Shown: in pieces, positions 1 to 64,000 of the stretch
Layout: each line of letters begins with the position of its first letter
How positions within the stretch are numbered: position 1 is the stretch's first letter
Source of the DNA: Bacteroides oleiciplenus YIT 12058
GTDB taxonomy: Bacteria > Bacteroidota > Bacteroidia > Bacteroidales > Bacteroidaceae
Reading direction: 5' to 3'
Assembly: GCF_000315485.1 (NCBI RefSeq)
Contig: NZ_JH992940.1
Coordinates: forward strand, 1,214,164-1,278,163
DNA: 64,000 nt
Notes under the pieces: generated by a model
What the model saw: only the letters and a program-made list of their open reading frames with translations
What the model was told of the DNA's origin: nothing
Database searches by the model: none
Translations under genes and position numbers: made by a program

Positions 1-248
1 TCAACGAGCCTGTAAGGGAAACCTACTACAAAGGGAATGAGCGTATAGATGAAGTCACCCCAAAATACGCATTGCTAAGCACCCATGCAGGAAGAAGAAC
101 ATTCATTTGCAATGCGCTGGCTCTCGGTATTCCGGCACAGGTCGTAATGAAATGGACGGGACACAGTGACTATAAAGCCATGAAACCCTACATTGACATA
201 GCGGATGATATTAAGGCAAATGCCATGAACAAGTTTAACCAACTATAA
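1..248 (+). CDS. Tyrosine recombinase/integrase, C-terminal part (truncated by window edge)
   Basis: Open from base 3 to a TAA at 246-248; the 5' part lies outside the window. The 81 visible residues carry the end of a phage-type integrase catalytic domain: H-A-G-R-R-T (box II His and Arg), then W-T-G-H-S-D (third catalytic His) and a Tyr nine residues later in KPYIDIADD, the probable nucleophile. It stands at the left of a set of mobilization genes, and a tRNA-Ser 3' end bounds that set on the right, so it is probably the integrase of this element. Family is clear; target specificity cannot be read from this fragment. Confidence 0.85.
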   Translation, partial: NEPVRETYYKGNERIDEVTPKYALLSTHAGRRTFICNALALGIPAQVVMKWTGHSDYKAMKPYIDIADDIKANAMNKFNQL

Positions 249-317
249 AAGTATCAATCAGTTTCATGGATTATCCGCTATTTGAATTATATTTGCGACA
301 ACAATAGACATTGGAAC

Positions 318-1616
318 ATGGAAAACAACAAAGAACATCATATAGAAAGAACGAACTTTGACGCATTTGTTCATGCTGTCGGTTCGGAAATAGAACAGGC
401 GCAAGTCAGGCTGATTACCGCAGCCAATGCGCAAATGCTGTTCCATTATTGGAAAATAGGAAACTATATCCTGTATCATCAGAACTTACAAGGCTGGGGA
501 AGCAAAATCATCAAGCAACTGGCAAAGGCTATCCGGCTCAATTACCCTGAAAAGAAAGGCTATTCGGAACGTAACCTTACTTATATGTGCCAATTCGCAC
601 GGTCATATCCGCTGAACGTGCTACGAAGTTTCATTGATACGGATGCAAGGCTATCTGTTCCAAGCATACAGAAGGTCGCAGATGAAGTCTTGAAACTAAA
701 CAACGGACAATTTACGCAAGAACTTACTGCGCAAATACAATCCACTGATAGTCAGTTGTTAGAATTTACGCAAGAACCTCTTGCGCAAATTCAGAATGTT
801 GCCAAAACTGTATCTGCCATTTACCGGATAACGATTGAGGATATAGAAAAATTATTTTTGGCATCCCCTGTTGCCAGAATAAATTGGGCAAGTCATGTAA
901 TTATGCTCAATAATTCGCTTCCATTAGGTGTAAAATATTGGTACATGAAACAATCGGTAGAAATGGGTTGGAGCAGCAATGTTCTTAAAATACAAATTGA
1001 AACCAACCTATATAACAGACAAATCAGTAACAACAAGGTAAACAATTTTACAGCCACACTTCCAGCACCACAAAGCGACCTTGCCAATTACCTGTTGAAA
1101 GACCCGTATATCTTCGATTTGGCAGGAGCGAAAGAAAAGGCAGACGAAAGGGACATAGAGGAACAACTGGTAAAACACGTTACCCGTTATTTGTTGGAAA
1201 TGGGCAACGGTTTTGCCTTTGTCGCCCGGCAGAAGCATTTTCAAATTGGCAACAGCGATTTCTTTGCCGACTTGATTCTATATTCCATTCCGCTACACGC
1301 ATACATTGTAGTGGAATTAAAGGCTACTCCATTCAAGCCGGAGTATGCAGGACAACTGAACTTCTACATCAATGTGGTGGATGACAAACTGAGGGGAGAA
1401 AATGACAACAAGACTATCGGGCTGTTGCTGTGCAAGGGAAAAGATGAAGTTGTGGCACAATACGCTTTGACAGGCTACGACCAGCCGATAGGTATCAGTG
1501 ATTACCAGTTGAGCAAGGCTATACCCGAAAATTTGAAATCAGCTTTGCCAAGTGTGGAAGAGGTGGAAGAAGAACTGGCATCTTTCCTTGACAAGGACAA
1601 TAATCCCCAAAATTGA
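318..1616 (+). CDS. YhcG/DUF1016-family protein with PD-(D/E)XK nuclease domain
   Basis: About 432 residues from ATG 318; an in-frame TTG at 282 exists but the ATG is preferred. The N-terminal half is an all-helical DUF1016_N-type region (motif FHYWKIGNYI, then a YSERNL segment). The C-terminal third (from about residue 290) matches the DUF1016 nuclease: DFFADLILY supplies an acidic residue and VVELKAT is the E-x-K of the PD-(D/E)XK fold. A glutamine-rich stretch with repeated AQIQ and LTAQIQ-like units (about residues 130-165) joins the two halves. It ends next to the following gene, so the two are probably co-transcribed. Members are common in mobile elements; the biological substrate is not established. 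Confidence 0.85.
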   Translation: MENNKEHHIERTNFDAFVHAVGSEIEQAQVRLITAANAQMLFHYWKIGNYILYHQNLQGWGSKIIKQLAKAIRLNYPEKKGYSERNLTYMCQFARSYPLNVLRSFIDTDARLSVPSIQKVADEVLKLNNGQFTQELTAQIQSTDSQLLEFTQEPLAQIQNVAKTVSAIYRITIEDIEKLFLASPVARINWASHVIMLNNSLPLGVKYWYMKQSVEMGWSSNVLKIQIETNLYNRQISNNKVNNFTATLPAPQSDLANYLLKDPYIFDLAGAKEKADERDIEEQLVKHVTRYLLEMGNGFAFVARQKHFQIGNSDFFADLILYSIPLHAYIVVELKATPFKPEYAGQLNFYINVVDDKLRGENDNKTIGLLLCKGKDEVVAQYALTGYDQPIGISDYQLSKAIPENLKSALPSVEEVEEELASFLDKDNNPQN

Positions 1617-1621
1617 GGTCT

Positions 1622-2659
1622 ATGGCAGGAGAGATTAACAAACTGATTCCCCTATACGGAGAACTCAACAGGATATATAATGATTGGGTGACCAATTATG
1701 CTTTTTCTTTTGACAAGCAAAAATTCATCACCGATTTTTACAGGCAGCACAATGATACAAAGGCTTTTGAATCCGCTATCCTTGAACTGGTACTTGACAA
1801 GCATAAAGAACAATACACATTGATTCTCAATAGTTTAAAAATCGAAATAGAAAAGAATATACGGGCTTATGAAACAAAACCGCTGAATGATGACATCATA
1901 AAGCGTGTGTGTTTTCACTACGCAGACAGACGTAATTCTGCAATTAGAGACCAGTTGGAGATTACCACCAAGTTGCACGAGCCTTTGAATGACGCATACC
2001 ACAGATATGATTTCATTGGTTTTCGGGAGCATACGGACGAAGAAGAAATACAGGCAGAAAAGGAATATGAACGCTGCAAGGCTGAATACGACAAGGAAAA
2101 GAAGGAATTGGATAAACTCTATGAACTGCAAAAGCAAGACCAGAAAGAGGCTTTTCAATATATCGAAAACCTTTCCAGTGATGTTTACCGCCTAAGCCTT
2201 CTTTTCATGGAAGTCCTGAAAAAATACCTTCCTGATGATGTGGAAGAAAAACGACCGGAGGAATCAGTCGAGCAAAATGCGCAAGAAGAAGTACAGAATA
2301 CACCGGAGGAACAGCATGAATATTTTGACATGAAGCCGCTTTCGCCTATTTATGAAACCTGTGTCGGGGAACAGTTCGAAGCCATTACCATAGCGGACTT
2401 CTATGCCAATATAAATCTGTACCCCTGCAAGAACAGATTAAAAATCAAGGCAAGGGAAAAGATACGGGTGTGTTACCTGATATTCCTGATGAGTGAAAAA
2501 CTATCCAAGCAATACAGGGACGAATGGCGAGACAAGATATTGAAACTACTGGATATTGACGAGAGCTATTACAGATCGAAGTACAAAGAACCCGTTTCCG
2601 ATTTTCCAAGTGATAGCAACCAGAAATTCGCCAAAGAAATGGAAAGCATATTCAGATAA
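1622..2659 (+). CDS. Hypothetical protein, mobilizable-element gene
   Basis: 345 residues from ATG 1622, five bases after the nuclease gene stop (a TTG at 1613 would overlap it). I do not recognise a family. The protein is charged and mostly helical, with a Glu/Lys-rich probable coiled coil around residues 145-180 (YERCKAEYDKEKKELDKLYE) and an acidic, Gln-rich linker near 220-240. No signal peptide or membrane segment. The tight spacing and the terminator just downstream suggest a two-gene transcript with the DUF1016 nuclease, so a partner role is possible but unproven. Confidence 0.6.
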   Translation: MAGEINKLIPLYGELNRIYNDWVTNYAFSFDKQKFITDFYRQHNDTKAFESAILELVLDKHKEQYTLILNSLKIEIEKNIRAYETKPLNDDIIKRVCFHYADRRNSAIRDQLEITTKLHEPLNDAYHRYDFIGFREHTDEEEIQAEKEYERCKAEYDKEKKELDKLYELQKQDQKEAFQYIENLSSDVYRLSLLFMEVLKKYLPDDVEEKRPEESVEQNAQEEVQNTPEEQHEYFDMKPLSPIYETCVGEQFEAITIADFYANINLYPCKNRLKIKAREKIRVCYLIFLMSEKLSKQYRDEWRDKILKLLDIDESYYRSKYKEPVSDFPSDSNQKFAKEMESIFR

Positions 2660-2698
2660 TTCGTGATACATCCTGACATTCCATGAAATTACCACTTT

Positions 2699-2730
2699 TA
2701 CCACTCAAATTAATTTTTGAGTGGTATTTT
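2699..2730 (+). terminator. Intrinsic terminator after the YhcG-like operon
   Basis: An 11-bp perfect inverted repeat, TACCACTCAAA (2699-2709) and TTTGAGTGGTA (2716-2726), with a six-base loop and a following T run. It lies 40 bases after the stop of the upstream gene. Confidence 0.8.
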
Positions 2731-2805
2731 TATTCTCTGATATTCAGATGAATAATAAGACATTCCATTTACATTAACCACATCCTTACCACTTATAACC
2801 CTACC

Positions 2806-2813
2806 TAATTTTG
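2806..2813 (+). promoter_or_regulatory. Bacteroides-type -7 element ahead of the DUF3853 gene
   Basis: TAATTTTG matches the Bacteroides -7 consensus TAnnTTTG and is followed by C. It lies after the terminator and 70 bases before the next start codon. No good -33 TTG was found at the usual distance, so the call is moderate. Confidence 0.5.
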
Positions 2814-2882
2814 CATCGTTCGAGAACATAGATAACAGCCAGTGCGCAGGGCTGATTGTTTAACGACTAAATAGATTGGACG

Positions 2883-3191
2883 ATGACAAATCTTCAAGAG
2901 TTATTATTAAAACCCGTCTGGCAGATGACAGGCGAAGAGTTCATATTCCTAAGCAAGCACGCTTCCAACCAAACGGAAGCGCAACCGCAGCCCATCACGG
3001 ACATGGAAAGGAAGTATGTGTACGGAATACCGGGCATTGCCAAACTGTTCGGGTGCAGCCTGCCCACCGCCAACCGTATAAAGAAAAGCGGAAAGATTGA
3101 CAAAGCCATTACGCAAATAGGGCGCAAGATTATCGTTGATGCGGAACTTGCCCTTGAACTGGCCGGAAAGAAAACCGGAGGACGAAAATAA
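2883..3191 (+). CDS. DUF3853 family HTH protein (excisionase-like)
   Basis: 102 residues. The segment VYGIPGIAKLFGCSLPTANR followed by IKKSGKIDKAITQIGRK is a helix-turn-helix plus wing arrangement as in excisionase/MerR-like small proteins. DUF3853 genes typically open the replication/mobilization block of Bacteroides mobilizable transposons, and this one precedes the ATPase and primase genes here. The likely role is DNA binding for excision or control of the block. The start follows a -7 element at 2806. An overlapping frame at 2876 is not coding. Confidence 0.75.
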   Translation: MTNLQELLLKPVWQMTGEEFIFLSKHASNQTEAQPQPITDMERKYVYGIPGIAKLFGCSLPTANRIKKSGKIDKAITQIGRKIIVDAELALELAGKKTGGRK

Positions 3192-3205
3192 CGGGAGGTG
3201 TACTT

Positions 3206-4282
3206 ATGGATTATATGAAAGACAACAAGGAAATATCGGCAGAAGAAGCCGTAATCCTTTGGCAAGCCTCACGTTTGAGCCTGTCGAAAAGTTATGAAAA
3301 AGCACCGGAGATTCTCAAAGTACATGGTTCCGTCATAGGGACATTGGGGAATTTCAGTGCATCCATCGGCAAAGCCAAGAGCAAAAAGACGTTCAATGTG
3401 TCGGCTATCGTAGCCGCCGCATTGAAGAACGGCACAGTGCTGCGATATGTGGCTGAACTTCCGGAAGACAAACGGAAAATCCTTTATGTGGACACGGAAC
3501 AAAGCCCTTATCATTGCCTGAAAGTCATGAAACGTATTTTGCGGATGGCCGGGCTTCCCGATGACAGGGACAATGAAAATCTTGAATTTCTTGCTTTGAG
3601 GAAATACACGCCCGAACAGCGTATCAGGATTGCAGAGCAGGCTATCTACAATACCTCCAACATAGCCCTTGTAATCATAGACGGTATTCGTGATATGGTA
3701 TATGACATCAACAGCCCCGGCGAATCCACACGCATCATATCCAAACTGATGCAGTGGACGGACGACAGGCAGATACATATCCATACGATACTGCATCAGA
3801 ACAAAGGGGATGAAAATGCGAGAGGGCATATCGGTACTGAACTGAACAACAAGGCAGAAACCGTACTCCTTGTGGAAAAGGACAAGAACAACGGGGATAT
3901 AAGTAAAGTATCAGCCATGCACATAAGGGCAATGGACTTCGAGCCTTTCGCATTCCGTATCAACGACAATGCCCTGCCCGAACTCATGGAGGGTTACAAG
4001 CCCGAAGCCAAGAAACCGGGAAGGCCGGAAGAGGAAAAGTTTGACCCTTACAGGCACATCACCGAACAACAGCACCGCATCGCACTGGAAGCGGTTTTCG
4101 GACTGAAAGAGGAATATGGCTACAAGGAGCTGGAAAATGCCTTAATCAAAAGCTATACGTCAATAGGTGTAAAGCTGAACCATCAAAAGGCGGTACCGCT
4201 CATCACCATGCTTCGCAACAAACGGATGATAGTGCAGGAGAACGGCAGGAAATACACGTTCATGCCCGACTTCCACTATTAG
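3206..4282 (+). CDS. AAA-type ATPase, RepA-like (mobilizable-element replication helicase family)
   Basis: 358 residues; GGGAGGTG lies just ahead of ATG 3206 (ATG 3215 is also possible). The N-terminal half is a RecA-like ATPase of the RepA/AAA_25 type: a P-loop region SIGKAKSKKTF near residue 50, VDTEQSPYH after strand 2, and a Walker B ALVIIDGIRDM near 155. ILHQNKG and GTELNNKAETVL are further family-like segments. The C-terminal 100 residues look like a winged-helix-type domain. The P-loop differs from strict GxxxxGK[ST], as is common in this group. Neighbouring primase and relaxase genes point to element DNA unwinding and replication. Confidence 0.75.
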   Translation: MDYMKDNKEISAEEAVILWQASRLSLSKSYEKAPEILKVHGSVIGTLGNFSASIGKAKSKKTFNVSAIVAAALKNGTVLRYVAELPEDKRKILYVDTEQSPYHCLKVMKRILRMAGLPDDRDNENLEFLALRKYTPEQRIRIAEQAIYNTSNIALVIIDGIRDMVYDINSPGESTRIISKLMQWTDDRQIHIHTILHQNKGDENARGHIGTELNNKAETVLLVEKDKNNGDISKVSAMHIRAMDFEPFAFRINDNALPELMEGYKPEAKKPGRPEEEKFDPYRHITEQQHRIALEAVFGLKEEYGYKELENALIKSYTSIGVKLNHQKAVPLITMLRNKRMIVQENGRKYTFMPDFHY

Positions 4283-4297
4283 CCTGTTGTTTGTAAT

Positions 4298-4416
4298 CGC
4301 TTCACTTTATTCTGTGGGTCTATATATTAGGAATAAAGCGAAGCGGTTGCAGGAAGTACAAAACCACTTCACTTTACTACCGTATCCTATATATACGAAA
4401 ATAAAGTGAAGTGGTT
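4298..4416. repeat. Two tandem related hairpins between ATPase and primase genes
   Basis: Hairpin A pairs CGCTTCACTTTATTC (4298-4312) with 4331-4345 with one mismatch. Hairpin B pairs AACCACTTCACTTTA (4362-4376) perfectly with 4402-4416, and has CGTAT/ATACG inside its loop. Both arms share the core CTTCACTTTA, so the same element occurs four times in alternating orientation in 120 bases. Placement between RepA-like and primase genes fits a replication origin or an autoregulatory site. Confidence 0.65.
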
Positions 4417-4506
4417 ATACAGACCGTACTTCTTAAAATGGTACGGGCGAAAAGAAAAACGAATCAATTTAGCAACCAATTTACCAACTACTAAAACAAT
4501 CATTTT

Positions 4507-5463
4507 ATGGATATACAGACAGCCAAGCAAATCAGGATAGCAGATTTTCTGCACAGTTTGGGATATTCTCCCGTCAAGCAACAAGGTATCAACCTGTGGT
4601 ATAAATCACCGTTAAGGGAAGAAGCAGAAGCTTCGTTCAAGATAAATACCGAACGTAACCAATGGTATGACTTCGGTTTGGGCAAAGGTGGCGGTATCAT
4701 TGAACTGGCTGCACACCTGTATGCTACCGACCATGTACCTTACATTTTAAAACGGATAGCGGAACAGACACCGCATGTGCGCCCGGTATCTTTCTCTTTT
4801 GGCAAGCAAAACTCTTCCGAACCGAGTTTCCAACAGTTGGAGATTGTTCCGTTATCGTCCCCTGCCCTGCTTGCCTACTTGCAGGGAAGAGGAATAAATA
4901 TGGAACTGGCAAAAAGAGAATGTAGTGAAGCCCGTTTCACCCACAATGGCAAACGGTACTTTGCCATCGCCTTTCCCAATGGTTCGGGTGGATTTGAGGT
5001 TCGCAACCGCTATTTCAAGGGTTGCATCGCACCCAAGGAAATCTCCCACATCAGGCAGTCGGGGAAAGCAAGGAATACCTGTTATGTGTTCGAGGGATTC
5101 ATGGACTACCTCTCCTTTCTGACATTGAGACAGGAGAGCTGCCCGAATTATCCGGAGTTGGACGGACAGGACTACATTGTATTGAACTCCGTATCGAATG
5201 TAAACAAGGCTCTCTATCCGTTGGGCAGCTACGAACGCATCCACTGCTTTTTTGACAACGACCATGCAGGCATGGAAGCTCTCCGACAAATCCGCAAGGA
5301 ATACGGCAGAGACCTGTACATCCGTGACGCTTCACAGACTTACAACGGATGCAAGGACTTGAATGAATACTTGCAGAAACAGGTTGAAAGAAAAAGGCAA
5401 GTCCGGTCTGTCAAAGAGACGCGCAGCCAGTCACCGAAAAAGAAGAACGGCTTTCAGTTATAG
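4507..5463 (+). CDS. Toprim-domain DNA primase of a mobilizable element
   Basis: 318 residues. The N-terminus aligns in layout with the CHC2 zinc-finger domain of DnaG-type primases (IADFLHSLGY, YKSPLREEAEASFKI, WYDFGLGKGG) but the zinc-binding Cys/His residues are missing, as in other Bacteroides element primases. The Toprim domain follows: VFEGFMDYLSFL gives the catalytic Glu near residue 200 and FFDNDHAG the acidic pair near 255. The last 25 residues are basic. With the RepA-like ATPase it probably forms the element's replication-initiation pair. Confidence 0.8.
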   Translation: MDIQTAKQIRIADFLHSLGYSPVKQQGINLWYKSPLREEAEASFKINTERNQWYDFGLGKGGGIIELAAHLYATDHVPYILKRIAEQTPHVRPVSFSFGKQNSSEPSFQQLEIVPLSSPALLAYLQGRGINMELAKRECSEARFTHNGKRYFAIAFPNGSGGFEVRNRYFKGCIAPKEISHIRQSGKARNTCYVFEGFMDYLSFLTLRQESCPNYPELDGQDYIVLNSVSNVNKALYPLGSYERIHCFFDNDHAGMEALRQIRKEYGRDLYIRDASQTYNGCKDLNEYLQKQVERKRQVRSVKETRSQSPKKKNGFQL

Positions 5464-5622
5464 CCCACTATAACTACACGCTCCGCTTTCGTAGTTGTGG
5501 GCTCTCCCGAGGGGATTAGGGCTTTGCCCTAATGACCCACTCAGGGCGTTTCACCCCTGAGAACCCCGAGCAAAGAGTGACCCTCTCTTTGCAATCTCCG
5601 CTTATGGGTTACACCCCCTAAG
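5462..5622. other. Candidate oriT: row of five hairpins before the relaxase gene
   Basis: Five stem-loops follow each other: 5462-5477 with 5491-5503 (AGCCCAC..GTGGGCT, three-base bulge); TTAGGGC 5516-5522 with 5526-5532; CTCAGGG 5540-5546 with 5555-5561; GCAAAGAG 5570-5577 with 5585-5592; and a bulged CTTATGGG 5601-5608 with 5616-5622. The tract fills the gap between primase and relaxase and has no ORF. Relaxases of the MobV group usually nick near hairpins next to their own gene, so oriT is the natural reading. The nick site cannot be assigned by eye. Confidence 0.6.
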
Positions 5623-5680
5623 AACCCCTCTGCGGAAGCGAGCAAAGCAATCAATTGTAAACAATAAAAACAGAATAGTT

Positions 5681-7084
5681 ATGGCAACAAAATCAAGCAT
5701 ACATATCAAGCCTTGCAACATCGCATCGAGCGAGGCGCACAACCGAAGGGCTGCCGAGTATATGCGTAATATCGGGGAGTCCAGAATCTATGTCGTTCCC
5801 GAACTTTCCACCGATAACGAACAGTGGATAAATCCCGACTTCGGCACTCCCGAACTGCGGACGCACTATGACAACGTCAAACGAATGGTCAAGGAAAAGA
5901 CCGGACGTGCCATGCAGGAAAAAGAAAGGGAACGCAAGGGAAAGAATGGAAAGACTATCAAGGTGGCGGGATGTTCCCCCATCCGTGAGGGAGTGTTACT
6001 CGTCAGACCGGACACCACACTGGCTGACGTGCGTAAATTCGGCGAGGAGTGCCAAAGGCGTTGGGGCATCACACCGCTTCAAATCTTCCTGCACAAGGAC
6101 GAGGGGCATTGGCTGAGCGGACACCCCGAAGCCGAAGATAGGGAGAGTTTCCAAATAGGCGAAAGATGGTTCAAACCGAATTATCATGCCCATATCGTTT
6201 TCGACTGGATGAACCACGAAACCGGAAAAAGCCGAAAACTTAATGATGAAGATATGACCGAAATGCAGAGCTTGGCATCCGACATTCTAATAATGGAACG
6301 TGGGCAGTCAAAGGCCGTCACTGGCAAAGAGCATTTAGAGCGAAACGACTTTATCATTGAAAAACAGAAAGCTGAACTGCAACGTATAGAGGAAACCAAA
6401 CGACACAAGGAGCAACAAATAAGCTTTGCCGAACAGGAGCTGAAACAGGTAAAATCGGAGATACGCACCGACAAGCTCAAAAGTGTAGCCACTGATGCAG
6501 CCACCGCCATAGCAAGTGGTGTCGGTTCTCTTTTCGGCAGCGGTAAATTGAAAGATTTGGAACAATCTAACGAGAATTTACGTCATGAAATAGCCAAACG
6601 TGACAAGGGTATTGATGAATTAAAAGCCAAGATGCAACAAATGCAGGAACAGCACGGCAAGCAGATTCGTAACCTGCAAGGAATACATAATCAAGAGCTT
6701 GAAACCAAAGACAAGGAAATATCACGATTGAACACCATTCTTGAAAAAGCATTCAACTGGTTCCCATTGCTCAAAGAGATGTTGAGAATGGAAAAACTAT
6801 GTTATGCTATCGGATTTACCAAAGACATGGTAAACAGTCTTTTGACCAAAAAAGAATCTATCAGGTGTAATGGTAAAATTTATTCCGAAGAGCATAGACG
6901 AAGATTTGAAATCAAGAATGATGTTTTCAAAGTGGAGAAAAGTCCGGTCGATGATAACAAATTGGTGCTGACCATAAACCGACAACCGATAGGTGAATGG
7001 TTCAAGGAACAATGGAAGAAATTAAGGCAAGGTTTGCGACAGTCTGCGGAAGAGCCAAGAAAAAGTAGAGGGTTCAGAATGTAA
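5681..7084 (+). CDS. MobV-family relaxase (Pre/Mob-type mobilization protein)
   Basis: 467 residues. The N-terminal 210 residues form the relaxase domain: opening HIKPCNIASSEAHNRR (conserved Asn/Arg region), a central LQIFLHKDEGHW, and the metal-binding motif KPNYHAHIVFDW (HxH) with NHETGKS after it. The C-terminal half is coiled coil (about 225-365, rich in E/K/Q) with an Ala/Gly-rich break near 275. It should nick at oriT and stay attached to the transferred strand, relying on a conjugative element for the channel, as no transfer genes are present. The gene follows the hairpin array. Confidence 0.88.
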   Translation: MATKSSIHIKPCNIASSEAHNRRAAEYMRNIGESRIYVVPELSTDNEQWINPDFGTPELRTHYDNVKRMVKEKTGRAMQEKERERKGKNGKTIKVAGCSPIREGVLLVRPDTTLADVRKFGEECQRRWGITPLQIFLHKDEGHWLSGHPEAEDRESFQIGERWFKPNYHAHIVFDWMNHETGKSRKLNDEDMTEMQSLASDILIMERGQSKAVTGKEHLERNDFIIEKQKAELQRIEETKRHKEQQISFAEQELKQVKSEIRTDKLKSVATDAATAIASGVGSLFGSGKLKDLEQSNENLRHEIAKRDKGIDELKAKMQQMQEQHGKQIRNLQGIHNQELETKDKEISRLNTILEKAFNWFPLLKEMLRMEKLCYAIGFTKDMVNSLLTKKESIRCNGKIYSEEHRRRFEIKNDVFKVEKSPVDDNKLVLTINRQPIGEWFKEQWKKLRQGLRQSAEEPRKSRGFRM

Positions 7085-7121
7085 TTTTGATAGTATTTGA
7101 TTGTATCTCAATAAAATTAAA

Positions 7122-7129
7122 TATCTTTG
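7122..7129 (+). promoter_or_regulatory. Bacteroides -7 promoter element ahead of the structured leader and cargo genes
   Basis: TATCTTTG fits TAnnTTTG, and TTTG at 7096-7099 is a plausible -33 element 22 bases upstream (consensus about 19-21). Transcription from here would run through the nested inverted repeats at 7194-7311 before the first cargo gene at 7387. Confidence 0.55.
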
Positions 7130-7193
7130 TAAGCGGATTGAGGCAACTCTTTCCAAGACATAAGAAAAAAGAAGAAGCGTTATGCTTATCTTG

Positions 7194-7311
7194 TACTTGA
7201 AAACGTAGGAAATTTTCAAATTGGATACAAGGATAGCATAGTGGTTCTCACGCTATAGCGTGGGCTGCTATTGTTACATCCGTATCCAAGGTTTCCTACG
7301 ACCTTCAAGTA
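7194..7311 (+). ncRNA. Nested inverted-repeat RNA structure (leader or small RNA)
   Basis: The outer arms 7194-7212 (TACTTGAAAACGTAGGAAA) and 7292-7311 pair imperfectly. Inside them GGATAC-containing arms 7221-7228 and 7282-7289 pair exactly (TTGGATAC/GTATCCAA), then ATAGCA near 7233 pairs with 7266-7271, and a perfect palindrome CACGCTATAGCGTG occupies 7249-7262. All arms are nested, so one 118-base fold is possible. It lies downstream of a -7 element. Whether it acts as a 5' leader, a separate small RNA or DNA is inferred, not shown. Confidence 0.5.
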
Positions 7312-7386
7312 AGAGTGTGGCATACAGTTCCACGCTTCGTGATTTAACCCATCCTTTGTGGAAGCTGGAGGATAAATGTGTAGTGT

Positions 7387-7884
7387 ATGAACGCAATTAA
7401 AAATTGGCTATTAGTTTTTTGCACCATTCTATTAGCAAATGGGTGTGCACCACTTCGAACACCTGTAATAGTAAGGAATGCTCCTATTGAAATGTATAAA
7501 TACGCATACATTTCTCCGACAAAGGAATTGACATCAAGCACAGGAGGTACATATGGAGGTCAATATGGTATCTATGGCTCTTCAACTACCAAAAGTGTTA
7601 ATCCGAGTGATGTGATAGCAGGAATATTGATAAAACAGGGGTATATTATATTGCCTGAACTCAAATCCGAATTAGCGAATGAAACCTTAATTGTCAATTA
7701 TGGCGAGAGTGGTAGGCGTAACAGAGGTTTAGGCTATACAATAGAAGTAACCATACAATTTAGTTCTGCAAAAACCAATGAAATGATATGCTCTTGTACG
7801 GCAGAGGGGCAAGGAGAAACAGAAGCTGATGATATTCGCCAAGCCATTAGACGAGCATTGTCAAGTTTATTCCCTGAAAAATAA
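7387..7884 (+). CDS. Small lipoprotein, unknown function (element cargo)
   Basis: 165 residues with a signal peptide ending in the lipobox LLANGC (Cys near residue 20). The mature part has a Gly/Ser/Thr/Tyr-rich stretch (about 50-65) and a C-terminal half rich in beta-type residues ending in a helix, EADDIRQAIRRALSSLF. This arrangement resembles other small Bacteroidota lipoproteins of unknown role; I recognise no named family. It is the first gene after the structured leader and stands 31 bases before the next cargo gene. Confidence 0.7.
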   Translation: MNAIKNWLLVFCTILLANGCAPLRTPVIVRNAPIEMYKYAYISPTKELTSSTGGTYGGQYGIYGSSTTKSVNPSDVIAGILIKQGYIILPELKSELANETLIVNYGESGRRNRGLGYTIEVTIQFSSAKTNEMICSCTAEGQGETEADDIRQAIRRALSSLFPEK

Positions 7885-7915
7885 AATCAATTAATAGCCA
7901 ATAATATAATAAATT

Positions 7916-8575
7916 ATGAAGAAGCTTATTGTATCATTTGCATTGATGGTTATTACGTTGGCATCGTATGCCCAAGTTTATAAAATGTATAGTACGCGAA
8001 ACTATCATAACCAGCTTCGTTTAAATACGATGACAGGTGAAGTGCAGCAAATACAAGATGATGGTCAGTCTTGGATTATTTGTAGTGCAAGAGAAATATC
8101 TGGAGATAAGGAAAGTAGGTTTTGCCTTTATGAAACACAAAACATGTGGACTTTCATAATGCTTGATACATATACAGGGAAAAATTGGCAAGTTCAATTT
8201 AGTGTAAAAGGTGAAGATTATATGTTTGCTGCCCCAATCAACATCTTCTCTCTTGCATATCCCGAAGCAACTTCAAATTGGACTAATAGGTTTCAGATGT
8301 TTGCCACCCAAAACATGTGGACTTTCATATTATTAGATTCGTATAATGGACGACTATGGCAAGTCCAATATAGCACACAAGATTTAGATAATCTATTTTG
8401 CATACCTATAAACAAAGACGAATTAGGATCCGATAACGAAAAATGTATATTCTCTATTCAACCATTGACAAGCATGTATCAATACTATCTTATAAATGAT
8501 AGGACAGGTGACATGTGGAAATTCCAATGGAGTACCAAGGGGGATGATTATAGGTGGATTGAAAAATTTAAATAG
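7916..8575 (+). CDS. Secreted repeat protein, unknown function (element cargo)
   Basis: 219 residues with an N-terminal signal peptide (cleavage likely after SYA). The mature part is built of about four related units with the pattern QNMWTFIMLDTYTG..WQVQ.S. Two are near-identical at about residues 78-98 and 131-151, with diverged copies at about 20-55 (YHNQLRLNTMTGEVQQIQ) and near 185-210 (QYYLINDRTGDMWKFQWS). Such W/Q-rich beta units suggest a propeller-like or beta-solenoid fold. No catalytic motif is visible. It lies between a lipoprotein and a helicase gene in one orientation. Confidence 0.7.
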   Translation: MKKLIVSFALMVITLASYAQVYKMYSTRNYHNQLRLNTMTGEVQQIQDDGQSWIICSAREISGDKESRFCLYETQNMWTFIMLDTYTGKNWQVQFSVKGEDYMFAAPINIFSLAYPEATSNWTNRFQMFATQNMWTFILLDSYNGRLWQVQYSTQDLDNLFCIPINKDELGSDNEKCIFSIQPLTSMYQYYLINDRTGDMWKFQWSTKGDDYRWIEKFK

Positions 8576-8590
8576 TCATCATCCTCTGAT

Positions 8591-11209
8591 ATGCAGTTGG
8601 TTTTACTTATAGTTGTGGTTTCTCTTGTTGCTATTTCTGTTATTGCAGTAGCCACAATACGAATACGCCTAAAAAACAAGTCCAAGGAACTTTCAGAAAA
8701 GTTAAACCACATATCTTCTTATAGCAATAAATCCAATTATGAGCAAGCAAAAGAGAGATTGTCGGCATTAAACAACGAAGCATTTATTGATATTCCGACC
8801 GACCTTAATAATGTTTTTTCATGTAAGATAATCTCTGCAACGCAAGAAAAGGATTTCACAAATCATTATATACCATATTTTCAAGAGGCGCATTCATTAG
8901 TCAAGAGACTTGAAGCCTTCAATATCACTCCATCTGTAGCAATCTCAAACCTAATTCGTGACTTTGGGAATATCAATAAGATTGTCAAGCAACATAATGA
9001 TGCGGTTATAAATTCTTTACTTGATACACATAAAGAATTTTTCGACCATTGTTTGAAATATCCATTGGACAAGCAGCAAAGACGCTCAATCGTTTCAGAA
9101 GAAGATAATTGCTTGGTTGTTAGTAGCGCAGGTAGTGGAAAGACCTCTTCTATTGTTGGAAAAGTCAAGTATCTAACAGAAATAAAAGGCATTGTACCTC
9201 ATAGAATCTTACTCATTAGTTACACGAACAAAGCAGCAGCCGAACTTACGGAAAGAATGGCTACTAACGGCTTGAAAGGTTATACTTTTCATAAATTAGC
9301 CATTGATATTATTGGAAGAGCAACAGGCACAAAACCATCTATTTGCGATAATACTGATTCTTTATTCGTAGATATTTATCACACTTTATTAGGGAATAAG
9401 GATTTTAAGAATAGTATAGTAGAATATTTTATTGATTATCAATCCAATGAAGCGGATTGGGAGCAACGCAAGAATGAAAGGCGAGAAAAGTTATCGGAAC
9501 AAAAAAATGTTCAGTTAAAAGCAATGTGTCCCGATATGGATGGTCGAGCCATATATGTGAGAAGTGAGCAAGAGCAAAAGATATGCTTTGTCTTGTCTTC
9601 ACTTGGAGTAAGATTCAGATATGAAGAGGCATACGAACATCAATTGGCAGATGAAATGCACTCTCAATATCGCCCCGATTTTTCCATATATTTCGAGCAA
9701 AATGGAGTAACCAAACGAATCTATCTGGAGCATTTCGGGGTTGATGAACATGGTCTTGTTCCAGCTTGGTTTGCAAAGGATAAAAATATAACATACGAAG
9801 AAGCCAATCAAAAATATAATGATGGTATAACTTGGAAGAAAGCAGCTCATGAGAAATTTGGCACTCAACTTTTAGTAACATCAAGTGCTGATTTCCATTA
9901 TTCTGATATTAGGGATAAACTCCGTAAACTATTAGATGATGCAGGTGTACCAATTCAAGAGAAAACGGATGAAGAGTTATATGATTTAGTTTTACCCAAA
10001 GGAAGTAAGCAGGAAAAGGCATTTATACGACTTGTTGTTACTTTTGTGACATTAGTGAAATCAAGCTGTAAATCAGTTAAGGACGTTCTTAAACGAGCGA
10101 AGTATGCAGAGGATGAACGGAGTGTTTTTATTATCAAGAATATATTCCAGCCTGTATATGAACGCTATATAAGCGCATTAAGAGATAATAACCAAATTGA
10201 TTTTACTGATGCGATTCTTCAAGCCACAGAAATATGTCGTGTTTCACGTCCTGTTGAGTATGATTATATCATCGTGGACGAGTTTCAAGACATATCTGTT
10301 GACCGTTATAACTTTTTAAAAGTGTTGCGTGAGGGAAATCCACCAGCAAAGTTGTATTGCGTAGGCGATGACTGGCAGTCCATATATCGTTTTTCGGGAA
10401 GTGATATGGCTCTTTTCAATCAATTCTCCGAATACTTTGGAGCAACAGAAATAAATAAGATTGAAACCACATACAGATTTGGAGAACCTTTGGTTTCGTT
10501 GTCCTCTCATTTCATACAACGCAATAAATCACAAATTCAGAAAGATATACACTCGTTCAGTTCTGAAATGAAAACAGAATTGGAGTTTTATTCTTATGAC
10601 AGACGTGATTATTGCAATACGATAGGGCAACTTGTAGCTTCTATTCCATCAGACAAATCAATATTTTTGTTGGGACGTTATTCCTTTGATGATTATTATC
10701 TCTCTTTTATGTACCAATCCATCAAAGAGGGCAATAGGTTCTTTTATGTGATAGGAGGACGAAAAATCGAGTTTTTGACTGTACATAAATCGAAAGGTCT
10801 TGAAGCAGATTACGTAATACTCTTGCAATGCAATAAAGACACTTATGGCTTCCCATCTCTTGTGAGTGACGACCCTGTGCTTAACTATGTACTAACTAAA
10901 AGCGACCAATTCCCATATGGAGAAGAACGTAGATTGTTTTATGTAGCAATAACAAGGGCAAAGATGAAAACTCTTGTGCTATATGACAAGCGTTTCCCCT
11001 CTGTATTTGTGGATGAATTTTTGCATCCTGAAAAGGTTTCAGAAGAGAGTTATGTGAAGCACCCCAATGCCAATAAAAGATGGACAAGAAGTGCAGACCA
11101 ATTTCTATTGAAACTGCATAATGAGGGTAAGAGCGTCAAATATATTGCAAACAAAATGGGCAGAAGTCAAACGTCAATTGTTATGCGATTGAATAAACTT
11201 AATCAATAA
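8591..11209 (+). CDS. Membrane-anchored UvrD/Rep-like SF1 helicase with inserted nuclease-like domain
   Basis: 872 residues. A single hydrophobic helix covers residues 2-24, followed by a coiled linker. All SF1A helicase motifs are present: SSAGSGKTS (Walker A, about 177), SYTNKAAAELTERM (Ia), IIVDEFQDIS (II, about 561), VGDDWQSIYRFSGS (III), TYRFGEPL (IV), TVHKSKGLEADYVIL (V) and FYVAITRAK (VI, about 783). Between motifs Ia and II lies an insert (about 305-440) with YRPDFSI near 358 and IYLEHFG near 376, the spacing seen in PD-(D/E)XK-like inserts of helicase-IV-type enzymes. Residues 835-872 form an HTH with a conserved Trp. Final cargo gene of the element; a defence or DNA-processing role is inferred. 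Confidence 0.85.
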   Translation: MQLVLLIVVVSLVAISVIAVATIRIRLKNKSKELSEKLNHISSYSNKSNYEQAKERLSALNNEAFIDIPTDLNNVFSCKIISATQEKDFTNHYIPYFQEAHSLVKRLEAFNITPSVAISNLIRDFGNINKIVKQHNDAVINSLLDTHKEFFDHCLKYPLDKQQRRSIVSEEDNCLVVSSAGSGKTSSIVGKVKYLTEIKGIVPHRILLISYTNKAAAELTERMATNGLKGYTFHKLAIDIIGRATGTKPSICDNTDSLFVDIYHTLLGNKDFKNSIVEYFIDYQSNEADWEQRKNERREKLSEQKNVQLKAMCPDMDGRAIYVRSEQEQKICFVLSSLGVRFRYEEAYEHQLADEMHSQYRPDFSIYFEQNGVTKRIYLEHFGVDEHGLVPAWFAKDKNITYEEANQKYNDGITWKKAAHEKFGTQLLVTSSADFHYSDIRDKLRKLLDDAGVPIQEKTDEELYDLVLPKGSKQEKAFIRLVVTFVTLVKSSCKSVKDVLKRAKYAEDERSVFIIKNIFQPVYERYISALRDNNQIDFTDAILQATEICRVSRPVEYDYIIVDEFQDISVDRYNFLKVLREGNPPAKLYCVGDDWQSIYRFSGSDMALFNQFSEYFGATEINKIETTYRFGEPLVSLSSHFIQRNKSQIQKDIHSFSSEMKTELEFYSYDRRDYCNTIGQLVASIPSDKSIFLLGRYSFDDYYLSFMYQSIKEGNRFFYVIGGRKIEFLTVHKSKGLEADYVILLQCNKDTYGFPSLVSDDPVLNYVLTKSDQFPYGEERRLFYVAITRAKMKTLVLYDKRFPSVFVDEFLHPEKVSEESYVKHPNANKRWTRSADQFLLKLHNEGKSVKYIANKMGRSQTSIVMRLNKLNQ

Positions 11210-11279
11210 TAATGCTCTATTTTTACCCAATAACATTGGTTGTGTCCCTATTTTCAAGTATAAATCTTAAATAATACAA

Positions 11280-11321
11280 AAGCACCCAATTTTACACTCT
11301 TGGGTGTAAAATTGGGTGCTT
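11280..11321. terminator. Strong bidirectional hairpin terminator at the element's right end
   Basis: A perfect 18-bp inverted repeat, AAGCACCCAATTTTACAC (11280-11297) with 11304-11321, and a six-base loop. T-rich sequence follows on the plus strand. It separates the helicase gene from the converging tRNA gene, only 33 bases from the tRNA 3' end. Confidence 0.75.
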
Positions 11322-11354
11322 GTTTTACAATCTGCTGATTTTCAGCGTTTATTG

Positions 11355-11439
11355 CGGAGAGACAGGGATTCGAACCCCGGGTACCTCGCAGTACAACGGT
11401 TTTCAAGACCGCCGCAATCGACCACTCTGCCACCTCTCC
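11355..11439 (-). tRNA. tRNA-Ser (anticodon TGA)
   Basis: On the minus strand the sequence starts GGAGAGGTGGCAGAGTGGTC and folds into a class II tRNA of about 85 bases: acceptor GGAGAGG with TCTCTCC, an anticodon stem-loop CGGTCTTGAAAACCG giving TGA, a long variable arm, and GGTTCGAATCC as the T arm. No CCA is encoded. Its 3' end points to the mobilizable element on the left, as expected for an integrase target. A promoter lies at 11481-11510. Confidence 0.95.
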
Positions 11440-11480
11440 AAAACTTCTCTTTCAAGAAGTGCTTTTCTCCTAAAGCGGTG

Positions 11481-11510
11481 CAAAGGTACAAATCATTTTT
11501 AATTCTACAA
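11481..11510 (-). promoter_or_regulatory. Promoter of tRNA-Ser
   Basis: On the minus strand TACCTTTG (11488-11481) matches the Bacteroides -7 element and TTG (11510-11508) sits 19 bases upstream as the -33. Predicted start near 11474, about 35 bases ahead of the mature tRNA 5' end. Confidence 0.7.
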
Positions 11511-11541
11511 ACTTCCTGCCATTTTTTTCGCGAATAAATAC

Positions 11542-11549
11542 TACTTTTG
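11542..11549 (+). promoter_or_regulatory. -7 element touching the mutS2 start codon
   Basis: TACTTTTG fits TAnnTTTG but lies only four bases ahead of ATG 11554, which would place the transcription start on or next to the start codon. No Shine-Dalgarno sequence is visible. Either mutS2 has a leaderless transcript or this is a chance match. Confidence 0.45.
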
Positions 11550-11553
11550 CACC

Positions 11554-14079
11554 ATGATATATCCACAGAACTTTGAACATAAGATAGGTTTCGACCAGAT
11601 ACGCCAGCTGCTAAGCGAAAAATGCCTTAGCACATTAGGAGTAGAGCGAGTGACTGACATGGCATTCTCCGACCACTTTGAGGAAGTGGAAGAGCGTCTG
11701 AACCTCGTCACCGAATTTATCCGTATTATAGAAGAGGAAGATAATTTCCCTGCCCAATACTTTTTCGACGTACGCCCGTCACTAAAACGAATACGCGTAG
11801 AAGGAATGTACCTGGACGAACAGGAGCTATTCGACCTGCGTCGTTCACTGGAAACGATACGTGATATCGTACGCTTTCTTGAAAAAGAAGATACAGAGGA
11901 AGAAGACTCCCCCTACCCTTGCCTCCGGCATCTTGCCAAAGATATATTGGCATTTCCGCAGCTTATCCAGAAGATAAACAACATTCTTTCACCCTATGGA
12001 AAGATCAAAGATAATGCCTCTTCCGAATTAGCACGCATCCGCCGTGAACTGGCAAGCACAATGAGTGGCATTTCTCGTTCGCTGAATAGCATCCTACGCA
12101 ATGCCCAATCGGAAGGTGTGGTTGATAAAGATGTCACTCCCACCATGCGTGATGGTCGTCTGGTAATTCCTGTTGCACCAGGGCTGAAACGGAAGATAAA
12201 GGGAATCGTACATGACGAATCGGCAAGTGGAAAAACCGTATTCATTGAACCGGCCGAAGTGGTGGAAGCCAACAACCGCATCCGTGAACTCGAAGGCGAA
12301 GAACGCAGAGAAATTATCCGTATCCTGGTAGAATTCTCCAACTTATTGCGTCCTTCCATCCCCGATGTGCTACAGTCTTACGAATTTCTTGCCGAGATAG
12401 ATTTTATTCGCGCCAAGAGTTTGTTTTCCCTGCAAATATCAGGCATAAAGCCTGCACTAGAGAATACGCAGCTATTAGACTGGACGATGGCTGTGCATCC
12501 GTTATTGCAACTCTCTCTTGCCAAACATGGCAAGAAGGTAGTTCCTCTCGATATTGAGTTGAACAGACAGCAACGCATCCTTATAATCTCAGGTCCGAAT
12601 GCCGGTGGTAAATCCGTTTGTCTCAAAACAGTAGGTTTATTGCAGTATATGTTGCAATGTGGCATGCTCATCCCCATGCACGAACGTAGCCATGCGGGGA
12701 TTTTCAGCAGTATCTTTATAGATATAGGTGACGAACAATCCATCGAGGATGACTTGAGCACCTATTCTTCACATCTGACCAATATGAAAATAATGATGAA
12801 GAGTTGCAATGAACGCAGCCTCATCCTCATCGATGAATTCGGTGGTGGCACAGAACCGCAGATTGGCGGCGCCATAGCCGAAGCCGTACTGAAGCGCTTC
12901 AACCAAAAGCTGACGTTCGGTGTTATCACTACACACTACCAGAATCTGAAGCATTTTGCCGAAGATCATGAAGGAGTAGTGAACGGAGCTATGTTGTACG
13001 ATCGCCACTTGATGCAAGCGCTCTTTCAACTTCAGATAGGTAATCCCGGAAGTTCGTTTGCCGTAGAGATTGCCCGGAAGATTGGTCTTCCGGAAGATGT
13101 CATTGCTGATGCATCTGAAATTGTAGGCAGTGAGTACATTAACGCCGATAAGTACCTCCAAGACATTGTACGCGATAAGCGATATTGGGAAGGAAAACGC
13201 CAGACCATCCGCCAGCGCGAAAAACACATGGAAGAAACCATCTCCCGCTACCAGACGGAAATGGAGGACTTGCAGAAGTCCCGAAAAGAAATCATCCGGA
13301 AAGCTAAGGAGGAAGCAGAGCAGTTGATGCAGGAAGCTAATGCACGAATTGAGAATACCATACGTACCATCAAGGAAGCGCAGGCGGAAAAAGAAAAGAC
13401 CCGCCAGGCACGTCAGGAACTGACAGAATTCCGCGAATCAATGGAAACCCTTGCCTCCAAAGAACAAGAAGAGAAGATAGCTCTTAAGATGCAGAAATTG
13501 CAGGAAAAGCAAAATCGAAAAAAAGGCAAGAAAGCAAAAGAGCTTGGAAGCGGTCTTTCGGCACAAGAGCAAGCGGCACAAAAAGCTAAACAGGAAGCAG
13601 AACGTTTGGCAAGTATTGTTCCCGGCGCTATGGTGAAAATTAAAGGCCAGAGTGCAGTGGGCGAAGTAATGGAAGTGAACGGTAAAAATGCCATCATTGC
13701 TTTCGGAAGTATCAAAACCACCGTAAAAGTGGAGCGCCTGGAACGCACGAACATTACCCCGCAAAAAGTGGACAGTTCTACCAAGAGCACATTCGTCAGC
13801 AACCAAACGCAGGACAGCATGTATGAGAAGAAGCTGCACTTCAAACAAGACATCGACGTACGCGGTATGCGTGGCGACGAAGCCTTGCAGGCAGTGACTT
13901 ACTTTATTGATGATGCCATCCTCGTGGGTATGGCCCGTGTACGTATCCTTCATGGAACAGGTACGGGTATTTTGCGTACACTTATCCGTCAATACCTGCA
14001 AACAGTTCCCGGCATAAGGCAGTTTGCTGACGAACATGTACAGTTTGGCGGTTCTGGAATCACAGTCGTTGACCTATAA
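11554..14079 (+). CDS. mutS2: MutS2 family ATPase/endonuclease with Smr domain
   Basis: 841 residues, full family length. In order: MutS core helices (about 1-300), ABC-type ATPase with GPNAGGKSV (Walker A, about 349), the ST-rich DDLSTYSSHLTNM signature region and LILIDEFGGGTEP (Walker B), a long Lys/Glu-rich coiled coil (about 540-690), a KOW-like beta segment (GAMVKIKGQSAVGEV) and a C-terminal Smr domain with DVRGMRGDEA and RILHGTGTGILR. MutS2 proteins act on recombination intermediates or on stalled ribosomes (RqcU in Bacillus). The coding end overlaps no neighbour; sdaA starts 10 bases later, suggesting one transcript. A shorter paralogue lies at 19248-21164. Confidence 0.95.
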   Translation: MIYPQNFEHKIGFDQIRQLLSEKCLSTLGVERVTDMAFSDHFEEVEERLNLVTEFIRIIEEEDNFPAQYFFDVRPSLKRIRVEGMYLDEQELFDLRRSLETIRDIVRFLEKEDTEEEDSPYPCLRHLAKDILAFPQLIQKINNILSPYGKIKDNASSELARIRRELASTMSGISRSLNSILRNAQSEGVVDKDVTPTMRDGRLVIPVAPGLKRKIKGIVHDESASGKTVFIEPAEVVEANNRIRELEGEERREIIRILVEFSNLLRPSIPDVLQSYEFLAEIDFIRAKSLFSLQISGIKPALENTQLLDWTMAVHPLLQLSLAKHGKKVVPLDIELNRQQRILIISGPNAGGKSVCLKTVGLLQYMLQCGMLIPMHERSHAGIFSSIFIDIGDEQSIEDDLSTYSSHLTNMKIMMKSCNERSLILIDEFGGGTEPQIGGAIAEAVLKRFNQKLTFGVITTHYQNLKHFAEDHEGVVNGAMLYDRHLMQALFQLQIGNPGSSFAVEIARKIGLPEDVIADASEIVGSEYINADKYLQDIVRDKRYWEGKRQTIRQREKHMEETISRYQTEMEDLQKSRKEIIRKAKEEAEQLMQEANARIENTIRTIKEAQAEKEKTRQARQELTEFRESMETLASKEQEEKIALKMQKLQEKQNRKKGKKAKELGSGLSAQEQAAQKAKQEAERLASIVPGAMVKIKGQSAVGEVMEVNGKNAIIAFGSIKTTVKVERLERTNITPQKVDSSTKSTFVSNQTQDSMYEKKLHFKQDIDVRGMRGDEALQAVTYFIDDAILVGMARVRILHGTGTGILRTLIRQYLQTVPGIRQFADEHVQFGGSGITVVDL

Positions 14080-14089
14080 ACAATATACC

Positions 14090-15307
14090 ATGAAATCAAT
14101 CAAAGAACTCTACCGTATCGGTACAGGTCCCTCAAGCAGCCATACAATGGGACCACGCAAGGCTGCCGAACTTTTTCTGGAAAAACATCCGGAAGCTTCT
14201 TCTTTTAAAGTGACTTTATACGGTAGCCTTGCCGCTACGGGTAAAGGACATATGACCAATATAGCCATTACCGATACGCTGCAACCTGCTGCTCCGGTAG
14301 AAATTATCTGGGAACCGAAAATATTCCTCCCCTTCCACCCTAATGGAATGAAGTTCGTATCTTTGGATGCAACAGGAAAAGAGACGGATTCATGGACGGT
14401 ATTCAGTGTTGGCGGCGGCGCTCTGGCCGAAGAAAATGATGGTGCATCTTCTGTCAACACTTCAGACATCTACACCATGAACCACATGACCGAAATTCTA
14501 CAATGGTGCGAGAAAACCGGAAGAAGTTATTGGGAATACGTCAAGGAATGCGAAGAAGAAGATATTTGGGATTATCTGAGTGAGGTATGGAAAACCATGC
14601 AGGCAGCCGTTCGTCGTGGACTGGAACAAGAAGGTGTATTGCCCGGACCACTGAACCTGCGCCGTAAAGCCTCCACCTATTATATACGTGCCAGCGGATA
14701 CAAACAGTCTCTGCAATCACGTGGATTGGTATTTGCCTATGCCCTTGCCGTAAGCGAAGAAAATGCTTCGGGCGGAACGATAGTTACTGCACCTACCTGC
14801 GGTTCCTGCGGTGTGATGCCGGCTGTACTGTATCATCTTGCCAAAAGCCGTGACTTCAGTGAAATCCGTATTCTCCGTGCTCTTGCCACAGCAGGACTTG
14901 TAGGAAATATCGTGAAGACCAATGCTTCTATTTCAGGAGCGGAAGTTGGATGCCAGGGAGAAGTAGGTGTAGCTTGTGCTATGGCCTCAGCCGCCGCCAA
15001 CCAGCTATTCGGAGGTAGTCCGGCCCAGATAGAATATGCTGCTGAAATGGGATTGGAACATCATCTGGGTATGACGTGCGACCCAGTATGCGGATTGGTA
15101 CAAATTCCTTGTATCGAACGAAATGCATATGCTGCTGCCCGCGCATTAGATGCCAATCTCTATTCTTCTTTCACTGATGGTATGCACCGTGTATCTTTTG
15201 ATAAAGTGGTAGAAGTGATGAAAGAAACCGGAAATGACCTGCCGTCGCTCTACAAAGAAACCAGCGAAGGCGGACTTGCAAAAGATTATCGCCCAATGGG
15301 AGAGTGA
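14090..15307 (+). CDS. sdaA: L-serine ammonia-lyase, iron-sulfur-dependent, single chain
   Basis: 405 residues from ATG 14090; an upstream in-frame ATG (14024) would run into mutS2 and is rejected. It converts L-serine to pyruvate and ammonia using a [4Fe-4S] cluster. The N-terminal beta domain opens with GTGPSSSHTMGPRKAA, and the alpha domain has the cluster cysteines and family motifs APTCGSCGVMPA, GCQGEVGVACAMA and MTCDPVCGLVQIPCIERN. Length and order fit the fused alpha/beta enzymes. The 10-base gap to mutS2 suggests co-transcription. Confidence 0.95.
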   Translation: MKSIKELYRIGTGPSSSHTMGPRKAAELFLEKHPEASSFKVTLYGSLAATGKGHMTNIAITDTLQPAAPVEIIWEPKIFLPFHPNGMKFVSLDATGKETDSWTVFSVGGGALAEENDGASSVNTSDIYTMNHMTEILQWCEKTGRSYWEYVKECEEEDIWDYLSEVWKTMQAAVRRGLEQEGVLPGPLNLRRKASTYYIRASGYKQSLQSRGLVFAYALAVSEENASGGTIVTAPTCGSCGVMPAVLYHLAKSRDFSEIRILRALATAGLVGNIVKTNASISGAEVGCQGEVGVACAMASAAANQLFGGSPAQIEYAAEMGLEHHLGMTCDPVCGLVQIPCIERNAYAAARALDANLYSSFTDGMHRVSFDKVVEVMKETGNDLPSLYKETSEGGLAKDYRPMGE

Positions 15308-15323
15308 AGATAGTGGTTAAGGG

Positions 15324-15394
15324 TTAGTGATTAGTGATTAGTACCTGCGGCATCACAGCGCAGTCCACTAATCACTAATCACTAATCACTAATC
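15324..15394. terminator. Inverted heptamer-repeat hairpin between convergent genes
   Basis: TTAGTGA units repeat on the left (15324-15342, two and a half copies) and ACTAATC units on the right (15367-15394, four copies); they are reverse complements, so several stem registers are possible around the loop 15343-15366. It lies between the sdaA end and the converging PepSY-like gene, the position of a bidirectional terminator. Confidence 0.55.
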
Positions 15395-15396
15395 AA

Positions 15397-15897
15397 CTAA
15401 TTTACCGGCGGATAAATCGTATCATCCTTACCCGATATATCTACCGTATTCATCAGTCCTCCATCTTCAGAATAGAACAACTGATATTTCAGTTTTCCTT
15501 GTTCTACTTCAATAACATACTGCATAGGCTGTAATGGATAGAACAAAAAATAATAATCATCTTGTACCCAGTTGGCATAGGTACCATTACTAAATGCTGT
15601 CTGTACAGCAGCTGGAACATCATTCCAATATAATTCTGATTCCGTCATCAGCCAATTAGCATTAGTATCAAACCATATATTCGATTCCTTTCCATCCAGC
15701 CAGCAGTCGGCAACGTAATACGACTTTTTCTGTTTCCATTCTACACCTGTTGCACTCGGATACCTCTGTTTCAGAGCCTGTTCCACAGATGCCGGCACAT
15801 TAATGCCTTTATCATCATCGTCATCATCACTACACGCACTGAATGTCATAGCAGCTATGCACATCATCATCGCTAACATCAAAAATCTTGTTTTCAT
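15397..15897 (-). CDS. PepSY-like (DUF2874-type) exported lipoprotein
   Basis: About 166 residues from ATG 15897. An ATG at 15912 overlaps the GGAGGA that serves as ribosome site for the inner starts at 15900/15897, so it is not the likely start. Signal peptide with lipobox MTFSAC, then a run of six Asp. Two repeats of the BLIP/PepSY-like fold are visible: ASVEQALKQRYPSATGVEW and AAVQTAFSNGTYANW. These periplasmic Bacteroides proteins are of unknown role and often sit by two-component systems, as here. Second gene of a pair with 15912-16349. Confidence 0.8.
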   Translation of the reverse strand: MKTRFLMLAMMMCIAAMTFSACSDDDDDDKGINVPASVEQALKQRYPSATGVEWKQKKSYYVADCWLDGKESNIWFDTNANWLMTESELYWNDVPAAVQTAFSNGTYANWVQDDYYFLFYPLQPMQYVIEVEQGKLKYQLFYSEDGGLMNTVDISGKDDTIYPPVN

Positions 15898-15911
15898 CAT
15901 TTCTTCCTCCA

Positions 15912-16349
15912 TTAATCATCCATGCTGACAAATTGTCCCTTCTTGTTAAACTTCAAAGAGAAATCATTCGCAAGTTCCACTTCTATACCCACACCTTTAC
16001 GCTCTATCTTAGTGATAATCTCATTAGGAAAATTAGCCTTTACATAATCCTTAATAGAAACGGGGATTAAGGCAGCAGGTACGGCATTCTTCTTGCAGTC
16101 TATTTCTGTCCAGTTACCTTTTTTATCGAACTCGATTTCCGTGCGGTCAGTCAGAAGCACTTCATACTTTTTAGATAATAAATCACTGTCTATCTTGATA
16201 TACGAAATCTGCGGTTTACTGAAATACTGATTAATAAAGTTACGCGCAGTCAATGGAAGTTCCTTCGCATCCTTAGTGATGACATCACCTGCAAAAGCGA
16301 ATTGAACGGCTACGATAGCCAATACGAGAATAGATAAAATCTTTTTCAT
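15912..16349 (-). CDS. PepSY-like (DUF2874-type) exported protein
   Basis: 145 residues with a signal peptide (cleavage likely after FAFA). The mature part has two fold repeats, LPLTARNFINQYFSKPQISY with KYEVLLTDRTEIEFDKKGNW, and VSIKDYVKANFPNEIITKIE with GIEVELANDFSLKFNKKG, the pattern of this family. It is directly followed by the second PepSY-like gene and preceded, 96 bases upstream, by the histidine kinase gene. It may belong to the regulon or sensor input of that system; this is inferred from position. Confidence 0.85.
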   Translation of the reverse strand: MKKILSILVLAIVAVQFAFAGDVITKDAKELPLTARNFINQYFSKPQISYIKIDSDLLSKKYEVLLTDRTEIEFDKKGNWTEIDCKKNAVPAALIPVSIKDYVKANFPNEIITKIERKGVGIEVELANDFSLKFNKKGQFVSMDD

Positions 16350-16445
16350 AATCGTTATTTTTTAAAGTGTTACTAATTATTTCCTGTTTTTATTCACACT
16401 GCAAATAACGACATAGAACTGGGAAAGATTTGGGAATATCCGCCT

Positions 16446-17735
16446 TTAGCTTTTCTTTTTAAGTTCTTTAACAAGCAAGAATACATGCATTCCTTCCTCC
16501 CACTTATAAGTCAGGTGGAGAGATGCAGATGTGGCAATGGAACGAGCAATCGCAAGCCCTAACCCGGTGGAATCTTTCTTCCCGTCAATGCCACGATAGA
16601 AGCGCCGGAAGAGTTTTTCTCCATCCAAAGGCTGGTCACCACTATTCTTTATACTCAGTGAGGAAGGAGTAGTTACAATATGCAATTCACCACCTGCACG
16701 GTTGTGTAGCAGAGAGTTCTTCACCAGATTGGAAACTAGAATCTGCGCCAGAGAAAGGTTACAACGAATTATAAAAGGCATCTCTCCTTTTGTACGTATC
16801 AATTGGATATGTTTCCCCTCATATATGTCCATCAGGTCAGGCAACAGTTCATCCAACACATCATCTACAGATACATCTTCTGTCTCGGTATATTGTCCGT
16901 TCTCAATACGGGACAGTAACAACAAAGACTTATTCAGCCTCACCGCCCTACCCAACGTAGCATATATCTCATCCAGTTCTTTCAACTGTTCTTCCGTCAT
17001 CGACTCATTTTCGGCAAGTAACTCCACCTTACCGCGCACAATGGCAAGTGGTGTCTGCAACTCATGTGAAGCATTCTCAATAAACTGTTTCTGTTCTTCG
17101 TATGCCTTGTAACTACGGTTTCCCATATCAACAGCTGCCTCCCCCAACTGACGAAACTCCCGGATCTTTGTAGGATTATCTAACGCCGGAATTTCTTTTC
17201 CCGGTTGAATCAGCTTCAGCCAGTCCAGCAGACGATGTAACGGACGGAACACACTTTGCAATATCAGTCGCGTTCCAATAGATGTACAAATCAAGAACAG
17301 CAGGAACAACGCTCCCAAGTACCACAGAATAGCTTCTACCATGTCATCACGTTCCAGAATGGAAATCATCAGTTCCAGTTCGTAATATTGCCCGTCCGGC
17401 ATACAAAAAGCTGTTTTCATAACCCGCACCGGCTCATCCTCATCCTCACTCTCTATATAGACAGTGGAGTCATAATATACTTCATCATAATCTTCCGCTT
17501 CTTCCTCGGATATAGGACGGAATTTGTAAAAAGACATCAGCGTTCCTTCTGTATCAAGGATGGAAGGGTCCATCAGGGCATTACTAATCAATATTTTACC
17601 ATAGTTTTCAAGTGTATCATCCGTTTCATCCACCACCTCATCAACGATGGCATAATAAAACAATACCCCCCATGCCGCCATTAGCAAAAATAGCAGCAAC
17701 GAAAGCTTTCCGTAAGTATAGTGAAGTAGTTTCAT
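16446..17735 (-). CDS. Sensor histidine kinase
   Basis: 429 residues. Two membrane helices (about 8-30 and 134-155) flank a periplasmic domain rich in Asp/Glu (VVDETDDTLENY, EEEAEDYDEVYYDST), which could sense cations or basic peptides. The cytoplasmic part has the H box ENASHELQTPLAIVRGK (His near 223), N box ILVSNLVKNSLLHN and G box DSTGLGLAIARSIA. Its ATG overlaps the response regulator stop by four bases, so the pair is translationally coupled. Confidence 0.93.
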   Translation of the reverse strand: MKLLHYTYGKLSLLLFLLMAAWGVLFYYAIVDEVVDETDDTLENYGKILISNALMDPSILDTEGTLMSFYKFRPISEEEAEDYDEVYYDSTVYIESEDEDEPVRVMKTAFCMPDGQYYELELMISILERDDMVEAILWYLGALFLLFLICTSIGTRLILQSVFRPLHRLLDWLKLIQPGKEIPALDNPTKIREFRQLGEAAVDMGNRSYKAYEEQKQFIENASHELQTPLAIVRGKVELLAENESMTEEQLKELDEIYATLGRAVRLNKSLLLLSRIENGQYTETEDVSVDDVLDELLPDLMDIYEGKHIQLIRTKGEMPFIIRCNLSLAQILVSNLVKNSLLHNRAGGELHIVTTPSSLSIKNSGDQPLDGEKLFRRFYRGIDGKKDSTGLGLAIARSIATSASLHLTYKWEEGMHVFLLVKELKKKS

Positions 17736-18409
17736 ACCTCAGAGAGTTTATATCCAAAGCCATACACTGCTTTTAGCTCTACGGTAGCTTCGGCCTGTTT
17801 CAGTTTCCGGCGGAGATTTTTCACTTGTGAGTAAATGAAATCTAATGAATCTGCCTGATCGATATTATCACCCCACACAGATTCTGCAAGACTCATCTTA
17901 TTGATGACACGATTAGGATTGACCACAAAGTAATAGAGTAAATCAAACTCTTTCCGATTCAGTTGCAAGGGGATTCCCCCAACTTCCACCTGTCGCTTAT
18001 CAGGATACAGCAGTAAATTACCCACTGTAATAGAGACATCTCCTTTTGCCTGTCGGCGACGGATTACGGATTTAACACGCGCATTGAGTTCCGCCAAATG
18101 GAAAGGTTTCGTAAGATAGTCATCAGCTCCCAGTTCCAATCCCTCCACTTTATCGTCAAGAGAATCTTTGGCTGAAATGATTAGTACGCTGTCGCTGCGA
18201 TGCAGACGCTTGAGTTCGCGCAACAAATCCAGACCACTTCCGCCGGGTAACATAATATCCAGCAAGATACAGTCATAATCGTAGTCATTCACTTTCTCCA
18301 GCGCCGAAAAATAGTCAGCGGCAGCTTCCACTACAAAGTTCTCTTTCAAAAGGGAGATACGGATAGTTTCCCGCAAATCCGGTTCGTCTTCTACAATCAA
18401 GATTTTCAT
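17732..18409 (-). CDS. OmpR-family response regulator
   Basis: 225 residues. Receiver domain with the acidic pocket EDEPD near the N-terminus, the phosphoacceptor in DCILLDIMLPGGSG (Asp near 52) and the conserved Lys in LTKPFHL. The C-terminal winged helix (about 128-223) includes LNRKEFDLLYYFVVNPN and RRKLKQAEATVELKAVYGFGYKL. First gene of an operon with the histidine kinase; the PepSY-like genes follow. Confidence 0.94.
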   Translation of the reverse strand: MKILIVEDEPDLRETIRISLLKENFVVEAAADYFSALEKVNDYDYDCILLDIMLPGGSGLDLLRELKRLHRSDSVLIISAKDSLDDKVEGLELGADDYLTKPFHLAELNARVKSVIRRRQAKGDVSITVGNLLLYPDKRQVEVGGIPLQLNRKEFDLLYYFVVNPNRVINKMSLAESVWGDNIDQADSLDFIYSQVKNLRRKLKQAEATVELKAVYGFGYKLSEV

Positions 18410-18464
18410 ACCGACAAAGGAAACTCATAAATTAGGAAACATTCTGGAATTCTTCACTCGCAAC

Positions 18465-19016
18465 TTAATTAATGCTGTCTGTTTCGTACAAATCTTCCAG
18501 CAATTCTTCTTTCGCCATAGATATTTTTCCGTCCGGCGTAACTGTCAGAGACAACGGAATATAGAGATCAGTCTGCGGATAACAAATGCTTGCCGCATAT
18601 ACAATACCTTTCGGTGTGGTCTTATCATACACCAACCCTTCAAGAATGGAGTGTTTCAGAAATCTTGCATCCACCAATGAAGCAAAACTCTCCTTCGTGA
18701 ACGCCTTGTCTACAACAGACTTACCACCAGAAGTAATACGCAATGTGATTCTGTTATCTACGAACTTCTCTCCCTGTTCATTTATCACGACAGGCAAGCC
18801 GTCATCGGGTCTGCGAACCACATTCGACTGATAATCCTTACCTTTATAAGTAAAAGTCGTCTTTGTATCAGACACCTGCATACGCTGCAAACCGCTGGCA
18901 TCCACACTGTCTTTCATCAGTACGTGTATGTCTGCCCCATCCCCTTTTTTCTGTGAAGAACAAGCGGACAATAACCATATCGCTATACATATCCAGAAGT
19001 AAAATACGTTTTTCAT
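18465..19016 (-). CDS. DUF4738-like lipoprotein
   Basis: 183 residues; signal peptide with lipobox WLLSAC. The body has ITLRITSGGKSVVDKAFTK, LVDARFLKHSILEGLVY and SLTVTPDGKISMAKE, the layout I associate with the Bacteroidota DUF4738 group. Function unknown. It is upstream of and in the same direction as the two-component genes, with a 55-base gap, so it may be part of the same transcript. Confidence 0.7.
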   Translation of the reverse strand: MKNVFYFWICIAIWLLSACSSQKKGDGADIHVLMKDSVDASGLQRMQVSDTKTTFTYKGKDYQSNVVRRPDDGLPVVINEQGEKFVDNRITLRITSGGKSVVDKAFTKESFASLVDARFLKHSILEGLVYDKTTPKGIVYAASICYPQTDLYIPLSLTVTPDGKISMAKEELLEDLYETDSIN

Positions 19017-19099
19017 TCTACCATTTGTTTACAATTAACGGGAACAAAGGAACAAAAAGAGAGGCAAAAATACAAGGGAAAGCCAAAATAAATAAAAAA

Positions 19100-19121
19100 C
19101 GGGCGAATCATCATCCGCCCG
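19100..19121 (-). terminator. Terminator after the MutS2-like gene
   Basis: CGGGCG (19100-19105) pairs with CGCCCG (19116-19121); on the minus strand the stem is followed by a T6 run. It lies 127 bases after the stop of the leftward MutS2-like gene. Confidence 0.65.
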
Positions 19122-19247
19122 CTCTAAACTAATACCTGCATATCTTTTATCATACCTATTGAATTACAATGCTTATAAGACAATAGGAAAAGAGAAAAGT
19201 TTAATTAAGCTCTTCACTTTAACATAAAACAAGATTTAAAAACAAAA

Positions 19248-21164
19248 TCATCGTTTACTTATGTTTTTTTTACTGACTAATTCCAATCTATTTAAAGCAA
19301 CGGTACTTCTAATCATTCCAAAAGCAACCGCAGCCTGCTTACCCTGTATTTCCAAAACATTCCCGATAGTAATTTGTCCGTTCAGTCTAACGCTATCGCC
19401 TTTTTCTATTATGCCATTTTGGAGAGATTTTCCTTCAATAGCTTTATTCACTTTGGCTTTCACAGATTGAGATGCTTCATTGATAACAGCCGAATTCTCT
19501 ACTATTTCTTTTCGCTTATCTTCCCAAAAGATTTTATCACGGGCGATAGACTGCAACAAGTTATCCATATTGATAAAATCCTCTCCCAATTTTGCAGATG
19601 ACTCAACAATAATATCCTTTGGAAGCCCAATCCGGGTTGCAACTTCAATAGCAAAAGAACTACCCGGATTACCGATTGAAAGCCGATAAAGCGGTTGCAT
19701 ACGTTCGACATCATAAAGCATTGCACCGTTAACAATTCCATCTGTTTCATAAGCGAAGTGCTTCAGATTCTGGAAGTGTGTTGTAATTATCCCAAAGCTA
19801 CCCTTTTGATTAAATCTGTCGAGTAAAGTTTCGGCAATAGCGCCCCCTATCTGGGGCTCTGTTCCGCTTCCGAACTCGTCAATCAAAATAAGCGCTTTAC
19901 GATTGCAATGCTCTATGAAATACTTCATATTTGTAAGATGTGAAGTATAAGTACTCAGGCTATTTTCAATACTTTGGCCGTCACCAATATCTACAAAAAT
20001 ATGTTCAAATATTCCGGTCCGTGAGTTTTCACTTACAGGAATAAGTAAGCCGCATTGTAACATATATTGCAGTAATGCCACTGTTTTCAGACAAAGAGAT
20101 TTTCCTCCTGCGTTTGCGCCTGAAACAATTAGCAATCTATTTTCCTGATTAAGAACAATATCCAGAGGATATGCCTGTTTATTCTGCCGGAGCAATTGAA
20201 TGTGCAGAAGCGGATGTACGGCTTGCACCCATTCAATTTGTTGTTTATTCTCAAACACAGGTTTTAGTCCATTTATTCGCACTCCAAATGATGCTTTTGC
20301 ACGAATAAAGTCCATTTCTCCCATAAAGTTATACGAATGGAAAATGTCCGGCAAACATAAACGAACCTGCCCTGTAAATTCAACAAGAATCTTCACGACT
20401 TCACGGCGTTCATCAGCTTCCAGCTCCTTAAGGCGGTTATTTGCTTCTGCAACAGCTTCCGGTTCAATAAAAACTGTTTTTCCACTTCCAGAACCGTCAT
20501 GTACACGCCCTTTGATTTTCCGTTTATTAGCAGCATCAACAGGAATTACCATATGTCCATCACGCATACTAATATTCGCATCTTTTCCTATCAGCCCCGC
20601 CTTCTGTGCATCACGTATGGCACTCTGCATATTACGTGTAACAGCTTTAGCAACTTCCACTTTATCCCTACGGATATCTGCAAGACGACGTGAAGCATTA
20701 TCTTTGAGCTGGCACAACGATTTATCCAATATGGAATTAGCCTTTTCGATTATTTTAGGGAACACTTTTATTTCATCTGCCATTGAAGTCAAAGCAGGAT
20801 ATTTAATGCCTCCCGTATTAGTTTTTGCGGCATGCAGAAAGTCTACTATGTTGCTGATTGTCTGAAGTGAGTTCATTAAGCTGAAAATCTCTTCTTCTGA
20901 GAGCCATGCAGTGATATCTTTCTCCACTTTCCGCAGAGAATCACGAACATCTAAAAAATTATCAGAGGGAAAATCTTCTTTGTTTTGCACAATTTGTGCA
21001 AACTCACCTGTTTGTTCCAACCATTTTTCGAGGGTAGCAAAGTCTGCCGAGAAACTCATATCTGCCACTTTTTCTTCTCCGAGCTGACACAAACATTTTT
21101 CTATAATGTATTGACGAACTGTGTCGATTCCTATTCTTTGTTCAAAATTATCCGGGTAAATCAT
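19248..21164 (-). CDS. MutS2-like ATPase lacking the Smr domain (paralogue)
   Basis: 638 residues. Colinear with MutS2 (11554-14079) from the first residue: both open MIYP.NFE..IG.D..RQ. It keeps the core, the Walker A GANAGGKSL near 348, the STYTSHLTNM signature and LILIDEFGSGTEP Walker B, and a short KOW-like end (GDSVRLNGQITIGNVLEIQG). The long coiled coil and the C-terminal Smr nuclease domain are absent, so this is an ATPase/clamp without the family's nuclease module. Not a broken gene: the frame is intact and the tail retains the KOW-like segment. The role is unknown. Confidence 0.88.
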   Translation of the reverse strand: MIYPDNFEQRIGIDTVRQYIIEKCLCQLGEEKVADMSFSADFATLEKWLEQTGEFAQIVQNKEDFPSDNFLDVRDSLRKVEKDITAWLSEEEIFSLMNSLQTISNIVDFLHAAKTNTGGIKYPALTSMADEIKVFPKIIEKANSILDKSLCQLKDNASRRLADIRRDKVEVAKAVTRNMQSAIRDAQKAGLIGKDANISMRDGHMVIPVDAANKRKIKGRVHDGSGSGKTVFIEPEAVAEANNRLKELEADERREVVKILVEFTGQVRLCLPDIFHSYNFMGEMDFIRAKASFGVRINGLKPVFENKQQIEWVQAVHPLLHIQLLRQNKQAYPLDIVLNQENRLLIVSGANAGGKSLCLKTVALLQYMLQCGLLIPVSENSRTGIFEHIFVDIGDGQSIENSLSTYTSHLTNMKYFIEHCNRKALILIDEFGSGTEPQIGGAIAETLLDRFNQKGSFGIITTHFQNLKHFAYETDGIVNGAMLYDVERMQPLYRLSIGNPGSSFAIEVATRIGLPKDIIVESSAKLGEDFINMDNLLQSIARDKIFWEDKRKEIVENSAVINEASQSVKAKVNKAIEGKSLQNGIIEKGDSVRLNGQITIGNVLEIQGKQAAVAFGMIRSTVALNRLELVSKKNISKR

Positions 21165-21397
21165 AATCTCAAATATTATTACGATATCAGCTACCAGCCA
21201 TCAGTAAACCGATAGCCCAATATACAGTTGATAAATAGTATAACTAAATAAAACTGAGATTTCCCATATTCCGACAATGCACTAAACTTCTGATAGACAA
21301 GAGCTGCCTATTTAGTACCATTGATATCTCACAGGTTAGAGATAAGAACTCGCAATATGGTATTTACACGGATGCACAACACATAAAATCGTGAATT

Positions 21398-22510
21398 TTA
21401 ATGATTATCGGACGCGAAGGTAGGCATTATATTTGAAAGATACAACACCGCCATATCACTATTTGTTCCGATTCGGAAAGGAGGCCCCCAAAGAGACAAT
21501 CCACTGGACACATAGATGTGTGATTTATTCCACTTGCGGTAACCATGACTTTGTTCATACAGTCTGTCGGTCAACCAGCTGATAGGCCATACCTGTCCGT
21601 GGTGTGTGTGCCCACTGAACTGCAAATCTATTCCTAAAGAATCTGTTTTCTTCAAATTATAAGGTTGATGATCCAAAACAACCGTAGGTTTACTATTGTC
21701 TGTTCGCTTTAACAACTCAGGCAAGGAGTGGCGCGAACGGTTGGAACGGTCGTCACGCCCTATTATCTGCATACCATTAGGTAGTGTCACCACGGAATCA
21801 CGCAATAGTTTTATGGGGGTCGTTTTCAAGAAGCGGACACATTCATCAATGCCACTGATATATTCATGATTGCCCGGAACCATGTAAATACCCATCGGAG
21901 CTTTCAGTTCCGCCAATTCTTCCGCCATATTTTCATGGTACAACGGGATGAGGCTATTGTCTATCAAATCACCACCGATAAGTATTAAATCGGGAGTCTG
22001 GGCATTTATCATATCCACATACCGCTTCAGCATAGCTTTTCCCGTTCCATTGCCTAAATGGAGGTCGCTTACGGCAACAATCTTCACTCCTTCACCTTCT
22101 ATGGGTTTGTCGATAGGAATATTTATATTTTTTATCTGCGGATGGAGATAATTATAGTAACCGTACAGGAGCAGGCAGCAGGTAAAACTTAAAGCGTAGC
22201 AAAAGCCATACTTCATTGTCGGCACAAACAGCCTCACCACATCCGTCAGCAACAGAGACAATATCATATACAGCGTAAATACCAACCATACCGAGCCGAC
22301 ACAAAACATTGTTTTCGACAAGGAGACAGGTATCTCTATGTGGCGGGTCAATAGAGCGATTACCAACGAAAATGCCGCCAACCAGAAAAAGACAGACAAC
22401 AGAATCCTCAAAGGCAACGATACTCCGGAAAGCATCTGCAAAGCACGAATAAAGATGTACACGTTACCACCTATATAGCCAAGTATAAATACCAAGAAAA
22501 ATATTCTCAT
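21398..22510 (-). CDS. Membrane-anchored metallophosphoesterase
   Basis: About 370 residues from ATG 22510 (an upstream ATG at 22549 adds 13 residues and is less likely). Four hydrophobic helices fill the first 130 residues, followed by a calcineurin-like phosphoesterase domain: VSDLHLGNG (DxH), IGGDLID (GD), VPGNHEYISG (GNHE), then LDHQP and SGHTHHGQVWP for the remaining metal ligands. Related proteins include YkuE/YaeI-type phosphodiesterases. The exact substrate cannot be read from the sequence. Confidence 0.9.
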   Translation of the reverse strand: MRIFFLVFILGYIGGNVYIFIRALQMLSGVSLPLRILLSVFFWLAAFSLVIALLTRHIEIPVSLSKTMFCVGSVWLVFTLYMILSLLLTDVVRLFVPTMKYGFCYALSFTCCLLLYGYYNYLHPQIKNINIPIDKPIEGEGVKIVAVSDLHLGNGTGKAMLKRYVDMINAQTPDLILIGGDLIDNSLIPLYHENMAEELAELKAPMGIYMVPGNHEYISGIDECVRFLKTTPIKLLRDSVVTLPNGMQIIGRDDRSNRSRHSLPELLKRTDNSKPTVVLDHQPYNLKKTDSLGIDLQFSGHTHHGQVWPISWLTDRLYEQSHGYRKWNKSHIYVSSGLSLWGPPFRIGTNSDMAVLYLSNIMPTFASDNH

Positions 22511-22550
22511 AATCGTTATCAATTTAAATAGGCTCAAAAATATCGTCAAA

Positions 22551-22583
22551 AAGCCAACTAAGTTCCATTGACTCAGTTGGCTT
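22551..22583 (-). terminator. Terminator between DUF4248 and phosphoesterase genes
   Basis: AAGCCAACT (22551-22559) pairs exactly with AGTTGGCTT (22575-22583); on the minus strand the stem is followed by a T run. It ends the leftward DUF4248 transcript. Confidence 0.7.
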
Positions 22584-22624
22584 TATTCTTAATTATGAAT
22601 TAATAACATACCTAACTATAAAGT

Positions 22625-22852
22625 TTAGGGTTCATCCAGATAACGAACAATTATCGAGACTTGCTTAGGAACAAAGGTTCGCGCTCTGGGCGTATAGCCT
22701 GTGTGAAGCAAAGCTGCATAAAGTTCTTTATTCAATTTTATCCAGTGAGTAAGTGTACGAATAGCACAACGCTCAGTTATGTCAGGACAATACAGATGAG
22801 CTAATTCCTTTTTTCTATATGTCCGGATGCGAAACACAGGTTCATCTTCCAT
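22625..22852 (-). CDS. DUF4248 domain protein
   Basis: 75 residues from ATG 22852. The sequence FRIRTYRKKELAHLYCPD, then RTLTHWIKLNKELYAAL, then TPRARTFVPKQVSIIVRYL is the DUF4248 pattern, a small Bacteroidota protein with a helical, HTH-like body that is often found near HU-like genes. Function unknown. A -7-like TATCTTTA lies on the minus strand just upstream (about 22874-22881). Confidence 0.75.
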   Translation of the reverse strand: MEDEPVFRIRTYRKKELAHLYCPDITERCAIRTLTHWIKLNKELYAALLHTGYTPRARTFVPKQVSIIVRYLDEP

Positions 22853-22936
22853 GATTATAAAGCTTAGATTTATTTTGTAAAGATACAACATTCAAAAGGC
22901 GAAATCAAGTTTTCAGAGGGAATAAATTGATTTTGT

Positions 22937-23401
22937 TTATCCCAATGGATTGTCACCAAGATCTCCCTCACCACCTTCATCAGGATCAGGAGTTGTGCCA
23001 CCAGAAACCGCTACCTCTCCAACCATACGCGTCAGGCTGGCATTCCGCAGCATATCCTGAAAAACGGTTCCCGGGCTGAAAATGATTTTTCTACGACGAA
23101 TCGTACTTGTTGTCACATCTTCCAGTTTATCCTGGCTCTTCGCATTAATACCGGGGCGGAAACAGCCGAAATCTCCCAATTGTACGGAAAAGCCTTTGTT
23201 AATATTCAACTTCAAAGTATCAATCAGTGCATCCAACACGAATTTCACAGCACCACTCGGCACCAGACCGACTTTTGTCACCTCCTCACACAGTTCTTTA
23301 AAGTCAATCAACCCAAGTGTACGCGATTCAGCTACAAACTTTTCAGCTTTTGTTTTGTCAAAGCCAAACACTCTTTTTCTTACAACATAACGTAAAGACA
23401 T
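22937..23401 (-). CDS. HU-family DNA-binding protein (HU-CCDC81-like, Bacteroides type)
   Basis: 154 residues. An HU/IHF fold is visible: helices near 25-60 with FVAESRTLGLIDFKELCEEV, then NKGFSVQLGDFGCFRPGI (HU core GxxxxLGxFGxF) and the arm region. The C-terminus is an acidic, Gly-rich tail (GGTTPDPDEGGEGDLGDNP). These single-copy HU variants are typical of Bacteroides. A minus-strand -7 element TATCTTTG at 23455-23462 drives it. Confidence 0.85.
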   Translation of the reverse strand: MSLRYVVRKRVFGFDKTKAEKFVAESRTLGLIDFKELCEEVTKVGLVPSGAVKFVLDALIDTLKLNINKGFSVQLGDFGCFRPGINAKSQDKLEDVTTSTIRRRKIIFSPGTVFQDMLRNASLTRMVGEVAVSGGTTPDPDEGGEGDLGDNPLG

Positions 23402-23454
23402 AATTCTTAAAGTTTAAATGGTTAATAAATTGTTCTTTGTTTGTGATCACGTTG

Positions 23455-23462
23455 CAAAGATA
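23455..23462 (-). promoter_or_regulatory. -7 promoter element of the HU-like gene
   Basis: TATCTTTG followed by C on the minus strand, 54 bases ahead of the start codon at 23401. No clear -33 TTG is seen. The rest of 23402-23670 is AT-rich with no gene. Confidence 0.55.
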
Positions 23463-23670
23463 CTATGCCGTGAAAGCGGGGTGGTGCTTTAACGGTGACT
23501 TAGGTATATATTAGTAGAAAAAAGCTGGATATATTATAGCTAGTAAGTCTCTGAAATATAACAGTATAAGAATACTATAAAAAAAGTATATCATTTTGTA
23601 CAATATCAATTATTCCTATTTTTCGACAGCTTTAACACGCTTTTAGCTTAACAAAGCAATTAAAGGACAG

Positions 23671-24027
23671 CTAATGATACATATTATAAATAAACCTTAG
23701 ACAATATATTTCTATCAGAATGGCAATGCTTAAAATCCAATACCAATTTTTCTTTGTCCACAGAACTTTTAGCCTTAAACAGCGAAAAAGTAATATAACA
23801 ATAAATGGAGACAAGCTAATAAGAGAATAAGCATATATTATCCACGATATTTGTTCTCCATATATACAATCGACAACAAACCATACAACAACAAAAAAGA
23901 CAATAAATACGACAAAAGCTCCTATAAAAAGAAATAAAGGGTTTATATCTCCAAAATTCTTTTTAAGGTCTATACCCATCAATATTAGGGCAGGAAATAA
24001 AATCAATAAAACAGACAGTATATCCAT
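23671..24027 (-). CDS. Four-helix membrane protein, candidate immunity partner of the RHS toxin
   Basis: 118 residues, nearly all in four hydrophobic segments (about 2-18, 31-55, 63-82 and 95-112). I recognise no family. Its start lies one base after the stop of the RHS gene at 24029, so translation is probably coupled. Small genes directly after RHS proteins usually encode immunity proteins that block the C-terminal toxin. A membrane location would suit a toxin that attacks lipids, which matches the lipase-like RHS tail. Identification as immunity is inferred from position only. Confidence 0.6.
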   Translation of the reverse strand: MDILSVLLILFPALILMGIDLKKNFGDINPLFLFIGAFVVFIVFFVVVWFVVDCIYGEQISWIIYAYSLISLSPFIVILLFRCLRLKVLWTKKNWYWILSIAILIEIYCLRFIYNMYH

Positions 24028-24028
24028 A

Positions 24029-27000
24029 TTATTTTTCTCTTATTATATTACCTTTTTCATCAACTCGATACGTACCGGTAGGAAGTCTCCATAATTGATC
24101 TATAAAATCCGTTATGCTATGTCCCTTATGTTCATCGTTATTAAAATAAACTGTTGCCCCCTTGATGGAACCGCTAGGGCTACCCAACAAACGATTATTC
24201 GCTATCATATCGTTTGTATTAGTCACTTGATACGTAGCTACACCTTCAACAGCAGTCTGCTTTGTAGGTTGAAAAGGAGCAAAATCCATTTCAAAGGCAA
24301 TAGAATTTAATGGAATATTATTTTCTACAAAGTATTCTTTCAATGCTTGAATATATCCCTTGGCATATGCTGCACCCATACTATGAGTTAAAATTTTAAT
24401 AGTTTCCTTTATATTGCCCCTTTCGTCACTAATCATATTTACTATTTTCATAGCATCCATCTTACCTTCTTTATACCCATAATCTTTTCTATAGTTGGCA
24501 TTCAATATTTTATTATCTTCCTTTAACGCTTTAAAACCTCCTAAAGCTCCATCTTTATACAAAAATTTATCATCATTTAGTATTTTCATAGCCATGATAT
24601 CAAAGCCCCCCCAATATTTACTAGTACCTCCACTTCCATTGTGAAATCCATTTATAAAAAGTACAAGTTTTCCCTGTTTATCCACTGCATTAACTGGACT
24701 ATTCAAGCAATAAGTATACGGGCTTGTAGAGTAATACTTTTCGCCCATTGGATCCACAACATGCCATCTCCCCAGCGTCGCATCATACATCCTCGCCCCA
24801 TAATCATACCAATCCAGTCCATGCATTCTATCCAATTCCTTTCCATTATACTTATAAGATTGAATACCCGAGGTAGCAGTATTAACTTCAAATAGACCAC
24901 CAAAAGGATAATAATGATTAATCTGCTCAACCGTACCCGTTTGATTTATGACAACACGATTATTTTCCTGATGATCTTTCAGGTAATAATGGTAAGTATG
25001 GACACCACCACTAACCGTCACATAACCTTCTTCAGTAAGAATCTTGCTAAGGCTTTCATTTTCATAGATCACATTACCGCAATAATCAGTTTTATCAGTA
25101 TGAGAAACCTGATTATCAGCTAAATCTACTATCTGCCCCATTGGAACAGAAACATTAGCTATTGCCGTCTTATGGACAACCCGCCGCTTCACGCCATCAG
25201 CACCGTAAAAATAATCGGCACAGTTGCCATTCGTAAATTGCAATGTACTTGGCAAATTTAAACTATTATATTGAACCTTCGATATTTTCTTATCGTAATC
25301 TTGTTCTAAATTTCCATTAGCATCATATTTATACTCTATCCCCGTACTATTTGAACCATCTACAAAGTTAAAGGCACCACTATAAAGAGGGTCAGTAGCA
25401 GCATCATTGGCATATTTCAGTTGATTCCCATCATAAACAATAGTTAAATTATCAATCATACCATAAATAGTACTACTCGTTTTGCCATAACGTTGAAGAT
25501 ATCTGATATTTCCATTCTTATCATAACCTGTAACATTCTCGGAAAAACGCCCAGCATTGGCAGATATAGTAGAACTTTCACCGTATGCAGCATTCTTCAT
25601 ACGATTTAAATTGTCGTAAGTAAATTTATAGCCACGAGTTACATCCTCATCTCCACTTACCCAAGTCATACTACTGATATTTCCGTTATAGTAAGCAGTG
25701 CTGGTACCCGTATTATAATAAAGGTTTTGAGTAAACTTTAAACCATCTATTTTTATGAGCCAATCGCGGATATTATAAGTATAAGTAAGCATATGCCCAG
25801 AACCATGTAGTGACTTTGTATGTAAACGTCCAAAGTTATCATACGTATTGTCAGCCATTGTAACCGTCTTGTTGTTTAGGCTGTACTGTACCTTGATCAC
25901 ACGTTCCGCATGGTCATAACCATAGGTATAAACTTCTGTTTGAGTATCCTTGCCTGCCGCAGAATGAACATGTTGTACAGTCAGGGGTTTTCCTGTAAAA
26001 GTATAGGTCGTGCTAACCGTCTCATACCCGCCCATATGATTACTGGAAACCGACTTTACTACACGTCCTTCATTATCATAATAATTTGCCGAATAGAGTT
26101 TTGCACCATTTTCAATCAAAGTAATAACACTGCCAGTGAGAAAACCTTTACTAGTAGCGCTGACACTGGCATTTACAGCAGGAAAATGGTTATCACCAAC
26201 GAAACCTGTCAATGCTAAAAAATCATATCCATCATAGTAATTTACCATATGCAGAGTGGCAGACGTCAATGTAAAACTGGAAGAATATCCACTATTCCCC
26301 AATCCTGAATTAGTACTTAATCGTATACAACTAACAACCTCCGAAGATGCTGAATCAGTATTGGTATTTTCACACACGCCCTGCACCACCAAACGACGAA
26401 ATTTATCATACAAATAGAATGTCCATTGCTTAGTCGTTCGCTGGTTGCCATCCTGGGAGAATATAAGGTTGTCTGCCATGTCATAAACATACGTGATGGC
26501 CTGTACGCTGGGTAGTTTCTTTTCGATACACCGATTACGTCCATCGTACTTGTATTGGAAAGCATATAAAGCCAAATTTGCGTTTTCCTGATACATGGGC
26601 TGAAGAACAAAACATTGATTGCCGTAATCATCAAAAACATAATAGGTATCATTCGTCAGATTCCCTTCCATCCGACGGATCAGTATGACACGATCCAGTT
26701 TATCGGCGAAAGAATAGCTCACATTGCCATCTTCATCTGTTGTTTTAGTCACCTTGAGCTGGGTAGCAGCATAGTTCCCGTTATCAACCAACGTCCCTGA
26801 AGTATTCACTGAATAGTTAATACAATGGAGCGGAGGAGTGGAAGTATTTGTCAAATATTCCACAGCTACCGGATGCCCGCTATACCAAGCCGCACCGGGA
26901 TCATACTGCTGTACAATACGGTTCAAAGGGGAGGGCTCATAAATGGGCTGGCTATAAGGACGAGAATCATTATCATGATTACCCGGTGCAGCACTTTTAA

Positions 27001-27304
27001 ACGAAGAAGGCGCAAGGTAATCAGAGCTGGCAACTATAGGCAACCAGGTTTTATCCGCCCGTCCCACATCGTCATATTCCTGTAAAGTTACCAAAATGCT
27101 ATTTGCCGGTACCTTATCATTTTCAACCGGTTTATGTACAGTTTGAAATGGACGTCCCAAACCATCATAGTAGACAATCTGCTCAATATATGATTTACCT
27201 GATGTATTCAGCATAGTGCGAGTGCAAATATAATTTTGATTACCCACTTGCGCTATTACTATACTCGAAAGACTAAGTGCTATCAATAAATATAAATATT
27301 TCAT
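24029..27304 (-). CDS. RHS/YD-repeat protein with lipase-like C-terminal domain
   Basis: 1091 residues with a signal peptide (cleavage likely after VIA). Many YD repeats (EYDDVGRADK, YVFDDYGNQ, YDNFGRLHTK, YDKNGNIRYLQR) lead to the RHS core, including NHYYPFGGLFE and GLDWYDYGARMYDATLGRW, ending at DPMGEKYYSTSPYTYCLNSP (about 850). Everything after about residue 880 is not RHS: LVLFINGFHNG resembles a lipase oxyanion loop, ILTHSMGAAYAKGY (Ser near 975) a nucleophile elbow, and later Asp and His (EHKGHS) could complete a triad. So the tail looks like an alpha/beta hydrolase toxin. It follows the partner YD-repeat gene at 27382-30327. Confidence 0.85.
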   Translation of the reverse strand: MKYLYLLIALSLSSIVIAQVGNQNYICTRTMLNTSGKSYIEQIVYYDGLGRPFQTVHKPVENDKVPANSILVTLQEYDDVGRADKTWLPIVASSDYLAPSSFKSAAPGNHDNDSRPYSQPIYEPSPLNRIVQQYDPGAAWYSGHPVAVEYLTNTSTPPLHCINYSVNTSGTLVDNGNYAATQLKVTKTTDEDGNVSYSFADKLDRVILIRRMEGNLTNDTYYVFDDYGNQCFVLQPMYQENANLALYAFQYKYDGRNRCIEKKLPSVQAITYVYDMADNLIFSQDGNQRTTKQWTFYLYDKFRRLVVQGVCENTNTDSASSEVVSCIRLSTNSGLGNSGYSSSFTLTSATLHMVNYYDGYDFLALTGFVGDNHFPAVNASVSATSKGFLTGSVITLIENGAKLYSANYYDNEGRVVKSVSSNHMGGYETVSTTYTFTGKPLTVQHVHSAAGKDTQTEVYTYGYDHAERVIKVQYSLNNKTVTMADNTYDNFGRLHTKSLHGSGHMLTYTYNIRDWLIKIDGLKFTQNLYYNTGTSTAYYNGNISSMTWVSGDEDVTRGYKFTYDNLNRMKNAAYGESSTISANAGRFSENVTGYDKNGNIRYLQRYGKTSSTIYGMIDNLTIVYDGNQLKYANDAATDPLYSGAFNFVDGSNSTGIEYKYDANGNLEQDYDKKISKVQYNSLNLPSTLQFTNGNCADYFYGADGVKRRVVHKTAIANVSVPMGQIVDLADNQVSHTDKTDYCGNVIYENESLSKILTEEGYVTVSGGVHTYHYYLKDHQENNRVVINQTGTVEQINHYYPFGGLFEVNTATSGIQSYKYNGKELDRMHGLDWYDYGARMYDATLGRWHVVDPMGEKYYSTSPYTYCLNSPVNAVDKQGKLVLFINGFHNGSGGTSKYWGGFDIMAMKILNDDKFLYKDGALGGFKALKEDNKILNANYRKDYGYKEGKMDAMKIVNMISDERGNIKETIKILTHSMGAAYAKGYIQALKEYFVENNIPLNSIAFEMDFAPFQPTKQTAVEGVATYQVTNTNDMIANNRLLGSPSGSIKGATVYFNNDEHKGHSITDFIDQLWRLPTGTYRVDEKGNIIREK

Positions 27305-27381
27305 ATCTAACTAATTTAAACGGTAATTACACATCTGACTCAAATATTAAATTCAGCATCTTTCTTCTTTATGCCGAAGCA

Positions 27382-30327
27382 TTAATTAGATCTATAATTA
27401 TAATTGTAGGTCTCAATAACTTTTTCGGTACCATCCGGATATTTAATTGAGATCTGCCGCAAACGATTGAATGAATCATACATATAAATTGTCACCAATC
27501 TGGTAGGAGAAGTAATGGATGAAATACCAACCAATGGTTTGTACTTATACACAGTAACATGCGCATTTACCAAACGAATATCCGTGCATAGATTATCTAT
27601 GCGAGTATCGTATGTTGACGATGACGATAATGACTCCAGAGAAGTGCCCAAAACAGCTTCTACTTGATCAGCGGTAGCATTCTCTATTTTCGCAACAGGA
27701 TACATCCCTTTATATCCCCATAAATACACTGTATTCATCATATTGTCCATGGTTACATACACTGGATTTCCATAACTATCATAGCGATGAAATGTCATTT
27801 GTACCGTTGGCGTATTGTCATCCTTTTGGATCAAAAATTGCGAAGGCTTGATAAAATTAGCACCAAAGTCTTTATAAGTAGTCAATACACTGTTACTCTT
27901 GCCATTTTGGATTATACTTCTCTTCAATGGAAGATTCCGCATTTTTAACGAAATCATTTTTTTACATATATCCAAATCTTTATATTCATCAAACGTGGGA
28001 TAGTATATTTCCTCAACTTGATTGATTCCTGAGCTATTCTTTATAGTATTATTTTTAAGCATACAATTAGAATCATAGGTCAATGACCGAGTGGTAGAGA
28101 CTGTATGACCTTGCCTAATTTCATTTTCTGTTACTGACGTTAGCAACTCTCTCCCCCGTGTAATGTAATAAGTGGCAAACAAAAAAACCGGAAGTCCAAA
28201 GTCTGCGGCAATAAATTCTTCCGTTTGGTGATCATAATCGTTCCTAACCTGAAGATATTTGAATACTTTCAAGCCATGCAATGCTGATGCGGTCCTCTTT
28301 TCATATTGATAGTTAACCGATTTAATCATATCATAGCTTCCATTAACATTTTCATATTCTATTTGAGATGTCAAGTTCCGTTCTTTCCAGAGGCTACCAA
28401 ACTGATACGTATATCGATAGTAATCGGAAGAGCTATCAAAGTTGAATGTTTTCGGCATCGTAGGAGGATAGTAAGCGGGATACAAACTAGGATAAGTTGC
28501 CCTTGGAATATTATAAACGTAAGAATCTGTATTGGGATCCATATAATTATAAACCGTTTTACCCGTATTACTATTTTGATCTCCCCTATATTCTGTTACG
28601 GTTGAATAAAAGATCGGTTGTCCTGCATAATAAGCAGCATCCTGAGGTGCTTCGGAAGAGTATATGCGTTGGCGATAATGGCCATAATAGCTACTGGCAC
28701 TTGGGTTGGAAATACTTCCTGCTACATCCAGATAAATACTTTCAAACCCCCAATATTGTATTGCAGGCGGCATCACTAAACTACCAACTCCATTATTACC
28801 ATACTCAAAAGTACGAAGTTGTTTTTTTCCAAAATCGTCTGTTGTCTTTATCTGTTTAATCCGCAACCCAGGACCTGCTTTAGCAGTATTACCCGAATAA
28901 TATTTGTTGGTTTCATAAATATATTCGGTACTATTCCCGGTTGGATAAATTATTTTTTTTAATACTCCACTCTTTTTTTTAGTCTCATCAGGTTCTCTAT
29001 TGACATCCGAATGTCCTATGGTTGTCAGATGTTGATTAACATTAGCCTGAAATCCAGGAATAAAAAACGAAGAAGAATTACTATTGACATACCCCCAATA
29101 ATCACATTGCTTGGAACTTAAAGAAACCGATGTCGGGTAATACTCAAAACGATAAACATCAGATTTATTTGCCCCAGACACACAACTCACTTGCTCCAAT
29201 TTATAGTTATCAACCATCGTCCGGTCAAGCAAGGAATATAAAAAAACAAATGTTTTCACTACTGATCCATCCATATCCTTTATTTCTATCTTATTTATCT
29301 TACCCCCAGTCTGCTCTATATCAAAAGTGACCTTCCCTGTACCAAAATCTATCTCTTTCAATCTTTTCGGTCTGAAGGTCATCCCCATTGAAGAAGTCTT
29401 ATAATCAGGTGCACCACTAACTTGACCTTGATAACTTTGAGTTATCATATCATTCACTATCATGTTTTCATTTACTATTGTATGCGTAATAGTGCCACCG
29501 GGAACAAGATCTACATTTGTATATGTCAACCGTATAGTATGCTTTCCATCAGCTGACCGGATTTCTTTTAAATACCAGGAAGTATTAGCTGAACTACTGG
29601 TATTACCATAAGGAGAAAATACGCTAGTACTCCCACCATCTCCAAAAATATATTCCGTCCCATTTTCTGCAGTTATGCTAAAACCAAAATCCGTATAATA
29701 TGAACCTGCTAATTTTATTATACTAACAACATTTAAAGATAATGACCTTGGATAACCATCATAGAAAACAAAATTACCGGAAAGTCCAGGTAAAGAATAA
29801 GAATACAAATCATATTCTCCATCCAGACCTTGGCCTAAAGACTCATTACGATCGTAATAAATCCCTGCCAAATACCTAAAGTCTTTTTTAATAGATAATT
29901 CTCCTGCCTCTTTCAATAAAGGTGAAACTGGCTTTATTTCATCCGGAAAACCATAAACGGTTCTCGCTATTGTTCCACCGGCATTCAAAATCCAGCCTAA
30001 ACCGACAGGTCCCGTAACGTCATTGTATCTGCGCCCGCTGGCATGATAATCAATACTTATGGGCAAAGTTAAATCACCGCATGTTACTGTATATAAAGGA
30101 ATGCTGATTTGAGTTAATCCCGTAGAATGATTCACTGCATAATCAACGAACTTAAAAATAGAAGCCACTTCCGGAGAAGGAGGTATAATACGAGGATATT
30201 CAGGATAACTAGCAGAAAGAGCCATAATAGAATCAGCATTACTTTTCTGCCCGTCTTCCCTCTTTAAACTTTCTTGAGAATATACGGATGAACTTATAAC
30301 AAAAAATAAAAAAATGAATCGTCTCAT
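27382..30327 (-). CDS. Large exported YD-repeat-like protein, partner of the RHS protein
   Basis: 981 residues with a signal peptide (cleavage near SSSVYSQ). The N-terminal region (about 35-110) contains SPEVASIFKFVDYAVNHSTG, ISIPLYTVTCGDLTLPISI and DYHASGRRYNDVTGPVGLGW, as in the N-terminal parts of Bacteroidota wall-like RHS partners. The body is beta-rich with diverged YD units, ending with TIYMYDSFNRLRQISIKYPDG. It has no RHS core and no toxin tail, and lies 77 bases ahead of the RHS gene, so the pair is likely made together, perhaps as a shell and its partner. The role is inferred. Confidence 0.75.
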   Translation of the reverse strand: MRRFIFLFFVISSSVYSQESLKREDGQKSNADSIMALSASYPEYPRIIPPSPEVASIFKFVDYAVNHSTGLTQISIPLYTVTCGDLTLPISIDYHASGRRYNDVTGPVGLGWILNAGGTIARTVYGFPDEIKPVSPLLKEAGELSIKKDFRYLAGIYYDRNESLGQGLDGEYDLYSYSLPGLSGNFVFYDGYPRSLSLNVVSIIKLAGSYYTDFGFSITAENGTEYIFGDGGSTSVFSPYGNTSSSANTSWYLKEIRSADGKHTIRLTYTNVDLVPGGTITHTIVNENMIVNDMITQSYQGQVSGAPDYKTSSMGMTFRPKRLKEIDFGTGKVTFDIEQTGGKINKIEIKDMDGSVVKTFVFLYSLLDRTMVDNYKLEQVSCVSGANKSDVYRFEYYPTSVSLSSKQCDYWGYVNSNSSSFFIPGFQANVNQHLTTIGHSDVNREPDETKKKSGVLKKIIYPTGNSTEYIYETNKYYSGNTAKAGPGLRIKQIKTTDDFGKKQLRTFEYGNNGVGSLVMPPAIQYWGFESIYLDVAGSISNPSASSYYGHYRQRIYSSEAPQDAAYYAGQPIFYSTVTEYRGDQNSNTGKTVYNYMDPNTDSYVYNIPRATYPSLYPAYYPPTMPKTFNFDSSSDYYRYTYQFGSLWKERNLTSQIEYENVNGSYDMIKSVNYQYEKRTASALHGLKVFKYLQVRNDYDHQTEEFIAADFGLPVFLFATYYITRGRELLTSVTENEIRQGHTVSTTRSLTYDSNCMLKNNTIKNSSGINQVEEIYYPTFDEYKDLDICKKMISLKMRNLPLKRSIIQNGKSNSVLTTYKDFGANFIKPSQFLIQKDDNTPTVQMTFHRYDSYGNPVYVTMDNMMNTVYLWGYKGMYPVAKIENATADQVEAVLGTSLESLSSSSTYDTRIDNLCTDIRLVNAHVTVYKYKPLVGISSITSPTRLVTIYMYDSFNRLRQISIKYPDGTEKVIETYNYNYRSN

Positions 30328-30362
30328 AGAATGTGTTTTTTAGTATTCATATTTTAAGAGTC

Positions 30363-31520
30363 TCATGGTTTGAAGAATTTCTCCCCATACACTTTCTCAC
30401 CAGCAACTATTTGCAATATATATTCTCCTTTCGAATAACCACTTAGTGAGATTATCTCCCGGCATTTACCTAAACCTTCCGACCTCTTTGAGATATTTGA
30501 TAATTGTCTACCTTGTAAATCAAAAATTATCAATGAAACATCCCCTGACTGTTTCAACGTATAGTTAATTTGTAGATTACCATCATCGCCGATACCGAAG
30601 GAATAACTAACAACATCGTTCCTCCTTCCATTTACACCACCTTCGTCAGTATTCCACCATTCTCGTTCTCTTTTCTCATTACTTACCTCATCACGCCGTT
30701 TTTGATTATCCGTATCATATGATAAATCATAATATTGTTCTTCAGGCAGATAAACAAAAGAGGTCGTGAAATACTTGTGAGCATTTCCAAATCTATAGGT
30801 AGTACTTTTTACCGTTTCAAATACCGGATAACGGTAACCGTCCGCATACCACCGCCAAGTTTCTGTTTCCAAATGAGTGGAATCATTGGATAATAGATAT
30901 TCAATACTATCATGATTCAAAATGAAAGCAAGAGAATCTAATTGCAAAGTGTCCACTGTAGTCAATATTGGAGTCATTCTCTGATGAATGAATCTATGCG
31001 TATAAACACGTAGAACTTTACGCAAAGTATCACCTTCCGGCAAGATCAGCATCCCGGAGGCGTCAGCTGTAATCATACTTTTACCTCGTAAATGAACATC
31101 CAATTTCTCACAATAACGCCCCTTTCCATCAAAATAATCAGTCACTGCACGCCCCTGAAAAACTGGAAAAGTTAAAAGTAATTCCGGTTTCTGATAAGTA
31201 ATGAAAGTAGTAGGATTTTCATAACCCAAACAAAAAAGAGAGTCGCCGGAAGTACGATAGTAATACATGGTACGATGTTCAGTACCAATCACCGTATCAA
31301 CACCTTGTGCCATGTATTTTAATTCATACTTAACCTCCTGAAATTCCAAATCACTGAAATCCCATACTTGTCCAACACCACTTTTTCCTGGCTCGCAGGC
31401 TGCAATCATTCGTTTTACAAGCCAGTCTCCACCTCGGGGTTGGCTGCAAGTTGAATTTAGAGATTGTGCATAGCCTGTCAGAGAGAATAAACTCCCTAAC
31501 AAAAACAATAAAATTCTCAT
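30363..31520 (-). CDS. Exported protein with type IX secretion-like C-terminal domain, RHS locus
   Basis: About 385 residues from ATG 31520 (an earlier in-frame ATG adds 16 residues without a signal sequence). Signal peptide ends near GYAQS. The last 80 residues read as a sorting-type beta domain: NYTLKQSGDVSLIIFDLQGR, then YSKGEYILQIVAGEKVYGEKF. This is the T9SS type A domain pattern, although Bacteroides often carries such domains without an obvious T9SS. The central part is beta-rich with no known motif. It stands between the DUF3244 gene and the YD-repeat gene in one operon. Confidence 0.7.
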   Translation of the reverse strand: MRILLFLLGSLFSLTGYAQSLNSTCSQPRGGDWLVKRMIAACEPGKSGVGQVWDFSDLEFQEVKYELKYMAQGVDTVIGTEHRTMYYYRTSGDSLFCLGYENPTTFITYQKPELLLTFPVFQGRAVTDYFDGKGRYCEKLDVHLRGKSMITADASGMLILPEGDTLRKVLRVYTHRFIHQRMTPILTTVDTLQLDSLAFILNHDSIEYLLSNDSTHLETETWRWYADGYRYPVFETVKSTTYRFGNAHKYFTTSFVYLPEEQYYDLSYDTDNQKRRDEVSNEKREREWWNTDEGGVNGRRNDVVSYSFGIGDDGNLQINYTLKQSGDVSLIIFDLQGRQLSNISKRSEGLGKCREIISLSGYSKGEYILQIVAGEKVYGEKFFKP

Positions 31521-31576
31521 ATCTTCATGTATCGTTAGATTAACTATACTTATATAACAAATAGACAAAAGCCTTC

Positions 31577-31939
31577 CTACACAATCTCTACTACGTAAGA
31601 TTCGCTCAATTCAATTAAAGATATAACCAGAACACTTCCCGTAAAAGTTCCAGAATAAACCTGTTTACCAGACTCAATATCTGTCACAACTACATATTCG
31701 CTTTCCACAGGTTTATCAAAACAAACATAAAGTTTATTATCTTCAATATAACCAGGAACCATTAAAACAGAACGAGTTACACGATCTCTTTTTAACAAAT
31801 GAATACTGGCTGGCTTTCTAGGCTTTTTATTACTAGTTTCAGCGATACTCTTACTTTTGTTCGCAGTAGCCGAAGCGTACATAAAGGTAGGATGTAATAA
31901 AAACAAACTGCCCAATAAAATAAAGAATAGAGTTTTCAT
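31577..31939 (-). CDS. DUF3244-like exported protein
   Basis: 120 residues with a signal peptide (cleavage after MYASA). The C-terminal part, VCFDKPVESEYVVVTDIESG and VYSGTFTGSVLVISL, ending SYVVEIV, fits the small beta-sandwich of DUF3244. Such proteins are common near RHS and TPR regulator genes in Bacteroides; function unknown. Probable first gene of the RHS operon, behind a TAACTTTG promoter element at 31971-31978. Confidence 0.7.
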   Translation of the reverse strand: MKTLFFILLGSLFLLHPTFMYASATANKSKSIAETSNKKPRKPASIHLLKRDRVTRSVLMVPGYIEDNKLYVCFDKPVESEYVVVTDIESGKQVYSGTFTGSVLVISLIELSESYVVEIV

Positions 31940-31970
31940 ATTTTCATGTATTTAAAGATTAACAATGTCT

Positions 31971-31978
31971 CAAAGTTA
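31971..31978 (-). promoter_or_regulatory. -7 promoter element of the RHS operon
   Basis: TAACTTTG on the minus strand, 32 bases ahead of the DUF3244 start at 31939. It is separated from the upstream TPR gene (stop at 32084), so the structural genes can be controlled independently. Confidence 0.55.
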
Positions 31979-32083
31979 GCAACATGAAAGCAAAAAACAT
32001 AATAAAAACGGTAACAACACATTTATATACAGTACTAATTATCAATCAATTACATATTACCCAGTAACAATCTACTATAAATT

Positions 32084-33700
32084 TTAATCGGAAGACTTCA
32101 TTTTCATTCTATAGCGTCTTTGAATCACAATTCTTTTATCCGAATTTCCAAAACATAAGGCAATTGTAAAGTCATCCCAGCCACATAGTGACAAACAGGA
32201 AAATAAGCAGTCATCTTCCGTGTATTTAGGATAAACCTCTTTCAAATATATTATATAGTCCCTATAAATATTTGCAATGGTAGTACGAAGAATATTTTGT
32301 TCTTCTTCAACCAAAACGCGTATTTCTTGCTTCTTTCTGCCTTTCTTTTGAAGACTGAGTTCAGCTATTTTTTTATAAATAGTCGATTTTTCAAAAATAA
32401 GATTACATAGCTTGGCTTTTTCATCAGCCATTTTTCTAATTTCACATTCTTTTTTGGAAAGCGTTTCTCTACCTTTTTCCTGTTCACTCCGCAACGAAGC
32501 TATGTGGTATTGAAGCGTTGCCATATCACGCTCATACCCTAATTGAAGCATATCTTTTCGACGCTTCATCCACAAAATTCCCAATACAGCAAAGAGTACA
32601 ACCAGCACGCAACAAACTATAAGAGAACAATGCCATATCTCCATTCTTATCCTTTCCTTATAAACCTTCATTTCCGCTTCATACTCATAAACTTTCTGTT
32701 TTACTTCCGAATCTGTTTTCAGAAAATAGATAGAATCCATTATAACAGAATAGTCGTTCCAATACTCTGTTGCTTTTTGAAATTGCCCGCTTTCCTCCAT
32801 TACATCTTTTAAGCCATAAAGAGCCAAGGCCTTAGTCTCTATTGTTGTATCAGCCAGTGCCCATTGAAAATAATATAGAGCAGAGTCTAACTTCTCCTTA
32901 TTTATAAATGAATATCCCACCATAATCGCTGCTTTCAATGATAATCTATCATCATAAGCCAAAGAAAGTTTGGCATAAAAAAGAATGGAATCTGTTTCCT
33001 CATAAGTACAGCTCAAATTATGATATGCCGCAGATATCGCTACAGAATCTTGCTGTGCTGATACATACTTTAAATCTTGTTTCATATAATCACGGGCACA
33101 TAATGTATCACCTTCAAGTAAATAGTTCCAACCCATATTACTTATTACAGAAGATATTCCAGCTTTATAACCGCAATGTGTAAAGCATTCCTTTGCTTGC
33201 ACAAACATTTTCATTGCCTTTTCTATAAATAATTGTGAGACATAAAGATTCCCCAAATCCTCATAAATCATACCCTTTATCAGTAATTCTTCCTTATTAG
33301 TATTACCCAACTCTTTTAATGCTGCACAACAACAACCAATAGCTTCTTTACTCATACCCATCTGACGTTGGATACGTTCTTTATACATTAATGCTTTTGC
33401 ATGATTTATCTCACTATCATAATAATTAACAGCTTCATTGATTAAAGAATCGCAAGGCAGGAGAGAAAAATTATTTTTATCTGATGCCTCAGCCAGAAGC
33501 AATCCATAATACATTTGTTCAGCTTTAGACAACTGATTTAAAGGCACTTCTTGCAAAACAGAATAACTACTATCCGGGAAGGAATTCATCAGAGTTTTAG
33601 CACGAAGTAATCGTTGATTTACCTGTTCTCCTCTACTGCAAGAAGTAAATATCAAGAAACCTACGAAGAGACAAAGAATAAAAAACAAACGGTTTGACAT
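32084..33700 (-). CDS. TPR lipoprotein with membrane helix and C-terminal DNA-binding-like domain
   Basis: 538 residues. N-terminal signal with lipobox IFTSC. TPR helices occupy about 30-310 (ALKELGNTNKEELLIKGMIY, KAMKMFVQAKECF, LDSALYYFQWAL). A strong membrane helix lies near 360-385 (LIVCCVLVVLFAVLGILW), followed by a coiled coil and a C-terminal domain with YTEDDCLFSCLSLCGWDD and SDKRIVIQRRYRMKMK, which resembles the HTH part of Bacteroides one-component TPR regulators. It would sense in the periplasm and act in the cytoplasm, most likely on the RHS operon next to it. Confidence 0.75.
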   Translation of the reverse strand: MSNRLFFILCLFVGFLIFTSCSRGEQVNQRLLRAKTLMNSFPDSSYSVLQEVPLNQLSKAEQMYYGLLLAEASDKNNFSLLPCDSLINEAVNYYDSEINHAKALMYKERIQRQMGMSKEAIGCCCAALKELGNTNKEELLIKGMIYEDLGNLYVSQLFIEKAMKMFVQAKECFTHCGYKAGISSVISNMGWNYLLEGDTLCARDYMKQDLKYVSAQQDSVAISAAYHNLSCTYEETDSILFYAKLSLAYDDRLSLKAAIMVGYSFINKEKLDSALYYFQWALADTTIETKALALYGLKDVMEESGQFQKATEYWNDYSVIMDSIYFLKTDSEVKQKVYEYEAEMKVYKERIRMEIWHCSLIVCCVLVVLFAVLGILWMKRRKDMLQLGYERDMATLQYHIASLRSEQEKGRETLSKKECEIRKMADEKAKLCNLIFEKSTIYKKIAELSLQKKGRKKQEIRVLVEEEQNILRTTIANIYRDYIIYLKEVYPKYTEDDCLFSCLSLCGWDDFTIALCFGNSDKRIVIQRRYRMKMKSSD

Positions 33701-33759
33701 ATTAAAAAGGCTAGAAAATAAAAATTAAATAGTAGTGTTCGTCTTATAAATTACAACTA

Positions 33760-34371
33760 TTACCTGCAAATTACATATACCACCGTCTTCCCCATCCCAT
33801 GCTTCGCCAGCACTCCTTCCAGAATGAAATCATTCAGTTCCACAATCGCCTGTTTGCGACTGCGTCCGGTCAACTGTGAATATTGCGCACGATTAATGCA
33901 GGGATACTTCTGCAAATATTCCTGTAAGAGTCTCAAACATTCTGCTTTGGACAAAACGCGGGAAGCATTAGAAGATGCTTCCTGAGCAGGTCGGCGTTCA
34001 AAAGAAATCTTTCCGTTCAGTTCCCGAAAGAACTGCTTGCTAAGACGGAAGTTCAATCCACGCAGAGATACAGATGTCGAGCGAAGTTCTTTCTTATCCA
34101 TCACCCGGCGACTATTCAGAGAGGGAGTGAAATATCCGAGTTCGCCAAACTCCACAGTCCAGCCATTGGCGAGGGAATCACGAAGTTCGTCCGTAAAAGC
34201 TTTCATTGCTCCTTGAAGCAAACTATGACTAATGCCCGTGAAACGATGGACACGGTCGATAAATTCTTCCTGCCCCATAGTGCCTTTAGGGACAAAACGG
34301 GCATACAAAGGTTGAGGTTCGCCGGTGTGTTGTACGTCGGGACTTTCAAAAAGGTCGTAATAAGCGCTCAT
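33760..34371 (-). CDS. HU-family DNA-binding protein (Bacteroides HU-like, with C-terminal extension)
   Basis: 203 residues. Central HU-like core: FIDRVHRFTGISHSLLQGAM, then WTVEFGELGYFTPSLNSRR (the LGxF motif in diverged form). The last 60 residues form a separate winged-helix-like unit: CLRLLQEYLQKYPCINRAQY, SQLTGRSRKQAIVELNDFI, LAKHGMGKTVVYVI. The promoter is at 34567-34574 and the long leader carries a large hairpin. Role unknown; DNA binding is likely. Confidence 0.8.
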   Translation of the reverse strand: MSAYYDLFESPDVQHTGEPQPLYARFVPKGTMGQEEFIDRVHRFTGISHSLLQGAMKAFTDELRDSLANGWTVEFGELGYFTPSLNSRRVMDKKELRSTSVSLRGLNFRLSKQFFRELNGKISFERRPAQEASSNASRVLSKAECLRLLQEYLQKYPCINRAQYSQLTGRSRKQAIVELNDFILEGVLAKHGMGKTVVYVICR

Positions 34372-34462
34372 AGTCTTCTTTTCTTTAATTGATTAATCAA
34401 GTTACCTGTGAAGGCTAAGGCGCTTTTTCGTAAGGACTAAAGACGAAGATAACGAAAGCTTA

Positions 34463-34508
34463 TTCGTCCCTTCATAAGGAACTTTGCGTTCCCTTATGGA
34501 GGGACGAA
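34463..34508 (-). promoter_or_regulatory. Leader hairpin of the HU-like gene with adjacent direct repeats
   Basis: Arms 34463-34482 and 34488-34508 pair almost fully (TTCGTCCC..GGGACGAA outside, CATAA..TTATG inside). It lies between the minus-strand -7 element (34567-34574) and the start codon at 34371. Next to it the unit TATGGAGGGACGAAA recurs in slightly changed form at about 34495-34509, 34518-34532 and 34539-34550. Function unknown. Confidence 0.5.
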
Positions 34509-34566
34509 AAGTACCTTGTGGAGGGACGAAATGTTCCCTATGGTGGAACGCATTAGTATTCGCAGA

Positions 34567-34574
34567 CAAAGGTA
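34567..34574 (-). promoter_or_regulatory. -7 promoter element of the HU-like gene
   Basis: TACCTTTG on the minus strand; predicted start near 34560, giving a leader of about 190 bases. Confidence 0.5.
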
Positions 34575-34615
34575 CTAAATTCTTCTATTGTCCTACGAAA
34601 CCATGCCTAATAAAA

Positions 34616-36163
34616 TCACTGCATCTTTTCAAAGAATTCATGAACAGCCGCTTTCTTAACAGCTTTAATGCTCGCTGCTCCATCTCCCACTTCCACCTCT
34701 TCAAACAAATGGGAAAGAGCACCGAAGCCTTCCGGATCTTTCTCAAGAAGTGAACTATAATAAACTGATGCATCATGTCCCTGATTATCTTCTGGCTTTC
34801 CGGCAAAAGAACCCAGATAATAATTTCCATTAAAAGTGTTACGGGTCGATTTCGTAAGATTAAATGCCGAAGTTTCGGGAGCATAAAAAACATTCTCCGT
34901 AAAAGTAGTATTGTCAGCATAACCGCCCCATGAATCGGCTGTAACCATTTTCCGGTCAATGTGACTGGCAGGCTTTACATTGGCGTGCAAAATATTATTA
35001 TGAATGCGGGTGATTTCACAGGGACCGGCGATATGTATAGTAGGTGAGAAAATTCCTACACGCGTCTTACGTGTACGCACAGCATCGTTTATGCTTATGT
35101 TATATCGAACTATAGTCCCTTTATTTCCTATGTTATCCTCAGGATCAGTTTCTCCTTTTCCGGCATTACAAATCAGGATGAAGCCCCCTTCATTATGGTG
35201 GCTGTAATTGTACTGGATAGTAGTGTTCGTACAATTATAGTCCGAGTCGAACCCTTGTGCATCCCAAGGCGCTTTATGGTCGCTCACTTCATTGAACTGG
35301 ATTACCGTATTATCACAACTCCACGGCCATATGCCGGCTGCCGCTTGGTCAGCAGGCAAAAGGTCTGTGCAATTGCGCATCAGATTATATTCCACTAAAA
35401 CTCCATCGCAGCCGATAGGAACGATTCCATCACCGGGGACTTCTTCTATAAGATTCTTCCGCACAACGGTATTCGTACTCAGATGCCAGTTCTTCCGACT
35501 CCAGGGAGCACTCCAGATAATAGCGTTGCGCTCACATCGACGTATGGCACAATTTTCAATAGTCAGACTATCAAAGACAGAAACAATGCTATCCTTATTC
35601 CATTTATTATGAATCAGAATGCCCGAGCCTCCACCTTCATTCTTAACCAGGCTTCCGTTCACATCATGAATATCCAGGGCATTAAGAATCACATTATGCG
35701 ATGTTCCATAATTCTCACATACCACTTTTACTCCCGTACGATGAGCCAGCCGTTCAGTCCCTTTATTGATGATTTCAAGGTTCTGCAACGTCACATAGTC
35801 TGAATTCTTAATGCAGACTGCGTACAACGAACTGTCGGGAGCGGTGATGCAAGGTTTCTTGCCCGTGCCGTAAGCATCGATAACAATTCTGCAATCAGAA
35901 CGACCTTGTACACTTATCTCAAGAATGCCGAAAAAAACAGAACCACGGCAAAATAATAAACTATCACCTGCTGCCAACCTGATATTCTTTATTTTATCTA
36001 TGTTTTTCCAGGCTTGTCCCTCTGACAATCCATTATTAGCATCATTCCCATTCTCCGAATCAAAGTAATAATTCACGCCCTCTTTTAGAGTTTGCGAATT
36101 GCCACAACCACACAACAAGAATGTTGCAACAACGATAAAAAGAAAAACAATTTGTCTATTCAT
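34616..36163 (-). CDS. Right-handed beta-helix lipoprotein
   Basis: 515 residues with a signal peptide and lipobox LLCGC. The opening YYFDSENGNDANNGLSEGQAWKNIDKI is the usual start of secreted parallel beta-helix proteins. Later repeats VTLQNLEIINKG, DSLTIENCAIRRCERNAI, VVRKNLIEEVPGDGI, VEYNLMRNC, IQFNEVSDHKA and IQYNYSHHNEGG give the coil spacing. Such proteins include polysaccharide lyases and glycosidases, but the catalytic residues cannot be assigned. Isolated gene with its own promoter-like element (TATTTTTG on the minus strand, 36214-36221). Confidence 0.8.
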   Translation of the reverse strand: MNRQIVFLFIVVATFLLCGCGNSQTLKEGVNYYFDSENGNDANNGLSEGQAWKNIDKIKNIRLAAGDSLLFCRGSVFFGILEISVQGRSDCRIVIDAYGTGKKPCITAPDSSLYAVCIKNSDYVTLQNLEIINKGTERLAHRTGVKVVCENYGTSHNVILNALDIHDVNGSLVKNEGGGSGILIHNKWNKDSIVSVFDSLTIENCAIRRCERNAIIWSAPWSRKNWHLSTNTVVRKNLIEEVPGDGIVPIGCDGVLVEYNLMRNCTDLLPADQAAAGIWPWSCDNTVIQFNEVSDHKAPWDAQGFDSDYNCTNTTIQYNYSHHNEGGFILICNAGKGETDPEDNIGNKGTIVRYNISINDAVRTRKTRVGIFSPTIHIAGPCEITRIHNNILHANVKPASHIDRKMVTADSWGGYADNTTFTENVFYAPETSAFNLTKSTRNTFNGNYYLGSFAGKPEDNQGHDASVYYSSLLEKDPEGFGALSHLFEEVEVGDGAASIKAVKKAAVHEFFEKMQ

Positions 36164-36268
36164 AAATTTATATTTTGGATAATGTATGCCTACATGCTAT
36201 TTCTATTTCGTTCCAAAAATACTAAAAAATCAATGATTCGAAAACAGGAAAAGACAGAAAATATTTAT

Positions 36269-36276
36269 ATATTTGT
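36269..36276 (+). promoter_or_regulatory. -7 promoter element ahead of a small lipoprotein gene
   Basis: TATATTTG lies 36 bases before ATG 36312. Confidence 0.5.
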
Positions 36277-36311
36277 AGCATAAGACCAGAAACTTTTAAA
36301 ACAGCAACTAC

Positions 36312-36812
36312 ATGAAAACTAAAACATTATTAGCAGGTGCCGTCATTGCACTATGTGTTTTCTCATCTTGCGGCGCCGCTATGATAGGAGGCGTTACCGC
36401 TGCATCCGTAACTTCTTCTAAAAAAAACACAGAACCACTGTCAGAAGAAGAAATTGCACTTTTGACAAAACGTGTCTACTCAGATCACTTCAACACACTT
36501 TATCCCTACCTTTTGGAACGCCTGCAAGCGAAAGGATGTTATATTTCAAGCAGCGATAAAGCATCAGGAGTCATCACAGCTGAATTTATAGGAATTGAAA
36601 AATACAGAAGATACAATCGGCATTTAAGTTTCCTGCTGATTGAGTGTCCGACAGGAGAGACGGAAGTAAGACTCACCATTTACGAAGACGAATTATACAG
36701 TGATGGTTCTGTAGACATTAATATTCCTACAGTACACAATGTCATACAGCGAGGGATGGTACGTGACAAATCGCTGTATGACTACTGGTTTAAAGTACTT
36801 TTAGAATCCTAA
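36312..36812 (+). CDS. Small lipoprotein, unknown function
   Basis: 166 residues; signal peptide with lipobox VFSSC, followed by a Gly/Ala-rich short linker. The body has LTKRVYSDHFNTLYPYLLERL (helix) and beta-type segments (GVITAEFIG, HLSFLLIECPTGETEVRLTI). No family recognised. Single-gene transcript facing away from the beta-helix gene. Confidence 0.65.
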   Translation: MKTKTLLAGAVIALCVFSSCGAAMIGGVTAASVTSSKKNTEPLSEEEIALLTKRVYSDHFNTLYPYLLERLQAKGCYISSSDKASGVITAEFIGIEKYRRYNRHLSFLLIECPTGETEVRLTIYEDELYSDGSVDINIPTVHNVIQRGMVRDKSLYDYWFKVLLES

Positions 36813-36919
36813 GAGTGCTGGTATCACTGCTTTTACAAAAAACAATTGCTTAGTTCAAACAATAACGAAATGGTATTGATTATTAGACTAAAATATAAAT
36901 TCATCTTTTTCTTTGATAT

Positions 36920-37342
36920 TTATTCTACTGTTATCAAGATAATTTCTGAATTATCTTTTATAGAAAATTCTTGTTCATTAATGCGAATTTTAGTACAAAT
37001 AATACCACCTAACTTTTCCTCCACGATCCAATCTATATGAGCTATCAATTTTTCAGACCAAAATAAATATGCTTCAGTTTTATTATCATTCACATCTTTA
37101 ACCATTGGTCCGATATCTATCAAACCATCAGACACCTCCAGATGACGAAAAAGTTTTTCTCTATTGCTGTCATAATACAAATCTACTTCGTATACTTTAG
37201 TATTTAAATCTTGCAAAAGATTATTTCCATCCTTATCAACTAATGCAGCATAAACATTTAACGAGTAGTATTTTGAAACACTTTTTTCACAAGCTGTAAA
37301 TATTAGTGCACACAACAAAATAAGTATTATATTTTTTTTCAT
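36920..37342 (-). CDS. Small lipoprotein, unknown function
   Basis: 140 residues with lipobox IFTAC. No known domain; beta-rich with KYYSLNVYAALVDKDGNNLL and KVYEVDLYYDSNREKLF. It begins right at the end of a degenerate frame (37342-37560), suggesting that it was once downstream of, and coupled to, another gene. Confidence 0.65.
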   Translation of the reverse strand: MKKNIILILLCALIFTACEKSVSKYYSLNVYAALVDKDGNNLLQDLNTKVYEVDLYYDSNREKLFRHLEVSDGLIDIGPMVKDVNDNKTEAYLFWSEKLIAHIDWIVEEKLGGIICTKIRINEQEFSIKDNSEIILITVE

Positions 37343-37560
37343 TACAATGTAGGTATTAATGAGGTGATCATTTTGGTTTTATAATTGTACGAATGTTCAT
37401 TCCCTGTTGGATGAAAGAAATCCTTTAGATTCATCTGATAATATAACAGAGCTTTTAGCATTCAGTACTTCATTTCTAACTTTATCATAATTATAATCAG
37501 CTAATTTAGCTGTTATATAACCATATTTATTTTTCAAAGCTGAAAAAGAATTCGTATTTA
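37342..37560 (-). pseudogene. Remnant of an unidentified gene, frameshifted
   Basis: On the minus strand a frame reads SFSALKNKYGYITAKLADYN, then DKVRNEVLNAKSSVILSDESKG, and is lost at TGA 37397-37399. A shift of one base continues as FFHPTGNEHSYNYKTKM to a TAA at 37342-37344, overlapping the start of the lipoprotein gene. The GY..A.....YN...V...L pattern recalls C10 (streptopain-like) peptidases, but the similarity is weak. No start codon remains. The rest of 37343-37794 is AT-rich, with a TATATTTGCAAATATA palindrome at 37563-37578. Confidence 0.4.
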
Positions 37561-37794
37561 ATTATATTTGCAAATATAATAATTATCATGGCACAATATG
37601 CATAATTAATGAATAATTAAAAAACATTCATTGTAAATCTATTAATGAATGCAACATTGCATTTATTAATTAAGAATCTGAATATTGCACTATTTTTCTC
37701 ATTAAAATAAGCCCCTCTTTATTCTCATCATTGAACTGCACATTTTATCTCAAAAAGTGTAGTCATGTTATTATAAAAAGTATAACTTTACAAG

Positions 37795-38388
37795 TTACCT
37801 CACAAAGCCATTTTTATAAAAGTTGTAAGAAGCTTCAATATTTTCTGGACTATCGGCCTCTAAAAGAAGCAGTAATTCTCGGGTAAATTCCAAGTGTCCC
37901 GTGCCGTTGGCAGTCACAATATTCTGATCGCTGACGGCTTGCACTTCCTGATACCCAGCTTCGTTGGTGTATTGCTCACCCGCAAATTGTTTCAGATATG
38001 GAAGCGTGTTGCTGGTATGTTTCACATTGTTCAGAAAGCCGTGTGCGCCCATAAATGCAGAAGCATTACAAATAGCTCCGACAATTTTTCCACGCTGCAA
38101 AGCCTCTTGCACAATGGGGACAACCTGCTCCGCTTCGGGAGATTGCCATTGCATGCCACCTATCAATATCAATGCAGCATAATCAGCAGGAATGGTTTGA
38201 AAGCTATAATCGGGTAAAGTACGGAAACCACCTATGGAGCGCACTTCGTTCAGTGTTGGAGCCACTGTTTTGGGGATATATTTCACTTCACTACCCGGTA
38301 TTACTCCGGCATTTAAAGAGATAGAGAGGAATGCGCCTTCCCAGTCGGCATAACCATTCAGTAGAAGGAATAAGACTTCTTGTTTCAT
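37795..38388 (-). CDS. DJ-1/PfpI family protein (glutamine amidotransferase-like)
   Basis: 197 residues. Flavodoxin-like Rossmann fold with the nucleophile elbow VGAICNASAFMGA (Cys near 105), LILIGGMQWQSPEA before it, and a His in the following THTSNT..GTGHLEF region. Members include glyoxalases, deglycase-like proteins and chaperones; the exact activity is open. Its promoter region contains an attenuator-like hairpin. Confidence 0.88.
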   Translation of the reverse strand: MKQEVLFLLLNGYADWEGAFLSISLNAGVIPGSEVKYIPKTVAPTLNEVRSIGGFRTLPDYSFQTIPADYAALILIGGMQWQSPEAEQVVPIVQEALQRGKIVGAICNASAFMGAHGFLNNVKHTSNTLPYLKQFAGEQYTNEAGYQEVQAVSDQNIVTANGTGHLEFTRELLLLLEADSPENIEASYNFYKNGFVR

Positions 38389-38410
38389 TGTTTTTTGTTT
38401 TAAATAAAAA

Positions 38411-38431
38411 AAGGCTATCTATCCCAGACAG
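38411..38431 (-). promoter_or_regulatory. Attenuator-like terminator in the leader of the DJ-1/PfpI gene
   Basis: GGCTATCT and AGACAGCC (38411-38431) form a stem with one mismatch; on the minus strand seven T residues follow. It lies inside the leader, between the promoter at 38479-38486 and ATG 38388, so it can end transcription before the gene. Confidence 0.5.
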
Positions 38432-38478
38432 CCAATCTTTTTGTTAACCTTAAATCTAATACTATGAAAAACACATTG

Positions 38479-38507
38479 CAAAGATACGGACTTTGGGGAT
38501 AACTCCA
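38479..38507 (-). promoter_or_regulatory. Promoter of the DJ-1/PfpI gene
   Basis: TATCTTTG (38486-38479) and TTG (38507-38505) on the minus strand with 18 bases between them. The remaining 38508-38970 is AT-rich and holds no gene I can support. Confidence 0.6.
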
Positions 38508-38973
38508 AATTTTCAGGCCCGAACAGGCACTTTTATAACATGGTTTAATAGACATGACAATCTTGTTAACTACCCAAGCACCTTGTGTTAAAAATTAACA
38601 CAGCAAAAACTAGAATGAAACAAACTTGCGAGATTATTGGATATATGCAAAAGAACCGTTAAATTCGCAAATAGAATGATTGCACTTTTTCTCTTTTACT
38701 TTGTTTATAGCATAGGAGTATGAAGTATTAATTTAAAATAAACGCAGAAAGAAAAAGCAAGGTTGATGATAATACAGCAAAAATGCAGTCTATTAAGTGG
38801 TTAGGTGTTTAACTCATAATACTGCATAAGCTGAAAAAGGAGGTCCGATAAAAGCTGCGAAAGACTTCAGTTCCCATATCGTTACTGATATAACAGGAAC
38901 AAGAAACGGCACAACAGATTCTATTTCAGTAATTTGCACAGTTTTTCATACCTGAGGACAACTCGCTTGATAT

Positions 38974-38981
38974 TAACTTTG
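38974..38981 (+). promoter_or_regulatory. -7 element of the integrase gene
   Basis: TAACTTTG just upstream of the integrase start. The base composition changes from AT-rich to GC-rich immediately after, so this marks the left side of the second mobile element. Confidence 0.5.
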
Positions 38982-38997
38982 TAACGATCAAAAAAGT

Positions 38998-40245
38998 ATG
39001 AAAACGAGTATGAGCAGATCGACCTTCAAAATCCTCTTCTACGTGAAGAAGGGCAGCGAGAGAGCCAACGGCTATCTCCCCCTGATGTGCCGTCTTACGG
39101 TAGACGGCGAAATCAAGCAGTTCAGCTGCAAGCTGGACGTGCCCCCGAAACTTTGGGACGTGAAAACGGCACGTGCCACGGGCAAGAGCGCCGAGGCGCA
39201 GAAAATCAATGCGGCGGTTGACCGGATACGCGTGGACGTGAACCGCCGTTACCAGGAACTGATGCAGTCCGACGGCTATGTCACCGCCGCCAGGCTGAGG
39301 GACGCCTGCCTCGGGCTGGGCGTGAAACGCGAGACGCTGCTGAAGCTCTTCGAGCAGCACAACGAGGAGTTCATCAAGAAAGTGGGACACAGCCGCGTGC
39401 AGGGAACATACAACCGCTACCGTACCATATACAGGCACCTTTGCGAGTTCGTCCCGAAAGTATACCGCCGTGACGACATCCCCCTGAAGGAACTCAACCT
39501 GACCTTCATCAACAACTTCGAGTATTTCCTGCGTACGGAGAAGAAATGCCGCACCAATACCGTATGGGGTTACATGATCGGGCTCAAGCACGTCATCTCC
39601 ATCGCCCGCAACAGCGGTGCGCTTCCCTTCAACCCCTTCGCCGGGTACATCAATTCCCCCGAGAGCGTTGACCGAGGCTACCTGACGGAGTGTGAGATAC
39701 AGACGTTGATGGAGACCCCGGTGAAAAGCGGGACCTGCGAACTGGTACGCGACCTCTTCATCTTCTCTGTGTTCACCGGACTGGCATACGCGGACGTGAA
39801 GGCACTGACGACCGACCGGCTCCAGACCTTCTTCGACGGCAACCTCTGGATCATCACCCGCCGTCGCAAGACAAACACCGAGTCCAACATCCGCCTGCTG
39901 GACGTGCCCAAGCGCATCATAGAGAAGTATAAGGGACTGTCCAAGGACGGTCATGTATTTCCGGTACCGAGCAACGGCAGATGCAACACCATATTGAAGG
40001 AACTTGGCAGGCAGTGCGGTTTCAAGATACGGCTGACCTATCATGTGGCCCGGCATACGAACGCCACCACCGTGCTGCTCTCGCACGGTGTACCCATCGA
40101 GACCGTAAGCCGTCTTTTGGGGCATACGGATTTGAAAACCACCCAGATATATGCCCGGATAACCAACCAGAAGATCAGCAGCGACATGGAAATCCTGTCC
40201 CATAAGCTGGAAAAGATGGAGAAGGAAATATGCGATGCCATCTGA
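38998..40245 (+). CDS. Tyrosine recombinase (IntDOT-like integrase) of a GC-rich mobilizable element
   Basis: 415 residues (ATG 39010, starting MSRSTFKILF, is a good alternative). The N-terminal arm-binding domain has LFYVKKGSERANGYLPLMC, then a SAM-like core-binding domain (about 105-205), then the catalytic domain. The position of the first catalytic Arg reads FTGLAYADVKAL, so the Arg is replaced, as in IntDOT. The rest is present: HVARHTNATTVLLSHG (HxxR), LLGHTDLKTTQIYARI (H and Tyr). The gene is GC-rich and abuts AT-rich host sequence. Confidence 0.9.
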   Translation: MKTSMSRSTFKILFYVKKGSERANGYLPLMCRLTVDGEIKQFSCKLDVPPKLWDVKTARATGKSAEAQKINAAVDRIRVDVNRRYQELMQSDGYVTAARLRDACLGLGVKRETLLKLFEQHNEEFIKKVGHSRVQGTYNRYRTIYRHLCEFVPKVYRRDDIPLKELNLTFINNFEYFLRTEKKCRTNTVWGYMIGLKHVISIARNSGALPFNPFAGYINSPESVDRGYLTECEIQTLMETPVKSGTCELVRDLFIFSVFTGLAYADVKALTTDRLQTFFDGNLWIITRRRKTNTESNIRLLDVPKRIIEKYKGLSKDGHVFPVPSNGRCNTILKELGRQCGFKIRLTYHVARHTNATTVLLSHGVPIETVSRLLGHTDLKTTQIYARITNQKISSDMEILSHKLEKMEKEICDAI

Positions 40246-40294
40246 GGAAATGGTATTTATGAAACGGATGATTTTCCCCTTCCTCATCAAAGTT

Positions 40295-40401
40295 CGTCCG
40301 TCCCTGCGGGACTCCGCGTTTTCCCTTCGGTTTCCGGCAGAAAATTTCCGTACGGCGAAATTTTCTGCCGGAAAAACGCTCCGAAAGCGCAGGGACGGAC
40401 G
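40295..40401. repeat. Long nested inverted repeat (cruciform) after the integrase gene
   Basis: Outer perfect arms CGTCCGTCCCTGCG (40295-40308) and 40388-40401; inner perfect 17-bp arms TTTCCGGCAGAAAATTT (40331-40347) and 40358-40374; between them GCGTTTTCC (about 40316-40324) nearly pairs with 40370-40379. Further small perfect hairpins follow at 40481-40503 (TTCATGCCG/CGGCATGAA) and 40652-40682 (TTTTCCGGA/TCCGGAAAA). No gene is supported in 40246-40750 apart from these. Confidence 0.7.
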
Positions 40402-40704
40402 TAAGAGGGATTCAGAAGGCGAAAACTGCGACCGACGTAGTGCATGTGCGACAAGGAAAAGAACTGTCCGGGAGCCCCTTTTCATGCCGTACCCCGGCAT
40501 GAAACCACTTTTCTCTCCGGCTGTGGTGAAGGCTCTCCTGCTCCCTCTGCATTGCATATGCGGGTTGTTTTGCCCATATCCACGTCCGCCGGTATTGCCT
40601 GCCCTTTCCTTGAGAAAAACGGCTTACCGCAACGGGTGGCGTGACACAGACTTTTCCGGATATGGAGGAACATTCCGGAAAAAAGAGTGGAAGACGGGCT
40701 ATTA

Positions 40705-40736
40705 TTTGGCTGTATAACAACAAAGTTGTATTTTTG
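40705..40736 (+). promoter_or_regulatory. Promoter of the GNAT/small-protein pair
   Basis: TTTG (40705-40708) and TATTTTTG (40729-40736) are separated by 20 bases, the Bacteroides -33/-7 spacing. The predicted start falls just before ATG 40751. Confidence 0.75.
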
Positions 40737-40750
40737 CAAAAAATAATATT

Positions 40751-40918
40751 ATGGCTATAACTATCAAGAACATTCCGGTTTTGGAGGGCGTTACGGCGGA
40801 AGATTTCGTACGCAGTGCAGACAAGAACGCCGCAAAGGTAACACCCCGGTTATCAGTGGAGGCAAAGAAACGGTTGCGAAAAGTATTGGAGAAATCCCGT
40901 TCATTCCGGTTCAATTAA
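40751..40918 (+). CDS. Small 55-residue protein, candidate antitoxin
   Basis: Starts at ATG 40751, 15 bases after a well-formed promoter, and ends at TAA 40916-40918, five bases before the GNAT gene. Sequence begins MAITIKNIPVLEG, contains a basic stretch PRLSVEAKKRLRKVLEK and ends SRSFRFN. The length, the charge pattern and the place ahead of an acetyltransferase gene fit a DNA-binding antitoxin that also binds its toxin with its C-terminus. It is too short for usual gene callers and matches no family that I recognise. Confidence 0.6.
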   Translation: MAITIKNIPVLEGVTAEDFVRSADKNAAKVTPRLSVEAKKRLRKVLEKSRSFRFN

Positions 40919-40923
40919 CAGCA

Positions 40924-41523
40924 ATGGACGGTATTTCTTTATATGATGATTGTGTCATGCTTGCCTATAACAAGGAAGTACGGAGGAATTGCCTTCCTTT
41001 CACTTGTGGCGAGAATGACCTTGATGATTTTTTTCTCAATGATGCCGATCTGTATGCGGATGAACTCCTTGGGAAAACATATTGTTGGGTGACGACTGAA
41101 ATCCCGCATCGTATTGTGGCCTTGTTTACCTTGTCCAATGACAGTATCAAGACCAGATTAATATCCCCCAATGATAAAAACAGGCTGCAACGCAATATTG
41201 TAAATCCTAAACGTGGACGCAGCTATCCGGCCGTGCTGATAGGAAGACTGGGGGTCAACCTGGAATATCAGGGTACATCAAGCCACGTAGGACGGCAACT
41301 GATGGCTTTCATAAAAGACTGGTTCCGTCATGAGGACAACAAGACAGGATGCCGTTTTATCGTGGTGGATGCATACAATGAGGAAAAGATTCTCAGGTAT
41401 TATGAAAGAAACGGTTTCGTTCCACTCTATAAAACAGACGTGATAGAAAAGCAATATTATGATATTCCGCAAGATGAACCTTTGAAAACCCGTTTGCTGT
41501 ATTTTGATTTGAAAAAGGACTGA
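40924..41523 (+). CDS. GNAT-family acetyltransferase, candidate toxin (TacT/AtaT-like)
   Basis: 199 residues. The acetyl-CoA-binding region reads VLIGRLGVNLEYQGTSSHVG, close to the R/Q-x-x-G-x-G/A site of the superfamily, with a following DAYNEEKILRYYERNGFVP, the typical GNAT ending. The N-terminal FTCGENDLDDFFLNDA is the pattern seen in toxin-type GNATs. Paired with a 55-residue ORF under one promoter, it may be a tRNA-acetylating toxin; an ordinary acetyltransferase is also possible. Confidence 0.75.
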   Translation: MDGISLYDDCVMLAYNKEVRRNCLPFTCGENDLDDFFLNDADLYADELLGKTYCWVTTEIPHRIVALFTLSNDSIKTRLISPNDKNRLQRNIVNPKRGRSYPAVLIGRLGVNLEYQGTSSHVGRQLMAFIKDWFRHEDNKTGCRFIVVDAYNEEKILRYYERNGFVPLYKTDVIEKQYYDIPQDEPLKTRLLYFDLKKD

Positions 41524-42196
41524 CATAATAATATATCAGTAAAATCCTTTAGGGTGACAACGGGTTCCAAAGACAGGCTGTCGCTACGATTACCTGCCAT
41601 ATGGCACCGGCCGTTTTCTTGATGGCGGGCGGTGGATTTCATGGGAAGCCAATCCGGAATGACAAGTAATGCCGCACCTGTGGCATAATAGAGCATTATT
41701 TTGAAGGCGGAGACTTTGTCCGGTTCTTCTTTTTCCAAGGTTTTCCGTCGGATGTCTTCAAGTTTTCCACACTTGTTTTAGAATAGTCCGCATTATCAGC
41801 AGATTGCGAGTTTCAGTCTGCCGTTCCGATTCTCTTTATTGCATCGTAGCATGTCGTTGATATATTCCAAATACTTATCCATGAATAGGCGACTTATAAT
41901 TTTGTCTCAGGCAAATATCGAGACACACTCCCGAATGAGGTCTTCCATGATTTTAAAAGACTCCGTATTTCGGAAGGAACAACGTACACATACAATTTCT
42001 CCGGAACGGCCGACTTTCCTGTCACTTCCCTGTAATCCTCCCCAAAATCAACACCGCCGTATAAACTGCATGAAAGCCCGGGCACGCTTCCTGTTTCCAA
42101 TCCCATATCTGCTCCTTCCGCAACATCACGTATTGCCGTTCTCATTTCATATCCTTGAATATTTCTCCAAACATACCAAAGACAGAAAAGCTGCAT
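41457..42196 (-). other. Probable decayed coding stretch
   Basis: Minus-strand frames with protein-like composition remain at about 41457-41738 (PDKVSAFKIMLYYATGAALL) and 41894-42196 (MRTAIRDVAEGADMGLETGS, then SCSLYGGVDFGEDYREVTG). They share no frame, have no clear ribosome site and match no family I know. The stretch 41524-42271 therefore looks like a gene graveyard and not an active gene. Confidence 0.3.
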
Positions 42197-42272
42197 GGAA
42201 TCTAAATTCTCACCGGACAGACAATAGATAGAAGGAAGGAATCCATCATCCTCATTTCTTGCGGCAAAAATA

Positions 42273-42399
42273 GTTGTTTTTCAGGCCGGTCCCGCAAGGC
42301 GGCCCTTCGGGCTGGTTGCACGTGAAAAAATCTTCCTCACGCTTCGCGTGAGCGTATTTTTTCACGGCAAGCCTTGCCGGAGACCGCCGAAAAACAAAC
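42273..42399. repeat. Long nested inverted repeat upstream of the sigma-like gene
   Basis: Outer arms 42273-42291 and 42382-42399 pair with small gaps (GTTGTTTTTC/GAAAAACAAAC). Inside, CGTGAAAAAAT (42321-42331) pairs exactly with 42356-42366, and CTCACGC-TTC-GCGTGAG fills 42336-42352. GGCAAGCCTTGCC (42366-42378) adds a short palindrome. No gene lies in it. Candidate origin of transfer or leader RNA. Confidence 0.65.
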
Positions 42400-42468
42400 T
42401 GGAGGAAGCACAAGAAATAAGAATGCCTACCCGTGTAGGCCATGTATAACTCAAAAAAATATAAAGCT

Positions 42469-43029
42469 ATGGCAGACAAGAGCGCAGAAAAGGAAAGACT
42501 GTTCAACGAGTGGTTCACTGCATCCTATGACAGGTTGAGAGGGACGTTACGCCGGTACGGAATGCTGGACGAGGACAATTTCCATGACACCTACCTTTTT
42601 GTAAGAAGGCAGGTGCTGGTTCCCGGAAAGGACATAACGGACTATGACGCGTATTTCATCGGATGCTACAAAAAGGCGGCCCTGGTAAAGATTAAAAGGG
42701 AGAATCGGTATGCACACCCTGAAGATGATTTCTTCCTCCGATGTGGCGAAGAGGCAAAATTCCTTTCCGAGGACGACCTGAACGGGTGCGAGCGGCTGGT
42801 AAGAGACATACTGCGTTTCGTAAGGCAGAAGTTCTCCTACGAGGAGTACCGGATGTTCATGCTCAGGTTCTATGAGGCGCAGTTCTCGTTCAAGGCACTG
42901 GCGGAATGCATGGGTATCTCGGCATCGGCCATATCGCAGAAAGTATGCAGGATAGTGGACGCGGTACGTACCCACAGCGGTTTCGCATGGAGAAGTCAGA
43001 TGCTGGCGGTGGAAAGCTTCATGTATTGA
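42469..43029 (+). CDS. Sigma-70-like / HTH protein, mobile-element gene
   Basis: 186 residues from ATG 42469; an earlier ATG at 42442 lies next to the inverted repeat. The first half has FNEWFTASYDRLRGTLRRYG and DNFHDTYLFVRRQVL, similar to sigma region 2 helices. The last part has SYEEYRMFMLRFYEAQFSF, then KALAECMGISASAISQKVCR, a region-4-type HTH. So an ECF-like sigma factor or a related DNA-binding protein is likely. The next gene follows 31 bases later. Confidence 0.65.
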   Translation: MADKSAEKERLFNEWFTASYDRLRGTLRRYGMLDEDNFHDTYLFVRRQVLVPGKDITDYDAYFIGCYKKAALVKIKRENRYAHPEDDFFLRCGEEAKFLSEDDLNGCERLVRDILRFVRQKFSYEEYRMFMLRFYEAQFSFKALAECMGISASAISQKVCRIVDAVRTHSGFAWRSQMLAVESFMY

Positions 43030-43060
43030 AAAAATTGTTTAACGGAAAAGTAAGAAAGTT

Positions 43061-43453
43061 ATGGCACTGATAGTATACAACAGGGAAAACTCCCGTCCGC
43101 AGGAAGTCACATACAAGGGAAAGCGGACCATCAACCTTGACAGCAGGGGGACCGTCTATCTGTCAAAGACGATGTCAATCGAATTGGGAATCCTCGGTGG
43201 CGGACGGGTGAACTTCGCCCACGACGACGAGACGGATGACTGGTACATCTGCCGGGCCGATGATAGCGAGGGGTTCATTGTCTGGAAGGATAAAAGATGC
43301 GCAAGGTTCTCGGCGGGGTTTATCGTGCAGAGACTCATGCGGCAGGCGAAGGTGGAGAGGAAGAGCGTGCAGTTCATGATGGCGAGGATGCCGGTAGAGA
43401 TTGGCGGAGTGGCCTATTACAAGATACTGCTCTCGAATCCGATACTCAGATAG
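43061..43453 (+). CDS. Hypothetical protein, mobile-element gene
   Basis: 130 residues. TINLDSRGTVYLSKTMSIELG resembles the start of an AbrB/SpoVT-like beta domain, with FSAGFIVQRLMRQAKVERKS helical further on. No membrane segment. The gene follows the sigma-like gene and ends before a terminator, so it probably belongs to the same transcript. I recognise no confident family. Confidence 0.6.
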   Translation: MALIVYNRENSRPQEVTYKGKRTINLDSRGTVYLSKTMSIELGILGGGRVNFAHDDETDDWYICRADDSEGFIVWKDKRCARFSAGFIVQRLMRQAKVERKSVQFMMARMPVEIGGVAYYKILLSNPILR

Positions 43454-43496
43454 AGGCATGGGCCGGAGGAGTCCGGCTGTATATGACATGACGGAG

Positions 43497-43543
43497 ACAG
43501 GTGCATCCGACGGGACAGGAGCCCGGAGGATGTGCCTGTTTTT
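43497..43543 (+). terminator. Terminator after the hypothetical gene
   Basis: ACAGGTGCATCCG (from 43498) pairs with CGGAGGATGTGCCTGT with a small bulge, and T residues follow (43539-43543). The rest of 43544-43916 holds nothing I can support. Confidence 0.6.
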
Positions 43544-43916
43544 ATGCGCCGCCATGTTTACACACGGACATGCGGTTGTCACCGGCCGGCATAAGGTCAC
43601 TCCGAAAAGACCGGGAAACGGCATTGCCGGAGGATAATGATACCAGTACGGAATGTGCCGCCATTACGGAAACGGATCGTCCCACCGGTACACGAACGGC
43701 CCGCCCCAATTTCAGAATAACATAATGACATAATAAAATAAGAGTCTTTTTTTATAATGGAATCCCCGTATCTTATTGCCATATCGGAAAAATGTTTCCA
43801 TGTCCCGCCATGTTATGCCAATGTTGTCACCGGATCATAATTCATAAAGAAAAAAACACTCTGTGTATAAGTATTTTACGAGCAAATTAAAGTCGTTCAT
43901 CCGGTGGAAAGAAAAT

Positions 43917-43952
43917 GAAGGAGCGACCGGTATGACAACCGACCGCCCCTTC
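43917..43952 (-). terminator. Terminator of the minus-strand HTH genes
   Basis: GAAGGAGCGACCGGT (43917-43931) pairs with AACCGACCGCCCCTTC (43937-43952); on the minus strand T-rich sequence follows. It stands 26 bases past the stop of the HTH gene. Confidence 0.6.
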
Positions 43953-43977
43953 ATTCACGATCCCGTACGGAACTTTT

Positions 43978-44301
43978 CTAAAGTTCCTCCGGCCTGGTTC
44001 TCGCCTCCCGGTAGCAGCCGTCAAGCAGCTTCTCGATGTCGGAAGAACGGTACAGTATCTTGCCGCCCAGCCGGGTGAAGGCAAGCAGACCGCTGTCACG
44101 GTACTGTTGCAGGCTGCGGCGGCTCACTTTCAGCTTTTCAGCCAGTTCGCGGTCCGTATAGAAGTTCTCGCCCGCCATCGCCGGTGACCTGCCGGCAAAG
44201 AGACGCTCCATGGAAACGGAGAGACGTTCGACGGTGGAGAAGAACTCTCTTATATGCTCGCTGCTCTCACGGGTGAGCAGACGGTTATCGGTATTCATCA
44301 T
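43978..44301 (-). CDS. Excisionase-type helix-turn-helix protein
   Basis: 107 residues. C-terminal MerR-like HTH (HTH_17): YTDRELAEKLKVSRRSLQQY, then RDSGLLAFTRLGGKILYRSS, with the wing. The N-terminal half is helical (REFFSTVERLSVSMERLF). This form pairs with a similar gene just upstream (44345-44656), as with the Xis2-type proteins of Bacteroides elements, and probably controls excision. Confidence 0.8.
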   Translation of the reverse strand: MMNTDNRLLTRESSEHIREFFSTVERLSVSMERLFAGRSPAMAGENFYTDRELAEKLKVSRRSLQQYRDSGLLAFTRLGGKILYRSSDIEKLLDGCYREARTRPEEL

Positions 44302-44344
44302 GACTTGATCTTTTTTTTGTTCGACATTCGTTTTTCATGGCCTT

Positions 44345-44656
44345 TCAGATCGACCTTCCCATACTTTCAGCCCGCTTGCGGCGCTCCTCCACTATCCGGA
44401 TGATACTTTCCACGTCCCCGGGCTTGTAATATGTCTTGTGGCAGATCTGTGTGTATGCCAGCGTGCCGTTGTCACGGAGGGTCTGCAGGGTTCTCGGGCT
44501 GACCTTCAGCAGCAGGCACACCTCCTGGTTGTCCAGCCATTTCTTCTCCTCCATGTCGCCGTACAGCCGGCAGAGGGTGTCCAGCCGGTCCGCAAACGTC
44601 CGGAAGGCCGAGAGCATCGCCTCGAAGGTCCTTGCCTCAATGTTCACTATTTCCAT
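44345..44656 (-). CDS. Second excisionase-type helix-turn-helix protein
   Basis: About 103 residues from ATG 44656; a longer frame starts at 44722. It has the same design: MEEKKWLDNQEVCLLLKVSP, then RTLQTLRDNGTLAYTQICHK, then TYYKPGDVESIIRI. The preceding helix EAMLSAFRTFADRLDTLCRL resembles that of the partner. Both lie on the minus strand with a 43-base gap and likely share a transcript. DNA binding at the element ends is inferred. Confidence 0.78.
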   Translation of the reverse strand: MEIVNIEARTFEAMLSAFRTFADRLDTLCRLYGDMEEKKWLDNQEVCLLLKVSPRTLQTLRDNGTLAYTQICHKTYYKPGDVESIIRIVEERRKRAESMGRSI

Positions 44657-44841
44657 AATCACTGTAATTTCAGGTTTGACATCTGTTTCATTCTCTTTTC
44701 GGATCCGGATTCCGTTCCGCAATTTAGTGAATCCCGGCGGAACGTCCTGAATTTCAAGACAGGATGACTACCTTTGACACCATATGCGTACTTGTTTCAT
44801 CTGCAAAGTAAATGATTGTTCCCGGATATGGTTCCGCCCCT

Positions 44842-44875
44842 TCATCAGATGTCATTATATGTCATCAGATGTCAT
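44842..44875. repeat. Helically phased TGTCAT repeats (iteron-like)
   Basis: TGTCAT occurs at 44850-44855, 44860-44865 and 44870-44875, exactly ten bases apart, one helical turn. The longer unit TCATCAGATGTCAT occurs at 44842-44855 and 44862-44875. They lie between the divergent HTH and DUF3408 genes, so they are a likely operator or iteron. A -7 element TATATTTG is at 44958-44965 for the rightward genes. Otherwise 44723-45133 holds no gene. Confidence 0.6.
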
Positions 44876-45133
44876 GGAAATCGGATTTTAATATTCATTT
44901 GCTTTTAGTAAACAGACGTTCAGATCCGTTCCCGAAGAGTGGGAAATTTCCGGTGCGTATATTTGTGAAGTCATCACCGTCAGACTGATCCAACAATATG
45001 AATAACACGGCAAACCCCGCCAATCGGACCCGTCCGTTTCACAGCACTTGTTATTATCGTTTTATTTGCTTCCGACAATCGGGCAAACGGGTAGACTGTG
45101 CCCACAGTATCAACCATCTAAAATCCATGTACA

Positions 45134-45628
45134 ATGAAAAGTGAACCGACTGAAAAAACGAAAGGGAAGAAAATGGCGGTATCCGAAACCGCAGACAGAA
45201 AGAACGGCCGTAGTCCCGGAGCCGGCCACGACGAGTGGTGGGAAAGACTCATGATGGAACCCGGTTCGGGAGAATCCGCCGGTACGGATGCGGAACCGGT
45301 GATTCCATCCGGGGCCGTTGCGGAAGAGGTGTCCGGGGAAGCGGGAAGAAAGGACACCCCGCCGGAACCGGAAGACCCCGTGAGAAGAAGGACGAGCGGC
45401 AGGCAGCGTAGGGCCTCGCTGGAGGAGTACCGAGAAACATACCTCACCGTCCCGAAGATTAGGAAGCGCAAGACGGTGTTCGTCAGTGAGGATGTGAGGG
45501 ACGAACTGGACGCCATCGTCCGCAGGCTCGGTGGGCGTGGCATGAGCGTTTCCGGACTGCTGGAGAACCTTGCCAGGGAGCATCTTGCCGCCTACCGTGA
45601 GGACATCGAGCAGTGGAGAAAAATCTGA
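45134..45628 (+). CDS. DUF3408 domain protein
   Basis: 164 residues. An acidic, Gly/Pro-rich N-terminal half (about 15-85) leads to RRASLEEYRETYLTVPKIRK, RKTVFVSEDVRDELDAIVRR and SVSGLLENLAREHLAAYRED, the DUF3408 pattern with an RHH-like core. These genes are regular members of the mobilization regions of Bacteroides elements, next to mobC and relaxase as here. DNA binding at oriT is likely. Confidence 0.82.
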   Translation: MKSEPTEKTKGKKMAVSETADRKNGRSPGAGHDEWWERLMMEPGSGESAGTDAEPVIPSGAVAEEVSGEAGRKDTPPEPEDPVRRRTSGRQRRASLEEYRETYLTVPKIRKRKTVFVSEDVRDELDAIVRRLGGRGMSVSGLLENLAREHLAAYREDIEQWRKI

Positions 45629-45855
45629 CAGCCTGTTACCGGGCGTGGAGTATACCCGATGTATGCACAGTCCCCTGTGTACCCGCTTCAATGTGGAAAA
45701 TGCGGGGGGATTTTTCTGTGGGGGGAGCAAGGGTATGTTTCCGGATTCCCGAAAACCCTTGCTCCCCGCGCCCGGCGGTTGCTGGGAGGGCAAATCCGCT
45801 CCCGCCGGTCGCAGATTTTGGAATGAAAGAAGTACGGACGAAAAAGAAAAAACAT

Positions 45856-46227
45856 ATGACAAACGATGTGAATGGGATGAAGAAAAAATGTGGCCGTCCG
45901 GCACTGGGCAGGACGCGTAAATTGACCAGAGGCGTGACGGTGAAGTTCTCCCCCGTCAGCTACGAGGCTCTCAGGTTCAGGGCAGGGAAGTCCGGCCGGA
46001 GTCTGGCGGTCTATATCAGGGAGGCAGCACTGGCGGCCACCGTTACGGCAAGGCATACACCGGAGGAGAACGCACTGTTGCGCAGCCTGGCGGGAATGGC
46101 TAACAACCTGAACCAGCTGACAAAGCTCTCGCACCAGACCGGCTTTTACAGGACAAGGCTGCTGATAGAGGGGCTGCTGGGAAAGCTGAAGCGGATCATG
46201 GATGATTACAGACCGAAAGGAGGATAG
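45856..46227 (+). CDS. mobC: MobC-type mobilization accessory protein
   Basis: 123 residues from ATG 45856 (45823 is possible). RHH-like start: RKLTRGVTVKFSPVSYEALR, then FRAGKSGRSLAVYIREAALA, then the MobC motif GMANNLNQLTKLSHQTGF. It binds oriT and helps the relaxase. Its stop is five bases before the relaxase start, indicating an operon. A 227-base gap separates it from the DUF3408 gene. Confidence 0.82.
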   Translation: MTNDVNGMKKKCGRPALGRTRKLTRGVTVKFSPVSYEALRFRAGKSGRSLAVYIREAALAATVTARHTPEENALLRSLAGMANNLNQLTKLSHQTGFYRTRLLIEGLLGKLKRIMDDYRPKGG

Positions 46228-46231
46228 CCTC

Positions 46232-47152
46232 ATGATAGGGAAGATCAGGAAAGGCCGCTCGTTCGGCGGCTGCATACGCTACGTGACGCAGAAGGACGAC
46301 GCGGAAATCATCGCCTCGGAAGGCGTGCTGCTGGGAACGGCAGAAGAGATGGCGCGAAGTTTCCGGTGGCAATGCCTGCTGAATCCGGACGTGGCGAAAC
46401 CGGTGGGACACATCGCGCTCAGCTTCAAGCCGGAGGACGCACCGAGGCTGACCGACGCGTTTATGGCAAGGCTGGCGGGGGAATACCTGGAACTGATGGG
46501 GATACGGAACACGCAGTTCATCGTGGTGAGGCATCACGGGACGGACAACCCGCACTGCCACATCGTCTTCAACCGGGTGGACTTCGACGGGAAGGTGATT
46601 TCCGACAGCAACGATTTCAGGCGCAACGAGAAAGTGACAAAAATGCTTAAGGACAAGTATTCGCTCACCTATTCCGAAGGCAAACAGTCCGTTAAAACGG
46701 AAAAGCTGCATGCTTCCGAAAAGGTGAAATACGAAATATACCGTGCGGTCAAGGAAGCTTTGAGGAGTGCAGATACATGGAAAGAATTTCAAAATAAGCT
46801 CTTAAAAATGGGCGTGGAAATGGAATTCAAGTACAAGGGAAACACTAATGAAGTGCAGGGCATCCGCTTTATAAAGAACGGTCTGTCATTCAAGGGAAGT
46901 GGGATTGACCGCAGTTTCAGCTGGTCAAGGCTGGATGCGGCATTGGACCATAACCATGTCACGTCCCTGGAAAATGACGTTTCCCAAAAGCAACCGTACC
47001 ATGAACAAAGTCATGGTTCTGTTATTGATAACCTGGTCGAAGTCACCGGTACGGGTGGCGTGTTCATGCCGTCGGTGGCACCGACGGAGGACGAGAAAGA
47101 GGCGGAACGCCTGCGGAGAAAGAAGAAGCGCAGGAAAGGAAGGAGTTTGTGA
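46232..47152 (+). CDS. mobB: Relaxase/mobilization nuclease
   Basis: 306 residues from ATG 46232; AGGAGG at 46220-46225 sets this start, rejecting the longer frame from 46202. The relaxase domain has MIGKIRKGRSFGGCIRYVTQ, GHIALSFKPEDAPRL and the metal triad VRHHGTDNPHCHIVFNRVDF. It nicks one strand at oriT. The C-terminus is basic (RRKKKRRKGR). Size is smaller than many relaxases but the catalytic motifs are all present. mobB is a conventional name for this Bacteroides position, not a strict orthology claim. Confidence 0.88.
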   Translation: MIGKIRKGRSFGGCIRYVTQKDDAEIIASEGVLLGTAEEMARSFRWQCLLNPDVAKPVGHIALSFKPEDAPRLTDAFMARLAGEYLELMGIRNTQFIVVRHHGTDNPHCHIVFNRVDFDGKVISDSNDFRRNEKVTKMLKDKYSLTYSEGKQSVKTEKLHASEKVKYEIYRAVKEALRSADTWKEFQNKLLKMGVEMEFKYKGNTNEVQGIRFIKNGLSFKGSGIDRSFSWSRLDAALDHNHVTSLENDVSQKQPYHEQSHGSVIDNLVEVTGTGGVFMPSVAPTEDEKEAERLRRKKKRRKGRSL

Positions 47153-47181
47153 ACCATATGTATAACAAAAAACTTTGAAAG

Positions 47182-47943
47182 ATGAAAGAGGAAAATTATC
47201 TGGAAGGCATCTACGGATGCCTTGAAAGGATCGAGAAGAAAGTGGAGACGCTGCCCGTGGAAGGCACAAGCCCCGCAGTTGGAAACCGGACCAGTTCCCC
47301 GGAAGGGATTGCGGAACTGAAAATCCGTCTGGAACGCCTGCAATCCGCGGTGGAGAAAAACGGCTTGGAAATAGCAGCGGTACGTAACCATACCGTCCGG
47401 TTGTCGGAAGGCTGGCCGTTGTCTGCCGAAACGTTTGCCGGGGAGATGGAAAAGATTAGATACTGCCTGAGTCAAGACTGCCAAGCTGTAAAGGAGACAG
47501 TGAGACGGCTGGATGAGAGAATGGTCCTGCTGAAAAAGGAACCGGAGCGCAGACTGGTGACCTACCGTCTGGAAAGCGCATCCAAGGCAGTGGTAACGAC
47601 AGCTTCAGCACTGATCCTGGCACTGATCATTTCCGTCTGGACCAACTGCAACCAGTACCGCACGAACCGGCTTTTGAAAGATGCCGATTTGAAATACCGA
47701 GCCATCAGGATCTGCCTGCCGGGGGATGATCCCGACATCGCCTTCCTTGAGAAGCATTTCACCATCAAGCGGGACGAGGAAAAGATCCGGCGTGTGGAAA
47801 GGCTGGTGACCGCTTTTGAGGACTCGGTCAGGAACCGCATCCGTAACCATGAAATGGCAGCCTACAAGGACAGTCTGGCGCACCGGCTGTTCAGGGAGGC
47901 ACAGGAAATCAGGAAGCAACTGGACAATCCCAATTCAAAATGA
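47182..47943 (+). CDS. Coiled-coil protein with one membrane helix, mobilization region
   Basis: 253 residues. Coiled coil near 30-75 and 90-115 (AELKIRLERLQSAVEKNG, QAVKETVRRLDERMVLLKKE), membrane helix near 133-152 (ASKAVVTTASALILALIISV), then a helical cytoplasmic tail. Located directly after mobB, as in related elements where a membrane protein may link the relaxosome to a transfer channel. I do not recognise a named family. Confidence 0.65.
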   Translation: MKEENYLEGIYGCLERIEKKVETLPVEGTSPAVGNRTSSPEGIAELKIRLERLQSAVEKNGLEIAAVRNHTVRLSEGWPLSAETFAGEMEKIRYCLSQDCQAVKETVRRLDERMVLLKKEPERRLVTYRLESASKAVVTTASALILALIISVWTNCNQYRTNRLLKDADLKYRAIRICLPGDDPDIAFLEKHFTIKRDEEKIRRVERLVTAFEDSVRNRIRNHEMAAYKDSLAHRLFREAQEIRKQLDNPNSK

Positions 47944-47950
47944 CTGCACT

Positions 47951-48877
47951 ATGGCAACAATCAGAACCAAATTCAGGTCCTCGTCCGCGGAAGGCAGGGA
48001 GGGCGCACTGTATTATCAGGTGATTCATAACCGTGTGGTCAGGCAGATCAGTACCGGATACAAACTTTTCGCTTCGGAATGGGACCAACGTTCCGAAGCG
48101 GTCATTCCCTGTCAACACCCTGCAGGGATGGAACGGGACAATTATCTTCTATCGGTAGGGGAACGGATAAGACGGGACAAAATCCGACTGGAAAAGGCTA
48201 TCAGGACATTAAGCCAATCCGGTCCGTTTACAGCGGATGATATCGTCATACGTTTCCATGACAGCGGACAAGAACCTTCGTTTAACGACTATATCCGGCA
48301 ACAGATAGTAAGGCTGAAACGTTTGGGAAAGATACGGACCTCTGAAACCTATACAGCCGCGCTCAAAAGTTTCAGCAGTTTTATGAAAGGTAGCGATATA
48401 CTGTTTGGCGAACTTAGCTCTGACTTGCTCATGGAATACGAGGCTTATCTGAAAAACAGGGGGAACTCACCCAATACAATCTCGTTCTACATGCGCATTC
48501 TGAAAGCGGTCTACAACCGTGCGGTGGAGAACGGACTGACCGGACAGCGGAACCTGTTCAAGTCTGTTTATACAGGTGTGGAAAAGACCTTGAAACGGGC
48601 CATTCATTTAAATGATATCAGGCGTATCAAAAGACTGGACTTGTCCCTGAAACCCCACCTTGATTTCGCACGTGACATGTTCCTGTTCTGCTTTTACACA
48701 CGGGGGATGTCCTTTGTGGACATGGCTTATCTGAAAAAGGGAGACATTGCGAACGGAATCCTGACTTACCGCAGGAAAAAGACCGGACAACAGCTGTTCA
48801 TCCGATGGGAAAAGTGTATGCAGGAGATCATCAAACTTTTTTGTTTATCGGTTCAAGATTTCAAAGTTGTTCATTAA
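47951..48877 (+). CDS. Tyrosine recombinase truncated before its catalytic C-terminus
   Basis: 308 residues from ATG 47951. N-terminal arm-type region, then a core-binding domain (SFNDYIRQQIVRLKRLGK, TAALKSFSSFMKG, NTISFYMRILKAVYNRAVEN), then FLFCFYTRGMSFVDMAYLKK with the first catalytic Arg, and NGILTYRRKKTGQQLFI. The H-x-x-R, second His and Tyr boxes are missing: after KCMQEIIK the frame runs into LFCLSVQDFKVVH and stops. The composition turns AT-rich at about 48836, so a junction or deletion removed the end of the gene. Inactive by this evidence. Confidence 0.85.
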   Translation: MATIRTKFRSSSAEGREGALYYQVIHNRVVRQISTGYKLFASEWDQRSEAVIPCQHPAGMERDNYLLSVGERIRRDKIRLEKAIRTLSQSGPFTADDIVIRFHDSGQEPSFNDYIRQQIVRLKRLGKIRTSETYTAALKSFSSFMKGSDILFGELSSDLLMEYEAYLKNRGNSPNTISFYMRILKAVYNRAVENGLTGQRNLFKSVYTGVEKTLKRAIHLNDIRRIKRLDLSLKPHLDFARDMFLFCFYTRGMSFVDMAYLKKGDIANGILTYRRKKTGQQLFIRWEKCMQEIIKLFCLSVQDFKVVH

Positions 48878-48945
48878 TTGCTTTGTTGGTTATATCCAGA
48901 GTATTATTTGTAAGAGACTCTACGAATAAATGATGATAAGACCAG

Positions 48946-49860
48946 TTAGTTTATCGCTTGTTTTATAATTTCATTGCGATATTCGTTCGGTGTGCAACCT
49001 TCCATCTTCTTGAACCAACGTGTGAAATGTTGCGGGTATTGGAAACCCATTTCATCTGAGATTTGACTGATACTTTTTTGCGTGTTCATGATGCGCTCTT
49101 TGGCTATATCCATAATTTTTTGCTGGATATGCTTGATTGCTGACATACCGGTTTCCTTTTTTACCAGGTCACTGAAATAATTGGTGGAAAGACACAGTTG
49201 GTCAGCGCAATACTGTACCGTCGGAATACCTTTACTCGTTGGCAAGGCAGAATGATAGTAATTATTGAGCAACAATTCAAAACGCGCCAACAAATCGTTG
49301 TTGGCATTTTCCCTTGTAATGAACTGGCGGTCATAAAAGCGGATGCAGCGGTCAAGGAGAAGCTTCATGGTATCAATAATCAAAGAACGGCTGTGCTTGT
49401 CAATAGGATGCCTCAATTCTTCTGCTACATTGTTTATACATTCAATGACTACTTTGCGCTCCTGTTCTGACAGGTGCAGTGCTTCGTTGGCATTATATGA
49501 GAAATAAGAATACTCTTTTATTATATGTGCAAGGGAAGTACCGCGCAATAGTTCGGGATGGAACATCAGGGCCCATCCGGCCGGCTGGTGCAGACTGCCA
49601 TCATCGTCAGAACCCATTACCTGCCCCGGAGCGATAAACAGCATGGAGCCTTTTTCATAGTCATAGAGGCTCCGTCCATAATTCATCGTACCGCAGTCAG
49701 TATCTTTCAGCAACACAGCATAAATGTTGTACAGTTTCTTTGAGTGTCTGATGGGCTGCACCTCGTAACAATTCACAACGCTGACCAACGGGTGCAGAGC
49801 TTCGACTTCGAAAAGGTCGCAGTACTGCTGAACTGTATCTATTCTTGTTATATCTCCCAT
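48946..49860 (-). CDS. AraC-family transcriptional regulator
   Basis: 304 residues from ATG 49860; the ATG six bases upstream leaves no room for a ribosome site, while AAAGG fits the inner start. N-terminal cupin-type ligand domain (YEKGSMLFIAPGQVMGSDDD), C-terminal double HTH (TVQYCADQLCLSTNYFSDLV, then ISQISDEMGFQYPQHFTRWF). It faces away from the lactonase and CMD-hydrolase genes, whose upstream regions share a 20-base motif, a likely binding site. Confidence 0.9.
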   Translation of the reverse strand: MGDITRIDTVQQYCDLFEVEALHPLVSVVNCYEVQPIRHSKKLYNIYAVLLKDTDCGTMNYGRSLYDYEKGSMLFIAPGQVMGSDDDGSLHQPAGWALMFHPELLRGTSLAHIIKEYSYFSYNANEALHLSEQERKVVIECINNVAEELRHPIDKHSRSLIIDTMKLLLDRCIRFYDRQFITRENANNDLLARFELLLNNYYHSALPTSKGIPTVQYCADQLCLSTNYFSDLVKKETGMSAIKHIQQKIMDIAKERIMNTQKSISQISDEMGFQYPQHFTRWFKKMEGCTPNEYRNEIIKQAIN

Positions 49861-50062
49861 AACCATCCTTTTGTTTTTTACAAAAATAAGTATTTATATT
49901 GACATTGCTGTCTGAGGAACAGCTGTTTCTTTTCTATCCCTTATTTATTTTATTCCATGACGACAAAGTTAGTTCATTCAATCAACGAACATATAACCCT
50001 AATCACAGACTGTCTTACCATTTTCACAGATAACATTTAACCCGGTCCAAGCCCGATGAAAG

Positions 50063-50082
50063 TGGTAATTTTATCAGTGATT
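50063..50082 (+). promoter_or_regulatory. Candidate AraC-type operator ahead of the lactonase gene
   Basis: TGGTAATTTTATCAGTGATT matches TGGTAATGCTATCCGTGATT at 52946-52965 in 17 of 20 bases. Each lies 29-30 bases upstream of a -7 element (50112 and 52996), and neither has a clear -33, as expected where an activator replaces it. Confidence 0.55.
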
Positions 50083-50111
50083 GAGGTCTAATCTTCAGTA
50101 TGTGAATGCTG

Positions 50112-50119
50112 TAATTTTG
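50112..50119 (+). promoter_or_regulatory. -7 element of the lactonase gene
   Basis: TAATTTTG followed by C, 27 bases ahead of ATG 50146. Nothing else is found in 49861-50062 beyond AT-rich sequence. Confidence 0.6.
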
Positions 50120-50145
50120 CAAGTGAAACCAAAAAGGTAAATAAG

Positions 50146-51300
50146 ATGAAACCAAAAGCTTTATTTGTCATGTTAATCTTATGGCTTAGCTTCACTACGA
50201 TTCAAGCGCGGTCAACCGAAGATGTCCCGGATAAGGGAACTTATGCAAAATTTCTGTTGGTAGGATGTTATATGAAGCCAGACGAAGAAGGTGTCAGAAT
50301 GTACCGGTTTGACGGACAAACTGCCGATGTCGACTATCCGTGTGGGCTGAGAGGGATTTCAAATCCTGCTTTCCTTACATCTGATAGCACTGGTAATCGA
50401 ATTTATGCCATAGGCGATGATGAAGGGAAAAGTTCGACTGCCAATGCTTTGCTTTTTGATAAGGAAAGTGGTCTGCTGTCTCTGCTTAACTCGCAATCTA
50501 CAGACGGTGAACTTCCTATTTATATTACTCTCAGTCCAAAGGAATACTTTGTTCTGACAGCAAATTATAAGGGTGGCAGCATCACGGTATTCTCACAGGA
50601 TAAGAAAGGAAAGTTGCAACGTGATACAAAAATAATTCGTTTTGCTGGAAATGGGCCGAATAAAAAAAGGCAGGAACAATCGCATCTGCATTGCGTGACC
50701 TTTACACCTGATGGCAAATTCCTTCTTGCTACCGATTTGGGAACAGATTGTATCTATCTGTTTCCGATAGGCAAACGACCGGAAGCAGGTAAGGCTCATT
50801 CTCTGTTGGATGAATCAAGAGTAGTCCGCATACAGATGGATTCCGGCTCAGGACCTCGACATATATGTTTTCACCCGAATGGCAGATTTGCTTATCTCAT
50901 CAGTGAACTCTCGGGTAAAATAACTGTATTCTCCTATAATGAAGGCAAGTTGGAACGTTTACAAACAATTGTCTGCGACCCTTTCGTTGCAGAGGGAAAT
51001 GCAGATATCCATGTTTCATCCGATGGCAAATTCCTCTATGCTTCCAAGCACTTGAAAGAAGATGGCATAATTGTTTATTCCATTGATTCCCAAAAAGGAA
51101 CATTGGTTCAAATAGGATTTCAGCCAACAGGTCTTTATCCGCGAAGTTTTGCCATCTCTCCGGATGGTTGCTATTTGGCAGTGGTTTGCAGGGATGCCAA
51201 CTGCATACAGATATTCGAAAGAAACCGAAATACGGGGTTACTGAAGAATACGGGAAAAAATATCCGACTGGAAAGACCGGCGTTTGTCAAGTTCTTATAA
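50146..51300 (+). CDS. Lactonase family beta-propeller protein (YbhE/6-phosphogluconolactonase-like), exported
   Basis: 384 residues with a signal peptide (cleavage after IQA). Seven-bladed propeller repeats of the family are visible: RISNPAF..DSTGNRIYAIGD, YITLSPKEYFVLTANY, HLHCVTFTPDGKFLLATDLG, PRHICFHPNGRFAYLISELS, ADIHVSSDGKFLYAS, PRSFAISPDGCYLAVVCRD. The fold is that of 3-carboxymuconate-cyclase/6-phosphogluconolactonase; the export signal suggests a periplasmic lactone substrate. First gene rightward from the AraC regulator, 24 bases before the CMD-hydrolase gene. Confidence 0.85.
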   Translation: MKPKALFVMLILWLSFTTIQARSTEDVPDKGTYAKFLLVGCYMKPDEEGVRMYRFDGQTADVDYPCGLRGISNPAFLTSDSTGNRIYAIGDDEGKSSTANALLFDKESGLLSLLNSQSTDGELPIYITLSPKEYFVLTANYKGGSITVFSQDKKGKLQRDTKIIRFAGNGPNKKRQEQSHLHCVTFTPDGKFLLATDLGTDCIYLFPIGKRPEAGKAHSLLDESRVVRIQMDSGSGPRHICFHPNGRFAYLISELSGKITVFSYNEGKLERLQTIVCDPFVAEGNADIHVSSDGKFLYASKHLKEDGIIVYSIDSQKGTLVQIGFQPTGLYPRSFAISPDGCYLAVVCRDANCIQIFERNRNTGLLKNTGKNIRLERPAFVKFL

Positions 51301-51324
51301 ATTCATCACTAAACAGAAAGCAAT

Positions 51325-52884
51325 ATGAACAAGTTAATTACAACCATCGCCTGCCTGATATGCTGTATCGTTTATACGCAGGCACAAAACAAGGACAATA
51401 TGTTAAGCAAGAAAGAACAAAGTATTGCCGCCATCAGTATGTATGCCGCACGTGGCAATCAGGACAGCCTCAAAGTGATCCTTGCCAGAGGACTTGACTG
51501 TGGGCTGACCGTGAGCGAAGAAAAAGAAGTACTTACCCAGCTCTATGCCTATTGCGGCTTTCCACGCAGCATGGGTGCATTGGTTACGCTGATGAATCTC
51601 ACCAAAGAGCGTGCAGCACAAGGCATAAAGGATGAAGCCGGACGGGAGCCTTCTCCGGTAAAGAGTTCGGATATGTTTGTTGTCGGTGGACAAAACCAGC
51701 TGAAACTGTTCGGTCGTCCGGCACTAGGAGAAGTGCTGACATTTGCTCCGGCATTGGACCAATTTCTGAAAGCTCATCTGTTCGGTGACATATTCAGCCG
51801 TGACAATCTCGACTGGCGTACCCGTGAACTGTCTACTGTGGCTGCCTTGTCGGTGTTGGACGGCGTGAAGAATGAGTTGAATACTCACATTGCCCATGCC
51901 AAGCACAACGGCGTGACACAGGCTCAGATAGACGAAGTACTTATCATGGCGGCACGCTGTCGGAACGGAATGGTGCTTTCTGAATCCGATGAACCGGCAA
52001 AGACTTTTCAAACAGATCCGACAATTACTGTCCGTAAGGTCTTTTATAAAAACAGGTATGATATCATGCTTTGCGCCGAAATGTACCTCCCGAAGGATTT
52101 CAATGAAGCGCAACACTATGCAGCCCTCATCATCGGACACCCGTTCGGGGCTGTGAAAGAACAGTGTAGCGGACTCTATGCACAGGAAATGGCACGGCGA
52201 GGCTACGTGACTCTGGCTTTTGATGCTTCCTATCAAGGCGAAAGTGGAGGAGAACCGCGTCACACGGTATCGCCCGACGCATTGGTGGAAGACTTCAGTG
52301 CTTCTGTAGACTGGCTCGGACTACAACCGTTTATTGACCGCAACCGTATCGGTGTGATTGGCATCTGCGGAAGCGGCGGGTTCTCTGTCTGTGCGGCTTC
52401 TCTCGACCCCCGCATCAAGGCATTGGCAACCGTGAGCATGTATGATATGGGGCGTGCCACCCGTAACGGTTTGGGGGATTCGATGACGGATGAACAAAGA
52501 CGCAAACTGTTGGATGAAGTTGCCGAACAACGTTGGAAGGAAGCAGAAACGGGAGAAGCACGTATCCGCTTTGGCACACCGGAGAAACTGCTGGGAAATG
52601 CCAATGCCGTGCAGAAGGAGTTTTTCGATTACTATCGCAACCCCTTGCGTGGCTATCATCCGCGCTATCAAGGTATACGCTTTACCAGTCAGGCGGCATT
52701 GATGAACTTCTATCCGTTTGCCATGATTAAAGAGATTTCACCACGCCCCGTGCTATTCATTGCAGGCGAGCATGCACATTCGCGCTATTTCAGTGAGGAT
52801 GCCTATCAAGAAGCCAGCGAACCGAAAGAACTGTATATCGTTCCCGGAGCCAATCATGTAGACTTGTATGACCCGGATGGATAA
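51325..52884 (+). CDS. Fusion of two carboxymuconolactone decarboxylase-like domains with an alpha/beta hydrolase; C-terminus frameshifted
   Basis: 519 residues with a signal peptide (cleavage after TQA). Two CMD-like halves (LTQLYAYCGFPRSMGALVTL; DWRTRELSTVAALSVLDGVK with HIAHAKHNGVTQAQIDEVL) are followed from about 230 by a hydrolase (GHPFGAVKEQCS, GVIGICGSGGFSVCAAS with nucleophile Ser, RPVLFIAGEHAHSR, GANHVDLYD). The frame ends DLYDPDG. Dropping one C in CCC (52872-52874) gives DLYDRMDKIPFEKISEFF and a stop at 52931-52933, the normal family ending, so a one-base insertion has truncated about 17 residues. Catalytic residues are intact. Confidence 0.85.
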   Translation: MNKLITTIACLICCIVYTQAQNKDNMLSKKEQSIAAISMYAARGNQDSLKVILARGLDCGLTVSEEKEVLTQLYAYCGFPRSMGALVTLMNLTKERAAQGIKDEAGREPSPVKSSDMFVVGGQNQLKLFGRPALGEVLTFAPALDQFLKAHLFGDIFSRDNLDWRTRELSTVAALSVLDGVKNELNTHIAHAKHNGVTQAQIDEVLIMAARCRNGMVLSESDEPAKTFQTDPTITVRKVFYKNRYDIMLCAEMYLPKDFNEAQHYAALIIGHPFGAVKEQCSGLYAQEMARRGYVTLAFDASYQGESGGEPRHTVSPDALVEDFSASVDWLGLQPFIDRNRIGVIGICGSGGFSVCAASLDPRIKALATVSMYDMGRATRNGLGDSMTDEQRRKLLDEVAEQRWKEAETGEARIRFGTPEKLLGNANAVQKEFFDYYRNPLRGYHPRYQGIRFTSQAALMNFYPFAMIKEISPRPVLFIAGEHAHSRYFSEDAYQEASEPKELYIVPGANHVDLYDPDG

Positions 52885-52945
52885 GATACCGTTCGAAAAA
52901 ATTTCGGAATTCTTCTGGTATGCTTTGCGGTAATTCAGATGAAAA

Positions 52946-53003
52946 TGGTAATGCTATCCGTGATTATGATACAGCAAAGCGAATACGCAGGAGGGTAACT
53001 TTG
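52946..53003 (+). promoter_or_regulatory. AraC-type operator plus orphan -7 element
   Basis: The operator copy (52946-52965) is followed by TAACTTTG (52996-53003). The next 33 bases match those from 60030 (ahead of the aldo/keto reductase) in 30 of 33, but no such gene follows here. This is a promoter left without its gene. Confidence 0.6.
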
Positions 53004-53139
53004 CAACAGAAACAATTTAAAGATTATAGTATTTGCAACCAGTTATTACTCAATATTTTGTGAGTTATAAGTCAGAAATATGGGCATAACCTTTAGGGGT
53101 ACATTCTAAAAGGTGAAGATTTAACCTTTTTATTATTTC

Positions 53140-53223
53140 TTAACACTCAAAGAGCGGTGGTAGAGGGTATTTTCCCTCTTTTCGGTACTTTATTGATGGT
53201 TCGATGTTCCCATCTTTCCACAT
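53140..53223 (-). CDS. Tiny ORF (27 residues) behind a strong minus-strand promoter
   Basis: Reads MWKDGNIEPSIKYRKEGKYP, then LPPLFEC, stop at 53140-53142. The promoter is TACCTTTG (53258-53251) with TTG (53280-53278) spaced 19 bases, predicted start near 53244. No clear Shine-Dalgarno sequence. It could be a real small protein, a leader peptide or a small RNA. Confidence 0.35.
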   Translation of the reverse strand: MWKDGNIEPSIKYRKEGKYPLPPLFEC

Positions 53224-53250
53224 TGCTTGGCTCGTTCGCACAAGCCACTA

Positions 53251-53280
53251 CAAAGGTACTACAATTTCCAATAAAGGCAA
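53251..53280 (-). promoter_or_regulatory. Minus-strand promoter
   Basis: TACCTTTG and TTG at the consensus 19-base spacing, facing left into the tiny ORF. Confidence 0.6.
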
Positions 53281-53446
53281 GAGGACAGCAATTCAAATCT
53301 ATTATTTTTGAGGGAGTGAAATCTGCCGCTTGCCAAATTTCTCTCTGTCGAAAATAATAGTCCTCTGAAAAGAATGAAAACAGCATTGATAAAATTGCCT
53401 TATTAAGGGGGGGCTATGCTGTTTTATGCTATTATTTCGTCAGTCG

Positions 53447-53616
53447 TTTATCTCCGTTGCCGGATGCAGTTTTCAGCCAAGCCGATGAATAAGAAAAGGT
53501 TTTGGAGCTGTTTACTCTCCAACGGAGGACGAAACTGCTCCAAATGGTTTACCGCTTGAACTTTTCGTTTTCTAAAAGAGGTTTGGCAACCTTTGCATCC
53601 GACAAAAGGAGATAAA
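53447..53616. ncRNA. Nested RNA-like structure in the SusC upstream region
   Basis: Arms pair in nested order: 53447-53468 with 53594-53616 (TTTATCTCC/GGAGATAAA and GGATGCA/TGCATCC), GCCAAGCC 53476-53483 with GGTTTGGC 53580-53587, TTTGGAGC 53501-53508 with GCTCCAAA 53537-53544, and CTCC 53517-53520 with GGAG 53524-53527. Function unknown. It is the only strong feature in 53281-53836. Confidence 0.5.
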
Positions 53617-53836
53617 TGACCAGATATATAACAGTAGTATTACATTAAGGTAAAGAACAACCATGGTATAGTATTATTGCAATTTAACTATTTAAAGTTT
53701 GTTTATAATCAAATCATTTAAAGATTTTTGTCCTTCTATGATTTTTTGTATTTGATAAATGTCGTAATTAAATAAAAAATATCACGCATAATGACTTTTT
53801 CTTTTTTCTAAATTTCTTCAAATGACAAATTATTGT

Positions 53837-53844
53837 TACCTTTG
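53837..53844 (+). promoter_or_regulatory. -7 element of the susC-like/susD-like operon
   Basis: TACCTTTG; predicted leader of about 250 bases. The leader holds a 19-codon ORF (ATG 53978 to TAA 54037, MAKRTDRQGNSTDSQSPSL) and GATTCCC/GGGAATC arms about 60 bases apart around 54014 and 54076. Either could control translation. Confidence 0.5.
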
Positions 53845-54102
53845 TAATGTAATGTAGTTAATGGTTGCGCTTATAAAGTCCTTGGAAAGGATTTATGTAT
53901 AAAAGAGGTAGATGTTTACTCTGTTCTTGCTTGGATTATCAGCATCACTGATATGAAATAACAAAAAAAAATATACAATGGCTAAGCGGACGGACAGGCA
54001 GGGAAATAGTACAGATTCCCAATCCCCCTCTTTATAATACATTGCGTATAAGATTTATTAACTGTCTGGTCTGGGGAATCTACAGAGATTTAACGAATCA
54101 AG

Positions 54103-56799
54103 ATGGGAAGAGTCAGTCTTTGTCTTGTCATAATGTTCTTCATCTGTAGTGCTCAAAAAATTGATGCACAAGTACAGAATATCAGAGAGAAACAAGATAC
54201 CATTTCGGCGACTAAATCATTAGAGCATATCAGGCCCGAGAATATCAAGAAGGGACCATTGAATAATGCTTTGGATGTATTGAGTGGTCAGTCTGCCGGT
54301 GTGAACGTCACCACTAATGGGACTGACAGGCTCGCTATGCTGAATAGTATCCGTGTGCGTGGTACCACATCCATTATGGGTGGCAATGACCCGTTAGTAA
54401 TTATTGACGGAGTGACATCTGACATCGCTACGCTATCTACCATATATCCCGCAGACATCGAGAGTTTCACTATTTTGAAGAATGCTACCGAAACGGCAAT
54501 GTACGGTTCCCGTGGTGCTTCAGGTGTAATTGAGATTAAGACCAAGAAAGGAACGGGGCGAGGTTTCGAAATATCATATGATGGCAACTACGGATTCGAG
54601 TCAATGTATAAACATCTGCAAATGCTCAACGGCCCGGAGTATATAGCTACAGCAGAGGCACTTGGATTAGATTACAATAATGGTGGCTACAACACCAATT
54701 TTCACGATGTAATTACTCGTACGGGCTTGATACATCAGCATCACTTGGCTTTTAGCGGTGGTTCGGAAAACTCAAACTATCGAGCATCGTTCGGTTTTAT
54801 GGATCATAATACAATTGTCAAAGTTAACGATTACCGAAATTTAGTGGTAAAACTTGATGCTACACAAAAGGCTTTCGATGGTCGCTTAGTTGGCGATTTT
54901 GGTGTATATGGCTACTCTTCAAAGATACACGACATTTTCGATACACGAATGCTGTTTTACTCGACAGCTGCACAGAATCCTACATATCCAGCAGGAACTG
55001 ATGTTAATGGCAACTGGGTGAAGAACTCGGCTGCATCACACATCAACCACCCCGGAGCACTCCTCTATGAGAAAAATGACTCCGAAGAACGGAATTTCAA
55101 TACACATTTGGGGCTGAAATTTAATATCCTTGACAATTTGATATTGTCGGCTTTCGGCTCTTATTCATATTCATCTACGGGAAATGCTCAATTTTGTCCT
55201 ACATGGGTGTGGGCGCAAGGCAATGTTTATCGTGGAGAGTTCAAGGGTGAAGACTACTTTACAAATGTGTCCCTCTCATATAACAATGCTTGGGGAGACT
55301 CACACCTTGATGCTGTTGTTGGCGCAGAATATCTTAAACAGGTAAGGACTGGTTTATGGGTGCAGGCAAAAGGAATAACAACAAATGATTTCTCCTATAA
55401 TAACATCGGAGCAACATCATCGCGTCCTTTCGGTGGTACGAGCAGTAGCTATGAAGACCCGTCACTTGCTTCAATAATGGGTAGTGTCACATATAGTTAC
55501 AAGGATAGATATTCTATTGCGGCAGCACTCCGTGGAGATGGCTCTTCAATGGTAAGCGATAACAATACTTTCGGATTCTTCCCATCAGTATCACTGGGTT
55601 GGGATGTAAAAAAAGAAGGCTTCCTCTCTGATACTGACTTTATAACAATGTTGAAACTAAGAACCGGATATGGTCGGTCAGGAAATCTTGGAGGTATAAC
55701 ATCCTATACAACACTTAATACCGTAAAGGAGAATGGTATCGTATCCATCAACGGTGCACCTACCGTAACAATGGGAAGTATACGCAACACGAATCCGGAC
55801 CTTAAGTGGGAGACTCGTTCAACATTTAATATCGGTTTTGACTTAGGTATATGGGATAATCGGTTGATGCTTACCTCGGAATTATATTACTCAAAGACAA
55901 CTGATATGCTCTATGAGTATGATGTTCCCGTTCCGACCTTTGCGTTCGATAAACTGATGGCAAATATCGGCTCGATGTCTAACCAGGGTGTCGAACTAGG
56001 AATCTCGGTAGTTCCCATTCAACGAAAGGATATGGAGATGAATATCAACTTCAATATGTCCTACCAGAAGAATAAGTTACTTTCGCTTAGTGGAGAGTAT
56101 AATGGTATGCATATGACAGCTTCAGATATTACTCCGATTGGCTCGCTTTATGGTGCAGGTCAGAACGGTGGAGACAATAATGTAGTATATCAGATTGTAG
56201 GTCAGCCATTGGGGGTATTCTATCTACCTCACTGCAAAGGGCTTAAAGAAAATGAACTTGGTGGCTACAGTTACGATATTGAAGATTTGAATGATGATGG
56301 CGAGATTGATTTTAGCGATGGCGGAGACAGGTATATAGCAGGTCAGGCAACCCCCAAGGTAACTATTGGATCAAACATCAGTTTCCGTTACAAGTCCTTT
56401 GATATTGCCATGCAGATAAATGGTGCTTTCGGTCATAAGATATTCAATGGCACGGGCTTGGCTTATACCAATATGTCTATATTCCCTGACTACAATGTAT
56501 TGAAGGGTGCTCCTGAAAAAAATATTATTGATCAGAATGTTTCAGACTATTGGTTGGAAAAAGGTGACTATGTAAATATTGAACATATTACCATAGGCTA
56601 CAATATTCCAATGAAATCCAAGGCTGTGAAGTCATTGCGTCTTTCGGCAGGCATTAGCAACCTTGCAACAATCACAGGCTATAGCGGTCTTACTCCAATG
56701 ATAAACAGTTATGTAGTAAGCAACACTTTGGGCATTGACGACAAACGCACCTATCCTTTATATCGTACCTATTCGTTAGGTCTTAGTATTCAATTCTAA
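54103..56799 (+). CDS. SusC-like TonB-dependent outer membrane receptor
   Basis: 898 residues with a signal peptide (cleavage near KIDAQ). The plug begins almost at once: LDVLSGQSAGVNV, SIRVRGTTSIMGGNDPLVII, DGVTSDIATLSTIYPADIES, TEMYGSRGASGVIEIKTKKG-like sequence. The barrel ends SLGLSIQF with the terminal Phe. The carboxypeptidase-regulatory-like N-terminal domain of most SusC proteins is absent, making it about 100 residues short. It imports an unknown ligand, paired with the SusD-like lipoprotein. Confidence 0.92.
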   Translation: MGRVSLCLVIMFFICSAQKIDAQVQNIREKQDTISATKSLEHIRPENIKKGPLNNALDVLSGQSAGVNVTTNGTDRLAMLNSIRVRGTTSIMGGNDPLVIIDGVTSDIATLSTIYPADIESFTILKNATETAMYGSRGASGVIEIKTKKGTGRGFEISYDGNYGFESMYKHLQMLNGPEYIATAEALGLDYNNGGYNTNFHDVITRTGLIHQHHLAFSGGSENSNYRASFGFMDHNTIVKVNDYRNLVVKLDATQKAFDGRLVGDFGVYGYSSKIHDIFDTRMLFYSTAAQNPTYPAGTDVNGNWVKNSAASHINHPGALLYEKNDSEERNFNTHLGLKFNILDNLILSAFGSYSYSSTGNAQFCPTWVWAQGNVYRGEFKGEDYFTNVSLSYNNAWGDSHLDAVVGAEYLKQVRTGLWVQAKGITTNDFSYNNIGATSSRPFGGTSSSYEDPSLASIMGSVTYSYKDRYSIAAALRGDGSSMVSDNNTFGFFPSVSLGWDVKKEGFLSDTDFITMLKLRTGYGRSGNLGGITSYTTLNTVKENGIVSINGAPTVTMGSIRNTNPDLKWETRSTFNIGFDLGIWDNRLMLTSELYYSKTTDMLYEYDVPVPTFAFDKLMANIGSMSNQGVELGISVVPIQRKDMEMNINFNMSYQKNKLLSLSGEYNGMHMTASDITPIGSLYGAGQNGGDNNVVYQIVGQPLGVFYLPHCKGLKENELGGYSYDIEDLNDDGEIDFSDGGDRYIAGQATPKVTIGSNISFRYKSFDIAMQINGAFGHKIFNGTGLAYTNMSIFPDYNVLKGAPEKNIIDQNVSDYWLEKGDYVNIEHITIGYNIPMKSKAVKSLRLSAGISNLATITGYSGLTPMINSYVVSNTLGIDDKRTYPLYRTYSLGLSIQF

Positions 56800-56811
56800 C
56801 CGCTTACAGTT

Positions 56812-58428
56812 ATGAAAAGATATATAAACATATTGATGGTTGCTTTGGCAACGATGATGACCTCTTGTCTTACTGAAGACCCTAGAGATCAACTTTATGA
56901 AGAAGACATTTACAACAATGCCAACAACATATATATTAATGCAGTGGCTGTGCTCTACAATTACATTGGTGGCAGTGCAGACAGTGAGGGTTTACAGGGG
57001 ACCTGTCGTGGGATTTATGACTATAACACACTTACTACAGACGAAGCCATGATACCTATTCGTGGTGGCGACTGGTACGATGGAGGTTTGTGGACGAATA
57101 TGTATCAGCATAAGTGGAGTCCTAATGATTTACCACTCTACAATACTTGGAAATACCTCTACAAGGTTGTTGTGTTATCGAACAAATCTCTGCATATCAT
57201 CGATAAGTATAGCCATAACCTATCTGAGGAGCAGAGAGTGGCCTACGAAGCTGAGGTGCGAGCTCTGAGAGCACTTTTCTACTACTACATTATGGATATG
57301 TATGGCAGAGTGCCCATCGTAACATCCTATGAACAACCGCAGGATGAAGTTGTGCAGAGCGAGCGTAGCGAGGTTTTCCGTTTTATCGTGAATGAGTTGC
57401 AGGAGGTTGCCGAGTTGTTGCCAAATGAGCGTAGTAATAAGATGGGTAACTACTATGGTCGTATAACAACACCTGTAGCTAATTTCCTTTTGGCTAAGTT
57501 GGCTCTTAATGCCGAGATATATTGTGATGATAATTGGACTGATGGCGTTCCACGGAACGGTAAAGAGATATTTTTCACCGTCGATGGTGAGAAACTCAAC
57601 GCTTGGCAGACCTGTATCAAATATTGCAATAAACTTGCCGAGGTAGGTTATCGGTTGGAGGACGATTATAGCTATAATTTCTCTGTGCATAACGAGAACT
57701 CCAACGAAAACATATTCACCATTCCGTTGGATAAGAACCTCTATGCTGCGCAGTTCTGGTATCTCTTCCGATCACGACACTACAACCATGGCGGTGCGTT
57801 GGGTGGCTCATCGGAAAATGGTACCAGTGCCAATATCTCAACAGTCTTAGCCAACGGATACGGCACAGATGATGTAGATGCTCGCTTTGAAAAGAACTTC
57901 TATGCCGGCATCGTAGAGGTTGATGGAAAGCCTGTAATGATGGACAATGGACAGCAGTTGGAGTATTTCCCATTGGAGCTAAAGTTGAATCTTACGGGAA
58001 GCTCCTATGTCAAGACAGCTGGTGCTCGTATGGCAAAATATGAGGTTGATAGGACCTCACATTCCGACGGTAGACAACCGGATAACGACATCGTGCTATT
58101 CCGCTATGCCGATGCTCTCCTGATGAAGTCCGAGGCAAAGGTACGTAATGGTGAGGATGGCTCGTTGGAGTTGAACGAAGTCCGAGGTCGTGTTGGTATG
58201 CCATATCGAGAAGCTACGCTTGAGAACATATTGAAAGAGCGTTTGTTGGAGTTAGTATGGGAAGGCTGGCGACGACAAGATATGGTGCGTTTTGGAGTTT
58301 ATCACAAATCATACGATCAGCGAGTCCAACTGGCTGATGAGAAAAATGGGTATACCACAGTTTTTCCTATTCCACAAAAAAGTATAGACTTGAACCCAAA
58401 ATTGAAACAAAATGTTGGATATAAATAA
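56812..58428 (+). CDS. SusD-like ligand-binding lipoprotein
   Basis: 538 residues; signal with lipobox MMTSC. TPR-type helices around EVRALRALFYYYIMDMYGRV and the SusD C-terminal pattern FRYADALLMKSEAKVRNGED, LNEVRGRVGM, LLELVWEGWRRQDMVRFG and FPIPQKSIDLNPKLKQNVGY are typical. It starts 12 bases after the SusC-like gene. No glycoside hydrolase is nearby, so the ligand cannot be guessed from context. Confidence 0.93.
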   Translation: MKRYINILMVALATMMTSCLTEDPRDQLYEEDIYNNANNIYINAVAVLYNYIGGSADSEGLQGTCRGIYDYNTLTTDEAMIPIRGGDWYDGGLWTNMYQHKWSPNDLPLYNTWKYLYKVVVLSNKSLHIIDKYSHNLSEEQRVAYEAEVRALRALFYYYIMDMYGRVPIVTSYEQPQDEVVQSERSEVFRFIVNELQEVAELLPNERSNKMGNYYGRITTPVANFLLAKLALNAEIYCDDNWTDGVPRNGKEIFFTVDGEKLNAWQTCIKYCNKLAEVGYRLEDDYSYNFSVHNENSNENIFTIPLDKNLYAAQFWYLFRSRHYNHGGALGGSSENGTSANISTVLANGYGTDDVDARFEKNFYAGIVEVDGKPVMMDNGQQLEYFPLELKLNLTGSSYVKTAGARMAKYEVDRTSHSDGRQPDNDIVLFRYADALLMKSEAKVRNGEDGSLELNEVRGRVGMPYREATLENILKERLLELVWEGWRRQDMVRFGVYHKSYDQRVQLADEKNGYTTVFPIPQKSIDLNPKLKQNVGYK

Positions 58429-58437
58429 CTTTAGCCT

Positions 58438-59040
58438 ATGAGTATTCAATTTGACATTGCAAAACAGATTATAGCTGAAACATGCCCTAATCGCAAACTT
58501 AAGTTGGAGAATATTCGCCTTTTTGCAGATATTATTCAGCCTAAGAAATATCAAAAAGGTGATATAATTCTAAATGAAGGTGATATCTGTAATTGCCTAT
58601 TTTATATAGAAAAGGGATTTATTAGACAGCACTACCTAAAGCATGATAAGGATGTGATAGAACATTTAGCATGTGAAAAAGATGTTGTCTGGTGTATTGA
58701 CAGCTATTTTAACCGAGAGCCAACACATCTTATGATGGATGCTGTAGAAAACAGTGTTTTATGGGAAATTCCGCGTGATATAATGGAAGAACTTTCTGAT
58801 GCTAATGGTGATATAGCTTATCTATATCGGAGTTTTTTTGAAAATTCCTTAATGTTATCACAATTAAAGGCTGACATTTTACGTTTCGAATCAGCAAATG
58901 ACAGATACGCTAGATTACAGCAACATTTTCCTGAAATAACTAGAAGAGCACCTTTGACAATGATTGCTTCATATCTTCAGATGACATTGGAAACATTAAG
59001 CAGAGTACGTGTATCAATAGCTAATGCTGAGAGCAAATAA
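58438..59040 (+). CDS. Crp/Fnr-family transcriptional regulator
   Basis: 200 residues. Cyclic-nucleotide-binding beta-roll (about 20-120): YQKGDIILNEGDICNCLFYI, EKGFIRQHYLKHDKDVIEHL. The C-terminal HTH has RRAPLTMIASYLQMTLETLS, then RVRVSIA. Follows the SusD-like gene by nine bases and so is probably in the operon, perhaps its regulator. Confidence 0.88.
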   Translation: MSIQFDIAKQIIAETCPNRKLKLENIRLFADIIQPKKYQKGDIILNEGDICNCLFYIEKGFIRQHYLKHDKDVIEHLACEKDVVWCIDSYFNREPTHLMMDAVENSVLWEIPRDIMEELSDANGDIAYLYRSFFENSLMLSQLKADILRFESANDRYARLQQHFPEITRRAPLTMIASYLQMTLETLSRVRVSIANAESK

Positions 59041-59074
59041 AGCAAACTAACTATTAGGACTTAACTAACATCAA

Positions 59075-59107
59075 AAACAGGTCAGGATATAGCGTCCTGA
59101 CCTGTTT
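59075..59107 (+). terminator. Terminator after the Crp/Fnr gene
   Basis: A perfect 13-bp stem AAACAGGTCAGGA (59075-59087) with 59095-59107, then CTTT. Ends the susC/susD/crp transcript. Confidence 0.75.
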
Positions 59108-59143
59108 CTTTAATAAACTTAAAAGCTATGGATTAATGAGATG

Positions 59144-59265
59144 TTAGTCATCGTCATCATCATCGAATTCATCCTCATCGTCGTCATCATCATATTCTAT
59201 TGCTTCACTTTCTTCAATAATGTTACTAAAAGCTCCTGTTAAATCAAAATGATAGTTCTTTTTAT
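59144..59265 (-). pseudogene. C-terminal fragment of an unidentified gene with an acidic tail
   Basis: On the minus strand a frame reads KNYHFDLTGAFSNIIEESEA, then IEYDDDDDEDEFDDDDDD, stop at 59144-59146. The upstream (right) part ends where the aldo/keto reductase vestige begins. An acidic C-terminal tail of this kind is found in several protein classes; parent unknown. Confidence 0.45.
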
Positions 59266-59274
59266 TGTTAGAAT

Positions 59275-59361
59275 ATGGAAAATAAGAAGGAAGAGCCAAC
59301 TTTGAACAAGGTAACGTTCGTAAACGGTGTGCAGATTAAAAACAAAAGTGGAAAGCACTGA
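59275..59361 (+). pseudogene. Vestige of a second aldo/keto reductase gene (internal deletion)
   Basis: A 29-codon frame reads MENKKEEPTLNKVTFVNGVQ, then IKNKSGKH. PTLNKVT equals residues 27-33 and FVNGVQIK residues 145-152 of the intact gene at 60067-61239; at DNA level 22 bases (GTAAACGGTGTGCAGATTAA plus AA) are identical. So about 110 codons were deleted between the two pieces. Confidence 0.7.
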
Positions 59362-59424
59362 TGTGGGATAATTTTATCTATTATGGTAAGATTAATCAAA
59401 ACAGAGACAGTCATAAGTGTACTG

Positions 59425-59940
59425 ATGGGGCATTTTATAAAGAAATTATTGTTTATCTTGCTGTTTGTCGGGGTACTGATTGCTCCGGCAAACGCACAAA
59501 ACGAAAAGAATATGTATTCGTACAAGAAAATTGGCAACAAGTATATTGTCAGCATTAACAATCATACTGAAATTGTGAAAGCCCTGAATGCTTTCTGCAA
59601 GGAGAAAGGAATTCTGTCGGGTTCTATCAACGGGATTGGTGCTATCGGAGAGCTGACCCTCCGTTTCTTCAATCCCAAGACAAAAGCATATGATGATAAG
59701 ACATTCCGGGAGCAAATGGAAATATCCAACCTTACAGGGAATATATCATCTATGAATGAGCAGGTATATCTTCATTTGCATATAACCGTCGGCAGGAGCG
59801 ACTATTCCGCTTTAGCCGGACATCTACTTTCCGCAATACAGAATGGTGCAGGGGAGTTCGTGGTGGAAGATTATAGCGAGCGGATAAGTCGCACATATAA
59901 TCCGGATTTAGGACTGAATATATACGATTTTGAAAGATAG
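59425..59940 (+). CDS. PPC (DUF296)-domain protein with an export signal
   Basis: 171 residues from ATG 59425 (59383 is possible but puts 14 residues ahead of the signal). Hydrophobic leader FIKKLLFILLFVGVLIAPANA with a signal-peptidase site. The mature part is the PPC fold: KYIVSINNHTEIVKALNAFC, KEKGILSGSINGIGAIGELT, VYLHLHITVGRSDYSALAGH, LLSAIQNGAGEFVVEDY. In bacteria this domain occurs in cytoplasmic or DNA-binding proteins; export is unusual. It lies between the vestige and the intact aldo/keto reductase gene. Confidence 0.8.
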   Translation: MGHFIKKLLFILLFVGVLIAPANAQNEKNMYSYKKIGNKYIVSINNHTEIVKALNAFCKEKGILSGSINGIGAIGELTLRFFNPKTKAYDDKTFREQMEISNLTGNISSMNEQVYLHLHITVGRSDYSALAGHLLSAIQNGAGEFVVEDYSERISRTYNPDLGLNIYDFER

Positions 59941-60029
59941 TTGCCTATAAATATCGCTTGGAATACAGGATAATACATCATTCAGCTTAGATGATATATA
60001 TCAAAAAAAGTTTATCAATTCTGTCACGT

Positions 60030-60037
60030 TAACTTTG
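60030..60037 (+). promoter_or_regulatory. -7 element of the aldo/keto reductase gene
   Basis: TAACTTTG, followed by the same 33-base stretch as at 52996 (30 of 33 identical). ATG 60067 is 29 bases on. Confidence 0.65.
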
Positions 60038-60066
60038 CAACAGAAATAATTTAAAGACTATCAAAT

Positions 60067-61239
60067 ATGGATAAAGACAAGGATATGAGCCGCCGGAGAT
60101 TCCTTAAAATGGCGGCATTGACAGGAGCTGCCATGTGTGTCGGGCCTACCTTGAACAAGGTAACGGCAGCAGAACGGGTATGGATGGGGAAACAACAAGT
60201 TGCAAACAACATCCCTGCAGGCATGGCGGCGGTGCGCACTCGGCGAACATTGGGACACGGAAATACGGCATTCACTGTTTCTGCAATGGGATATGGCTGT
60301 ATGGGCTTGAACCATAACCGCAGCCAGTACCCGAGCAGGGAAAAAGAAATCGCCCTGGTGCATGAAGCTGTTGAACGTGGGGTGACCCTTTTCGATACAG
60401 CCGAAAGCTACGGCTACCACATCAATGAAAAATTGGTCGGCGAAGCCTTGAAAGGATATACCGACCGGGTATTTGTGTCATCGAAGTTCGGACATAAGTT
60501 TGTAAACGGTGTGCAGATTAAAACCGAAGAGGACAGCACTCCGGCCAACATCCGCCGGGTTTGTGAAAACTCGTTGCGCAATCTCGGAGTTGAAACATTG
60601 GGCATGTTCTACCAGCACCGCATAGACCCGAACACACCGATTGAAGCGGTGGCTGAAACATGCAGCAAACTCATCAAGGAAGGTAAAATCCTGCATTGGG
60701 GCATGTGTGAAGTAAACGTTGATACCATCCGCCGTGCGCACAAGATATGTCCGGTTACGGCAATCCAAAGCGAATATCACTTGATGCACCGCATGGTAGA
60801 GACGAACGGAGTGTTGGAGCTGTGCGAGGATTTGGGCATCGGTTTCGTTCCATACAGTCCGCTGAACCGTGGTTTTTTGGGCGGTATGATCAATGAATAT
60901 ACCAAGTTTGATGTTACCAACGACAACCGGCAGACCTTGCCACGCTTCCAGCCCGAAGCCATACGCGCCAACTATCGTATTGTGGAAGTTCTTAACGCTT
61001 TCGGCCGTACAAGAGGCATTACCCCGGCACAGATAGCTTTGGCCTGGCTGATGAACAAGAAGCCTTTTATCGTGCCTATTCCGGGCACCACCAAACTCTC
61101 TCATCTGGAAGAGAACCTTCGTGCCTGCGACATCCGTTTCACGGCAGAAGAGATAGAAGAACTGGAAACAGCCGTAGCTGCCATTCCTGTGGTGGGTAGC
61201 CGCTACGATGCCTTGCAGGAGTCTAAAATCCCAAAATAA
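60067..61239 (+). CDS. Tat-exported aldo/keto reductase
   Basis: 390 residues (start 60085 also possible). Twin-arginine signal MSRRRFLKMAALTGAAMCVG. The AKR barrel shows MGYGCMGLN, LFDTAESYGYHINEKLVGEA (catalytic Asp and Tyr), VFVSSKFGHK (Lys), GMFYQHRIDPNTPIE (His), AIQSEYHLMHR and the NADP-binding end FIVPIPGTTKLSHLEENL. It reduces carbonyls with NADPH; export suggests a role at the envelope. It is followed by a lipoprotein hydrolase seven bases away. Confidence 0.93.
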   Translation: MDKDKDMSRRRFLKMAALTGAAMCVGPTLNKVTAAERVWMGKQQVANNIPAGMAAVRTRRTLGHGNTAFTVSAMGYGCMGLNHNRSQYPSREKEIALVHEAVERGVTLFDTAESYGYHINEKLVGEALKGYTDRVFVSSKFGHKFVNGVQIKTEEDSTPANIRRVCENSLRNLGVETLGMFYQHRIDPNTPIEAVAETCSKLIKEGKILHWGMCEVNVDTIRRAHKICPVTAIQSEYHLMHRMVETNGVLELCEDLGIGFVPYSPLNRGFLGGMINEYTKFDVTNDNRQTLPRFQPEAIRANYRIVEVLNAFGRTRGITPAQIALAWLMNKKPFIVPIPGTTKLSHLEENLRACDIRFTAEEIEELETAVAAIPVVGSRYDALQESKIPK

Positions 61240-61246
61240 TCCGTGT

Positions 61247-62278
61247 ATGAAGAAACAGATATTTTACATGACGTTCATCGCTTTACTGTCGGGCTGTAAT
61301 TGTTACAAAGGGAATATTCTGCAAATAGAGGAACAAGGCAGTTTTGCCGTAGGTGGCACCGTACTGACCGATTCATTGGGACACAAATACCACGGCGACC
61401 ATGCTTATGTATTTTATCAGAAACCGGTTGATGCACGGAAATATCCGCTTGTTTTTGCACATGGTGTCGGCCAGTTTTCCAAAACATGGGAGACCACTCC
61501 TGACGGACGCGAAGGGTTTCAGAATATATTTCTTCGCAAAGGTTTCTCCACCTATCTTGTCGACCAGCCTCGCCGGGGAAATGCCGGACGGAGTACGGAA
61601 GCTGTCACACTGGAACCGGTATTCGATGAAGAAGAATGGTTCAACCGTTTCCGTGTGGGAATCTATCCTGATTATTTCGAGGGTGTACAGTTCAGTCGCG
61701 ACCGGGAAGCCTTAAACCAGTACTTCCGGCAGATGACGCCGACCATCGGACCTTTGGACTTCGATGTCTATTCCGATGCCTATGCTGCTCTTTTTGACAA
61801 AATCGGTCCGGCCATATTTGTCACTCATTCACAAGGCGGTCCGGTGGGTTGGTTTACTTTGCTCAAAACGAAGAACATCAAAGCCATTGTAGCATACGAA
61901 CCCGGTGGAAGTGTACCCTTCCCAACCGGTCAAGTTCCCGAAGAAGGCAAAGTCTTGACACGGTCTAAAAAAACAGAAGGAATAGAAGTCCCTATGGCAG
62001 TTTTCAAGAGATACATGGAAATTCCCATCATCATTTACTATGGGGATAACCTGCCCGAAACAGACGAACATCCGGAACTTTACGAATGGACACGCCGTCT
62101 GCATCTCATGCGCAAGTGGGCCGAAATGCTCAATAAGCTGGGCGGTGACGTGACGGTCATTCATCTGCCCGATGTCGGTCTGCATGGGAATACGCACTTC
62201 CCGATGTCGGATTTGAACAATGTGGAAGTAGCTGACCTGCTGTCGAAGTGGCTGTATGAGAAACAGCTGGACAGATAG
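61247..62278 (+). CDS. Alpha/beta hydrolase lipoprotein
   Basis: 343 residues from ATG 61247; the longer frame from 61208 overlaps the reductase gene. Lipobox LLSGC. Hydrolase features: PLVFAHGVGQFSKTW (HG oxyanion), STYLVDQPRRGNAG, FVTHSQGGPVGW (nucleophile Ser), and a C-terminal HGNTHFPM His region. Substrate unknown; neighbours suggest lactone or ester chemistry. The flavodoxin gene follows 42 bases later. Confidence 0.87.
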   Translation: MKKQIFYMTFIALLSGCNCYKGNILQIEEQGSFAVGGTVLTDSLGHKYHGDHAYVFYQKPVDARKYPLVFAHGVGQFSKTWETTPDGREGFQNIFLRKGFSTYLVDQPRRGNAGRSTEAVTLEPVFDEEEWFNRFRVGIYPDYFEGVQFSRDREALNQYFRQMTPTIGPLDFDVYSDAYAALFDKIGPAIFVTHSQGGPVGWFTLLKTKNIKAIVAYEPGGSVPFPTGQVPEEGKVLTRSKKTEGIEVPMAVFKRYMEIPIIIYYGDNLPETDEHPELYEWTRRLHLMRKWAEMLNKLGGDVTVIHLPDVGLHGNTHFPMSDLNNVEVADLLSKWLYEKQLDR

Positions 62279-62320
62279 AAATTAACAGAGGATAACCCCA
62301 AAACCTAAATAAAAATAGTT

Positions 62321-62860
62321 ATGAAACTGAAGTGCTTATTGGCAATGCTGCTCTTAACCTTCCTTTCGTGCAGCAACACTCCGGCTGTTGAAGATAAGAT
62401 AGATTCGTTGCCTCACTCAGAGCCGGGGAAAACATTGATAGTCTATTTCTCATGGAGCGGACATACGCAAACTGTAGCCAACATTATCCATGAACTTATT
62501 GGATGCGACATGGTGGAGATTGAACCGGAAGAACCCTATTCTGATGAATATAATGAAGTGGTTGACCGTTTCAAAAATGAAAGAGACAATCATATTCTTC
62601 CAGCTCTGCGTACAAAAGTAGAGAATATGGATGATTATGATACATTGATTATCGGTAGTCCTATTTGGGGTGGTCTTCTGTCTTCTCCTGTAAAAAGTTT
62701 CCTGTCCGGTTATGATTTGTCCGGGAAAAAGATACTCCCATTCTGTACACATGGAGGAAGCGGAACAGCACAAAGTGTGGATAATATCCGCAAACTATGT
62801 CCCCATGCTGAAATATTGCTGTTTATGGCAGTCAAACTGCAAACTCTCGGAATGAAGTGA
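62321..62860 (+). CDS. Flavodoxin lipoprotein with frameshifted C-terminus
   Basis: 179 residues; signal with lipobox TFLSC. FMN-binding flavodoxin pattern: TLIVYFSWSGHTQTVANII, DTLIIGSPIWGGLLSSPVKS, LPFCTHGGSGTAQSVDNI. After PHAEILL the frame ends in an unusual FMAVKLQTLGMK. Shifting frame from about 62815 gives AVYGSQTANSRNEVKKWLSE, then AGFSVELNYARS, to a stop at 62932-62934, the usual flavodoxin end. A one-base shift therefore removed the final helix. Electron carrier by family; activity of this copy is doubtful. Confidence 0.8.
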   Translation: MKLKCLLAMLLLTFLSCSNTPAVEDKIDSLPHSEPGKTLIVYFSWSGHTQTVANIIHELIGCDMVEIEPEEPYSDEYNEVVDRFKNERDNHILPALRTKVENMDDYDTLIIGSPIWGGLLSSPVKSFLSGYDLSGKKILPFCTHGGSGTAQSVDNIRKLCPHAEILLFMAVKLQTLGMK

Positions 62861-62945
62861 AAAAATGGCTGTCAGAAGCCGGATTTTCTGTCGAATTAAA
62901 TTACGCCCGTTCAATAGTTTTAATACTGAAATGAAATATCCTTTG

Positions 62946-63951
62946 TTATCCGCACTCTTTCATCCCCTTTTTCAGAGATTTGCAGATAGACCAGTAGTTG
63001 AGATTAGGGAATATGAGATTGTCTTCCTGACAGGGTCGGTAACGCTCGATAATCTGCAAAGGAGTATCCAACAGTTTCACTTGGAACGGCACTTTTGTCT
63101 TGTACCGTTTGGACAATATCCACTTCTCACCATTCACTTCTACGATGTTGCTATTGGTTAGTTCCTTGATGTCCACGAAAGAGAGGGCAGTGAAGCTGGC
63201 GAAAACAAAAATGTCACGAATATAGAACAGTTGGACATCCCCAACTCGTGCGTCATCAACGTTTTCAGTTCATCTTCCGTCAGGAACTCACGTTCCGTCA
63301 CATTAGGGCTGATGTGGAATTGGGCAAACGTTTTTTTCGGTATTAGTCCGTTAAAGTGCACACACATGACAACGCCTTTCAGCCACATGCATTTTTCCCA
63401 TATCGTCCCGTTGTGAAGTCCCGCTTTCGTTGATAGGTAGGCTGCAAACCCCTTGATGAAGTCGGGCTTAATCTCCAGCATGAACATATCCGTCCGTCTG
63501 TAAAAAGACTTGATGAACGCTGCCACATGGTTTCTTGCCACCACCCGTGAACGGTGGTTGCCATTACCCTGTCTTTTCCGACACGCTTCTTGAATACTTC
63601 GTTCTCACGTCCGGACGCTTTGAGCAGTGTCTCATACTCACTGCCGATACCCTGATAAGCATTGCTCACCATTTCAGCCGTCACGAACGCTTCACGGTCG
63701 AATATACGCAGGTAGTGCTTGATGATTTGAGCCTTGATGTTGTCAAGGGCAAGGTTGATATCACGTACTTCCGCACTCTTGCCTTTCGCCCTGTTCCCTT
63801 TCACGTCCCAAAGCGTTTTCGGGATACTCTACTTATAGCTGAACTGCGTCACAATCCCGTTAATCGTTACCCGTCCTATGATGCGGACAATATCGTTTTT
63901 CTCCTTGTTGCCGTTCACGTAGAACAGCACTTTGAATGTACTTCTTGCCAT
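62946..63951 (-). pseudogene. Decayed tyrosine recombinase (CTn-type integrase)
   Basis: Starts at ATG 63951 (ARSTFKVLFYVNGNKEKN, as in element integrases) and is interrupted by TAG after QFSYK (about 63827), then by frameshifts near 63545-63380 and 63200. Pieces read KGNRAKGKSAEVRDINLALD, IKPDFIKGFAAYLSTKAG, FLTEDELKTLMTHEL and IKELTNSNIVEVNGEKWILS. The catalytic HxxR and Tyr boxes are missing at the left end. It is a remnant of a third integrative element, inactive. Confidence 0.8.
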
Positions 63952-64000
63952 ACTCGTTTTTTAAGTTTAAAATTAAGTATCAATGAGTTATGCCTTGTAA

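What the first reader, a model, noticed from the sequence alone, without database searches (positions are those of the whole stretch)
23671..27304. RHS protein with a lipase-like tail and a coupled membrane protein: candidate toxin/immunity pair
The RHS core ends near residue 880 and the last 210 residues are unrelated to it: an oxyanion-like INGFHNG, a nucleophile elbow THSMGA (Ser about 975) and a later His. One base after the stop a 118-residue, four-helix protein starts. RHS tails are commonly toxins with an immunity gene just after; a membrane immunity protein fits a lipid-attacking toxin.
Basis: partly seen in the sequence, partly recalled or inferred. Interest (0 to 1): 0.7.

Follow-up and report, generated by a model that had tools for sequence, protein, structure and literature searches.

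The report
RHS lipase toxin with membrane immunity
A Bacteroides-like genome carries a large, probably secreted protein ending in a lipase-like toxin domain, followed at once by a small membrane protein that very probably protects the cell from it, and a close relative has kept only the protector.

Summary
The 1091-aa RHS protein (24029-27304, minus) has an RHS-associated core at residues 798-878. Its tail (875-1091) is predicted to be an alpha/beta hydrolase; the best structural matches are lipases (B. subtilis LipA, Z 10.7). Ser975, Asp1032 and His1062 are the likely triad. The tail matches no Pfam family. I collected 21 related RHS tails across Bacteroidota; 20 are followed by a small membrane-anchored gene (14 multi-TM, 1 weakly scored TM, 5 lipoproteins). 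Other RHS tails of the genus have a multi-TM partner in 10 of 69 distinct cases. The partners fall into about 15 families. In the close relative G411 the same locus lacks 9.7 kb including the toxin, but keeps the 118-aa gene intact (351 of 357 nt identical), flush with the last codons of the missing toxin. Another genome carries relatives of two lipase partners side by side in an RHS array. This is a new member of a known kind (RHS polymorphic toxin with lipase-like tail). Delivery is unsolved: the T6SS tube protein TssD was not found in the genome; a T9SS SprA is present but most RHS-positive genomes of the genus lack one.

The parts
24029..27304 (-). RHS polymorphic toxin gene, 1091 aa
27248..27304 (-). 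probable Sec signal peptide (residues 1 to about 19)
   Evidence: read by eye from the sequence; no signal-peptide program was run
26867..27220 (-). DUF6443 (PF20041), residues 29-146
   Evidence: E 7.2e-28
24671..24913 (-). RHS-associated core (TIGR03696), residues 798-878
   Evidence: 64.2 bits
24029..24682 (-). lipase-like alpha/beta hydrolase tail, residues 875-1091 plus stop
24380..24382 (-). Ser975, predicted nucleophile (THSMG)
   Evidence: invariant in 10 of 10 aligned tails
24209..24211 (-). Asp1032, candidate acid of the triad
   Evidence: aligned Asp in 8 of 10 tails; inferred
24119..24121 (-). His1062, candidate His of the triad
   Evidence: a His in this region in 10 of 10 tails, in the same HSI motif in 4; inferred
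23671..24027 (-). 118-aa four-helix membrane protein, predicted immunity protein
   Evidence: kept alone in G411
27382..30327 (-). 981-aa RHS-type partner protein; homologous to the N-terminal half of a 2076-aa fused RHS protein elsewhere in the genome
   Evidence: 26% identity, E 4e-50
30363..31568 (-). 401-aa operon member with marginal type IX sorting-domain match (just below cut-off)
31577..31939 (-). 120-aa operon member, marginal DUF3244 match (below cut-off)
24038..33774 (.). segment absent from the syntenic locus of the close relative G411 (9.7 kb, toxin operon)

Best explanation
A toxin/immunity pair of the RHS polymorphic toxin kind. The RHS protein, with its 981-aa RHS-type partner, is inferred to be exported by Sec and to carry its C-terminal domain in an RHS shell. 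The domain is released after the RHS-associated core and acts in a competitor's envelope as a serine lipase or phospholipase (Ser975-Asp1032-His1062). The 118-aa polytopic protein made from the next gene sits in the producer's membrane and neutralises the enzyme there. Shown here: gene order and spacing, the RHS core, the lipase fold prediction, recurrence of the tail with membrane-anchored partners, and presence of the small gene without the toxin in a relative. Inferred: export, release, substrate, target compartment, and that protection works by blocking the enzyme.
For: RHS core directly before the tail. Other RHS proteins of the same genome have other tails and other small genes. Predicted alpha/beta hydrolase fold; five of the six weak profile matches in the PDB are lipases (best E 0.025). 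Of 21 RHS tails of this family, 20 are followed by a small TM or lipoprotein gene, 18 of 21 within 35 nt of the stop. Multi-TM partners: 14 of 21 here against 10 of 69 distinct other RHS tails of the genus, Fisher p 1e-5 (12 of 77 with repeated tails counted); within the genus 6 of 6 here. In G411 the locus matches at 97.1% and 95.0% on the two sides but lacks 24038-33774, while the small gene is intact with 6 of 357 nt different. In G163 a homologue of the partner of the genome's second lipase tail (79 aa, E 1.8e-13) lies 3 nt from a relative of the 118-aa protein in an RHS array. GC falls toward the tail and small gene.
Against: No activity was measured. The model has modest confidence (mean pLDDT 62.9, 72 of 217 residues under 50). 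Asp and His are not strictly aligned across the family. One family member (L049) has no small gene after it, and five have lipoproteins instead. Lipoprotein-like partners are also common after other RHS tails (17 of 69), so only the multi-TM excess is telling. The small gene in G411 shows too few changes (4 nonsynonymous, 2 synonymous) to demonstrate purifying selection. The 21 tails are homologous to each other, so the Fisher test overstates independence, and the control comes from one genus while the lipase set spans the phylum.
Confidence: 0.82

Rival explanations
1. The tail is a toxin with an alpha/beta hydrolase fold that does not attack membrane lipids (for example a thioesterase, a peptidase, or an esterase acting on peptidoglycan or lipoproteins); the membrane partner is still its immunity protein.
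For: Alpha/beta hydrolases have many substrates. Pfam near-misses of single family members include Thioesterase (3 of 10) as well as PGAP1 (3) and Lipase_3 (2), all weak, and thioesterases are among the structural neighbours. In the control set, multi-TM partners also follow tails that by eye look like NlpC/P60-type enzymes or glycine-rich membrane-active tails.
Against: The best structural matches are true lipases (LipA, Lip_vut1, A. fulgidus lipase), and five of six weak PDB sequence matches of the profile are lipases.
Confidence: 0.22
2. The RHS protein is a surface or scavenging lipase of the producer, not an antagonism toxin; the small gene is an unrelated or chaperone-like membrane protein.
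For: Secreted lipases are common; the protein seems to have a Sec signal by eye (general knowledge).
Against: The lipase domain sits exactly where RHS proteins of the same genome carry other tails. Partner genes of related tails mostly show no similarity to each other, unlike a chaperone. The small gene is present without the enzyme in G411, and relatives of two partners lie side by side without a lipase tail in G163.
Confidence: 0.07
3. The 118-aa gene is a chance neighbour: a resident chromosomal membrane gene beside which an RHS operon was inserted in this lineage.
For: Relatives of the 118-aa protein (28-30% identity for the two compared) lie at a conserved non-RHS locus in five genomes. 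The G411 state could be ancestral.
Against: 20 of 21 family tails have a small membrane-anchored gene after them. Insertion would have to end within about 10 nt of the start of the small gene. A relative of this protein and one of the other lipase partner are neighbours in G163.
Confidence: 0.08

Closest known systems
Tox-ABhydrolase-3 and -1 of Zhang et al. 2012 (PMC3482391; passages read)
   Same: Alpha/beta hydrolase, lipase-like tails of RHS and other polymorphic toxins, listed in Bacteroidetes too, proposed to disrupt membranes
   Different: Tox-ABhydrolase-3 is listed with GHSxG and with Imm66/Imm69 (mostly alpha; alpha+beta). Here the window tail has THSMG and only 2 of the 19 family tails whose elbow is present (L049, L051) have GHSxG, so a distant link is not excluded; partners here are TM proteins or lipoproteins. 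Tox-ABhydrolase-1 is Pfam DUF2235, which none of 10 members matches
RHS protein with DUF2974 hydrolase domain in the B. fragilis T6SS region (AKA51715.1; PMC11854122, passages read)
   Same: Bacteroides RHS protein with a hydrolase tail proposed as an effector
   Different: Encoded in a T6SS variable region; here TssD was not found in the genome and no DUF2974 match appeared at E up to 0.1 in 10 of 10 tails
TANFOR/BaCT polymorphic toxins of Bacteroidetes (PMC7073777; passages read)
   Same: Bacteroidetes polymorphic toxins with diverse downstream immunity genes; T9SS proposed for export
   Different: TANFOR N-terminus and DNase toxin there; DUF6443/RHS and lipase-like tail here
Type VI lipase effectors (Tle families) and their immunity proteins (recalled; the Nature 2013 paper was seen only as a reference)
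   Same: Antibacterial lipases with a neutralising partner in the envelope
   Different: T6SS-delivered there; partner proteins here are mostly polytopic membrane proteins
Orphan immunity genes of gut Bacteroidales (PMC12247911; listing and passages)
   Same: Immunity gene found without its toxin
   Different: Those protect against T6SS effectors and lie partly in recombinase-linked rAID systems; here an RHS locus without its toxin

Membership tests
RHS polymorphic toxin/immunity system | RHS repeats with RHS-associated core directly before a variable C-terminal domain | tested here: met
   TIGR03696 at 798-878, RHS_repeat PF05593
RHS polymorphic toxin/immunity system | Core conserved, tail exchanged among paralogues | tested here: met
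   Of 11 other own-genome matches 6 end at residues 879-896, one reaches 1045 because its tail is related, the rest are fragments ending earlier; other tails seen
RHS polymorphic toxin/immunity system | Small gene immediately downstream, changing with the tail | tested here: met
RHS polymorphic toxin/immunity system | Tail is toxic and the downstream protein neutralises it | not testable with these tools
   needs expression in a laboratory strain
Alpha/beta hydrolase, lipase type | Predicted fold | tested here: met
   Foldseek E 5.1e-5 to 2zyr; VIA Z 10.7, rmsd 3.4, 156 aligned to LipA 1i6w; model pLDDT 62.9
Alpha/beta hydrolase, lipase type | Nucleophile elbow with invariant Ser and following Gly | tested here: met
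   Ser101 and Gly103 of the tail invariant in 10 of 10; the residue two before Ser is mostly T or S, not always G
Alpha/beta hydrolase, lipase type | Asp and His completing the triad | tested here: inconclusive
   Asp aligned in 8 of 10; His present in the region in 10 of 10 but in one motif in only 4
Alpha/beta hydrolase, lipase type | Lipid-hydrolysing activity | not testable with these tools
   needs enzyme assay
Tox-ABhydrolase-3 (Zhang 2012) | GHSxG motif | tested here: inconclusive
   not met by the window tail (THSMG) nor by any of 10 tails in A2, but met by 2 wider family members, L049 and L051; motif from the paper's table
Tox-ABhydrolase-3 (Zhang 2012) | Imm66 or Imm69 partner | not tested
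   the 118-aa protein has no significant Pfam or NCBIfam match, but these two families were not compared by name
Tox-ABhydrolase-1 (DUF2235) | Match to Pfam DUF2235 | tested here: not met
   no match at E up to 0.1 in 10 of 10 tails
T6SS effector | T6SS in the same genome | tested here: not met
   TssD (PF17642) not found in the own genome, found in 14 of 99 genus genomes in the same search; other T6SS genes not searched
T9SS cargo | C-terminal sorting domain on the RHS protein | tested here: not met
   none in P0001; a below-cut-off match only on the neighbour 30363-31568
T9SS cargo | T9SS translocon in the genome | tested here: met
   SprA full length; but 62 of 86 RHS-positive genus genomes have no SprA match over the cut-off

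The most novel reading that the evidence does not exclude
One lipase-toxin family of Bacteroidota has repeatedly been paired with unrelated small polytopic membrane proteins. They may protect not by plugging the enzyme's active site but by acting at the membrane (shielding or remodelling the lipid surface the enzyme needs), and some, such as the 118-aa family, have become free-standing chromosomal defence genes in species without the toxin. The RHS/RHS-partner pair would leave the cell without a T6SS.
Probability: 0.15. Interest if true: 0.7.

Novelty: new member of a known kind. Interest (0 to 1): 0.45.

Why it matters
It adds a lipase-like toxin family without a Pfam or NCBIfam name, with about fifteen partner families, to the RHS weapons of Bacteroidota. 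The G411 locus is a natural experiment: toxin absent, protector present. That makes immunity directly testable between two closely related species. The pair also points to the open question of how Sec-type RHS proteins reach their targets in a genome where the T6SS tube protein was not found.

Tried and rejected
Sequence-only searches of the tail gave nothing of use: Pfam, NCBIfam, PADLOC and PDB, plasmids and phages, the first genome-contig scan. A scan of viral contigs with the ten-tail profile found no relative. Profiles of related tails were what opened the family.

T9SS export as a rule was considered and not supported. RHS and SprA co-occur somewhat more than expected in the genus (both in 24 of 157, p 0.010, taking the two samples of 157 genomes as the same set), but 62 of 86 RHS-positive genomes lack a SprA over the cut-off, and genome size was not corrected for.

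T6SS delivery was considered: TssD was not found in the own genome.

A common origin of the TM partners was tested by blastp and phmmer and once by profile-profile comparison (118-aa family against the Chryseobacterium-type family, probability 1.1). Apart from the families named in the report no relation was found at E 1e-3 among the 21; weak blastp links (E 0.007-0.008, composition correction off) join the second L032 partner with the dropped L050 row and L044 with a control partner, and the dropped L050 row with that control partner at 1.5e-6. Short hydrophobic proteins can hide homology.

Selection on the small gene in G411 is inconclusive: 6 differences.

A tblastn match of a lipase tail (L044) in G163 was rejected: it spans the RHS core and another tail type, and the profile finds nothing there.

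Rows dropped before the counts: L055 (hydrolase ORF without an RHS core that I recognised by eye) and the second L050 tail (hydrolase-like, not matched by the profile) from the 23 rows; L056, a plain hydrolase, was never counted. Among the 21, L026 and L046 are broken or short tails and L045's small gene runs off its contig. In the control, two tails of 12 aa were dropped from 79 rows (77 left, 69 distinct), one tail running off a contig was skipped, and 4 of 50 control loci gave no core by my pattern. TM and lipoprotein calls come from a simple hydropathy and lipobox script with recalled rules, not a trained predictor.
Full report
Observation. The two genes are as described. The RHS gene at 24029-27304 (-) codes for 1091 aa with DUF6443 (29-146), RHS repeats and the RHS-associated core (798-878). 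The tail begins at residue 875-879. Ser975 is in THSMGA, and candidate Asp1032 and His1062 follow. The 118-aa gene starts one base after the stop and has four predicted hydrophobic helices. GC falls 39, 33, 28% from the gene before the tail to tail to small gene.

Surroundings. Upstream in the same direction lie a 981-aa RHS-type protein, a 401-aa protein with a below-cut-off T9SS sorting-domain match, and a 120-aa protein. The 981-aa protein is homologous (26%, E 4e-50) to the N-terminal half of a 2076-aa fused RHS protein elsewhere in the genome, whose C-terminal half is homologous to the window RHS protein, so the pair is likely one functional unit. The genome has several RHS loci with other tails and other small genes. 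A second one, on contig C2, has a related lipase-like tail (about 25% identity) followed by a 164-aa four-helix protein.

Family of tails. With the single sequence 3 of 301 family genomes gave a match, own genome included. With profiles, matches appeared in 5 of 158 genus genomes and 11 of 395 phylum genomes, own included in both; two of the latter 11 (L055, L056) are not counted as RHS tails. Five named loci came from genome contigs: Saprospiraceae, Bacteroides sp. Marseille-P3684 (the same place as G008), a Bacteroidales bin and two Chryseobacterium. In the ten-tail alignment G4, F9, N11, G12, R65, G69, S101, G103, G109 and L114 are invariant. The family has no Pfam home. Matches of single members at E up to 0.1 are Thioesterase, PGAP1 and Lipase_3 (best E 0.0033, 0.013, 0.059), plus Tubulin and CshA_repeat, which I take as chance. 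Five of six weak PDB profile matches are lipases (E 0.025-0.63), the sixth a sortase. The elbow is mostly THSxG or SHSxG; GYSMG in L045 and GHSxG in L049 and L051.

Structure. AlphaFold2 on seven tails gave pLDDT 62.9 and pTM 0.69, with the Ser at the turn between the strand 95-100 and the helix 103-120. Foldseek's best five are A. fulgidus lipase (E 5.1e-5 to 5.6e-4). Of the 50 VIA rows 43 name a lipase, phospholipase, esterase, thioesterase or hydrolase and 7 have titles that do not say; the list is led by rumen lipase Lip_vut1 (Z 10.8, rmsd 3.3, 151 aligned) and B. subtilis LipA (Z 10.7, rmsd 3.4, 156 aligned).

Partners. Of 23 rows examined, 21 are RHS tails matched by the profile. Their next genes are multi-TM in 14, one weakly scored TM, lipoprotein in 5 and absent in 1 (L049). 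Within the window's genus all six are multi-TM (window, L025, L026, L044, L045, L046; in L026 and L046 the tail itself is broken or short, and in L045 the small gene runs off the contig). The control is 77 other RHS tails of the genus, 69 of them distinct; the 77 form 38 clusters; none matches the lipase profile. Of the 69, 10 have multi-TM partners, 17 lipoprotein-like, 8 an N-terminal hydrophobic stretch only, 2 a single TM, 31 soluble and 1 none. Fisher p is 1e-5 for multi-TM, with the caveat that family members are not independent. By phmmer at E 1e-3 the partners fall into about 12 TM and 3 lipoprotein families; the Chryseobacterium-type one (L035, L036, L047, L048) and one lipoprotein family (L032, L053; L052 by blastp) have several members.

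Toxin absent, protector present. The relative G411 matches the window on both sides: 21434-24037 at 97.1% and 33775-36840 at 95.0%, but 24038-33774 is missing. The match ends in the last three codons of the toxin gene; the 118-aa gene follows intact, with 6 of 357 nt different, 4 of them changing residues. Deletion is more parsimonious than an insertion ending exactly there, but either way the small gene exists without the toxin. Relatives of the 118-aa protein occur in 8 of 157 genus genomes. In G121, G135, G163, G429 (two copies, one split by a transposase-like ORF) and G431 they are orphans beside a 490-aa (484-aa in G431) multi-TM membrane protein and a 242-aa regulator-like gene, with no RHS gene noticed in the stretch read. 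In G163 a 96-aa relative lies 3 nt from a 79-aa homologue of the other lipase partner, in an RHS array in which the profile finds no lipase tail. The G416 hit is weak and no ORF there matched. This is the pattern of orphan immunity.

Delivery. P0001 carries no T9SS sorting domain. TssD was not found in the genome while found in 14 of 99 genus genomes. SprA is present, but 62 of 86 RHS-positive genus genomes have none over the cut-off. The route out of the cell is therefore open.

Known or new. Lipase-like tails on polymorphic toxins with RHS repeats were predicted in 2012 (PMC3482391, passages), and an RHS/DUF2974 hydrolase effector is reported for B. fragilis (PMC11854122, passages). The present family mostly lacks the GHSxG motif and has no DUF2235 or DUF2974 match (10 of 10 members scanned), and its partners are membrane proteins or lipoproteins. 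A distant link to Tox-ABhydrolase-3 is not excluded. In the library searched I saw no paper describing this pair; I saw listings and, for five papers, passages. Verdict: new member of a known kind, with a good natural test case.

Noticed in passing
G000:C3:715307-722575 (locus L139): The genome encodes a full-length SprA, the T9SS translocon; 32 of 157 genus genomes score over the cut-off.
   Followed up: partly
22937-23401 and 33760-34371: Two genes that by eye look like HU-type DNA-binding proteins flank the RHS operon; the segment missing in G411 begins just inside the end of the second one.
   Followed up: no
L023 and L025 (own genome): RHS arrays with several truncated RHS ends, each with its own small gene: probably displaced tail cassettes.
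   Followed up: no
L025:9901-10395: The 164-aa partner of the second lipase tail looks by eye like a duplication of the 79-aa protein found in G163 (L154:7551-7790); homology by phmmer.
   Followed up: partly
L156:7041-8305: An orphan relative of the 118-aa gene is split by a transposase-like ORF in G429.
   Followed up: no
L050:2289-3534: A neighbouring RHS tail with a GYSYGG elbow, not matched by the profile, also has a multi-TM partner (141 aa): perhaps a second lipase-like family.
   Followed up: no
L071 and L102 (other RHS tails, the same place): A glycine-rich hydrophobic tail with a two-helix TM partner; it looks like a membrane-active toxin.
   Followed up: no
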